The translations under genes and the position numbers were made by a program. The notes below the pieces were generated by a model. It ran no database searches. It had not been told where the DNA came from and saw only the letters and a program-made list of their open reading frames with translations. A stretch of DNA of 38,265 nt from contig CAINBI010000154.1 of assembly GCA_903846555.1 (NCBI GenBank), positions 1-38,265 on the forward strand, in the 5' to 3' direction. How positions within the stretch are numbered: the first letter of the stretch is position 1; each line of letters starts with the position of its first letter. Shown here piece after piece: positions 1 to 38,265 of the stretch. The DNA is from an uncultured Pseudomonadota bacterium (lineage in GTDB: Bacteria > Pseudomonadota > Gammaproteobacteria > Burkholderiales > Methylophilaceae).

Positions 1-1
1 A

Positions 2-139
2 ACCCCGGTGGCTTTGTTTATTGTTTACAATCAATGGCTTGAGAGTAATTATAAACATTTTCACTGGGATTTTCCACTGCAAAATTACGTTTTATCAAAT
101 AAAATCATATGGTTACGTTTCTGGATGAGAACTAGTTAA
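2..139 (+). CDS. C-terminal fragment of an unidentified protein
   Basis: An open frame enters from the left edge and ends at a TAA at 137-139, giving 45 residues that finish with FWMRTS. The visible part is rich in aromatic residues (for example FHWDFPL) and looks like the end of a globular or membrane-associated enzyme. I do not recognise the family. It runs in the same direction as the HAD gene that follows about 100 bases later, with a short palindrome between them. It is called as coding because the frame is open from the first usable base, has reasonable composition, and lies where an upstream gene should end. Confidence is limited by the missing N-terminus. Confidence 0.5.
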   Translation, partial: TPVALFIVYNQWLESNYKHFHWDFPLQNYVLSNKIIWLRFWMRTS

Positions 140-156
140 GTGGTTGATTCGCCTAG

Positions 157-176
157 ATTCCCGCCTACGCGGGAAT
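157..176. repeat. Short palindromic repeat, REP-like
   Basis: ATTCCCGC and GCGGGAAT form a perfect 8-bp stem around the 4-base loop CTAC, followed by GACGA. This motif is a commonly seen intergenic repeat in many proteobacterial genomes (known, not tested here). It sits between the left-edge gene and the HAD gene and could act as a weak terminator. No second copy was found in this window. Confidence 0.65.
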
Positions 177-242
177 GACGAATATTGATATTTTTGTTAT
201 AAATTGGCCATTAACATGCTTCGAGCAAAGGTCTCGCATTAA

Positions 243-983
243 ATGTTGCAGTGGTTTTTGAATCCGCCCCTTTATTTTTTAGGGATTAGCAAAGTCTTGG
301 AATTAATTTTGAAACAAAAAATACAACAATATAAATCCATTGTGTTTGATTGCGATGGCGTGGTGCTAAATTCTAATCTGCTTAAAACAGAGGCTTATTT
401 TCGTACCGCTAAAACCTTAGGTGCGACGGATGTTCAGGCGCAAGCCTTGGTTGATTACCATGTTCGGCTAGGCGGCATTTCGCGCTATCACAAGTTTGAT
501 TATTATCTGCGTGAGATTTTAAACCAGCCTAGCACTAATGAAGCCATTCAAATCTTATTAGATGAATTTGGTCGTGAGTTGGAAGTCGGGCTAATGGGAT
601 GTGACATTGCGGAGGGCTTGGAAGCTTTGCGTGCCGCTACACCGCATGCTAAATGGGCTATACTTTCAGGTGGCGATCAGCAAGAGATTCGTACTTTGTT
701 TGCCAAACGCAACCTTACGCCGCTATTTGATGGCGGCTTATTTGGTAGCCCTGATAATAAAGATGAAGTGCTGGCTCGTGAAATAGCAAATGGTAATATA
801 CAGTTGCCAGCTTTATTTTTAGGCGATAGCAAATATGATTTTGAAGCGGCAACGCGCGCTGGCTTAGACTTTATTTTCCTAAATGATTGGACAGAAGTAG
901 CCGACTGGCAAGAATATTGTGCGGTTAATCATATTGAGGTTTTGGGGTGTATTAGCCAACTTTTTGCTGATTCTGTGAAATAG
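243..983 (+). CDS. HAD-superfamily hydrolase (phosphoglycolate phosphatase-like)
   Basis: This is a haloacid dehalogenase-fold phosphatase of 246 residues. Motif I is FDCDGVV near residues 35-41 (Asp nucleophile plus acid/base Asp). A helical cap follows, then a Ser/Gly-rich motif II (AILSGGD), a Lys in DNKDEVL, and motif IV LGDSKYDFEAA. This pattern fits the C1-capped sugar-phosphate phosphatase group; the substrate cannot be read from it. The ATG at 243 has AAAGG about ten bases upstream. A TTG at 309, opening KQKIQQYKSIVFD, would give a more typical N-terminus, so the first 22 residues are uncertain. It converges on the ADP-heptose operon. It lacks the DxDGT motif I expected of GmhB, so it should not be named as the heptose bisphosphate phosphatase. 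Confidence 0.85.
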   Translation: MLQWFLNPPLYFLGISKVLELILKQKIQQYKSIVFDCDGVVLNSNLLKTEAYFRTAKTLGATDVQAQALVDYHVRLGGISRYHKFDYYLREILNQPSTNEAIQILLDEFGRELEVGLMGCDIAEGLEALRAATPHAKWAILSGGDQQEIRTLFAKRNLTPLFDGGLFGSPDNKDEVLAREIANGNIQLPALFLGDSKYDFEAATRAGLDFIFLNDWTEVADWQEYCAVNHIEVLGCISQLFADSVK

Positions 984-997
984 CATCTTTTCCCATC

Positions 998-1049
998 AAA
1001 AGTGCTGCCCTGTGAGCCAATAGGGACGGGCTTCGCAGGGCGGTGCTTT
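998..1049. terminator. 52-bp stem-loop element at convergent gene ends
   Basis: An imperfect inverted repeat (AAAAGTGCTGCCCTG with CAGGGCGGTGCTTT) lies between the stop of the HAD gene and the stop of waaF. It is placed to serve as a bidirectional terminator. Its reverse complement matches 10312-10363 at 41 of 52 positions by hand alignment, so it is also a dispersed repeat. Confidence 0.6.
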
Positions 1050-1054
1050 AGGCA

Positions 1055-2083
1055 CTATTCCCACAAATTGGCAATCACTTGGCTGGCTGAAATCTGTTTT
1101 AAACAATTCAAATGATTTATCGGGCAAACTCGCTTAAAGCATGGGCTGCATTCCAACCCTAAATATTCAACCACGGCTTTACTGCTCATCGGCGGCGTAT
1201 GGTGTGGGTTGGATGAGCCGTAAATGGCGACCAGTTTTTTATCTAGTGCGGCTGCCACATGCATTAGTCCAGAGTCGTTGCTGACCACCGCATCACAAAG
1301 CGACATTAAATCTATCGCTTCACTCAAGTTGGTTTTTCCACCTAAATCTAAACATTGGTTCTGCGTTAATTGATCGATTTCTGAGGTGACAGGAATATCT
1401 TTGTCTGAGCCAAATAGCCACACTTGCCAACCTCTATTCAGCGCATCACGGGCAACTTCTGCGTAATATTTAGCTGGCCAGCGTTTGGCTTCTCCATATT
1501 CTGCGCCTGGGCAAAGGCCGAGAATTTTAGTTTGCGGACTGGCAACACCCAGTTTCTGTAAAGTAGCTAAAGCGTTTTTTTGATTTGAAACTAAGCTAGG
1601 GTTAGGCAATTCAGCTGGTAAAATTGCATCTACCGATAAACCCAAAGTGACAAATCTATCAACCGTGCGCGGCAGTTTTGTTTTATCTAATGGCCGAATG
1701 TCATTAATTAAGCCATAGCGCATTTCACCCAAAAAGCTGGTGCGTTGCGGAATGTTAGCAGCAAACGGCAAAATGGCTGATTTTAATGAATTGGTCAAAA
1801 TAATGGCTTGCGTATAGCCTTCGTGGCGCAAGCTTTTGCCAAATTTAATGCGCGCTAACAATGCAAATTGCCCGTGCTTAAAAGGCAAGGCAATGCCTTT
1901 ATTCACTTCAGGCATGCGTTCAATTAAGGGTAGAGTCCAAGGCGGTGCGGCAACATCGATAATGCTATTGGGCTGTTGCGCTTTGAGTATTTTAAATAAA
2001 CTTTGCGCCAGTACCATGTCGCCCACCCAAGCTGGGCCTAGGACCAATATTTTAGGTGAGGTCGATGTTGCCGCTGATGCCAC
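1055..2083 (-). CDS. waaF: ADP-heptose:LPS heptosyltransferase II
   Basis: This is a family GT9 glycosyltransferase of 342 residues that adds the second L-glycero-D-manno-heptose to the LPS inner core at the cytoplasmic face of the inner membrane. The N-terminus reads ILVLGPAWVGDMVLAQSL, the hallmark of WaaF as opposed to WaaC. The C-terminal nucleotide-sugar domain carries LCPGAEYGEAKRWP and the acceptor/donor segment VSNDSGLMHVAAAL. The start is GTG, one base after the hldE TAA, so translation is almost certainly coupled. It is the last gene of the run hrcA-hemH-hldD-gmhA-hldE-waaF, which joins heptose donor synthesis to its transfer. Length and motifs are normal for the family. Confidence 0.95.
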   Translation of the reverse strand: MASAATSTSPKILVLGPAWVGDMVLAQSLFKILKAQQPNSIIDVAAPPWTLPLIERMPEVNKGIALPFKHGQFALLARIKFGKSLRHEGYTQAIILTNSLKSAILPFAANIPQRTSFLGEMRYGLINDIRPLDKTKLPRTVDRFVTLGLSVDAILPAELPNPSLVSNQKNALATLQKLGVASPQTKILGLCPGAEYGEAKRWPAKYYAEVARDALNRGWQVWLFGSDKDIPVTSEIDQLTQNQCLDLGGKTNLSEAIDLMSLCDAVVSNDSGLMHVAAALDKKLVAIYGSSNPHHTPPMSSKAVVEYLGLECSPCFKRVCPINHLNCLKQISASQVIANLWE

Positions 2084-2084
2084 G

Positions 2085-3548
2085 TTAAGTGCCCAGTTTT
2101 TTGATAATATTGCTCGTGCTACGACCTTGCACCAAGGGAATTAATTTCACGCTACCTCCCCAAGATTTTACCTCAGCACCGCCCACTACTTGGTCTTCGG
2201 TGTAATCGTCGCCTTTAACAATCACGTCAGGCCGAATCGCGTCAATTAATTGTAATGGCGTATCTTCGTCAAACAAAATCACCGCATCAACGGCGGCTAG
2301 TGCGGCTAACACCCGCGCTCTGTCTTGCTCGTGAATCACTGGCCTGCTCGGGCCTTTTAATGCGCTTACTGAGCGATCTGTGTTCAATCCTAGTATCAGT
2401 TTGTCACCAGTTTTTTTAGCGGCTTCTAAGTAAGTCACATGGCCAGCATGCAACAAGTCAAAACAGCCGTTGGTGAATACTATTTTTTGCTGATTTTCTT
2501 TCCAGTACTTCACCTGCGCGACTAATTGCGCTTTATCGCAAATCTTATCGGCTTGCGATTGACCATCTTCACTGACTAAAGATTTAAGTAACTCAGTTTG
2601 TGACACAGGCACAGTGCCCACTTTACCTACCACAATGGCAGCGGCAATGTTGGCGAGCTGCAATGCATCGTGCGGCGTTAAGCCGTGTACCAATCCAGCG
2701 GCGAGTGTGGCGATGACCGTATCACCTGCGCCAGAAACGTCGAATACTTTTTTAGCGGTGGCGGGAATATGCGTGGTGTGTTGCTTGTCTATAAAAGAGA
2801 TACCTTCTTCGCCAAGGGTGACTGCCAGAAAATCTAAATCTAAATCTACTTTAAGTTGCTTGGCGGCCACCAATAAAGCCTCTGTTTCATGCATAGCAAC
2901 ACCACAAGCTTCCGCCGTTTCTTTTTTATTAGGCGTTAGTGCGCTAGCGCCTTTATATTTGCTGTAGTCGCGTCCTTTTGGGTCTGCAATAACAGGAATA
3001 GCCAATTGCTTACATTGCTGAATAATGGCTTTGCATGAAGCATCACTCAACAAGCCTTTTGCATAATCGGACAAAATGACCATGTCTGGTTTGTCGCTAA
3101 GCGCTTTTGCTACATTATTGAGTAAATGCGCGTTTTCTTCTGCGGTAAATGCGGCTGCGCTTTCGTCATCAATACGCACAATTTGTTGATTACCACTCAT
3201 CACTCTAGTTTTAGAGATGGTAGGTCTTTGTTGGCTAGTCATGACTAGCGTCGTATTCACGCCAGAACTCTCAATAATTCGTTTCAGTATTGCACCTGTG
3301 GCATCGTCACCAATACAACCGATGATCTGCGTGTGCAAGCCTAAACCGCTCAAGTTGGCTGCCACATTGGCAGCGCCGCCCGCGCGGTCTTCAGATTCTT
3401 TAAGTAGCACGACTGGCACTGGCGCTTCTGGAGAAATGCGATTCACGCTGCCCATTAAATAGCGATCTAGCATCACATCACCAATCACTAGTATGGTTTT
3501 TTTAGCATCGCTAAAATGCCGAACAGCTTCTATTAAATGGGCATTCAT
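2085..3548 (-). CDS. hldE: Bifunctional heptose-7-phosphate kinase / heptose-1-phosphate adenylyltransferase
   Basis: This bifunctional enzyme has 487 residues. The N-terminal PfkB/ribokinase-type kinase spans about residues 1-320 and phosphorylates D-glycero-D-manno-heptose 7-phosphate. Visible signs are GDVMLDRYLMG, GGAANVAANL and the catalytic DVSGAGDT. The C-terminal nucleotidyltransferase, about residues 345-487, has FTNGCFDLLHAGH with the HxGH signature and GLNTDRSV. It makes ADP-D,D-heptose. It is a full-length fusion of the E. coli HldE type, not split into HldA and HldC. It lies between gmhA (41 bases upstream) and waaF (1 base downstream). The intermediate step needs a GmhB-type phosphatase, which is not visible in this cluster. 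Confidence 0.96.
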   Translation of the reverse strand: MNAHLIEAVRHFSDAKKTILVIGDVMLDRYLMGSVNRISPEAPVPVVLLKESEDRAGGAANVAANLSGLGLHTQIIGCIGDDATGAILKRIIESSGVNTTLVMTSQQRPTISKTRVMSGNQQIVRIDDESAAAFTAEENAHLLNNVAKALSDKPDMVILSDYAKGLLSDASCKAIIQQCKQLAIPVIADPKGRDYSKYKGASALTPNKKETAEACGVAMHETEALLVAAKQLKVDLDLDFLAVTLGEEGISFIDKQHTTHIPATAKKVFDVSGAGDTVIATLAAGLVHGLTPHDALQLANIAAAIVVGKVGTVPVSQTELLKSLVSEDGQSQADKICDKAQLVAQVKYWKENQQKIVFTNGCFDLLHAGHVTYLEAAKKTGDKLILGLNTDRSVSALKGPSRPVIHEQDRARVLAALAAVDAVILFDEDTPLQLIDAIRPDVIVKGDDYTEDQVVGGAEVKSWGGSVKLIPLVQGRSTSNIIKKLGT

Positions 3549-3589
3549 AATGGAGTAGCCTTAAGTAAATCTTTAGCTTCAAACATGGC

Positions 3590-4168
3590 TTATTCCGCTT
3601 CCAGCATGTCACACAAGCTGTGACCAATAAAAATATGCGCTTCTTGTATCCTTGGCGTATCGCTACTAGGCATCACTAAATTAAATTTGCATAATTCTTG
3701 TAATTTTCCACCAGTTCCACCCGTTAATCCAATAGTAGTCGCGCCTATGGCGTTGGCTTCAATCATGGCATTCACTACATTTTTGCTATTGCCAGAGGTG
3801 GTGATACCGATAACGGAGTCTTCTGGGCGGCAAAGTGCTTCAATTTGGCGTGCAAAAATATAGTCGTAGCCATAATCATTGCCGATTGAGGTGATGATTG
3901 AGGTGTCGGTTGTCAGTGCTATTGCTGGTAAGCCGCGACGTTCTTTTTTGTAGCGGCCGACAATTTCTGCGGCAATATGTTGGCTATCTGCCGCGCTACC
4001 GCCATTACCCATAATTAGGATTTTACCGCCACGCTTCATGGTGGCGCGCAACTCATTCGCCACGGCAATCACTTGTGGAAAGATACTTTGTAATTGCGCA
4101 AACATCGCTGTGTGTGCTTGCAACTCATGCAGTAAAAATGCGTTCTGGCTTTCAGTCGTTTGCGTCAT
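3590..4168 (-). CDS. gmhA: Phosphoheptose isomerase (sedoheptulose 7-phosphate isomerase)
   Basis: This single SIS-domain protein has 192 residues. It converts sedoheptulose 7-phosphate to D-glycero-D-manno-heptose 7-phosphate, the first step of ADP-heptose synthesis. Visible family marks are the phosphate-binding [15 protein letters not shown], the conserved Glu in [10 protein letters not shown], the SIS segment [11 protein letters not shown], and the C-terminal catalytic His region [15 protein letters not shown]. Length is typical of GmhA. DiaA-like paralogues of this fold also occur in betaproteobacteria, but the placement between hldD and hldE strongly favours GmhA. The start ATG at 4168 gives the expected short N-terminal helix before the SIS domain. 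Confidence 0.93.
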
Positions 4169-4223
4169 TTTTTGATTCTCTTTTTAATTCGGTTGGGTGT
4201 TTAATGCCAATGTTGTGCAAGTT

Positions 4224-5228
4224 TTAACAATAAGCATCATCATGCATTAAGTAGTTCTGTACGTAATCTTTTACGCCATCTTCTAAACTGTAAAAAGGTT
4301 GGACATAGCCCGCAGCACGTAACTTTGTCACAGTGGCCTCTGTGAAATATTGATAGCGGCCTTGTAAATCTAAGGGCATGTCAATGTAGCTGATATTGGG
4401 CGATTTACCCATGCTAGTCATTACGTTTGTGGCTAAATCTTTAAAGGCACGCGCTTGGCCTGTGCCCACATTGTAAATACTGTTAGCGCAAGTTTTGTCA
4501 GCTAAGGCGGCGGTTAAAAAGTGGACCACCACCGCAGCGGCATCTTTTACATAGACAAAATCACGGAGCTGCATACCATCGTCATAACCTTGCTTATGGC
4601 TTTTGAAAAGTTTAACTGCGCCAGTTTCTTTAAATTGATTAAAGCTGTGCAACGCTACGCTGGCCATGCGTTCTTTGTGATATTCGTTGGGACCATAGAC
4701 ATTAAAAAACTTAAAGCCTGCCCAATATTTTGGAGTGGCTAGGTTTTTGTTTACTTGTTGTAAGGCCCATTGATCAAAAAAGTGTTTTGAATAGCCGTAA
4801 CCATTCAGCGGGCGAATATTATCAATTGAAACATCGTCGTAACCATGCTCGCCATCGCCATAAGTGGCGGCAGAGCTGGCGTAGAAAAACGCGGCCTTAT
4901 TATTGGCGCACCAAGCCCATAAATTTTGTGAATAATGGATATTGGCTTCAACTAGTTTATTGAAATCACGCTCGGTTGTCGCGCTAATCGCACCCATGTG
5001 GATAATGGCTTCAACGTCGGTCCGGGGTTTCTGTTCGTCGTTGCCTTCTAGCCAAGGCAGTAATTGGTCTTTATCCAAATATTGCACGTATTGACGCTTG
5101 ACCAAGTTTTGCCATTGATCTTCATGCGTGATGCGATCAACAATAACCATGTCATCACGACCTTGTTGGTTGAGTTGCCAAGCGATGATAGAACCTATCA
5201 TGCCGGCGCCGCCTGTAATTACGATCAT
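4224..5228 (-). CDS. hldD: ADP-L-glycero-D-manno-heptose 6-epimerase
   Basis: This short-chain dehydrogenase/reductase-fold epimerase has 334 residues. It inverts C6 of ADP-D,D-heptose to give the ADP-L,D-heptose used by WaaC and WaaF. The N-terminal dinucleotide-binding loop ITGGAGMIGS starts at residue 4. SSAATYG is followed by the catalytic YGYSK (Tyr-x3-Lys), then KFFNVYGPNEYHK, all characteristic of HldD. It lies 39 bases below hemH and 55 above gmhA on the same strand. The short gaps and shared direction suggest one transcript from hrcA to waaF, although internal promoters cannot be excluded. Confidence 0.95.
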   Translation of the reverse strand: MIVITGGAGMIGSIIAWQLNQQGRDDMVIVDRITHEDQWQNLVKRQYVQYLDKDQLLPWLEGNDEQKPRTDVEAIIHMGAISATTERDFNKLVEANIHYSQNLWAWCANNKAAFFYASSAATYGDGEHGYDDVSIDNIRPLNGYGYSKHFFDQWALQQVNKNLATPKYWAGFKFFNVYGPNEYHKERMASVALHSFNQFKETGAVKLFKSHKQGYDDGMQLRDFVYVKDAAAVVVHFLTAALADKTCANSIYNVGTGQARAFKDLATNVMTSMGKSPNISYIDMPLDLQGRYQYFTEATVTKLRAAGYVQPFYSLEDGVKDYVQNYLMHDDAYC

Positions 5229-5267
5229 AATATTGCTTTTGAGGTGCTTAAAGCAAAAGTATAACGC

Positions 5268-6374
5268 CTATTTGTTTGCACCCATAGCTTGCGCACGTAA
5301 TTTCGTCATTTCATCAACTTTTTTAGCTTGATCGGTATTCCAGTCTGAACTCACCCAGCCTTGCAGATTTTCTAGTGCAATCGTGGTCATTGCGTGTATC
5401 CACGGCTCGCTTTCGTTGAGCGCTGGAATATAGTGGTATTCACCGCCGCCAGCATACGTGAAAATTTCTTTACCTTCCATGGCAATTTCTTCTAGGGTTT
5501 CTAAACAATCGCTACTGAACCCCGGGCAAATTACATCAATGCGCTTCGTTTTGGCTTTACCTAAATCCTCTAAAGTGCTGGCTAAATAAGGTTTTAGCCA
5601 TTCTTGTTTACCAAATCTAGATTGAAAAGCAACGGTGTATTCATCTTTACTTAATTCCAAAGCCTCAGCCAAAAGTCGCGCTGTTTTATGACATTCGCAA
5701 TGGTAAGGGTCGCCTTTCATTAAATGAAACTTCGGTAAGCCATGAAAACTCACGACGAGTTTATTTGGCTTGCCGTTAAGCCGCCAATGTTCACGCACGC
5801 TACTAGCTAATGCCGCAATGTAAGCCAGATGGTCGTGATAATGGCGAATCGTACGAATAGCCGGCATATTGCGCGTTTTAAGTAACACGCGCCAAACAGC
5901 ATCCAGCGCGCTGCCTGTGCTGCTGGCGGCGTATTGCGGATAGAGTGGAAACACTAAAATGCGGTCGCAATGTTGCGCACGTAGTTTATCAATAGCCGAT
6001 TGCATACTTGGGTTACCGTAGCTCATGCCTAACTCTACCGCAAAAGGCGAGTTGATTTTTTGGCTTAAATATCCGCGCAATATTGTGGTTTGTTTCTGAG
6101 CATGCACTAAAAGTGGTGAGCCTTCGTTAGTCCAAACTTGCGCATATTTAGCGGCTGATTTTTTTGGGCGCACTACTAAAATAATACAATGTAAAATCCA
6201 GCACCAAATAAAACGAGGAATTTCTACTACGCGTCTATCCATCAAAAATTGACCTAAATAGCGGCGTAATGCGGGCGCAGTAGCGGCATCTGGCGTGCCT
6301 AAGTTTGCGATTAGAATGCCCACTTTAGGTGTATCGCCATGTGTAAATGGTGGTTCTTGATTGAAATAAGCCAT
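5268..6374 (-). CDS. hemH: Ferrochelatase
   Basis: Inserts ferrous iron into protoporphyrin IX, the last step of protohaem synthesis. The protein has 368 residues, the usual length in betaproteobacteria. Visible are the N-terminal VGILIANLGTPDA, the active-site His in VVSFHGLP, a Cys-containing HCECHKTARLL segment, FQSRFGKQEWLKPY, and the conserved acidic SDCLETLEEI. The ATG at 6374 is favoured because PPFTHGDTPKVGILIANLGTP aligns with the usual HemH N-terminus. It sits 62 bases below hrcA, an arrangement I associate with other betaproteobacteria (from memory). Confidence 0.95.
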   Translation of the reverse strand: MAYFNQEPPFTHGDTPKVGILIANLGTPDAATAPALRRYLGQFLMDRRVVEIPRFIWCWILHCIILVVRPKKSAAKYAQVWTNEGSPLLVHAQKQTTILRGYLSQKINSPFAVELGMSYGNPSMQSAIDKLRAQHCDRILVFPLYPQYAASSTGSALDAVWRVLLKTRNMPAIRTIRHYHDHLAYIAALASSVREHWRLNGKPNKLVVSFHGLPKFHLMKGDPYHCECHKTARLLAEALELSKDEYTVAFQSRFGKQEWLKPYLASTLEDLGKAKTKRIDVICPGFSSDCLETLEEIAMEGKEIFTYAGGGEYHYIPALNESEPWIHAMTTIALENLQGWVSSDWNTDQAKKVDEMTKLRAQAMGANK

Positions 6375-6436
6375 CGTTTTTTATAAGTTCTTTTTTGAGT
6401 TTGTTTTAAGTTTTAGTCATTTTAGAAACTAAAATG

Positions 6437-7453
6437 CTAGTGGTTAGAGAGCGCATTTGATAAAAGTTTCGCGGTAATATCAACTATTGGAATCACGCGC
6501 TCATAAGCCATCCTCGTTGGCCCAATCACACCTAGCGTTCCCACCACTTGTCCGTCTGCCTCATAAGGCGCGGTAATCATGCTGCATTCATCTAAAGGTA
6601 AGTACCCACTCTCGCCACCAATGAATATATGTATACCTTCAGCACGCTGGCTAGTATCAAGTAATTGCATCAGCGAAGTCCGGCTTTCAAAAATCTCAAA
6701 CAGTTTACGCAAACTATTTACGTTGGTAGAAAGCTCGTCCACTTGTAACAAGTTGCGCTCGCCAGCAATCACTACACCATCTTTATCGTTATCTACTGCT
6801 TTGCTGCTGGCATCTAGCGCCGCAGACATTAGGCGATTCATATCGGTTTGCATTTGCTTGAGTTCTAGATGTAGCTTTTGTTGTACTTCTTCAAAAGTTT
6901 GACCTGAAAAATGTGCGTTAAAATAATTGCTGGCTTGGGTCAGTTCACTTGGTGAATAAGCTTTATCGGCAATGATAATGCGGTTTTGTACGTTACCATC
7001 ATTGGTGACGATAATGACTAATACCCTAGTGTCGGATAGCGGTAAGAACTCTAAATGCTTAAAAGCAACGCGTTTGCGTTTGGGAATCATCACTAAGCCA
7101 GCAAATTGGGTGAGTTGCGAAAGCATATCTGCTGCGCTAGAAATTAGCTCGCTCGTGTTGGGAGACGTTAAGCCGTTTTTAAGCTGCTGAATGGCTTGCG
7201 TATTCAGTGGTTGCACCGTCAATAAGGAATCTACAAATAAGCGATACCCTTTTTGCGTGGGAATGCGTCCAGCCGAAGTGTGTGGGCTGGCAATAAAGCC
7301 TAATTGTTCTAAGTCACTCATGACATTGCGTATGGTTGCGGCACTTACATCTAGGCCAGAATGCTGTAACAGTGTGCGTGAGCCTATCGGTTGCCCATCG
7401 CTAATATAATGTTCGACCAAGGTTTTAAGTAGTATTTGTGCGCGCTTGTCCAC
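6437..7453 (-). CDS. hrcA: Heat-inducible transcription repressor HrcA
   Basis: This repressor of class I heat-shock genes (groE, dnaK) normally binds the CIRCE operator and needs GroEL for activity. The 338-residue protein begins at MDKRAQILLKTLVEHYI. The N-terminal winged helix contains SAATIRNVMSDLEQLGFI and the SAGRIPTQKGYR signature. The C-terminal half contains the GAF-like core, including IFIGGESGYLPLDECSMI and GTLGVIGPTRMAYERVIPIV. It heads the minus-strand run towards waaF and is divergent from nadK across 182 bases. No clear CIRCE copy was found in that gap, so autoregulation is not supported by the sequence. Confidence 0.95.
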   Translation of the reverse strand: MDKRAQILLKTLVEHYISDGQPIGSRTLLQHSGLDVSAATIRNVMSDLEQLGFIASPHTSAGRIPTQKGYRLFVDSLLTVQPLNTQAIQQLKNGLTSPNTSELISSAADMLSQLTQFAGLVMIPKRKRVAFKHLEFLPLSDTRVLVIIVTNDGNVQNRIIIADKAYSPSELTQASNYFNAHFSGQTFEEVQQKLHLELKQMQTDMNRLMSAALDASSKAVDNDKDGVVIAGERNLLQVDELSTNVNSLRKLFEIFESRTSLMQLLDTSQRAEGIHIFIGGESGYLPLDECSMITAPYEADGQVVGTLGVIGPTRMAYERVIPIVDITAKLLSNALSNH

Positions 7454-7635
7454 TGATTGTTGTTTCCGAGGTATGTCAATAAACCTAAATTGATAAGATA
7501 AGTATTTTGCCTTAATTTAACAAGTGCTAGGTAAGTTTAGGCGCTAAATAATATAAATTTAGTTAATTTGTATTTAAGCTATTTTAGTTTGCTGTTTTTC
7601 TTTGTATCAACCCACAACTGTGATTTAATTTCGAC

Positions 7636-8505
7636 ATGCAAAATTACTTTAACTCCATCGCCATTATTGGCAAGTACATGAACCCTGCTGCGCTAAAGCA
7701 GATGCAGGCAGATTTAGTGGCATTGGCGCAACATTTAAAATCAAAAAACATTGGAGTGTGCATAGAGGAACATACCGCAAAACACGCACAACTTACTGAC
7801 TTTAAAGTAGTTTCTCTGGCGGAAATTGGCAATACTGCAGACTTGGCGATTGTGATGGGTGGTGACGGCACGATGTTGAGTGTGGCGCGTAGCCTGATTG
7901 ATGCGGATGTACCTTTGGTGGGTATTAACCGTGGTCGTTTTGGCTTTTTAACGGATTTGCGTGCTGAAGATATGCTGGTAGAAGTTGACCGAATTCTGGC
8001 GGGTGAGTTTATAAAAGAGCCGCGCATGTTGCTTGCAACTGATGTGATTCGGCAAGGAAAAATTTATCACTCTAATTACGCATTGAATGATGTGGTGATT
8101 AAAAGTGGCCTGCGTTTAATTGAGCTGGAAGTGAGTATTGATGAAAAATTTGTGCATAAGCAACGCAGCGACGGCCTTATTTTAAGCACGCCTACAGGCA
8201 CTACCGCGCATGCACTTTCTGCGGGCGGACCGATATTACACCCCAATTTAGAAGCAATTACCCTTGTGCCAATTTGTCCTCATACCTTGAGTAATAGGCC
8301 GATTGCAGTGAATAGCATTAGTAAAATCGAGGTGAATCTGGTGCAGTTTGACGACGCGCAAATCAGTTTTGATGGACAATATCAAGTCACATTAGAAGTG
8401 GGCGACACCATAATGGTGAAGCGAGCTGAGAAAACCATTTCCTTGCTGCACCCTAGTGATTATTGTTATTTTGATATGTTGCGCAATAAGCTCAACTGGG
8501 GCTAG
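7636..8505 (+). CDS. nadK: NAD kinase
   Basis: Phosphorylates NAD to NADP using ATP or polyphosphate; cytoplasmic. The 289-residue protein has the diagnostic GGDGTML at about residues 75-81, INRGRFGFLTDL, the NDVVI segment, SDGLILSTPTGTTAHALSAGGPILHP, and PICPHTLSNRPI. These are the canonical NadK blocks in order. The start at 7636 matches the usual N-terminus, in which the first strand (SIAIIGK) begins about six residues in. It is divergent from hrcA and followed by recN after 64 bases. A nadK-recN pair is common in proteobacteria. Confidence 0.96.
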   Translation: MQNYFNSIAIIGKYMNPAALKQMQADLVALAQHLKSKNIGVCIEEHTAKHAQLTDFKVVSLAEIGNTADLAIVMGGDGTMLSVARSLIDADVPLVGINRGRFGFLTDLRAEDMLVEVDRILAGEFIKEPRMLLATDVIRQGKIYHSNYALNDVVIKSGLRLIELEVSIDEKFVHKQRSDGLILSTPTGTTAHALSAGGPILHPNLEAITLVPICPHTLSNRPIAVNSISKIEVNLVQFDDAQISFDGQYQVTLEVGDTIMVKRAEKTISLLHPSDYCYFDMLRNKLNWG

Positions 8506-8569
8506 TCTTGAGGGCTTAATCTTGCGCATCACCATGAGTTTTATAATTTTTAATTTTAGCTAAAAGCCT

Positions 8570-10276
8570 ATGTTACAAAGCCTTTCCATTCGTGATTTTG
8601 TCATCGTCAATCAACTCGACTTAGAGTTTGAGTCTGGCTTCACCGTGTTAACGGGCGAAACTGGCGCGGGTAAATCTATTTTAATCGATGCGTTATCGCT
8701 AGCTTTAGGCGCGCGCGGCGAGGGTGGCGTTACCCGTGCTGGCTGCGACAAGGCTGAAATAAGCGCTATTTTTAACATCAGCAATAATCTCGATGCACTA
8801 GAATGGCTCAAGCAAGCTGAGCTAGACAGCGATGGGCTGGAGTTAGTGTTGCGCCGCGTGATGTTTGTCGATGGTCGATCACGCGCCTATATTAACGGCG
8901 CCACCGTGACGGTATCGCAGCTAAAAGAACTGGGCGAATTTTTGGTGGATATTTACAGCCAAAATGCGCATCATTCCTTATTAAAACCTGCCACGCAGCG
9001 CATGGTGTTAGATAATTTCGGCGAGCTTTCAATGCTGGCATCGCAAGTGTCCGCCCATTTTAAAGCTTGGAACAAGCTTAATCAGCAGCGCGTAGAAGCT
9101 GAAAAAAATGCCAGCCAATATGCTGATGAATTTGCTGAGTTACGCGATAAAGCCCGTGAACTTGCACAACTCTCTATCACCGCTGGTGAGTGGGATGACT
9201 TGCAGCAAGAGCATGTGCGCTTATCAAATGGCGCTAGTTTAATTAGCGGCGGCGAGGAATGTAGAGAGTTGTTGAGCGAAGGCGAGTTGTCCGCGATGCG
9301 TTTGCTTTCACAAGTGCAACACAAGCTACAACATTTGTGTGAATACGATGCCGAAATTACCGAGGCGGTTGAGGCCTTAGATTCCACGATGATACAACTG
9401 GAAGAAACTGATCGTTTTTTGAATCGCTATTTACAACGTGCAGACTTAGACCCAGCAAGGCTGGCAGAGCTAGATGCCAAAATACAGAATATACATAATG
9501 TCTCACGTAAATACCGTGTGCAACCTGAAGAAATTGGCGAATTACTAACACAATCACAAGCGCGCATGGCTGAGCTGGCGCTGTTTGCCAACGATGGTGA
9601 ATTAGCCAGACAGGAATCGCAAGCCTTAATAGCATACATGCAATTAGCCACAAAATTAAGCGAAGGGCGCCAACTTGCTGCCGCTAAATTAAGCACACAG
9701 ATCAGCGCGGAGATGCAGCGCTTGTCCTTGAGCGGCGGTAAGTTTGAAGTGGCACTTAACTTGATAGATAAAAATTCACCAGAAAAAGCCCAGCCATCAC
9801 CCAATATCAACGGGTTGGAGCAAGTGGAGTTTTTGGTGGCAGGTCATGCAGGCGTTGCCGCAAGGCCTCTCGCCAAGGCGGCATCGGGCGGTGAGTTGTC
9901 ACGAATCAGCTTGGCGATTCGTGTCGTCACCGCGCAAAAAGAAAGTATCCCTACTATGATTTTCGATGAGGTTGACGTCGGCATTGGTGGCGGTGTGGCT
10001 GAGGTGGTTGGGCAGTTGTTAAAACAATTGGGTGAACCCGCTCACGGTGAAAAAGCCAGTCAGCGTCAAGTGTTAGTCATTACGCATCTACCGCAAGTCG
10101 CCGCATTGGGTATGCATCAATTACGAGTCAGCAAGTCTTTAGTTGGTACGCAAACGCTTAGTACCATCGCGGTGTTGGATAAAGTTGAGCGCGTAGAAGA
10201 AATCGCTCGCATGTTGGGTGGTCTTGAGATTACCGAAACTACGCGTCAACATGCAAGAGAGATGCTGGCGCGCTAA
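8570..10276 (+). CDS. recN: DNA repair protein RecN
   Basis: This SMC-like ATPase takes part in double-strand break repair. The 568-residue protein shows Walker A GETGAGKS at about residues 29-36. A long central helical region follows (about 160-380), with heptad-like stretches expected of the coiled coil. The ABC signature KAASGGELSRISLAIR and Walker B IFDEVDVGIGGGVAEVVG come next, then VITHLPQVAALG. It follows nadK, probably co-transcribed. A stem-loop repeat begins 35 bases after the stop and could terminate it before the convergent decayed DUF692 gene. I saw no LexA box, but none was systematically searched. Confidence 0.96.
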   Translation: MLQSLSIRDFVIVNQLDLEFESGFTVLTGETGAGKSILIDALSLALGARGEGGVTRAGCDKAEISAIFNISNNLDALEWLKQAELDSDGLELVLRRVMFVDGRSRAYINGATVTVSQLKELGEFLVDIYSQNAHHSLLKPATQRMVLDNFGELSMLASQVSAHFKAWNKLNQQRVEAEKNASQYADEFAELRDKARELAQLSITAGEWDDLQQEHVRLSNGASLISGGEECRELLSEGELSAMRLLSQVQHKLQHLCEYDAEITEAVEALDSTMIQLEETDRFLNRYLQRADLDPARLAELDAKIQNIHNVSRKYRVQPEEIGELLTQSQARMAELALFANDGELARQESQALIAYMQLATKLSEGRQLAAAKLSTQISAEMQRLSLSGGKFEVALNLIDKNSPEKAQPSPNINGLEQVEFLVAGHAGVAARPLAKAASGGELSRISLAIRVVTAQKESIPTMIFDEVDVGIGGGVAEVVGQLLKQLGEPAHGEKASQRQVLVITHLPQVAALGMHQLRVSKSLVGTQTLSTIAVLDKVERVEEIARMLGGLEITETTRQHAREMLAR

Positions 10277-10311
10277 TGGTAGTCAGGCAAATTTTGTCAA
10301 TCATTAGCTAA

Positions 10312-10363
10312 AAAGCACTGCCCTAGGACGCCCGTCCTTATTGCCTCGCAGAGCATCGTTTTT
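10312..10363. repeat. 52-bp dispersed stem-loop element, second copy
   Basis: AAAGCACTGCCCT with GCCCGTCC and a T-rich end matches the reverse complement of 998-1049 at 41 of 52 positions. It follows recN and precedes the 3' end of the decayed minus-strand gene, so it also lies at a convergent junction. Its stem is poorer than in the first copy, so terminator function is less certain here. Confidence 0.55.
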
Positions 10364-10391
10364 TGGTTGTTTTTGTAAGTCATTTAAAACT

Positions 10392-10752
10392 TCAAGCCCA
10401 AATTGAACATTTGCTTAAATGTTCTGTGTAAAGTGGACCCTAAAGGGGAATAGCATATTGCTGTAAAAATCTTTTCACTGGCTGTAAAAAATTCGTATTG
10501 AGCGGTGCTAAGCCAGCCAGTGATAAGCATAAGCCGTGACAAATATCGGGTAGCGCTCAACAAACCAGTCCAGTTGTTTGGCCGCCTTACCACCAATCCC
10601 TATCCAGTTTTCAGGCGCTATTTCAATAAAGTTGATATTGTTAATGAGTTCTAGGCCCAAAGCGGCTTGGATTTTTTTGGGGGGGTCAGCTCGCGCTTTA
10701 ACCCCAAACCAACGCCGTTAATTTGAGATTCGGCATGATGCAATGTTGCCAT
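10392..10752 (-). pseudogene. Decayed DUF692 (MNIO-family, bufB/hvfB-like) gene
   Basis: The minus strand starts at ATG 10752 with AAGG upstream. In three shifting frames it gives successive blocks of a DUF692 multinuclear non-haem iron oxidase. These are GVGLGLKRELT, then FIEIAPENWIGIGGKAAKQL and FVERYPIF, then HGLCLSLAGLAPLNTNFL, then YTEHLSKCS. The first frame change is at the C7A7 homopolymer (plus strand 10672-10685). The second is a one-base loss near 10537-10541, just before HGL. A 12-base insertion near 10431-10442 brings an in-frame TAG between IPL and YTEHLS. Homology then stops, so roughly the last 60 percent of a normal ~280-residue protein is missing. In this family the enzyme modifies Cys residues of the peptide encoded next to it, here the intact gene upstream. 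That partnership is inferred from context. Confidence 0.85.
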
Positions 10753-10793
10753 ATCGAACCTTAAATGTGTTTGCCTATCATTCTTGATTGAAA

Positions 10794-11144
10794 TTATTTA
10801 GCCATATTTTTTTTCATTTCAGCACTACAAGCACCTTCTTTCATTTTTTCAGCACTACATGAGCCTTCTTTCATTTTCTCAGCGCTACAAGCACCTTCTT
10901 TCATTTTTTCAGCACTACATGAGCCTTCTTTGGCTTTTTCCATCGCAGCTTTTTTGCTGGCACCACATTTTCCAGTAGAACATTTGCCATCTTTCATTTT
11001 TGTATCATTCCCAGCGACTTGATAGCCTGATGATAATGTTTTGGCAGAAAATGGGTTTTCTGCGGCATTGATAGAAGTTGCCGCGATGGATAATGCGAAA
11101 GCACCACTAATGGCAAGTGTGATTGTTTTTTGTGTTTTGTTCAT
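10794..11144 (-). CDS. Secreted Cys-repeat peptide, HvfA/bufferin (BufA1)-like RiPP precursor
   Basis: The 116-residue product has an N-terminal Sec signal (about residues 1-28, cleavage near INA/AENPF). The conserved segment NPFSAKTLSSGYQVAG is typical of HvfA-type low-complexity proteins. Two GKC motifs (Cys55, Cys60) follow, then four 10-residue repeats KEG(S/A)CSAEKM with Cys at 76, 86, 96 and 106. Ser and Ala alternate, which gives a 60-bp higher-order repeat in the DNA. Related peptides carry EGKCG motifs whose Cys are modified by DUF692 oxidases and are linked to copper stress (family knowledge). Here the oxidase gene behind it is a pseudogene. An ECF sigma and anti-sigma pair precede it, suggesting stress control. 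Confident of the family resemblance; function of the unmodified peptide is unknown. Confidence 0.8.
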   Translation of the reverse strand: MNKTQKTITLAISGAFALSIAATSINAAENPFSAKTLSSGYQVAGNDTKMKDGKCSTGKCGASKKAAMEKAKEGSCSAEKMKEGACSAEKMKEGSCSAEKMKEGACSAEMKKNMAK

Positions 11145-11203
11145 GGTAAATCCTTTTTAATTGATTAAAAGTAATGCTAAAAAGTTTGCTTTCGAATAGT
11201 GCT

Positions 11204-11464
11204 TTAATGTTTTCTGGCGGCAATCGCTTTAGTCATTCGAGCTTTGGCCTCCAAGCTAAGTTGTATAGTATCGTCATTTTCAGTCGCCTGAATCAGCCGC
11301 TTTACTGCGGTGTTTAACCAATGTAATTGTTGATTAAAACGATTACAAGCAGCGCAAATAATAAGGTGAAACTTTAATTTCAGTCGGTCAGACCATGACA
11401 ATGGCTTATCTAAAGACTGCGAGATAATCTGGCTGGCTTGTTTGCAAGTAAGCATTAGTTTCAT
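11204..11464 (-). CDS. Small zinc-type anti-sigma factor (zf-HC2-like)
   Basis: The 86-residue soluble protein contains H33-x3-C37-x2-C40 (HLIICAAC), the core of the ZAS/zf-HC2 fold, plus Cys7 near the N-terminus. There is no membrane segment, so it would be a cytoplasmic anti-sigma factor. It starts three bases after the sigma gene ends and precedes the Cys-rich peptide gene, the usual order in sigma/anti-sigma/precursor cassettes. It probably holds the ECF sigma factor inactive until a metal or thiol signal releases it. That role is inferred from the motif and position. Confidence 0.75.
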   Translation of the reverse strand: MKLMLTCKQASQIISQSLDKPLSWSDRLKLKFHLIICAACNRFNQQLHWLNTAVKRLIQATENDDTIQLSLEAKARMTKAIAARKH

Positions 11465-11467
11465 TGT

Positions 11468-12025
11468 TTATCTCGCTAACCATTGTATCTCTAAGCATTT
11501 TCTTAATCCCATTCTAGCTCTATACAACATCACCCAAGCATTGGTCGTGCTAATGTTGAGTTCCTTACAAATATTATCATTCTCTGTTTCATGCACGTCG
11601 CGCATCATAAATATAGCGGCTAACTTGCTGGGGAGTTTATCCAGACAACTATTCAGAATGCTCAAAAATTGTTTTTGTTGAAGTGCATTCTCCGGCATTT
11701 CTAAGGTTTGCGGCTTTTCAAGCCAATGGCCGCTGGCATCAAAAAAGTCATCCATGCTTGTATCAGAGGACTCTAAATCGACCAAGTCAGAAATGGGTTG
11801 CTCGCGTATCTGCTTGCGTTGTAGGTCGATTACTTTATGTTTGAGTATGCCTGTAAGCCAAGTGCGTGCAGATGAAGCACCCTCAAAACTATTGCTTTTA
11901 ATGGCGGCTAGCATGGTTTCCTGCACAGCATCTTCAGCTTGGTGCGGATCGCGCAGTCTAGCTAATGCAAAGCGATACAGATAATCACCGTGTTCAGTAA
12001 GCCAGTCATTTACGTTTTTAGTCAT
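11468..12025 (-). CDS. ECF-subfamily RNA polymerase sigma factor
   Basis: The 185-residue protein has sigma region 2 (about residues 10-75, DYLYRFALARLRDPHQAEDAVQ and TWLTGILKHKVIDLQR) and region 4 (about 125-180, LDKLPSKLAAIFMMRDV and LNISTTNAWVMLYRARMGLRKCL). An acidic linker separates them. This is a typical ECF layout. Its ATG overlaps the upstream DUF1841 stop as TGATG, so it is translationally coupled to a housekeeping-type gene, while the anti-sigma gene begins right behind it. Likely targets are its own cassette and related metal-stress genes. I did not identify a matching promoter. Confidence 0.9.
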   Translation of the reverse strand: MTKNVNDWLTEHGDYLYRFALARLRDPHQAEDAVQETMLAAIKSNSFEGASSARTWLTGILKHKVIDLQRKQIREQPISDLVDLESSDTSMDDFFDASGHWLEKPQTLEMPENALQQKQFLSILNSCLDKLPSKLAAIFMMRDVHETENDNICKELNISTTNAWVMLYRARMGLRKCLEIQWLAR

Positions 12026-12465
12026 CAGGATTGTTTGGATTTCTGTTTTAATAAATTGAGGTAGGTTTCAGAATCTAATGGCTGGCCATTGCGCTGTGCC
12101 TGCCAAATGGTTTCCGCCAAACATTCAAGTAAATCATGCTGCGCTAAATGACTCTCATTATATTGTTGTTGTAATCTATCATAAATCCGTGTGATGCCTA
12201 TGGGTTGATTGATACTAATTTGTTCAATTACCGATAAATGCAGGCTTAAGTGCAGAAATGGATTGGTTTCACCCATCTCTGGAAAATACTGCTGATGCAT
12301 ATAACGCGCGGGTGAATCTAAAATGACGTGATATTCAGGGTGCATTTGAATGACTTCGACTGCGATTTTTTCTAAATCAGAAAGGATGGAATGCTGCTTA
12401 AATTTTGCCCAAGCATCAAATAGAAACTGCCGGGCCTGATCACGGCTTGGGTTATACAAACTCAT
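12025..12465 (-). CDS. DUF1841 family protein
   Basis: The 146-residue, probably cytoplasmic, protein begins MSLYNPSRDQARQFLFDAW and contains HPEYHVILD and NPFLHLSLHLSVIEQISINQP, which I recognise as DUF1841, a betaproteobacterial and gammaproteobacterial family of unknown function. No catalytic motif, signal peptide or membrane span is visible. The several His residues in the central helix (HLSLHLS) could bind a ligand, but that is speculation. It lies 25 bases below the FIST gene and overlaps the sigma factor start by one base. Confidence 0.8.
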   Translation of the reverse strand: MSLYNPSRDQARQFLFDAWAKFKQHSILSDLEKIAVEVIQMHPEYHVILDSPARYMHQQYFPEMGETNPFLHLSLHLSVIEQISINQPIGITRIYDRLQQQYNESHLAQHDLLECLAETIWQAQRNGQPLDSETYLNLLKQKSKQS

Positions 12466-12490
12466 GGATTACAAAACCTTATTTAGATAT

Positions 12491-13591
12491 TTATGCGTTG
12501 GCTTGTTCATTCAATACGGCGAATAGTGAAAACACGGCAGAATGTGGCAGTAATTGATTTTCACCAGCAATAGCTGCAATTTGGCCGTTACCATAAAAAC
12601 CTAATAATGGCATATTGGGTAGCTGCTGGGTAATTACTTTTAAATCACGGTCTATGCCATCGTATAAATATGGGCCTCTTGCTAGGCTGGAAAATAAGAG
12701 GCCGAAGCTAGGATCCGTAGCTAACTCACGCTTCATTTGATGTGTGATGAGCGTCAACTCAGCTTCTGCGACAGTTTTGTCACGCAATCCCCAGCTTATA
12801 AATTGCCCTGCTTTTAGTGGTTGTGCAATCGTGATGCTTCCGCTGAGTTCGTCATAAGCAAAGATATTAGCCTGCTGAAAGTTCCCATGACTAATCGCTA
12901 CAGCATTGTCTGCATAGATTGCCATGATTAAATGCAAAGGTATAGCTTCGTGACTTTTGCTGTGTGTTTTCCACGCTTTTTGTAATGAAAGTAGCGGTAG
13001 TTTGTTGGCTAGCTGAGTGATATCAAAGCCAGATACAGATTCAATTTTCTGCGGTTGGCTGAGCAGCTGTAAGCCATGTGACACCTTAGTAGCCAATTGT
13101 ACACCAGCAAAAAAAGCTTCAATCTGGCCAGACGTTTCGCCTTTCACATTCTCCCAGACAGAAAAATGACCTTGACCAATCGCATCGCCAGAAACGCCGC
13201 CAAAACGTGTGTTGCCATCATTCAGCCAAGTGCTGTTAATCGCATTGGGGGCGGTGAGTGTAAATAAGGGTTGACGCCTGTGGTTTTGATTTGCTGGCTG
13301 TAAAGAAACGCCATCGCCAAACACCATCACCGCTGCCGCAGGTGCATCAAGCACCCAGTCGTCTTCAGTAAAAATACCGCTAGCAGTGCAACCCATGACT
13401 AACATGCAGTTAGCCGCTTTTGCTGCCGCCTTGATGGCTGGTTGCGGGTTGTTTGCAAACTCGGCGCTTAATAAAAGTAACACGCTACTCGCTACAGTAA
13501 TACCCGCTTTTTGCATTGCCTGACTAACGGCTTGGGCGGCCAATTCTGGGCTGGCTTTATTGCCGAGTACGATGCTGGTTGCGACTTTCAT
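12491..13591 (-). CDS. FIST-domain protein (putative small-ligand sensor)
   Basis: The 366-residue protein has an N-terminal FIST segment with VMGCTASGIFTEDDW and FGGVSGDAIGQG. A C-terminal FIST_C half contains ELTLITHQMKRELA and the characteristic LLFSSLARGPYLYDG with GFYGNGQIA near the end. FIST domains are usually regarded as sensory modules that bind small ligands, perhaps amino acids. Here no output domain (GGDEF, kinase or HTH) is attached, so it would act alone or through a partner. No signal peptide or membrane span. It lies between nth and DUF1841 with 25-30 base gaps, within the long minus-strand run. Confidence 0.8.
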   Translation of the reverse strand: MKVATSIVLGNKASPELAAQAVSQAMQKAGITVASSVLLLLSAEFANNPQPAIKAAAKAANCMLVMGCTASGIFTEDDWVLDAPAAAVMVFGDGVSLQPANQNHRRQPLFTLTAPNAINSTWLNDGNTRFGGVSGDAIGQGHFSVWENVKGETSGQIEAFFAGVQLATKVSHGLQLLSQPQKIESVSGFDITQLANKLPLLSLQKAWKTHSKSHEAIPLHLIMAIYADNAVAISHGNFQQANIFAYDELSGSITIAQPLKAGQFISWGLRDKTVAEAELTLITHQMKRELATDPSFGLLFSSLARGPYLYDGIDRDLKVITQQLPNMPLLGFYGNGQIAAIAGENQLLPHSAVFSLFAVLNEQANA

Positions 13592-13621
13592 TATTAGACT
13601 TTTTGTGATGTTACGTTGACG

Positions 13622-14290
13622 TTACTGTGGGCTTGCTGCGGTGTTAGATTGGATCGCGTTATATTCTTTAGCCTTGTATTCGCATAAATCTTCAATACAG
13701 CATTCAGCGCATTTTGGTTTACGTGCAGTACAAATATAGCGACCATGTAATATTAATAAATGATGTGCGTCTCGCATAAACTCTGGTGGAATAGTCTTGA
13801 GATACTTCATTTCAACTTCTAAAACGGTTTTGCCAGTGGCCAGTTTGATACGGTTGCCTAACCGAAATAAATGCGTGTCTACGGCAATCGTCGGTTCACC
13901 AAATGCAGTATTTAACATGACATTCGCAGTTTTACGACCTACGCCTGGCAAGGCCTCAAGCGCAATCCGTGTATTAGGTACCTGTGATTGATGCTGAGTA
14001 ATCAGCATTTGGCAGGTAGCCAATACATTTTTAGCCTTGGCGTGATATAAGCCTATGGTTTTAATGAATTGCTCTAAGCCTATTATACCTAGCGCCAGTA
14101 TGCTTTCAGGCGTATTGGCAACCGCGTAGAGTTTCTCGGTGGCAAGATTAACGCTTTTGTCAGTCGCTTGCGCCGACAGTATGACCGCAATCAATAACTC
14201 AAACGTACTGTTATGTCTGAGTTCCGTACTCGGATTGGGGATAGCAATACTTAAACGTTGGAATATTTCAAAACGTTGCTTAGCATTCAT
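13622..14290 (-). CDS. nth: Endonuclease III
   Basis: This HhH-GPD DNA glycosylase/AP lyase removes oxidised pyrimidines. The 222-residue protein shows LLIAVILSAQATDKSVN, the helix-hairpin-helix ALPGVGRKTANVML with the catalytic Lys, and the catalytic Asp in AVDTHLFRLGNR. The C-terminal [4Fe-4S] ligands follow the pattern Cys-x6-Cys-x2-Cys-x5-Cys (CTARKPKCAECCIEDLC). The gene follows rnfE by 19 bases, the same rnf/rsx-nth order as in E. coli. The iron-sulfur cluster and the Rnf neighbourhood make co-expression with redox genes plausible. Confidence 0.96.
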   Translation of the reverse strand: MNAKQRFEIFQRLSIAIPNPSTELRHNSTFELLIAVILSAQATDKSVNLATEKLYAVANTPESILALGIIGLEQFIKTIGLYHAKAKNVLATCQMLITQHQSQVPNTRIALEALPGVGRKTANVMLNTAFGEPTIAVDTHLFRLGNRIKLATGKTVLEVEMKYLKTIPPEFMRDAHHLLILHGRYICTARKPKCAECCIEDLCEYKAKEYNAIQSNTAASPQ

Positions 14291-14309
14291 ATTTGCTAAT
14301 ACAGCCGCT

Positions 14310-14999
14310 TTAGTGGGTTAATGAAGGCTTTAACGTGGGCGTAGCCACGTTAGTTTTAGCGGTGTTTCTAATTTCTATCCAGTTACGAATCGCAATGAGA
14401 GACCCCAAACCTAAAAATGCGCCAGGTGGCAATACCGCCAATAGCAAGCCATGATAATTAGTGCTGACCCACATAAACTGGTTTGCTACTGGGCCAAATA
14501 CTAAGTCTAAGCCAGATAAAACAGTGCCTTTACCGACCAATTCACGTATTGCACCTAGTAAACCTAACACCAGCATTAGGCCTGAACCCATCATAAAGCC
14601 ATCTAACATGGATGGTAATGTGGTGTTTTTTGCGGCAAATGATTCTACCCGCGCCAGTACGATACAGTTCACTACAATCAGCGGAATAAAAATGCCTAAT
14701 ACTTTGTGCAATGGGTGGGCAAAGGCGTTGATTGACATGTCAATGACAGTGACTAAGGTGGCGATGACTAATATGAACACAGGCACACGAATTTCGCTAG
14801 GCACTAATTTACGCACAGGCGAAACTGAGCCATTGGCCGCAGCCATGACTAACGCTGTAGCAAAGCCTAGGCTCAAGCCATTCACTGCGCTGGTGGTAAC
14901 TGCTAGTGTTGGGCAGAGGCCTAATAGTTGCACCACACCAGTGTTTTGCTTCCATAAGCCGTTGATGGTAATTTCTTTATAGAGGTTGCTCATGATCAA
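14310..14999 (-). CDS. rnfE: Rnf/Rsx electron transport complex subunit E
   Basis: The 229-residue integral membrane subunit is homologous to RnfA and has about six predicted spans. Marks are LWKQNTGVVQLLGLCPTLAVTTSAVNG near the start, with the Cys that in this family helps hold a membrane iron-sulfur site, and IPLIVVNCIVLARVE in the second half. With RnfA it forms the membrane core of an ion-coupled ferredoxin/NADH oxidoreductase or, in Rsx form, a SoxR reducer. Its ATG overlaps the rnfG stop by four bases (ATGA). MIMSNLYKE offers a second ATG two codons later. Confidence 0.95.
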   Translation of the reverse strand: MIMSNLYKEITINGLWKQNTGVVQLLGLCPTLAVTTSAVNGLSLGFATALVMAAANGSVSPVRKLVPSEIRVPVFILVIATLVTVIDMSINAFAHPLHKVLGIFIPLIVVNCIVLARVESFAAKNTTLPSMLDGFMMGSGLMLVLGLLGAIRELVGKGTVLSGLDLVFGPVANQFMWVSTNYHGLLLAVLPPGAFLGLGSLIAIRNWIEIRNTAKTNVATPTLKPSLTH

Positions 15000-15670
15000 T
15001 CCTTATTCTTTTGAATTAAGCCTGTATTTTCTGATGCTGTATTTTTTGGATCGGCAAAAAGTGTCTCTTTATTCATCTCAAAAAACTGTTCAGCTTTCAA
15101 AACCGCTTTTACCACAGCGCGTGGGGTAATGGTTGCGCCCACCATGTAATCAAACTTTCCACCGTCTTTTTTAACTTGCCATTGTTTGGCTGGTGTTTTG
15201 GCTAAAGATTCATTATTAAACAGTTTTATCCAGTTGCTACGCGCCACGTCTATGTAATCACCCAAGCCTGGCGTTTCTTTGTGAGCTAATACACGTACAC
15301 CACTAATAGAGCCATCGGCGCGAATTGCAATCAAAAGTTTGATGTCGCCACTATAACCATCGTGCGCAACCGCTTCCAGTATGACGCCAGCCACTTTATG
15401 GTGAAGCATTGCGATATTCGCTTCTGTAGGTAAACGGTTACCCAGCAGTTCGTTGGGTGCAATCTTAATAATCTGTTTTAATAGATCATTATCGTAAGTG
15501 TTCTCTGGCAGAATTTGCTTAAAAAGTGCTAATCTGGCTTCCGCTTCGCTTGCCTCAATCGGCGCACGCGTAATTTCAAACACATAGGCGAGTAGCGCTG
15601 TGCCGACAAAAGCAAAGGCAATCATAGTGATGGCGGTTTTGGATGTGTGTTTTATAATCGAGTCGGACAT
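14996..15670 (-). CDS. rnfG: Rnf/Rsx electron transport complex subunit G (flavoprotein)
   Basis: The 224-residue protein has one N-terminal membrane anchor (ITMIAFAFVGTALLAYVFEI) and a periplasmic FMN-binding domain. The covalent FMN attachment Thr is in MVGATITPRAVVKAV (T followed by I-T-P), close to the family pattern S/T-GAT. HKETPGLGDYID is another conserved block of this family. It lies nine bases below rnfD and overlaps rnfE by four. It transfers electrons on the periplasmic side of the complex. The C-terminal ~30 residues are Asn/Lys-rich and probably disordered. Confidence 0.94.
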   Translation of the reverse strand: MSDSIIKHTSKTAITMIAFAFVGTALLAYVFEITRAPIEASEAEARLALFKQILPENTYDNDLLKQIIKIAPNELLGNRLPTEANIAMLHHKVAGVILEAVAHDGYSGDIKLLIAIRADGSISGVRVLAHKETPGLGDYIDVARSNWIKLFNNESLAKTPAKQWQVKKDGGKFDYMVGATITPRAVVKAVLKAEQFFEMNKETLFADPKNTASENTGLIQKNKD

Positions 15671-15679
15671 CGTCTTAAT

Positions 15680-16702
15680 TTAACCCTTTTCATGTCCAAA
15701 AACACGCGGCTGCGTTAGTGCATCAATCAGTGGCACACACATATTCATCAGTAGCACCGCAAAAGCCACGCCATCTGGGTAGCCACCATACACGCGGATT
15801 AAATAAGTAAGCACGCCAACGCCAGCGGCAAAGTAAAGTTTGCCTTTAGGTGTTGTCGGTCCGCTGACTGGGTCGGTAATAATGAAAAATGCACATAACA
15901 TAGATGCGCCAGTCATTAAGTGAAATAGTGGGTTAGCAAAATGCGCTGGGTGAATGGCATAAAAGGCTAATGAGATAGTCGCCAAAGCGGCTAAAAAGGC
16001 CGTAGGTAAATGCCAGCTAATAATACGTTGTTGCAATAAATACAAGCCGCCTAGCAAATATGCCGCTGTGATAATTTCACCACCTTTTGCGCCAAATGTA
16101 CCAAAGATAGGCGCTTGGGTGATGCTGGCGACTTCATGTTTCAGCATTAGTTGTGTTTTTAGGTAATCCAAAGGCGTGGCCGAAGTGATCGCATCGACTT
16201 TAATGTCAGCGGGTAATATATTGCTAAAGATAAAATGCAGCTGATCCATCAAACCTAAAGGATGTTCAGCCAGTGATAATGGCACAGGCCATTTGGTCAT
16301 AATCAATGGAAAAGAAATGAGCAATACTGCATAACCAACCATCGCTGGGTTAAACGGGTTGTAGCCCAAGCCACCATAAAGCTGCTTGGCAATGACAATT
16401 GCAAAAAAAGTCCCCACAATCACCAGCCACCAAGGTGCTAATGGCGGTAACGCCAAAGCCAGTAACCACGCCGTTACTACGGCACTCATATCCATTAAGT
16501 AAGGTTTAACAGGGCGCTGGCGAATTTTAAGTAATGTCGCTTCAGCCGCTAGTGCCGTTAGTGTCGCCAAGGTAAGTGACACTAAAATGCCGCCGCCATA
16601 CACCCATACGTAAGCAATAATGCCAGGCACAAGTGCCAGTAACACCTTAAACATAATGGTGCTAACGGTTGGTGCGTCGGTAATATATGGTGAACGATTC
16701 AA
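15680..16702 (-). CDS. rnfD: Rnf/Rsx electron transport complex subunit D
   Basis: The 340-residue integral membrane subunit carries covalently bound FMN. The N-terminus is NRSPYITDAPTVSTIMFKVL, and several hydrophobic spans follow. QLYGGLGYNPFNPAMVGYAVLL is the diagnostic RnfD/NqrB block. The flavin-site motif lies in DAITSATPLDYLK, and FIITDPVSGPTTPKGKLYF is near the C-terminus. It is cytoplasmic-membrane located and pairs with RnfG. It begins 22 bases after rnfC ends. Normal length for the family. Confidence 0.95.
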   Translation of the reverse strand: MNRSPYITDAPTVSTIMFKVLLALVPGIIAYVWVYGGGILVSLTLATLTALAAEATLLKIRQRPVKPYLMDMSAVVTAWLLALALPPLAPWWLVIVGTFFAIVIAKQLYGGLGYNPFNPAMVGYAVLLISFPLIMTKWPVPLSLAEHPLGLMDQLHFIFSNILPADIKVDAITSATPLDYLKTQLMLKHEVASITQAPIFGTFGAKGGEIITAAYLLGGLYLLQQRIISWHLPTAFLAALATISLAFYAIHPAHFANPLFHLMTGASMLCAFFIITDPVSGPTTPKGKLYFAAGVGVLTYLIRVYGGYPDGVAFAVLLMNMCVPLIDALTQPRVFGHEKG

Positions 16703-16724
16703 GGGCTTATCCTATTAATATTTT

Positions 16725-18707
16725 TTAATCAGACGGTTTGCGTTCTAATGTTTTTGCATCGACGGCCTGTTTTGCTTTTTCACGTATCGCATCAGTTTTA
16801 TTGATTTCAGCCTGCACAGTAGCGCTGACATTTTCAATATTTTTTGGCGCAAGCCCAGCTTGAGCAGCGGCTAACTTTTGTGCTTTGGCACGTTCAATCG
16901 CTGCCGCGATAAGCGCCTGCTTATCTTGCTTGGCTTTTAATTCAGCAGCTTCAGCTGCTGGCGTTTTTAATTCTGCGGTGATCGGCAAAGCAACAGCTTT
17001 TTCTGCTGGCACTTCAGCGTCCACTTCAGCATCATGTGTCGTCGCTAGTTTCTGCGCTTTTGCACGGGCAATGGCTGCGGCAATGGCGGCTTGTTTGTCG
17101 GTATTTGCAGGTGTGGCTTCTGTAGATGTAGAAGCTAAGCCATCCTCAGGTTTAATTGTCTCAGCGTTAACTTCAGTTTTAGCGGCTTGGGCACGTTCAG
17201 CATGTTTCTGCGCGCGCTCTAATTTTTCACGTTCAATACGCGCTAATCTAAAATCGTTGCGTTCACGCGCTAAATCTGCCGCTTCTTTGGCTTTATCGAC
17301 CGCAATAATTTCACTTTTAGCATAACGATAATATTGCACTAAGGGAATGTTGCTCGGACATACATAAGTACAGCAGCCACATTCAATGCAATCAAACAGA
17401 TTGTAATCGCGGGCTTTTTCAAAGTTATCTGATTTTGCAAACCAATAGAGTTCTTGTGGTTGCAAATTCACTGGGCAAGCGTCGGCACAGCGCGCGCAAC
17501 GAATGCAAGGCATCGCAGGCGGCGGTGCGGCAAATAAATCGGGCGTTGCCGCAATAATGCAATTAGCCGCTTTAGTGATGGGCACCAAGTCATTAGGTAG
17601 ATCAAAGCCCATCATTGGGCCGCCCATAATGAAATGTGTGGTGTTCGATTTGGCACCACCAGCGGCGGCAACTAGCGCTTTCAATGGCGTGCCAAATAGC
17701 ACTTCAAAATTCTGCGGCACTGCGATGTTGCCCGTCATGGTTACAACACGGCTGATAGAGGGTTCGCCAAACTCAAAGTAACGGTAAATTGCCAGCACTG
17801 TAGCCACGTTAAACACTTGTATGCCGACATCGGTTGAGCGTTTGTCGTTAGGAATTTCAGTGCCTAGCAATAAATGAATCAGCCTGCGCGCATCGCCGCT
17901 TGGGTAAAGCGTAGGCACCACTTTTACCGAAATTTCTGGGCTTTGAGTACAAGTCTGAGTACAAGCTAATGTGCAAGCCTTAGTCATCACGCTAGCGGCA
18001 ATAGGCTTATTGTCTTCAATACCAACAATACACTTTTCTGCACCCAGTAAATACTGAACAATGGCGATGCCTTTAACGATTTCATCTGCATGCTCGCGCA
18101 TCAGCATATCGTCGCAAGTGATGTAAGGTTCGCACTCTGCGGCGTTAATCACCAATGTATGCACATTAGATTTTCCATTGGTGCGCAATTTAATATGCGT
18201 TGGAAATGTAGCGCCACCTAAGCCCACAATGCCTGATGCACGCAATCGTTCAACCAAGGTTTTTTTATCGGTATTGCGCCAATCGATTGGCTGCAAAACT
18301 GCCCATGTATCCTTGCCATCTGGCGTTAAGGTGATGCACATATCAGGCAAGCCTGACGGATGTGGAATCACCTCTTCGCTGATTGCCGTTATAGTGCCTG
18401 ACGTTGGTGCATGAATCGCTGCGGACACCGTGCCTTCTGGCTCCGCGAGCATCTGCCCTTTAAGTACGTAGTCACCCACTTGCACGGTAATTTTTGGTAT
18501 ATGACCAACATGCTGGCGCAAGGGCAAGGTCAGCTTTTCCGGTATCGCCAGCTTAGTAATTGGATGCGTTGTCGACTCCGCCTTGTGTTCTGGTGGATGT
18601 ACGCCTCCATTGAACTTGAAAATATCTTTCAAGCTACCGTTGGGCATGGCTTTATTTGGAAGTGCGCTGCGAAGTAAATTGCTCGCAAAATTAATAATTT
18701 CACTCAT
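16725..18707 (-). CDS. rnfC: Rnf/Rsx electron transport complex subunit C
   Basis: The 660-residue peripheral subunit binds FMN/NADH and two [4Fe-4S] clusters. Early residues include [14 protein letters not shown] glycine-rich nucleotide site lies in [17 protein letters not shown], with [13 protein letters not shown]. Two cluster motifs follow, [12 protein letters not shown] and [12 protein letters not shown]. After about residue 465 comes an Ala/Lys/Glu-rich coiled tail with two near-copies of (A/L)IAAAI(A/E)RAKAQKLA. Such repetitive tails are usual in RnfC of proteobacteria and vary in length. It overlaps rnfB by four bases (ATGA). Confidence 0.95.
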
Positions 18708-19297
18708 GCGGCTGTGCTAGTTAAATTAGATTTTTTTGAATCAAAAGGTACAGAAATAAGCGGAATCACTGGATATTTCCATTTCCAGTTATCTGGATTT
18801 TCAGCAACAGGCACCATGGTGATGCAGTCTACCGGGCAAGGCGCAAGGCATAATTCACAACCCGTACATTCAGAAGCAATAATCGTGTGCATGTGCTTGG
18901 CAGCACCCAAAATAGCATCAACTGGGCAAGCTTGTATGCATAAAGTGCAACCAATACAAGTGGCTTCATCTATAAATGCGACGGATTTTGGTTTTGGTGT
19001 GCCGTGTTCAGCATTGAGCGGCTTATATTCCACCCCCATTAAATCGGCTAAAGCATGCGCTCCAGCATCTCCACCTGGCGGGCATTGGTTGATATCCGCT
19101 TCACCTGCTGCAATCGCAGTTGCATAAGGTTTGCAGCCAGGGTAGCCACATTGGCCGCATTGTGTTTGCGGCAATATCGCGTCGATGCGCGCGACCAATG
19201 GATTACCTTCGACTTTAAATAATAAAGCAGAAATTCCCAACACAACCCCCATCGCGAGGGCAAGGCCGAGCATAATGTAAAGTGAAATTAATAGCAT
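18704..19297 (-). CDS. rnfB: Rnf/Rsx electron transport complex subunit B
   Basis: The 197-residue ferredoxin-type subunit receives electrons from soluble donors. One N-terminal membrane anchor (about residues 1-27) precedes an Fe-S domain with [13 protein letters not shown] and a later Cys-Pro-Pro-Gly. Two ferredoxin motifs follow, [16 protein letters not shown] and [16 protein letters not shown]. The start ATG at 19297 gives a proper anchor; a second ATG eight codons in would shorten it. The C-terminus is short compared with acetogen RnfB. It starts 73 bases after rnfA ends, and rnfC is coupled to it. Confidence 0.95.
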
Positions 19298-19370
19298 AAA
19301 GGTAAATTTAAATTAATATGTTTTCTAATGCTTGGCTAGCTCATATTTAGCACTTAACCTAGTACTTAAC

Positions 19371-19964
19371 CTAACCCTTATCTAGGCCAGAAAAGCCCAT
19401 GAACGCTAAGCTCATGAGGGCGGCGGTGACCATAGCAATTGCTGAACCTTTAAGTACGACTGGGATGTCGGCCGCTTCTAATCGCTCTCTCATGGATGCA
19501 AATAAAATCAGCACCAGTGAAAAGCCAATTGCGCCACCCATGCCAAATAGTAAGGATTCCAGAAAGCTACGGCTGGCTTGCGCATTGAGCAGAGGAATGC
19601 CCAGTACTGCGCAGTTGGTAGTAATTAGCGGTAAAAAAATCCCAAGTGATTGATATAAAGGTGGGAAATTCTTTTCCATCACCATTTCGGTAAATTGCAC
19701 AACGCCAGCAATGATGACAATAAATGATAGTGTACGCAGGTACTCTAAGCCGTTTGGCTCGAGCAAGTAATGGTTAATGCCCCAGCTAGTCATAGAGCCT
19801 ATGCTCAAGACAAACGCGGTAGCGCCAGCCATACCAATAGACGCTTCTAATTTTTTAGAAACGCCCATAAACGGGCAAAGGCCAAGTATTTTAACCAGCA
19901 CAATGTTATTCACAAACACCGTACCAATTAAAATCATTATGTAATGATGAAAATCAAATGTCAT
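19371..19964 (-). CDS. rnfA: Rnf/Rsx electron transport complex subunit A
   Basis: This integral membrane subunit of 197 residues, with six spans, is a close match to E. coli RsxA. Conserved blocks are [73 protein letters not shown] and the end [16 protein letters not shown] take the ATG at 19964 (MTFDFHHYI) as start. A TTG four codons upstream (19976) is the alternative. The stop of a five-codon open frame, MTFEL, lies one base upstream of this ATG, and the ATGACATTTGA sequence is duplicated there. It is the first gene of the rnfABCDGE-nth series. Confidence 0.94.
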
Positions 19965-20297
19965 ATTAAAGTTCAAATGTCATATAAAAAACGGGTGGTA
20001 CCCATTATTTATGGGAATATTTTCATAAAATCCCATAAACCCCTACAAAATACTAAGCATAATTATACCGCTTTTAAGCCTTTCTTAATTCAGCTAAAAG
20101 TGGCGTAAACAATTGGAGTGCACAATATAGCGATTAGTTTTTGTATTAGCAAAGCATAAGTGCTTATAACGATACAGGCATATTGAATATCAATGTTTGG
20201 CAATCAGTCTAATGTATGTTGAAGTTTAAGTTTACCGAGTGTTTATTTGGCTGGCTTTTAAGTTAAAATGCAGGATTATAAATGGTTTAGGTTTGCT
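19965..20297. promoter_or_regulatory. Divergent intergenic region rnfA / dapA with hairpins
   Basis: No gene was found in these 333 bases. TTTATGGGA at 20008-20016 pairs with TCCCATAAA at 20031-20039, and an inner ATTTT/AAAAT extends the stem. GGGT-GGT-ACCC lies at 19993-20003. Both would fall in the rnf leader or promoter. On the dapA side TTGTAT (20141) and TATAAC (20165) are 18 bases apart and are a weak promoter candidate. Confidence 0.4.
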
Positions 20298-21173
20298 ATG
20301 TTGCAAGGTAGTTTAGTCGCTATTGTTACGCCTATGTTTGAAGATGGTTACTTAGACATTCCATCCTTGAATGCGCTGATTGATTTTCATGTGGATCAAG
20401 GCACAGATGGTATTGTGATCGTTGGTACAACGGGTGAATCGCCTACGGTCGATTTTGATGAACATTGCCTGCTAATTAAAACGGCTGTCAGTCAAGTAAA
20501 TGGCCGAGTGCCCGTCATTGCAGGCACTGGTGCAAATTCAACAAAAGAAGCTATTTTACTTACTCAAAAAGCCAAAGAGCTGGGCGTTGATGCCTGCTTA
20601 TTGGTGGCGCCTTATTACAACAAACCTACGCAAGAAGGCTTGTTCCAGCACTTTACGGCGATTGCGGACGCGGTAGACATTCCGCAAATATTGTACAACG
20701 TACCTGGCCGCACTGGCTGCGATATTACAAACGATACAACGCTACGTTTAGCTTCACACAAAAATATCGTGGGTATTAAAGATGCTACCGGCGGAATTGA
20801 GCGCGGCACAGATTTGTTGCTACGTGCGCCAAAAGATTTTGCTGTATTTAGTGGTGATGACGCCACAGCAATGTCTTTGATGTTGCTAGGTGCTAAGGGC
20901 GTGATTACCGTGACGGGTAATGTTGCCCCAAAATTGATGCACGAAATGTGCGTGGTAGCCATGGCTGGAGATGCGATTGCCGCACGTAACTTCAACGCAA
21001 AACTGTTTGGTTTGCACCAAAAGTTATTTGTAGAAGCGAACCCAATTCCAGTGAAGTGGGTGCTAGCAGAAATGGGGTTGATTAAAACAGGCATTCGCCT
21101 GCCTATGGTGAATTTGTCGGCGCAATACCATGATGTTTTGCGTAGCGCTTGCAAGCTTGCCAATATTTTATAA
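20298..21173 (+). CDS. dapA: 4-hydroxy-tetrahydrodipicolinate synthase
   Basis: This class I aldolase condenses pyruvate with aspartate semialdehyde, the first committed step of lysine and meso-diaminopimelate synthesis. I start it at the ATG at 20298 (MLQGSLVAIVTPM), which aligns with the usual DapA N-terminus and gives 291 residues. The in-frame ATG at 20268 would add ten unlikely residues. Visible are GTTGESPT (substrate Thr pair), LYNVPGRTGCD (catalytic Tyr), GIKDATG (Schiff-base Lys) and FSGDDATAMSLMLLGAKGVI. It is followed 50 bases later by bamC, the same dapA-bamC order as in E. coli. Confidence 0.96.
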   Translation: MLQGSLVAIVTPMFEDGYLDIPSLNALIDFHVDQGTDGIVIVGTTGESPTVDFDEHCLLIKTAVSQVNGRVPVIAGTGANSTKEAILLTQKAKELGVDACLLVAPYYNKPTQEGLFQHFTAIADAVDIPQILYNVPGRTGCDITNDTTLRLASHKNIVGIKDATGGIERGTDLLLRAPKDFAVFSGDDATAMSLMLLGAKGVITVTGNVAPKLMHEMCVVAMAGDAIAARNFNAKLFGLHQKLFVEANPIPVKWVLAEMGLIKTGIRLPMVNLSAQYHDVLRSACKLANIL

Positions 21174-21223
21174 AAACTGTCGTCAATAATGCTGTTATAA
21201 AAAGTCTTATTAAAGAGGTCTGA

Positions 21224-22513
21224 ATGAAACAAATTAACATCAAGCCAAACATATCAAATTCAATCACAATTAAACGTGCCGCAGTTAGCGTAGTGCTGCT
21301 AGCAAGTTTAGCAGGTTGTGATTCCATCCCGTTTATCAATAATACCTCAGACTATAAGAGCGCAGGCCGCTCTAAACCGTTAGAAGTGCCCCCAGATTTA
21401 ACGGCGAGTCCTGTGAGTGATGCATATTCTATTCCAGGCAGCACCAGTTATTCGACCTATAGCCAAGCGCAAGAAGGTCAGGAAGCGGTTGCTGAAAAAA
21501 TACTAACCTCACCTGAGGGGGTTAGGTTAGAGAAAGCAGGCGCGCAACGCTGGTTAGTAGTGAATGCGCCAGCTGAAAAGATATGGCCAGTGATCCGTGA
21601 GTTTTGGATGGATATGGGTTTTGCCGTGCGTGTAGAGAACCCACAATTAGGGGTGATGGAAACTGAATGGATTGATTCTGACGCCATTAAAAAAGATGAA
21701 TCAGGCAATATGGGAGATAAATTTGATAAATGGCTGGATAAATTATCTGGCTTTGCGGATAAGAAAAAGTTTCGCACACGCTTAGACCGAGGAGATGACG
21801 CTAATACTACTGAGATTTATATGTCACACCGCTCCGTTTCAGGTGCGCCAGATGATGGTAAAAATAGAGTAAGAACGAATATAGGTGAAATTGATACCGG
21901 CTATAAGCTGGGTGCGAAACCAGCGACTGAAGCAGATGCCAGAGATATTGAGCTAGACGATGAGTTGTTACGCCGCCTAATGGTTAAGCTTGGCGTTGAG
22001 GAGCAGAAGTCTAAATCAATAATTGCGCAAGCCCTGACTTTAAAGCGGGCTGAAGTCGTGAAAGAAGCCGATGGTAGTGCGACCTTAATATTAAATGATC
22101 CATTTGACCGTGCATGGCGTCGTGTGGGATTGGCGCTAGATAGAGTGGGGTTTGTCATTGAAGATAAAGATCGCTCGAACGGCATATTCTTTGTGCGTTA
22201 TGCCGATGTGGATATTGACGACACCCCGGCTAAAAAGAAAGGCTTATTTGAAACTTTGAAGTTCTGGGGCGATGATGATAAAAAGTCTGCTGAAGCTGAA
22301 CCGAAAAAAGAAGAGAAGAGCATGGTTGAAAAACTTAAATTCTGGGGTACAGACGATAAGCAAAAAACCAATCCAGAAAAACAATATCGTATTAAAGTAG
22401 CTGAAGGCGATAAAGGTAACGCAGTAGTCAGCGTGGTTAATAAAGATGGTACGCGCATCAGCACAACGACAGCCAATCGGATCGTAGCCCTGATGTATGA
22501 GCAATTAAAGTAA
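21224..22513 (+). CDS. bamC: Outer-membrane assembly lipoprotein BamC
   Basis: The 429-residue lipoprotein component of the Bam beta-barrel assembly machine has a signal peptide ending in the lipobox LAGC, with lipidated Cys32. The following unstructured segment (KSAGRSKPLEVPPDL) matches the BamD-binding N-terminus of BamC. Two helix-grip domains follow: LEKAGAQRWLVVNAPAEKIWPVIREF begins the first, and LNDPFDRAWRRVGLALDRVGFVIEDKDRSNG marks the second. A charged insert in the second domain contains two near-copies of LKFWG(D/T)D around residues 342-385, longer than in enterobacteria. It sits between dapA and the MBL-fold gene, probably in one operon. Confidence 0.93.
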   Translation: MKQINIKPNISNSITIKRAAVSVVLLASLAGCDSIPFINNTSDYKSAGRSKPLEVPPDLTASPVSDAYSIPGSTSYSTYSQAQEGQEAVAEKILTSPEGVRLEKAGAQRWLVVNAPAEKIWPVIREFWMDMGFAVRVENPQLGVMETEWIDSDAIKKDESGNMGDKFDKWLDKLSGFADKKKFRTRLDRGDDANTTEIYMSHRSVSGAPDDGKNRVRTNIGEIDTGYKLGAKPATEADARDIELDDELLRRLMVKLGVEEQKSKSIIAQALTLKRAEVVKEADGSATLILNDPFDRAWRRVGLALDRVGFVIEDKDRSNGIFFVRYADVDIDDTPAKKKGLFETLKFWGDDDKKSAEAEPKKEEKSMVEKLKFWGTDDKQKTNPEKQYRIKVAEGDKGNAVVSVVNKDGTRISTTTANRIVALMYEQLK

Positions 22514-22540
22514 GCATTACTCATATTTAAAGGTTCACAC

Positions 22541-23314
22541 ATGCGCTTTGCCTCACTGGGTAGTGGCAGTGCTGGCAATGCGCTGGTGGTTGAAGTCAAG
22601 CAAACGCGCTTGATGCTGGATTGCGGCTTTAGTGTTAAGGAAACAACAGCCAGATTAGCCAGATTAAGTCTTGTGCCTGAAGACTTATCTGGAATAGTCA
22701 TCACGCATGAGCATGATGACCATGCAGGCGGCGCATTTAAGTTTGCCGCTAAGCACAAAATACCGGTGTGGCTTACCTACGGCACGCTTAAAATGGTGAC
22801 GCGCTACTTACCTAATCAGCATAGTTTACAATTAAACGTGATTGACAGTCACAGCGTTTTTGATGTGGCTGACATTCAAGTTCAGCCATATCCAGTGCCA
22901 CACGATGCGCGCGAGCCCATACAATGTGTTTTTTCTGATGGCAGACACAAGCTAGGCGTACTGACCGATGTCGGCCGCACAACTCCACATATTGAAGAGA
23001 AGTTAAGCACTTGCAAAGCGCTAGTGCTGGAATGCAATCACGATGCGAGCATGTTGCATAATGGGCCGTATAGCTGGTCGCTAAAGAAGCGCGTAGGGGG
23101 TGATTTAGGACATTTAGAAAACTCTGCATCTGCAAAGTTGTTGTCCAAGTTGGATAACAGTCAGTTGCAACACATTGTTGCAGCACATTTAAGTGCTAAA
23201 AATAACACGCCAGTATTGGCGAGGGCGGCGCTGGCGAAGGTGCTAGGTTGTGAAGAGGGTTGGATTGGTGTTGCGGATCAGTTGCTTGGTTTTTCTTGGC
23301 GAGAGATTAGCTAG
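22541..23314 (+). CDS. Metallo-beta-lactamase-fold hydrolase (YycJ/WalJ-like)
   Basis: The 257-residue MBL-fold protein begins MRFASLGSGSAGNALVVEV, the typical start of the YycJ/WalJ group. The metal site HEHDDHAGG (HxHxDH) lies at about residues 56-62, with further ligands in VLTDVGRTT, ECNHD and the C-terminal AAHLSAKNN. The group is thought to include DNA-processing nucleases; that is family knowledge and is not shown here. There is no signal peptide, so it is cytoplasmic. It follows bamC by 27 bases and is the last gene before a strong terminator. Confidence 0.88.
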   Translation: MRFASLGSGSAGNALVVEVKQTRLMLDCGFSVKETTARLARLSLVPEDLSGIVITHEHDDHAGGAFKFAAKHKIPVWLTYGTLKMVTRYLPNQHSLQLNVIDSHSVFDVADIQVQPYPVPHDAREPIQCVFSDGRHKLGVLTDVGRTTPHIEEKLSTCKALVLECNHDASMLHNGPYSWSLKKRVGGDLGHLENSASAKLLSKLDNSQLQHIVAAHLSAKNNTPVLARAALAKVLGCEEGWIGVADQLLGFSWREIS

Positions 23315-23317
23315 CGG

Positions 23318-23351
23318 GAAAATCACAGGTGACTGAAAATCATAGGTGACT
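23318..23351. repeat. 17-bp tandem duplication
   Basis: GAAAATCACAGGTGACT is followed directly by GAAAATCATAGGTGACT, differing at one base. It lies just after the MBL-gene stop and before the terminator. No function is evident; it looks like a recent local duplication. Confidence 0.6.
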
Positions 23352-23373
23352 TGATGAAAACGAAATTTTAAGT

Positions 23374-23403
23374 AAAAAAAGCCGACTAAAAGTCGGCTTT
23401 TTT
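23374..23403. terminator. Bidirectional rho-independent terminator
   Basis: GCCGACT-AAA-AGTCGGC forms a perfect 7-bp stem flanked by seven A on the left and six T on the right. It therefore works on both strands. It closes the dapA-bamC-MBL transcript from the left and the small lipoprotein gene from the right. Confidence 0.92.
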
Positions 23404-23422
23404 ACTTCTTACTAAAGGCTAA

Positions 23423-23620
23423 TTACTTAGCAGCTTCGGCAGGAGCAGCAGCTGGTGCCGCAGCGTCAGCAGCAGGAGCAGCAACTTCAGCAGCAGGAGC
23501 AGCAACTTCAGCAGCAGGAGCAGCAACTTCAGCAGCAGGAGCTGGAGTTTCAGCAGCTTTTTCGCCGCAAGCAGTTAGAGCAAGAGCTAATAATGTAGCA
23601 AGTAAAAGTGAACGTGTCAT
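23423..23620 (-). CDS. Small Ala/Pro-rich lipoprotein
   Basis: The 65-residue predicted lipoprotein has the signal MTRSLLLATLLALALTAC with lipidated Cys18. The mature part is a low-complexity tail of AAPAAEV repeats, encoded by a 21-bp DNA repeat present about three times. No Trp, Tyr or further Cys is present. It has its own terminator and a leader with a perfect inverted repeat, so it is probably expressed as a single gene. Such tiny Ala-rich lipoproteins are common in betaproteobacteria, with unknown function. The repeat number may vary between strains by slippage. Confidence 0.75.
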   Translation of the reverse strand: MTRSLLLATLLALALTACGEKAAETPAPAAEVAAPAAEVAAPAAEVAAPAADAAAPAAAPAEAAK

Positions 23621-23956
23621 GTTTATTCCTTAAGAGTTTAACTAGTTAAAAAAACTTTTCCGATAACCGCTGAAAAGTTTTACCTAATTAGCTATATCGA
23701 GTGGCGCAAATTTTACCAGTAATTTTAAAAAAAACCAGTATTTTTTGCTACTTATTACATGAAACTTGCGTGAATAACAATTATGCAACAATAAAACAGC
23801 TAAATTATGATGTTATCAATCAGATTTAAGCATCATTCTGATGAGTCACCTGTCAGCTTACTCTGAAATTGCTTCAGTTTTAGTCGATTGCTGAAAGTGA
23901 AATTTTTGTAAACTTGTGAGTTGGCATGATATTTAGGACTGAACGTTGCTGTATGG
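23621..23956. promoter_or_regulatory. Non-coding stretch with a 10-bp inverted repeat
   Basis: No gene is supported in these 336 bases, which are AT-rich. AAAACTTTTC (23651-23660) pairs perfectly with GAAAAGTTTT (23672-23681) around an 11-base loop. It sits 30-60 bases upstream of the lipoprotein start and would be an operator or a leader hairpin. The remainder carries the unassigned promoter of the lipoprotein and the 3' flank of the diguanylate cyclase gene. Confidence 0.45.
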
Positions 23957-25783
23957 CTATGAATCTTCTGTAATAATATGTGCCCCAACAACGCGGTTAC
24001 GACCAGTTTTCTTTGCCACATAAAGTGCAGCATCGGCACGCGGCAACACCGCATCAACATGCTCACCAGACATACGCTCGGCAACACCCGCGCTAAAGGT
24101 AATGAGTACGCGCTCATTGTTATGCAGAAAAAAGTTTTTGGTTAAATGCCGTTGCACACCAGTCATCACGTTTACGGCATCAGCCTGCTTAGAGCCTGGT
24201 AGAAGAATGACGAACTCCTCCCCTCCGTAGCGTGCTAGGATATCTGTGCTGCGTAAAATGCTTTTAACCACCTTGGCTAAGTGCGCAAGCGCCACATCTC
24301 CAGCAGAGTGACCCATAGTGTCGTTAATTTTTTTGAAGTGGTCGATATCGATCATCGCTAACGACAGCGGCGTATTGTGTCTGTCAGCCCGATCAAATTC
24401 CCTTGCTAGCGCATCATCCATCCCACGTCTGTTCAATGTGCCTGTTAAAAAGTCTTCATGTGCAACTTCATTAATGTGATCAAGCTTAACGGTCAGTTCG
24501 TTAATTTTCTTTTCTGCATCTTGTATTTTCTGTTGTGTTGCTTGAAAGGTCCTATGCGATTGTTGTGCGCTTGTATTCATGGCGTCAATGTCAGTTACCA
24601 AGCTTTCAAGAATGGCGTTTAATTGACGAGCATCTTCGGTTGCCGTAATTTGTTCCTGATAGTGCTTAATTTTAACCTGATAAGTACCCGTACTCTCGGT
24701 AATCTCAGCCAGACGGTTTACAAAAGCACTCACCATATTTTTAAGCGTATCTTTAGCCTCAATCAATTTCGGCTTAATGTTTGCCTGTTTAAAAATTAAT
24801 TCCTTAAGGCTGCTTTCTGCATTGTGAATAGCTTCAATATTGAGCGGTTTAGAGATAATTTCTTGAATAATGGTAATCTGCCCGTGTAGCCATTGATCTT
24901 CTATGGTTAGCTCACCCATGCTAGAAACTAACAAGCGTAGCAGTTGCAACAGTGCTTCCAGTATGCGTAACTGTGAATCATTTTGCATTTCAGCTCTAAG
25001 CAATATAGATTTTAATGACGCGCTCAGTGCATTCACTTCTTCAATAGTCTGAGATTCGAGTGCTAGTTTAATCAGCATGTCAACGCTAATCGCTGCGTCT
25101 GGTATATCTGTGAGTTGCGGAACAACAAGGTTAATTGTCCTAATCAACATGTCGCGCCAAGCAGCGGCAATCTTAATTTGACTAGCATCGACATTGGTCG
25201 CAGTCTGTATTTGCTGGCTGCCGACCTCAAGTGCCGGCAGCTCTTGCGGTCCATGTGTCACATCCAGTTGAGCAAAATCAGCGGTTTGTATGGCTGGATG
25301 GCCATCACCCCAAGAAGTGATAAGTGCCTGAATTTTCTGGCCTAACTGCACATGATCATTAGAAAAGTTGATAATGACGCGATGTAAAGTCTCCTTTTTA
25401 CTACTCAGCGTTAGGCCGCGATGATTGGCATCTAGCTGCTTTAAAATATAGCGTAGCAGCGTAGCCCAATTCAGGCCATTTTCTTCAGCAGTTTCTGTTG
25501 AAAGTAAGCTGCGAAGTTGTTCTTCCAAGCCAGTTGAGTCTTGATTTTTAACTGATATTGAGATTTTTTGTGCAGTGGTCAAGTATTTTTGGCGATGATT
25601 ACCCATCTCATTTAATACTTTTTCTAGAGATTTATTCAGCATATTTGAATGGTCTGCTGATTCAATGCCTGCAATCTCATCGTAGACTCGCCGAAAATTT
25701 TCTGGTGTAGGAGGTCTTTGGCTTTTGGAAAGCTGCATCAATGTTTGCCGCGCCAGCTCAATGGGTGTCATTTTATGTTCCAT
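23957..25783 (-). CDS. Diguanylate cyclase with long uncharacterised N-terminal region
   Basis: Makes cyclic di-GMP from two GTP. The C-terminal GGDEF domain (last ~165 residues) contains DFLTGTLNRRGMDDAL, MIDIDHFKKINDTMGHSAGD and the active-site YGGEEFVILLPG. The product-inhibition I-site RSTD lies five residues before the GGEEF. The preceding ~440 residues contain no membrane span and no sensor domain I recognise. They begin with PIELARQTLMQL and the PPTPENFRRVYDEIAG block seen in other betaproteobacterial cyclases, and are largely helical, with a probable coiled coil (about residues 370-440) next to the catalytic domain. Start choice: the ATG at 25783 has GGA upstream. The ATG at 25771 is equally good, and the open frame extends to 25825. 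Confidence 0.88.
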   Translation of the reverse strand: MEHKMTPIELARQTLMQLSKSQRPPTPENFRRVYDEIAGIESADHSNMLNKSLEKVLNEMGNHRQKYLTTAQKISISVKNQDSTGLEEQLRSLLSTETAEENGLNWATLLRYILKQLDANHRGLTLSSKKETLHRVIINFSNDHVQLGQKIQALITSWGDGHPAIQTADFAQLDVTHGPQELPALEVGSQQIQTATNVDASQIKIAAAWRDMLIRTINLVVPQLTDIPDAAISVDMLIKLALESQTIEEVNALSASLKSILLRAEMQNDSQLRILEALLQLLRLLVSSMGELTIEDQWLHGQITIIQEIISKPLNIEAIHNAESSLKELIFKQANIKPKLIEAKDTLKNMVSAFVNRLAEITESTGTYQVKIKHYQEQITATEDARQLNAILESLVTDIDAMNTSAQQSHRTFQATQQKIQDAEKKINELTVKLDHINEVAHEDFLTGTLNRRGMDDALAREFDRADRHNTPLSLAMIDIDHFKKINDTMGHSAGDVALAHLAKVVKSILRSTDILARYGGEEFVILLPGSKQADAVNVMTGVQRHLTKNFFLHNNERVLITFSAGVAERMSGEHVDAVLPRADAALYVAKKTGRNRVVGAHIITEDS

Positions 25784-25937
25784 AAATTCCGTATTTGACG
25801 CGTTGCACAACTGTTTTTTTAGCATTCAGTGAGTGCTTTATTAAGCCGCGCTTCGATTATCATTGATATGTGCCTTTCCGTCAAAGAAAGCTTAACTGTT
25901 AAGGATGTGTTTGCTATAAATTCGCGTCAAGAGACTA

Positions 25938-25957
25938 GCCCATCGATCAAGATGGGC
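25938..25957. terminator. Weak stem-loop after acr3
   Basis: GCCCATC-GATCAA-GATGGGC is a perfect 7-bp stem located 30-50 bases beyond the acr3 stop. It lacks a T-run on the minus strand, so it may be an attenuating or mRNA-stabilising hairpin. It could also belong to the promoter of the diguanylate cyclase gene that follows. Confidence 0.4.
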
Positions 25958-25985
25958 AATCTCAGTCTAAAGTACGGTGCGATTA

Positions 25986-27044
25986 TTATCTAGAGGTAAA
26001 GCCGTACTTACGGAAGTAAAACGCCACATTCACCAACGCAATCATGACGGGAACTTCTATCAAGGGCCCAATTACCGCTGCAAGGGCTACTCCGCTGTCG
26101 ATGCCAAATACGGCGACTGCAACTGCAATGGCTAACTCAAAGTTATTGCTGGCAGCGGTAAAAGCCAGTGTAGTTGTTTTTTCATAACCCGCACCGATGG
26201 CAATGCCCATCATAAAGCTCATTAAAAACATCACGATAAAATAAATTAATAATGGAATGGCAATTCTGATGACGTCTAACGGCAGGTGTACGATTAAGTC
26301 ACCTTTCAGCGAGAACATGACCATAATGGTAAATAGCAAAGCGATTAGCGTCAGCGGGCTAATTTTTGGTACAAAATTATTGTGGTACCAGTCTTTTCCT
26401 TTGGCGCGCACCAGAACATAGCGAGTAGTAAAGCCTGCGATAAATGGAATGCCGAGATAGATGAACACACTTTTGGCGATTTCAGCCACTGTGATGTTGA
26501 CTAGGCCGCCTTGCATGCCAAACAACGGCGGCAGTATGGTGATAAATAACCAGGCATACACGCCATAAAACAGCACCTGAAAAACACTATTGAACGCAAC
26601 TAACCCTGCGGCGTATTCATTATCACCCCGCGCCAGCTCGTTCCAAACGATTACCATTGCAATGCAGCGAGCTAAGCCGATGAGTATTAGACCTGTCATA
26701 TATTCTGGATAATCGCGCAGAAATAAAATAGCCAGCGCAAACATTAACAAAGGTCCGATAATCCAATTTTGCAATAGCGACAGCCCTAGCACTTTCCAGT
26801 TGCGAAAAACATCAGCCAATTCTTCGTAGTGTACTTTTGCTAGAGGTGGATACATCATTAAGATTAAACCGATGGCAATGGGGATGTTGGTGGTACCTAC
26901 GGATACGGCACCATTTAAGGCATTGATTTCGGAAGGGAAGGCGAAGCCAGCAACGATGCCAATTGCCATCGCCGTAAAAATCCACAAGGTTAGGTATCGA
27001 TCGAGAAATGCTAGTTGTGTTTTTGTGCCAGTTTGTTGATCCAT
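25986..27044 (-). CDS. acr3: ACR3-family arsenite efflux permease
   Basis: The integral membrane exporter has about ten spans and, from the ATG at 27044 ([21 protein letters not shown]), 352 residues. An upstream ATG at 27095 would add 17 polar residues and is less likely. Diagnostic blocks are [58 protein letters not shown] with the functionally important Cys, [19 protein letters not shown] and [17 protein letters not shown]. It belongs to the BASS superfamily and is unrelated to ArsB. It follows arsA by 120 bases. With ArsA it probably forms an ATP-driven pump, although ACR3 can work alone. Confidence 0.95.
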
Positions 27045-27164
27045 TATTATATCCAGTTGGTTTTTTTGATTTTTGGTTTTGTGCGTAGTTATCATATTAG
27101 CTATAACTCTTAGCTACATTGGAATCTATTTTTTTATATAGTGTGACCAAATATTATTCAGGTG

Positions 27165-28919
27165 TTATCCCGCAGCTAGGTCTAACAAACGCTGAAAACC
27201 TATCGGTTCTTCTTTAAGCATTGCTACAACGGCGTATCGTGTTGAGTGTTGTTGGGCTACTGCCTTAATCTCAACTAATTCGTTAAGCGCCCTTTGATGA
27301 AGTAATGATGAAGTGCTTGCAGTTGCGGCAACACTGTTGTTAATGACCCATGCCCAAGGCTCAATGCCAGCGCGGCGCAAATCTGCTTGCAAATTGGTAG
27401 CTTCTAGCACGGGTGTTTTTTCTGCAAGCGTCACGATAAGCACCTTGGTTTGTTTGATGTCTTGTAGTTGCATCATCGGAGTAGTGACATGTAGATGGGT
27501 GCTGTCCATTTGACGCACTACTTCTCGATGATAAGCCCCCGTAGCATCTAACAATAACAAGGTGTGGCCCGTTGGTGCCGTATCCATGATCACGAACTTT
27601 TTGCCAGCCTCACGGATGATGCGTGAGAATGCCTGAAACACTGCAATTTCTTCTGTGCAGGGTGAGCGCAGGTCTTCTTCTAGCAGGGCGCGACCGTGTT
27701 CATCCAGTTGCGCGCCCTTGGTTTCTAAGACCTGTTGACGATAGCGCTCAGTTTCAGCGTGAGGATCAATACGGCTAACCGTTAGATTATCCAGCGCAAT
27801 GTTCAATGTTGCGGTCAGGTGCGCGGCAGGGTCAGAGGTGGTGAGATGAACAGGCAAGCCTCTGTGGGCTAATTCAACGGCAATCGCTGCTGCAATGGTG
27901 GTTTTTCCAACTCCACCCTTACCCATTAGCATCACTAAGCCGTGGCCATCGGCCGCAATACCATCCACTAATTTAGACAAGCTGGCTTGATGCAATTTAA
28001 TAGGGGAATAAGTCGTGACTTTAGCGTGATATGGAATGTCTACCAGCAACTGGCGTAAAGCCTCTAAACCGACTAAATCGAATGCTTTTAGCGCAATCTG
28101 ATCTTGCGGCAAGGCTTTTAATACTTCAGGAATAGCCTGCAAGGCAGCCTGCTCGCGGTGGTAAATTGCTGCAGCTAAGGCGTCACTTGCTGCTTCAGCC
28201 ATCGGCAGAATGCCATTAATAACCAAATATTGTTGCTTTAAGCCAATGCCAGCAAGTTCTTCATGTGTGCGTGCAATTTCACGCAAAGTGGACTGCTGCG
28301 CACGGGCAACCAGAATCAGCCGTGTTCGTTGGTCATCCGCAAGTGCATCCACAGCGGCTTTGTATTGCGCACGTTGTTTGTCCAAACCAGCCAATGGGCC
28401 AAGGCAGGAGGCATCGCCTTTACCTTCTTCTAGAAAACCGCTCCATGCGCCAGGTAACTGCAACAGGCGAATGGTGTGGCCAGTAGGGGCGGTATCAAAG
28501 ACAACGTGGTCGTAATTAGCGGTTAAAGGAGAGTCAATTAAAAGCGCGGTAAATTCATCAAATGCTGCGATTTCAGTAGTACAGGCCCCTGACAACTGCT
28601 CTTCAATGCCTTTCAACACGGCCTCTGGTAATATCCCGCGTACTGGACCAACAATCCGATCCCGATATAGTTGAGCCGCCGCTTGAGGGTCTATTTCTAG
28701 CGCCGCTAAGCCTAGCACGGCAGGCACCAAGGTAATATTATTGCCGATACTGATGCCAAATACTTGTCCAACGTTAGAGGCTGGGTCTGTGCTGACCAGC
28801 AACACTTTTTTGCCCGCTTCTGCTAATTGGATAGCCGCTGCACAGGCAATTGAGGTTTTACCTACGCCACCCTTGCCAGTAAAAAATAGAAAGCGTGGCG
28901 GGCTATCAAGAAACTTCAT
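27165..28919 (-). CDS. arsA: Arsenite efflux pump ATPase ArsA
   Basis: The 584-residue ATPase has two homologous halves. Each has a deviant Walker A (GKGGVGKTS near residue 15 and GKGGVGKTT in the second half) and the switch motif DTAPTGHT. Metal-site Cys are in GACTTEIAAF and DASCLGPL of the first half and SPCTEEIAVF of the second, matching the three As(III)-binding Cys of the E. coli enzyme. It energises arsenite export at the inner membrane and takes As(III) from ArsD. It lies 36 bases after arsD and is of normal length. Confidence 0.96.
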   Translation of the reverse strand: MKFLDSPPRFLFFTGKGGVGKTSIACAAAIQLAEAGKKVLLVSTDPASNVGQVFGISIGNNITLVPAVLGLAALEIDPQAAAQLYRDRIVGPVRGILPEAVLKGIEEQLSGACTTEIAAFDEFTALLIDSPLTANYDHVVFDTAPTGHTIRLLQLPGAWSGFLEEGKGDASCLGPLAGLDKQRAQYKAAVDALADDQRTRLILVARAQQSTLREIARTHEELAGIGLKQQYLVINGILPMAEAASDALAAAIYHREQAALQAIPEVLKALPQDQIALKAFDLVGLEALRQLLVDIPYHAKVTTYSPIKLHQASLSKLVDGIAADGHGLVMLMGKGGVGKTTIAAAIAVELAHRGLPVHLTTSDPAAHLTATLNIALDNLTVSRIDPHAETERYRQQVLETKGAQLDEHGRALLEEDLRSPCTEEIAVFQAFSRIIREAGKKFVIMDTAPTGHTLLLLDATGAYHREVVRQMDSTHLHVTTPMMQLQDIKQTKVLIVTLAEKTPVLEATNLQADLRRAGIEPWAWVINNSVAATASTSSLLHQRALNELVEIKAVAQQHSTRYAVVAMLKEEPIGFQRLLDLAAG

Positions 28920-28955
28920 GGAAATACCTTTGGGTTAAAGTGGTGATGAGGTTGA

Positions 28956-29321
28956 TTAACCACATTTACCACCGCTACAGCATCCGGATGCTGGCTTTAT
29001 TTCTGCAACAGTATCGGTGATTTTAGACCAGCGTGCGAGCTCGGCGCGGTTAGGATAGCGACCCGCCAAAGCAAATTCACCATCGACCAAGGTCAGAGGT
29101 AATGCTTCCTGACCAGAACGATCTAGAAAGTCTTTTACAAGCGTATTGTTGGCAAAGCTCATTGGCTGTTGCGCAAGATTAAAACGCTCAACTTGCACAC
29201 CATTTTGTGTGGCCCAATCTAAATCGGCAGCAAAGCTGACTAATTGTTGATCCACATCTACGCCACATACGCCGCTATTACAGCACATGGCGGGATCAAA
29301 TATTTGTATTGATTTGTTCAT
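28956..29321 (-). CDS. arsD: Arsenic metallochaperone ArsD
   Basis: Delivers As(III) to ArsA and has weak repressor activity. The ATG at 29321 gives MNKSIQIFDPAMCCNSGVCG and 121 residues. The open frame extends 16 codons further up and into arsR, but those residues are not ArsD-like. The three chaperone Cys are in CCNSGVC (residues 13, 14 and 19). A second Cys cluster, CCSGGKCG, ends the protein, a variant of the C-terminal pairs of E. coli ArsD. The thioredoxin-like core is intact. The gene starts ten bases after the arsR stop. Confidence 0.94.
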   Translation of the reverse strand: MNKSIQIFDPAMCCNSGVCGVDVDQQLVSFAADLDWATQNGVQVERFNLAQQPMSFANNTLVKDFLDRSGQEALPLTLVDGEFALAGRYPNRAELARWSKITDTVAEIKPASGCCSGGKCG

Positions 29322-29331
29322 GATAATCTCT

Positions 29332-29775
29332 TTAATTAACGGTAGTCGCGAAGGTGTCCATTTCAACATTTAGTACAGCCTTATCAGGCGGAAAATGCTC
29401 CGTTGAAGGCATGGGTAGATTGGCGGAAATTTGTGGCAGCACACCTACGGAACAATTTGACAACGCACGCATGTTTAAGCATTGCTGAGGGTTATTTGAG
29501 CAGCATTCTTCCGTCAGATAGGCAATTAAATCCAGCATTAGCAACATGTTCGCTCTATAGCGCTGGTAGCGCCCTTCTTGCTCAACACTTAATAGGCGTG
29601 CCTGTGTCATTGCCTTTAAGTGGAATGAGAGATTTGTTGGTGGCACATTAAGCGTAGTGGCTATTTCACCCGCCACCATGCCGCCCTGACCTTTTTTGAC
29701 CAACAGCCAGAATACGTCTAGTCGAACCCGAGAAGAGAGTGATTCAAAAACAGTTGTTGCAGTAAGCTTATCCAT
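29332..29775 (-). CDS. arsR: ArsR-family arsenic-responsive repressor
   Basis: The 147-residue winged-helix repressor of the ars operon has its DNA-binding region at residues 10-70, including LNVPPTNLSFHLKAMTQARLL. It lacks the ELCVCDL metal site of E. coli ArsR in helix 3. Instead Cys91, Cys92 and Cys99 lie in EECCSNNPQQC after the wing, close to the C-terminal CC-x5-C site described for Acidithiobacillus ArsR (here CC-x6-C). Another Cys follows in LSNC. The tail of about 45 residues is unassigned. It is divergent from pssA, and a palindrome overlaps its putative promoter. Confidence 0.92.
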   Translation of the reverse strand: MDKLTATTVFESLSSRVRLDVFWLLVKKGQGGMVAGEIATTLNVPPTNLSFHLKAMTQARLLSVEQEGRYQRYRANMLLMLDLIAYLTEECCSNNPQQCLNMRALSNCSVGVLPQISANLPMPSTEHFPPDKAVLNVEMDTFATTVN

Positions 29776-29781
29776 AAGACA

Positions 29782-29809
29782 ATATTACAACTATCGTTGA
29801 AATGTTGCA
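29782..29809 (-). promoter_or_regulatory. Candidate arsR promoter with overlapping ArsR operator
   Basis: On the minus strand, TGCAAC (29809-29804) and TAATAT (29787-29782) are 16 bases apart. The palindrome CAAC-TATC-GTTG at 29788-29799 lies inside the spacer, a good place for repression. The predicted transcript would begin within a few bases of the arsR ATG (29775), and there is no Shine-Dalgarno sequence before it. Confidence 0.4.
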
Positions 29810-29895
29810 TCATAATTTCTAGGCTAATTTTAACAAGCCCTAATAATCTTAGCTTTGCTATACTGATAATAAGTTCTTTCATTGAAAATTTGATT

Positions 29896-30690
29896 ATGGC
29901 TGAAAAACCAACACGTATACCAAGCAAAAAACCGCTGTTAGAAGGCGGTTTAAGAGAGCGTGGCATCTATTTACTGCCTAACCTTTTTACTTCTGCGGCA
30001 CTATTTGCAGGTTTTTTTGCCATTGTGCAGGCCATGAATGGGCATTTTGAGCTATCGGCAATGGCAATCTTTATTGCGATGGTGTTGGATGGGCTTGATG
30101 GACGCGTAGCGCGTATGACGAATACGCAAAGTGCATTTGGTGCTGAATATGATAGCTTGTCTGATATGGTGTCGTTTGGTGTTGCGCCGGCATTAATCTT
30201 ATATGTTTGGGCATTAAAGCCATTAGGTAAATTAGGTTGGTTGGCAGCCTTTGTTTACTGCGCTTGTGCGGCTTTGCGCTTAGCTAGATTTAACACTAAA
30301 TTAGATGATGAACATCAGGATAAACGCTATTTTCAAGGTTTACCTAGCCCAGGAGCCGCCGCTTTATTGGCTGGTTTCGTATGGGTGTCTTATGAATACG
30401 GTGTGAGTGGTCGCGATATATTTTTTGGTATTCTACAGATGAAGTGGATGGCATGGGGCATTACCGTGTTTGCTGGCATTTCAATGGTGACGGATTTGCG
30501 ATATTACAGCGGTAAAGATATTAATTTAAAACAAAGCGTGCCATTTCTGGCGATTCTAGGGCTAATGCTAGTCATTGTGTTGATCTCATACAGTCCGCCA
30601 GAAGTGCTATTTTTTGTAATGACTATTTATGCGCTTTCGGGTTACGGACTTTGGGTGCGAGATAGACTTAAACAAAAGCAGCCTGATTAA
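29896..30690 (+). CDS. pssA: CDP-diacylglycerol--serine O-phosphatidyltransferase
   Basis: Makes phosphatidylserine, the precursor of phosphatidylethanolamine, in the inner membrane. I take the ATG at 29896 (MAEKPTRIPSKKPLLEGG), giving 264 residues. The open frame continues up to 29797, but that part is an AT-rich intergenic translation. The CDP-alcohol phosphatidyltransferase signature is complete: DGLDGRVARM, then G-A-E-Y-D-S-L-S-D (DGx2ARx8Gx3Dx3D). Six to eight hydrophobic spans are visible, and the first span (LPNLFTSAALFAGFFAIV) is typical. pssA next to leuA is a betaproteobacterial order. The usual ilvBHC genes are not upstream, because the ars operon lies there instead. Confidence 0.94.
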   Translation: MAEKPTRIPSKKPLLEGGLRERGIYLLPNLFTSAALFAGFFAIVQAMNGHFELSAMAIFIAMVLDGLDGRVARMTNTQSAFGAEYDSLSDMVSFGVAPALILYVWALKPLGKLGWLAAFVYCACAALRLARFNTKLDDEHQDKRYFQGLPSPGAAALLAGFVWVSYEYGVSGRDIFFGILQMKWMAWGITVFAGISMVTDLRYYSGKDINLKQSVPFLAILGLMLVIVLISYSPPEVLFFVMTIYALSGYGLWVRDRLKQKQPD

Positions 30691-30825
30691 ATGCTTCAGA
30701 ATTTATTTGTCGCGGTGTCGTTATCGTGACCGACTTAATGGTCACGAACTTAAATTAAACGATCGATAAATTAAAACGCTGAAATGCTTGCGGAATAAAG
30801 CAAAAAACACTATATTTCTAAGACT

Positions 30826-30957
30826 ATGTTGAATTTAAATATTTCATATGCTTTTTATGCGATTAGCTTAATGGCTAGTGCGCTATTTTTACGCAAAATT
30901 CTTGCCTTACGTGTTGCTGCGCGTGTAAATGCGCTCAGTTCACACACACTGCGCTAG
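30826..30957 (+). CDS. Possible 43-residue membrane peptide or gene remnant
   Basis: The frame starts at ATG 30826 and ends at TAG 30955-30957. The product, beginning MLNLNISYAFYAISLMASAL, has one hydrophobic stretch followed by FLRKILALRVAAR. That hydrophobic-then-LRxxLxLR layout recalls the N-terminus of multi-span proteins such as the membrane part of some cyclic-nucleotide-binding proteins, so it may be a decayed 5' end. There is no clear ribosome binding site. Low confidence that it is expressed. Confidence 0.25.
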   Translation: MLNLNISYAFYAISLMASALFLRKILALRVAARVNALSSHTLR

Positions 30958-31046
30958 CGCGCAAACTATCCCCTACATTCCATATATTCTATGACGTTGC
31001 GCTTAACCGACCGCAGCGAGATACTAGTATTTGAGCGAGATTAAAT

Positions 31047-31094
31047 TAGACTGCAATTTAACTAGACTATAATTTAGCTAGCCTGATTTAATTT
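31047..31094. repeat. Three degenerate 16-bp repeats upstream of leuA
   Basis: TAGACTGCAATTTAAC, TAGACTATAATTTAGC and TAGCCTGATTTAATTT follow head to tail. A fourth related copy, TAGATGCTAATTAAAG, lies near 31111. They end 60-70 bases before the leuA start and could be binding sites for a regulator, or simply AT-rich noise. Confidence 0.4.
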
Positions 31095-31155
31095 AAATCG
31101 ACAAATAACTAGATGCTAATTAAAGATTAAACTCATAAAAAGTTAGGTAACGATA

Positions 31156-32694
31156 ATGAAACAAGACCAAATTATTATATTTGATACCACCTTGCGCGAT
31201 GGCGAACAAAGCCCAGGCGCAGCCATGACCAAAGAAGAAAAAATTCGTATTGCACGCCAACTTGAAAAATTGGGTGTAAACGTGATTGAAGCAGGCTTTG
31301 CTGCCGCTAGCCAAGGGGATTTTGAGGCCATCTCAGAAATCGCCAAAATCATTAAGCACTCAACTGTTTGTTCACTTGCGCGTGCCAATGAAAATGATGT
31401 GCGCCGTGCAGGCGAAGCGATTAAACATGCGGCTAGCGGCCGCATTCATACGTTCATTGCCACCAGCAAGATCCACATGGAAAACAAGCTTCGCATGACG
31501 GAAGACCAAGTGGTGGAGCGTGCGGTGCAAGCCGTAACATGGGCATTAGAATATACCAGCGATGTGGAATTCTCTGCCGAAGATGCTGTGCGTTCTGATA
31601 TGGATTTTTTGATCCGTATATTTGATGCCGTGATTCAAGCCGGTGCAACTACGATTAATGTGCCTGATACGGTTGGTTATTCTATTCCAGCCCCTTGGGG
31701 TGAGCGTATGCGTGAGTTGATTGCTCGCGTACCCAATAGCGATAAAGTCGTTTGGTCTACCCATTGTCATAACGATTTAGGTATGGCGGTTGCTAACTCA
31801 TTGGCCGCTGTGATGGGTGGTGCAAGACAAGTAGAATGTACCATTAACGGCTTGGGCGAACGCGCAGGCAATGCCAGCCTTGAAGAAATCGTCATGGCGA
31901 TTAAAACCCGCAATGATATTTTTAACTTGAGTACCAGCATCGATACCACGCAAATCGTGCCAACATCCAAGTTAGTCTCGACTATTACTGGCTACCCAGT
32001 ACAACCAAATAAGGCGATTGTCGGCGCAAATGCTTTTGCGCATGAATCTGGCATTCATCAAGACGGCGTATTGAAACATCGTGAAACTTACGAAATCATG
32101 CGTGCAGAAGATGTAGGCTGGGGCGCGAATAAGTTGACGCTAGGGAAGTTGTCTGGCCGAAATGCTTTTAGAACCCGGTTGAAAGAGTTAGGCATTGAGC
32201 TTGATACCGAAGATTTATTGAATGCCGCGTTTGCTAGATTTAAAACTTTGGCGGATAAGAAATCTGAGATTTTTGATGAAGATTTGCATGCTTTAGTTAG
32301 TGATGAGTTTGTATCTGAAGCCGCAGAGTGCTTTAAGCTTGTATACTTGCAGGTAGCTTCGATTACTGGTGAAATTCCACATGCGATTATAACAGTGTCA
32401 GAAAATGGCGTAGAAGCGCGCGCAGAAGCTGATGGTGGCGGTCCAGTAGATGCGGCGTTTAAGGCCATTGAAAGCATAGTGAAAAGCGGTGCTGAGTTGC
32501 AACTTTATTCGGTAAACAATATTACTAGTGGTACTGATGCGCAGGGAGAGGTGACTGTGCGCCTTTCAAAAGGCGGCCGTATTGTAAATGGGCAGGGCGC
32601 GGATACTGATATTGTGGTGGCTTCTGTTAAAGCCTATTTGAATGCGCTTAATAAAATACAGTCGAAGTCAGAGCGGGCACATCCTCAAATCTAA
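31156..32694 (+). CDS. leuA: 2-isopropylmalate synthase
   Basis: Condenses acetyl-CoA with 2-ketoisovalerate, the first step of leucine synthesis. The 512-residue protein starts [21 protein letters not shown] (metal and substrate motif). It contains [17 protein letters not shown] with the metal-binding Hx[15 protein letters not shown], and [14 protein letters not shown]. From about residue 390 comes the C-terminal LeuA allosteric domain, so leucine feedback inhibition is expected. The length matches the 510-520 residue proteobacterial form. It is preceded by pssA on the same strand but across a long gap, so it probably has its own promoter. Confidence 0.96.
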
Positions 32695-32723
32695 GTTAAT
32701 TTAAAAATGTAATCGTTGGGGAG

Positions 32724-32838
32724 TTTTGCACGAACAAAAAATGGTTAATTTTTAACAAAAACATCAAACCCCATCATTCTTTCTATGTCCAGAATGATAA
32801 TTTGAACGTTTTAAGTGTAAAAGTAATTTCGTGCAAAG
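32724..32838 (+). promoter_or_regulatory. Structured region between leuA and the 218-residue gene
   Basis: TTTTGCACGAA (32724-32734) pairs with TTCGTGCAAAG (32828-32838) at 10 of 11 positions. Inside lies the perfect hairpin ATCATTCT-(10)-AGAATGAT at 32773-32798, and the short palindrome GTTAA-TTT-TTAAC. The nested arrangement ends 37 bases before the next start codon. It may be a 5' leader structure or an operator pair. No known riboswitch class was recognised. Confidence 0.4.
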
Positions 32839-32875
32839 CCCTTAGTGAGTCCGTCAATAATTATAAAGTAACAAT

Positions 32876-33532
32876 ATGAGTTTATTAGATCAGATGAAAG
32901 TTCAAGCGCAACAAGCGCTTGAACTCAACAACAAAACAGTGACGCTGAGCGCAGATGTATTTGCACAACGTAATGCAAAGCTCAAAGAGATTTTTGATTA
33001 CTGGCATGAGCTTTCTGAGCTGATTAAAGTGATTCAGCCAGATTTTCCGCACACAATATCATTGCCAAACATCGGTGAAATGACTGGTTTAAAAGTGCTT
33101 GATACGTTCTCAGACAGTCGTCACACCTTACTCAATAATCAAAATTTTTCCGATGAAATTGATCATGTTTCCTTGCATTTTACTTACAAATCTCCCAAGT
33201 GCCATGCGTTTACTAGAGAGCTAGGTTACGCCGCGCTGGTGAAGGATGTGTTGTGGCGCTATGGTATTTCACACACCGCAGACGATATTAAAAACGACCA
33301 AGCACGTATTGTAGGAGTAGCTTTCAATATCCCGTGGCAAATAAGAGGGTCAATCATTGTTACCGCATTACCTGGCTCAAAAATACTGAACTTTGCACTA
33401 AGAAATGTTGGAAAACTAGGTGAGATTGATCTGGATGTCCCTTTTGATCAGGTAGACCGTACGTTTTTAGATCAGCTTTCACAATTATTACTAGGTCAAG
33501 AAAACCGTTTCTGGAAGTTAGTCAAATTCTAA
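32876..33532 (+). CDS. Conserved-looking hypothetical protein
   Basis: The 218-residue, probably cytoplasmic, protein is of a family I do not recognise. The first 45 residues are helical and charged (MSLLDQMKVQAQQALELNNK), resembling a short coiled coil. The rest looks like a single alpha/beta domain, with blocks VSLHFTYKSPKCHAF, GYAALVKDVLWRYGI and NIPWQIRGSIIVTALPGSKIL. Signal peptide, membrane span and metal motif are absent; the single Cys is in SPKCHAF. Codon use and a clean start support a real gene. It is followed by the DMT exporter after 47 bases, so a shared transcript is likely. Confidence 0.75.
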   Translation: MSLLDQMKVQAQQALELNNKTVTLSADVFAQRNAKLKEIFDYWHELSELIKVIQPDFPHTISLPNIGEMTGLKVLDTFSDSRHTLLNNQNFSDEIDHVSLHFTYKSPKCHAFTRELGYAALVKDVLWRYGISHTADDIKNDQARIVGVAFNIPWQIRGSIIVTALPGSKILNFALRNVGKLGEIDLDVPFDQVDRTFLDQLSQLLLGQENRFWKLVKF

Positions 33533-33579
33533 TTAATTCAGTATTAAAGGCGTTTGGTTTACAGCAACATCGTAAAAAG

Positions 33580-34449
33580 GTGTTCATTGCCTTGGCACTT
33601 ACCAGCACGTATTTTATTTGGGGTTTAACTTACCTTGCCATTAGGTTTGGGTTGGAAAGCTTCCCGCCATTTTTAATGGCAGGCATCCGATTTACTGCCG
33701 CAGGGCTTGTTTTATATGGCGTGATGCGCTATTTAGGTGCTCCTAACCCGACCAAGCAACAATGGTTAAGCGCTTCTGCAATTGGCCTTTTACTTCCGGC
33801 TTTGGGTAATGGCACCGTGTGTTACGCACAGCAAACCGTATCATCCAGTGTTGCAGCACTTTCAATAGCTACCGCACCTATTTGGATGGCGATTTTCGCC
33901 TCACTGTGGGGTTGTAAAATCACCACCAAAGAATGGCTAGGCATCACCGTGGGTTTAGTCGGCATTGTTTTATTAAACTTGGGCGGTACTTTCAATAGCA
34001 CGGCTGGGCATGGCAATTTAGCCAGCGCATTGTTACTTATTTTTGCGGCAGCCAGTTGGTCGTTTGGTTCGGTGTGGGGTAGGCGCTTGGATATGCCTAG
34101 TGGTTTGATGGCAAGCGCCACACAAATGCTGGCTGGCGGTATTGCGTTGTTGTTAGCTAGCGCCTCGTGGGGTGAGGCTTGGCCGCAACATATTAGCCAA
34201 AAATCGTGGTTGGCGATGTTATTTTTAGTGATTTTTGGTTCGATAGTGGCCTACAGCGCCTTCCAATACCTACTCAAAACGGTGCGTCCGCTAGTGGCCA
34301 GTAGCAATACCTTTGTCAATCCGGTCGTCGCTTTTATCGGCGGCATTTTGTTTGCAAGCGAGCATGTTGCAGCGATGGAATTTATTGCACTTGGTGTGAT
34401 TTTAGTCGGCGTATTTTTAGTGCTATCTGCCGCGAATAAAGATATTTAA
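33580..34449 (+). CDS. EamA/DMT-family exporter
   Basis: The 289-residue inner-membrane protein has ten predicted spans in two EamA repeats. The first begins STYFIWGLTYLAIRFGLESFPPFLMAGIRF. The second begins after AASWSFGSVWGRRLDMPSG and includes GSIVAYSAFQYLLKTVRPLVASSNTFVNPVVAFIGG. Members export metabolites or amino acids; YedA-like proteins are the nearest in memory, and the substrate is unknown. The start is weakly defined: GTG 33580 lies only 16 residues into an open frame that extends to the previous stop, with AAAAAGG overlapping it. A non-ATG start slightly upstream is possible. Confidence 0.88.
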   Translation: MFIALALTSTYFIWGLTYLAIRFGLESFPPFLMAGIRFTAAGLVLYGVMRYLGAPNPTKQQWLSASAIGLLLPALGNGTVCYAQQTVSSSVAALSIATAPIWMAIFASLWGCKITTKEWLGITVGLVGIVLLNLGGTFNSTAGHGNLASALLLIFAAASWSFGSVWGRRLDMPSGLMASATQMLAGGIALLLASASWGEAWPQHISQKSWLAMLFLVIFGSIVAYSAFQYLLKTVRPLVASSNTFVNPVVAFIGGILFASEHVAAMEFIALGVILVGVFLVLSAANKDI

Positions 34450-34490
34450 AAAAACTTACAATTTAAAAACTGACTTTGTAGACCTTGACG

Positions 34491-35159
34491 ATGAAGCAAA
34501 ATATTGCGCTATTTGATTTAGATAACACCTTGCTCGCGGGCGATAGCGATTACAACTGGAGCTTGTTTTTAATAGAAGAGGGCCTATTAGATGCCAAAAC
34601 CCATCACGCACGTAACGAACAGTTTTACCAAGATTATAAAAATGGAAATTTGGACATTTACAAGTTTTTAGAATTTCAATTAAAGCCACTTTCAGAGCAT
34701 CCAGTTGCATTTTTAGATGAGCTCCATCTTAAATTTATGGATAAAGTGATTCGCCCAATGATGACACAAAAAGCGCAAGACCTTGTGAATCAGCATCAAA
34801 CAGCCGGCGATTTATGTTTGATTATTACTGCCACCAATAGCTTTGTGACTAAGCCTATTGCTACGGCTTATGGCATTGAGCATTTAATCGGCACAGATCC
34901 TGAAATGGAGAACGGGCAATATACTGGCGGCGTGAGTGGTGTGCCTAGTTTTCAGGCGGGTAAAGTCACGCGCATCAATCAGTGGTTGGCTGAGCGCCAG
35001 CAACAATTGTCAGACTTTAAAACCAGTTATTTTTATAGCGATTCACATAACGATTTGCCGCTAATGAAACTGGTCACCAACCCAGTTGCCGTGGATGCAG
35101 ACGAGATTTTGGCTGAATATGCAAAAACACAAGATTGGCCGCACATTAGCTTACGTTAA
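34491..35159 (+). CDS. HAD-IB family phosphatase (SerB-like)
   Basis: The 222-residue phosphatase starts at ATG 34491 (MKQNIALFDLDNTLLAGDSDYNW). A TTG two codons upstream is the alternative. Motif I is DLDNTLL; motif II is IITATNSFVTKP; a Lys lies in FQAGKVTRI; motif IV is YSDSHNDLPLM. The order and spacing match subfamily IB, which includes phosphoserine phosphatase and many HAD-IB hydrolases annotated as histidinol- or phosphoserine-phosphatase-like. There is no ACT domain, so it is not a standard SerB. It follows the DMT exporter and is closed by a strong stem-loop. Confidence 0.88.
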   Translation: MKQNIALFDLDNTLLAGDSDYNWSLFLIEEGLLDAKTHHARNEQFYQDYKNGNLDIYKFLEFQLKPLSEHPVAFLDELHLKFMDKVIRPMMTQKAQDLVNQHQTAGDLCLIITATNSFVTKPIATAYGIEHLIGTDPEMENGQYTGGVSGVPSFQAGKVTRINQWLAERQQQLSDFKTSYFYSDSHNDLPLMKLVTNPVAVDADEILAEYAKTQDWPHISLR

Positions 35160-35190
35160 ATTTGCGGCTGCAATGGCTCAAAAACACTAT

Positions 35191-35241
35191 AAACAGATGC
35201 CCTGGAAGCCGCTCTGGTATTACCTCCCAGGGCATCTGTTT
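35191..35241. terminator. Perfect 15-bp inverted repeat at convergent gene ends
   Basis: AAACAGATGCCCTGG (35191-35205) pairs perfectly with CCAGGGCATCTGTTT (35227-35241) around a 21-base loop. T-rich sequence follows on the plus strand and A-rich sequence precedes it. It lies between the HAD-IB gene and the convergent ypjD-like gene. The inner TGCCCTGGAAGCC resembles the 998-1049 element (TGCCCTGTGAGCC), so it may be a diverged third member. Confidence 0.75.
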
Positions 35242-35320
35242 TGATATGATTTTTATTGCGGAATATGCGTAAGTCGCTAAAGCGGAGAATTGCCCAGCGA
35301 AATTTCAGTGCGCTGGCTCG

Positions 35321-36127
35321 CTATCGACCCAGTAAAATCTGCAAAATGAACTTACTGCCCACGTAGGCCAGCATAAGCAACACAAAGCCCGCTAATGTCC
35401 AGCGGATGGCTTTTAGTCCACGCCAACCATATTGATATCTGCCAAACAACAAGCCGGCATAAATAAACCAGCTCGCGAAAGAGAATATGGTCTTGTGATT
35501 CAACTGCATCGGCTTACCAAAAATCTCTTCTGAAAACAACATGCCACTAATTAGCGTAATGGTGAGCAATACAAAACCCAGGCCAATAATTCTAAATAAC
35601 AAGTTTTCCATGACCATTAACGGTGGAAAGCTCGGTAATTTGATCAGGGTTGGTTTGTTGTGCAGGCTACGCTCGGCAATCATCATTATTACTGCATGAA
35701 AAGTGGCAAAGGTAAACAAGCTGTAAGCCAGCAAAGCGATGGCAATATGCGCCAAAAATAGCGGCGACTCCACCGCTGGTAGCACATGATTAGCCGCGTT
35801 AGACGCAGGTAACAGTGCAAAAATAGCCGCTGGCGGCAATACAAATGCCTGTAAGTTAGTGAGTTCGTGTTTTAAATCTGCCACCCAGTAAATAAGCACC
35901 GTAAGCCAAGAAATGGCCGATAGCATGTTGAAAAAACCTAAGTTAAAGCCATTTACAAAAATGACTTGGTATAACAACCAGCCGTGAATAATCAGCCCAA
36001 TTGCGATCATGGCCGTATGTAGCTTTAAATATTGCAACATGGCGGGTATTTTTGCACAACGCCAAAAGTCGGTAGCTACGGCTAAATAGATAAATACAAG
36101 CGCTAAATAGGGGATTAATTTTTGCAT
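35321..36127 (-). CDS. CcsA/YpjD-like cytochrome c assembly-family membrane protein
   Basis: The inner-membrane protein has 268 residues from ATG 36127 (MQKLIPYLALVFIYLAVATDFWR). The frame continues 22 codons upstream, but those residues are unlikely and approach the ffh promoter. About eight hydrophobic spans are visible. His-containing blocks such as FLAHIAIALLAYSLFTFATFHAV and QLNHKTIFSFASWFIYAGLLFGRYQYGWRG match the cytochrome c assembly (CcsA/CcmC) domain in its short YpjD form. The family is linked to haem handling by homology only. It is divergent from ffh, as ypjD and ffh are neighbours in many proteobacteria. Confidence 0.87.
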   Translation of the reverse strand: MQKLIPYLALVFIYLAVATDFWRCAKIPAMLQYLKLHTAMIAIGLIIHGWLLYQVIFVNGFNLGFFNMLSAISWLTVLIYWVADLKHELTNLQAFVLPPAAIFALLPASNAANHVLPAVESPLFLAHIAIALLAYSLFTFATFHAVIMMIAERSLHNKPTLIKLPSFPPLMVMENLLFRIIGLGFVLLTITLISGMLFSEEIFGKPMQLNHKTIFSFASWFIYAGLLFGRYQYGWRGLKAIRWTLAGFVLLMLAYVGSKFILQILLGR

Positions 36128-36208
36128 AACGTAATTATGGCGCAAATATGCTTCAAATATAATAGCTTGATGTAAAATTGAGCATCTAATCATTTGTAAG
36201 AGTACGCA

Positions 36209-37573
36209 ATGCTAGAAAATTTAACCGATCGCCTGCAAGGCGTTATTAAAAGTTTACGTGGTCAAGCACGATTAACGGAAGATAATATTTCAGACGCGAT
36301 GCGTGAAGTGCGCATGGCGCTGCTGGAGGCCGATGTTGCCTTGCCGGTAGTAAAAGACTTTATTGCACAAGTTAAGCAGCGTGCGCAAGGCCAAGAGGTG
36401 TTACAAAGTTTAACGCCAGGCCAGGCAGTTATTCAAGTGGTACACGATGAGCTGACGACTTTGATGGGTAAGGCTAATGTAGGTTTGAATTTAGCCGCAG
36501 TAGCGCCTGCCATCATTTTAATGGCGGGCTTGCAAGGTTCAGGCAAAACAACCACTTCTGCCAAATTAGCCAAGCTATTAAAAGAACAAAAGAAGAAAGT
36601 GTTATTAGCCAGTGCCGATGTGTACCGCCCTGCGGCGATTGAGCAACTTAAAATGCTGGCTAAACAATTGGAAGTGGATTGTTTTGATAGTAACGCCAGT
36701 CAGCAACCAATAGATATCGCCAAGGCCGCATTAGACTTTGCTAAACGCGGTTATTACGATGTGATTATTTTCGATACCGCTGGTCGCTTGGGTATTGATG
36801 AAGCTATGATGGCGGAAATCAAAGCGCTGCACACATTGCTAAACCCAATCGAAACCTTGTTTGTGGTTGATGCCATGCAAGGTCAAGATGCCGTAAACAC
36901 CGCTAAAGCCTTCGGCGATACGCTGCCACTCACCGGCATTATACTCACCAAATTAGACGGCGATTCACGCGGCGGTGCAGCATTATCTGTACGTCACATA
37001 ACTGGTAAGCCGATTAAATTTATCGGTGTCAGTGAAAAAGTCGATGGCTTAGAGCCTTTCCACCCAGAGCGTATGGCATCACGCGTACTTGGCATGGGTG
37101 ACGTACTAAGCTTGATTGAGCAAGCACATAAAAATGTAGATATGGCAGAGGCGCAAAAACTCGCCGAGAAAGTTAAATCGGGTAAAAACTTTGATTTAAA
37201 CGATTTTAAAATGCAAATGTCACAAATGCGCAAAATGGGCGGCATGAGTGCGCTGATGGATAAAATGCCAAGTCAAATGGCAGGCATGGCTGCAAAAATG
37301 AATCCTGACGATGCGGACAAAGCTATTCGACGCATAGAAGGCATTATCAACAGCATGACCGCGCTAGAACGCCGCAAACCGGAATTGATTAAAGCCACTC
37401 GTAAAAAACGTATAGCCGATGGCAGTGGCGTACAAGTGCAAGAAGTGAATCGTCTACTTAAACAATTTGAAGAAACTCAAAAAATGATGAAAATGTTCGC
37501 AAAAGGTGGCATAGCCAAAATGATGCGCGGGATGGGCAGCATGATGGGCGGAAAAATGCCAGGCATGCGATAA
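36209..37573 (+). CDS. ffh: Signal recognition particle protein Ffh
   Basis: The SRP54-type GTPase binds 4.5S RNA and signal sequences and targets inner-membrane proteins to FtsY. The 454-residue protein has the N domain (about 1-95, MLENLTDRLQGVIKSLRG). The G domain contains GLQGSGKTTTSAKLAK, DTAGRLGIDEAMM and TKLDGDSRGGAALS, and the Met-rich M domain spans about 300-454. The RNA-binding segment is RRKPELIKATRKKRIADGSG. The tail MRGMGSMMGGKMPGM is typical. The divergent ypjD-like gene starts 81 bases away. Confidence 0.97.
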   Translation: MLENLTDRLQGVIKSLRGQARLTEDNISDAMREVRMALLEADVALPVVKDFIAQVKQRAQGQEVLQSLTPGQAVIQVVHDELTTLMGKANVGLNLAAVAPAIILMAGLQGSGKTTTSAKLAKLLKEQKKKVLLASADVYRPAAIEQLKMLAKQLEVDCFDSNASQQPIDIAKAALDFAKRGYYDVIIFDTAGRLGIDEAMMAEIKALHTLLNPIETLFVVDAMQGQDAVNTAKAFGDTLPLTGIILTKLDGDSRGGAALSVRHITGKPIKFIGVSEKVDGLEPFHPERMASRVLGMGDVLSLIEQAHKNVDMAEAQKLAEKVKSGKNFDLNDFKMQMSQMRKMGGMSALMDKMPSQMAGMAAKMNPDDADKAIRRIEGIINSMTALERRKPELIKATRKKRIADGSGVQVQEVNRLLKQFEETQKMMKMFAKGGIAKMMRGMGSMMGGKMPGMR

Positions 37574-37675
37574 GCGTAATCTAGACTAAGTGCTTTAAAA
37601 TCAATGACTCAAAAAATTTATATAGCGCACTAAAGATAAAGTATATAAATAGTTAACTTATTTGCTGGTAATAGG

Positions 37676-37704
37676 TTGACCAAGTGGTTGGTTTCTAGCA
37701 TAAT
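37676..37704 (+). promoter_or_regulatory. Promoter of tRNA-Lys
   Basis: TTGACC (37676-37681) and CATAAT (37699-37704) are separated by exactly 17 bases, close to the sigma-70 consensus. The discriminator that follows is GC-rich (TGCGCCC), as expected of stringently controlled stable-RNA promoters. The tRNA starts about 60 bases after the predicted transcript start, leaving a leader with a CCTAG/CTAGG inverted repeat. Confidence 0.75.
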
Positions 37705-37771
37705 TGCGCCCTTTCCTAGGTGACGTAAGCCAACTAGGAAGCGGGAAATAAGTCTTACCCATTAGTACATT

Positions 37772-37847
37772 GGGGCGTTAGCTCAGCTGGTAGAGCACCG
37801 GACTTTTAATCCGATTGTCGTGGGTTCGATCCCCGCACGCCTCACCA
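37772..37847 (+). tRNA. tRNA-Lys (anticodon TTT)
   Basis: The 76-base cloverleaf has acceptor GGGGCGT pairing with ACGCCTC (one G-U), D-arm GCTCAGCTGGTAGAGC, and anticodon loop CTTTTAA with anticodon TTT. The T-arm is GTGGGTTCGATCCCCGC, and the 3' CCA is encoded. All standard invariant bases are present. It decodes AAA and AAG. It has its own promoter and terminator. Confidence 0.97.
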
Positions 37848-37853
37848 ATACCT

Positions 37854-37883
37854 AAAAGGCTCACAGCGATGGGAGCCTTTTTT
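37854..37883 (+). terminator. Rho-independent terminator of tRNA-Lys
   Basis: AAAAGGCTC (37854-37862) pairs with GAGCCTTTT (37873-37881) around a 10-base loop and is followed by further T. It begins seven bases after the CCA end. Confidence 0.88.
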
Positions 37884-37894
37884 AATTTGTCTCG

Positions 37895-37913
37895 TGTAAG
37901 CACTATGTAAGCA
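37895..37913. repeat. Paired TGTAAGCA direct repeats 3' of tRNA-Lys
   Basis: TGTAAGCA occurs at 37895 and again at 37906, with an 11-base (one helical turn) period. Position and spacing resemble integrase arm-type or other protein-binding sites beside a tRNA. No integrase gene is visible before the window ends. Between here and 38094 I see no gene. Confidence 0.35.
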
Positions 37914-38094
37914 TTTGGAATAAATAAATTTCCAATTTACTTGCCTACTGTAAGGCGGCGCGATATTTGGTACTAATTTGCGCTTTATTTGGTACATTAA
38001 ATTATAAAGTTAACGCACTATAAACCAACTCAAACCTTACACAAAATAATAGCCAGTACCACCATATTTAGGACAGGTATTTTGCACCCACCAT

Positions 38095-38265
38095 TGCATA
38101 CGACTTTTCAAGAGATTTATCTCTTAGAAAATCGGAGTGCCCGTGGTGCATACGACTTTTCAAGAGATTTATCTCTTAGAAAATCGGAGTGCCCGTGGTG
38201 CATACGACTTTTCAAGAGATTTATCTCTTAGAAAATCGGAGTGCCCGTGGTGCATACGACTTTTC
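38095..38265. repeat. 52-bp tandem satellite with internal hairpin, running off the window
   Basis: CGACTTTTCAAG starts at 38101, 38153, 38205 and 38257, an exact 52-base period, and all complete units are identical. Each unit has a 34-base imperfect palindrome: CGACTTTTCAAGAGAT, TT, ATCTCTTAGAAAATCG, with two single-base bulges. An 18-base linker, GAGTGCCCGTGGTGCATA, joins the units. Three full units and part of a fourth are seen, and the array continues beyond the end. The last six to seven bases of the linker (TGCATA) precede the first unit, which marks the array boundary. Confidence 0.95.

Follow-up and report, generated by a model that had tools for sequence, protein, structure and literature searches.

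Operons of the hvf, oxazolin and captophorin type (HvfABCX, FonABC and NgoABC) encode a Cys-repeat precursor with a Sec leader, an MNIO enzyme, its DUF2063 partner and a DoxX protein, as described in the parts of PMC13419390 and PMC13097082 that are drawn on here. According to the same parts of these papers, HvfB and HvfC are both required and work best on HvfA that bears its signal peptide (PMC13419390), and FonBC tolerates most changes in the core of its substrate, with only Gly or Ala having worked after Cys (PMC13097082). Sizeable shares of the precursors of bufferin-type RiPPs are encoded away from any MNIO gene; in the sections of PMC12452194 that treat precursors distant from MNIO genes, either modification at a distance or no modification is proposed, and the former is left open there. 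With regard to regulation, the portion of PMC3489674 used here describes, for SigH/RshA of Corynebacterium glutamicum, a sigma-dependent promoter within the sigma coding region that drives the anti-sigma gene.

The locus analyzed in the present work lies in a stretch of 38,265 nucleotides (hereinafter, the window, i.e. the whole stretch of DNA that was analyzed), which is contig C154 of a single 2.58 Mb draft genome consisting of 170 contigs, the nearest named relatives of which are Methylotenera and other Methylophilaceae. Read along the minus strand, the genes are, in order, nth-like, FIST, DUF1841, ECF sigma factor, zf-HC2 anti-sigma factor, six-Cys peptide and wrecked DUF692 gene, after which comes a recN-like gene in the opposite direction (Table 1). 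The gene names dnaX, rpoH, secA, recN, nth and uvrC were assigned by eye and are putative.

Table 1. Features of the orphaned precursor locus in window coordinates
Feature	Position	Strand	Basis
recN-like gene	8570..10276	+	ORF, comparison with sisters
hvfC tail (DUF2063 partner), 41 bases, joined to the hvfB remnant via a ~1.3 kb deletion	10367..10407	-	34/41 bases identical to the G045 hvfC 3' end
hvfB remnant (DUF692/MNIO maturase), first third, frames broken	10413..10752	-	PF05114 and NF003818 pieces, DNA alignment with G045 hvfB
hvfA1, HvfA-like Cys-repeat precursor, secreted-looking, 116 aa, six Cys, intact	10794..11144	-	ORF
60-base tandem repeat in hvfA1, 1.9 copies, 98% matches, encoding KMKEG(S/A)CSAE units in frame	10819..10931	-	TRF
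zf-HC2 anti-sigma factor	11204..11464	-	PF13490 above cut-off; NF052368 70.3 against a cut-off of 50
ECF sigma factor, TIGR02943 family	11468..12025	-	205.5 bits, above the cut-off of 162.2
Predicted ECF promoter, TGTAAGGAA-N13-CGAC, inside the sigma gene on region-4 helix-turn-helix codons	11544..11569	-	zero-mismatch match; nucleotide conservation; same motif and spacing intergenically
DUF1841 gene, conserved neighbor	12025..12465	-	PF08897, synteny
FIST-domain gene, conserved neighbor	12491..13591	-	PF10442 and PF08495, synteny
nth-like gene, conserved neighbor	13622..14290	-	ORF, synteny

The similarity of the wrecked gene to DUF692, first proposed from the sequence alone, was recovered in profile searches of the genome's contigs: PF05114 matches the minus strand at 10389-10550, across one TGA and one TAG, and again in another frame at 10538-10642, and a piece of the NCBIfam HvfB model NF003818 is found in the fragment ORF (E 2.3e-9; 37.2 bits, below the full-length cut-off of 360 bits). 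When its DNA is aligned with that of G045, the closest sister genome found, the remnant is 77% identical over 350 columns, after which the alignment jumps by ~1.29 kb to a 41-base match to the 3' end of hvfC (83%, E 4e-7); about two thirds of hvfB is deleted. Compared to G045, hvfB has a net gain of five bases, lacks a single base elsewhere, contains a 12-base insertion that brings in a stop, and is cut short by the large deletion, in agreement with the shifting frames and the stop-bearing 12-base insertion of the sequence-only reading. The same reading held the DUF2063 partner to be absent from the locus, which is correct inasmuch as no gene is found there, but the 41-base tail of hvfC persists; the single match to PF09836 (DUF2063) in the whole genome is on another contig, C92. 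In G045 (C49; L007:4669-5453), hvfB is open and hvfC is split by a frameshift, which could be either real early decay or a draft sequencing error.

Given that a secA-like gene neighbors this side of the locus in most sisters, a rearrangement breakpoint can be placed between the recN-like gene and the hvfC tail, where ~90 bases (10277-10366) have no clear match in G045; the secA side is now on C18 (L062). The possibility that hvfB was split by the rearrangement that brought recN alongside was rejected: the only part of G045 that is matched by the secA neighborhood elsewhere in the genome is the stretch beyond the end of hvfC, with no hvfBC.

The ancestral organization was sought in sets of 20, 16 and 20 stretches of DNA that were examined for gene order; in most native loci among these, the sigma factor, anti-sigma factor, hvfA, hvfB and hvfC genes stand side by side, as a rule after nth and DUF1841. 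Named genomes were also searched with the sigma protein; of the 528 relatives, the best 80 were kept, of which five are distant (sigma identity 49-52%) and 75 were counted. In this set (best 80 of 528), hvfA-hvfB-hvfC is present in 68 of the 75 Methylophilaceae-type loci, including L063 (the G045 contig) and L121, where hvfC was found only partly or in two pieces, and the orthologues of hvfA1 lie directly upstream of HvfB and HvfC, which is not so at the window's own locus. Three other loci (L079, L099 and L108) have the sigma and anti-sigma genes followed by a secA-like gene, with hvfABC gone; in one (L088, which shares its contig with L038 of G015), sigma, anti-sigma and hvfA are followed by 1.6 kb up to the contig end that contain no hvfBC; and three (L066, L094 and L138) stop at the contig edge. 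The state of the window, with hvfA kept beside an hvfB remnant, occurs in none of these 75 loci. Given that the locus is normally whole, the comparison with relatives substantiates the earlier proposal that the precursor and the sigma/anti-sigma pair were kept and the enzyme was lost.

The genomes with L079, L099 and L108 yielded no match to HvfA anywhere, and in the one of the three that was checked for HvfB/DUF692 (G013, the genome of L079), none was found. Across the family, HvfA (profile A1, E 0.001) and HvfB (E 1e-60) were each detected in 104 of 187 genomes, and the listed genomes are identical. Because the sigma and anti-sigma genes stay after the loss of hvfABC, the sigma factor of L079, L099 and L108 probably has other targets; their persistence was accordingly rejected as evidence for hvfA1, both genes being present without hvfA in these three loci. 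Several candidate orphan hvfA genes were also dismissed: in G043, one gene is seen at two contig ends, in G050 the locus stops at a contig edge, in G091 and G094 both genes are close to contig starts, in G024 the match is weak and was not confirmed, and the G019 gene is a distant paralogue. The latter (C153; L044:4412-4753) encodes a protein of 113 aa with the NPF...GY.V leader signature and only two Cys (CGAGSC), and is located away from hvfB. A second sigma - anti-sigma - hvfA module without hvfBC after it is found in G015 (C3; L038:4126-5314), a genome that also has a complete native operon.

An intact DUF692/DUF2063 pair does exist elsewhere in the genome. Contig C92 encodes, in this order, a second sigma factor (sigma2) and anti-sigma factor, a thioredoxin-like and a CcdA/DsbD-like protein (both below model cut-offs), hvfA2, hvfB2, hvfC2 and hvfX/DoxX. 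In the profile search of the contigs, HvfB2 is the genome's one intact DUF692 protein, with 403.1 bits over positions 1-264 of the 264 of NF003818, above the cut-off of 360, and its closest solved relative is 3bww; HvfC2 scores 274.5 bits with NF050145 (cut-off 142) and HvfX 131 against an NCBIfam cut-off of 80, and sigma2, like the window sigma, passes the TIGR02943 cut-off. With HvfB, HvfC and HvfX thus each above the cut-off, modification by a DUF692 enzyme encoded elsewhere has become the best supported of the three fates that the sequence-only reading had listed for the peptide, the others being function without modification and impending loss.

This enzyme belongs to another lineage than the native HvfB and was probably acquired, as judged from sequence comparison. 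The seven proteins closest to HvfB2 (83, 81, 79, 76, 73, 72 and 72% identity) come from five other genera, and identity to members of its own genus is 59-68%. In a tree of 75 proteins, four of which are BufB, HvfB2 groups with G084, G100 and L127 (support 100/99) within a group of eight (100/98), and falls outside the 50-row group (88/99) that holds nearly all rows named Methylotenera and Methylophilus, L117 being an exception. In seven of that group of eight, DoxX follows hvfC; the eighth, L027, stops inside hvfC. Instead of having been acquired, the C92 operon could conceivably be an old paralogue that was lost everywhere else in the genus. Contamination of the bin was considered and appears unlikely: C92 looks like this genome's own because the dnaX and rpoH genes on the same contig are of the genus type, dnaX having its best match in G045 (86%) and rpoH its best three at 89-90%, G045 among them, in searches made within the genus only. 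The G+C content of C92 gives no clear signal on its origin.

The peptide upstream of the remnant is, as had been read from the sequence, an intact ORF with six Cys. We denote it HvfA-like because NF050188 matches it with 25.3 bits, below the equivalog cut-off of 95; its leader resembles a signal peptide by eye. HvfA1 is 89% identical, over the aligned columns, to its orthologue beside the open hvfB of G045 and 61% identical to HvfA2. Its Cys motifs, looked at beside EGKCG-type repeats, are one TGKCG and otherwise DGKCS, EGSCS and EGACS, and those of HvfA2 are DGKCS, TGKCS and EGNCS, so that core motifs are common to both precursors; in HvfA1, the core Cys is mostly followed by Ser rather than Gly, and Ser is next in HvfA2 as well. 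Comparison of the HvfA1 leader for signs of adaptation to HvfBC2 revealed none.

The pN/pS values of hvfA1 are 0.141 to G045 (101 codons), 0.271 to G050 and 0.217 to G037, and those of five neighbor genes against G045 lie between 0.103 and 0.389. We then counted the changes found in this genome alone (private changes), taking first and second codon positions that are invariant among four outgroups. The remnant has 15 of these in 173 positions (G045 has 3 at the same positions), compared to 47 in 1571 for the five intact neighbors (p = 0.0007), and by this sequence measure is under relaxed constraint. For hvfA1, the count is 5 in 146, which does not differ from the neighbors (p = 0.80); the difference from the remnant has p = 0.065 (Fisher), and the Poisson probability of 5 or fewer changes at the remnant's rate is 0.013. 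On the basis of these counts and tests, which are of modest power, the remnant is relaxed and hvfA1 looks constrained since the split from the nearest sister.

These observations can be combined in the following scenario. The locus is the native one of a Methylotenera-group species (sigma - anti-sigma - hvfA - hvfB - hvfC), in which hvfB and hvfC were lost through deletion and decay; a complete hvf operon, now on C92 and probably acquired beforehand, would have made the native enzymes dispensable. An ECF promoter within the sigma gene would keep HvfA1 expressed, and HvfB2 and HvfC2 may mature it in trans to a thiooxazole-containing, copper-binding peptide. We consider displacement of the native maturation genes by the acquired operon to be very probable, the order and the cause of the events being what we infer, and maturation of HvfA1 in trans to be plausible, with somewhat better than even chances. 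The scenario as a whole, in which the direction and cause of displacement, the expression and maturation of HvfA1 and its copper role are all putative, appears moderately probable. Several lines of evidence favor this scenario, in addition to the intact C92 operon and its different lineage: HvfA and HvfB occur in the same family genomes; the three genomes without hvfABC at the locus have no HvfA at all; hvfA1 appears constrained and its core motifs are common with HvfA2; the promoter motif is intact both in the window and before hvfA2; and G015 has a sigma - anti-sigma - hvfA module without adjacent hvfBC plus a complete operon elsewhere. Cross-recognition between HvfA1 and HvfBC2 is nevertheless not assured, because HvfA1 is native-type by its identities to G045 and HvfA2 and because HvfBC prefers a precursor that bears its signal peptide; the strictness of FonBC also counts against maturation since most Cys here precede Ser, although this holds for HvfA2 too. 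The subthreshold score of HvfA1 with the HvfA model and the reliance on one draft genome likewise weigh against the scenario.

The simplest objection, namely that the damage to hvfB arose in assembly or sequencing, could draw on the number of contigs in this draft genome and on the one lesion that sits in a homopolymer run, but is hardly credible given the several independent lesions in the remnant, its junction with the true 3' end of hvfC, the excess of changes at its conserved positions compared to the five neighbors, and the absence of native-type hvfB/hvfC pieces from the rest of the assembly. A more serious alternative is that hvfA1 itself is on the way out, i.e. is a leftover of the native operon that has not yet visibly decayed and that, with HvfA2 present, no longer serves any function itself. 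Because the rates of the remnant and hvfA1 differ only at the Fisher p-value given above, hvfA1 may be too recently orphaned for visible decay; relaxation of the remnant itself apparently spans only a portion of the branch of this lineage, judging from its private changes relative to the neighbors, so that decay of hvfA1 may lag, and the three loci in which sigma and anti-sigma alone persist without hvfABC indicate that the retention of these two genes proves nothing for hvfA1. On the other hand, hvfA1 kept its frame, repeats and promoter motif beside a gene with several frame-breaking lesions, the Poisson estimate argues against evolution at the remnant's rate, and in the three other losses hvfA disappeared along with hvfBC; on balance, we regard this alternative as unlikely, albeit a real contender.

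Still less probable, although better placed than an artefact, is that HvfA1 acts unmodified as a periplasmic thiol metal sponge. The six Cys and the signal-peptide-like leader are intact, and the part of PMC12452194 used here allows for unmodified precursors away from MNIO genes, its Table 3 giving 67 of 2583 genomes with EGKCG-type precursors but no MNIO gene. Within the family, however, every genome with HvfA also has HvfB at the thresholds applied, and a self-sufficient sponge would not need HvfB. Displacement of the native enzymes with maturation in trans remains the preferred reading.

The promoter that would keep hvfA1 expressed is predicted to lie within the sigma gene, where it would drive transcription of the anti-sigma gene and hvfA1. 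The motif coincides with the codons for C K E L x I x x T N in the presumed helix-turn-helix of sigma region 4. We compared 74 native sigma genes (the window gene, L063-L136 and L138, minus L130 and L138, which were dropped by the length/identity filter). The codon of residue 153 is TGT in all 74, and residue 154 is encoded by AAG in 73 genes, the remaining one having AAT (Asn); in the rest of these genes, AAA is more frequent than AAG (529 to 207) and TGT and TGC are about equally common (96 to 86). Residue 160 varies (Ala 34, Thr 20, Pro 13, Ser 6, Lys 1) and its codon is nevertheless NCG in 73 of the 74 genes, compared to 19.6 expected from codon usage; on a quickly built sigma tree with weak support (12 of 71 inner branches starred), the distribution of Ala, Thr, Pro and Ser requires 26 changes. 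Ranked by excess codon conservation among 126 scored columns, the motif columns 154, 161, 153 and 155 come 4, 7, 9 and 29, and the flanking columns 163, which is just beyond the motif, and 152 come 1 and 3; columns 167, 170, 174 and 61 also show strong codon conservation that the motif does not explain.

The exact pattern TGTAAGGAR-N13-CGAC is present in 62 of the 74 sigma genes, and in 72 when the middle base of the third codon is left free. Allowing up to two mismatches, shuffled versions of the window contain 0.52 matches on average, with at least one in 42 of 100 shuffles, so that a match at this level is not significant; the match in the window has zero mismatches. After the loss of hvfABC, the embedded motif is clearly lost in L079 and kept in L099, and L108 has one changed codon that is seen also where hvfABC is present; being clear in only one of three loci, its loss was not accepted as proof. 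Beyond the family, TGTAAGGAA occurs at the same sigma codons in Halomonas (L144), without the -10 part, and in Rhodocyclales relatives (TGC once) together with CGTC; no hvf genes were found beside the Rhodocyclales sigma genes, the ORFs having been read in L140 and L141.

The conserved motif with its fixed spacing also precedes regulon genes, with exceptions. On C92 (L006:6995-9449), TGTAAGGAA-N13-CG(A/T)(C/T) is found before sigma2 (~215 bases upstream), the thioredoxin-CcdA pair and hvfA2, and three matches are reached in 4 of 200 shuffles; here the motif is upstream of the sigma gene, in contrast to its position inside the native one. Because the same motif precedes hvfA, the thioredoxin-CcdA pair and the sigma gene on C92, the window and C92 loci are probably co-induced. 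For a looser pattern, shuffling the 1.30 Mb of gathered sequence leaves a mean of 1.7 matches. In 6 of 10 clusters, an intergenic site with no more than two mismatches is found before the thioredoxin gene (21 of 3000 single-base shuffles), the ten upstream regions comprising four with an exact site, one each with one, two and three mismatches, and three with none. At the same stringency, a site is found before a separate doxX gene in both genomes concerned (three loci, two on the same contig) and, in divergent orientation, at the stretch before bufB in G042 and G051. Related sigma loci on Pantoea and Acinetobacter plasmids have copies with one or two mismatches before the DUF2282 gene, a presumed precursor gene and doxX, and not inside the sigma gene. 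In L050, L052 and L054, the motif or a close variant precedes free-standing thioredoxin-CcdA pairs, two of which are beside bufB. In G031 (L024:2935-7312), a related sigma/anti-sigma pair, with the motif inside the sigma gene, stands before a short ORF and the ovothiol genes ovoA and a PatB-type lyase, so that ovothiol synthesis may belong to the regulon.

Taken at face value, these patterns suggest that an ECF sigma gene encodes its own target, with the helix-turn-helix codons being also the promoter that the protein reads, protein and promoter sharing one stretch of 26 bases in nearly all Methylophilaceae loci examined, and the promoter driving the anti-sigma gene and the copper-peptide operon rather than the sigma gene; we would put this somewhat above an even call. 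The shuffle counts, the conserved columns that the motif does not explain, the motif parts in Halomonas and Rhodocyclales and the thioredoxin-CcdA upstream regions without a site speak against it. If so, this is a strongly constrained case in which one DNA stretch is both the code for a protein and the binding site of that same protein, and the embedded switch would explain the co-regulation of the orphaned precursor with the enzymes of the acquired operon. The motif would also permit regulon prediction in these methylotrophs, covering hvf, buf, thioredoxin-CcdA, doxX and perhaps ovothiol genes. The genome itself is a natural experiment, with one precursor whose own enzyme is dead and one foreign enzyme pair that may serve it.

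Compared to the described hvf operons, the C92 operon is alike, passing the HvfB, HvfC and HvfX model cut-offs, whereas in the window hvfB and hvfC are wrecked, the precursor is accompanied by the sigma/anti-sigma pair only, and the core Cys stand mostly before Ser, not Gly. The locus resembles the distant precursors treated in the relevant sections of PMC12452194 in that the likely enzyme of the window precursor is encoded at another locus, and differs from those described there in that what is left of the lost enzyme gene can still be seen at the locus, a likely replacement operon was identified and a promoter motif is common to both loci. The sigma factors of the window and of C92 are both members of the TIGR02943 ECF family, with the motif inside the native gene and upstream of the C92 one. 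In the covered part of the open-license literature, we found no description of a sigma-dependent promoter on helix-turn-helix codons. The closest parallel is SigH/RshA, where a promoter inside the sigma gene likewise serves the anti-sigma gene, as predicted here; the portion of PMC3489674 used does not mention an overlap of that promoter with DNA-binding codons or a RiPP operon under its control, whereas the motif described here lies on the helix-turn-helix codons and is conserved at the nucleotide level in 74 genes.
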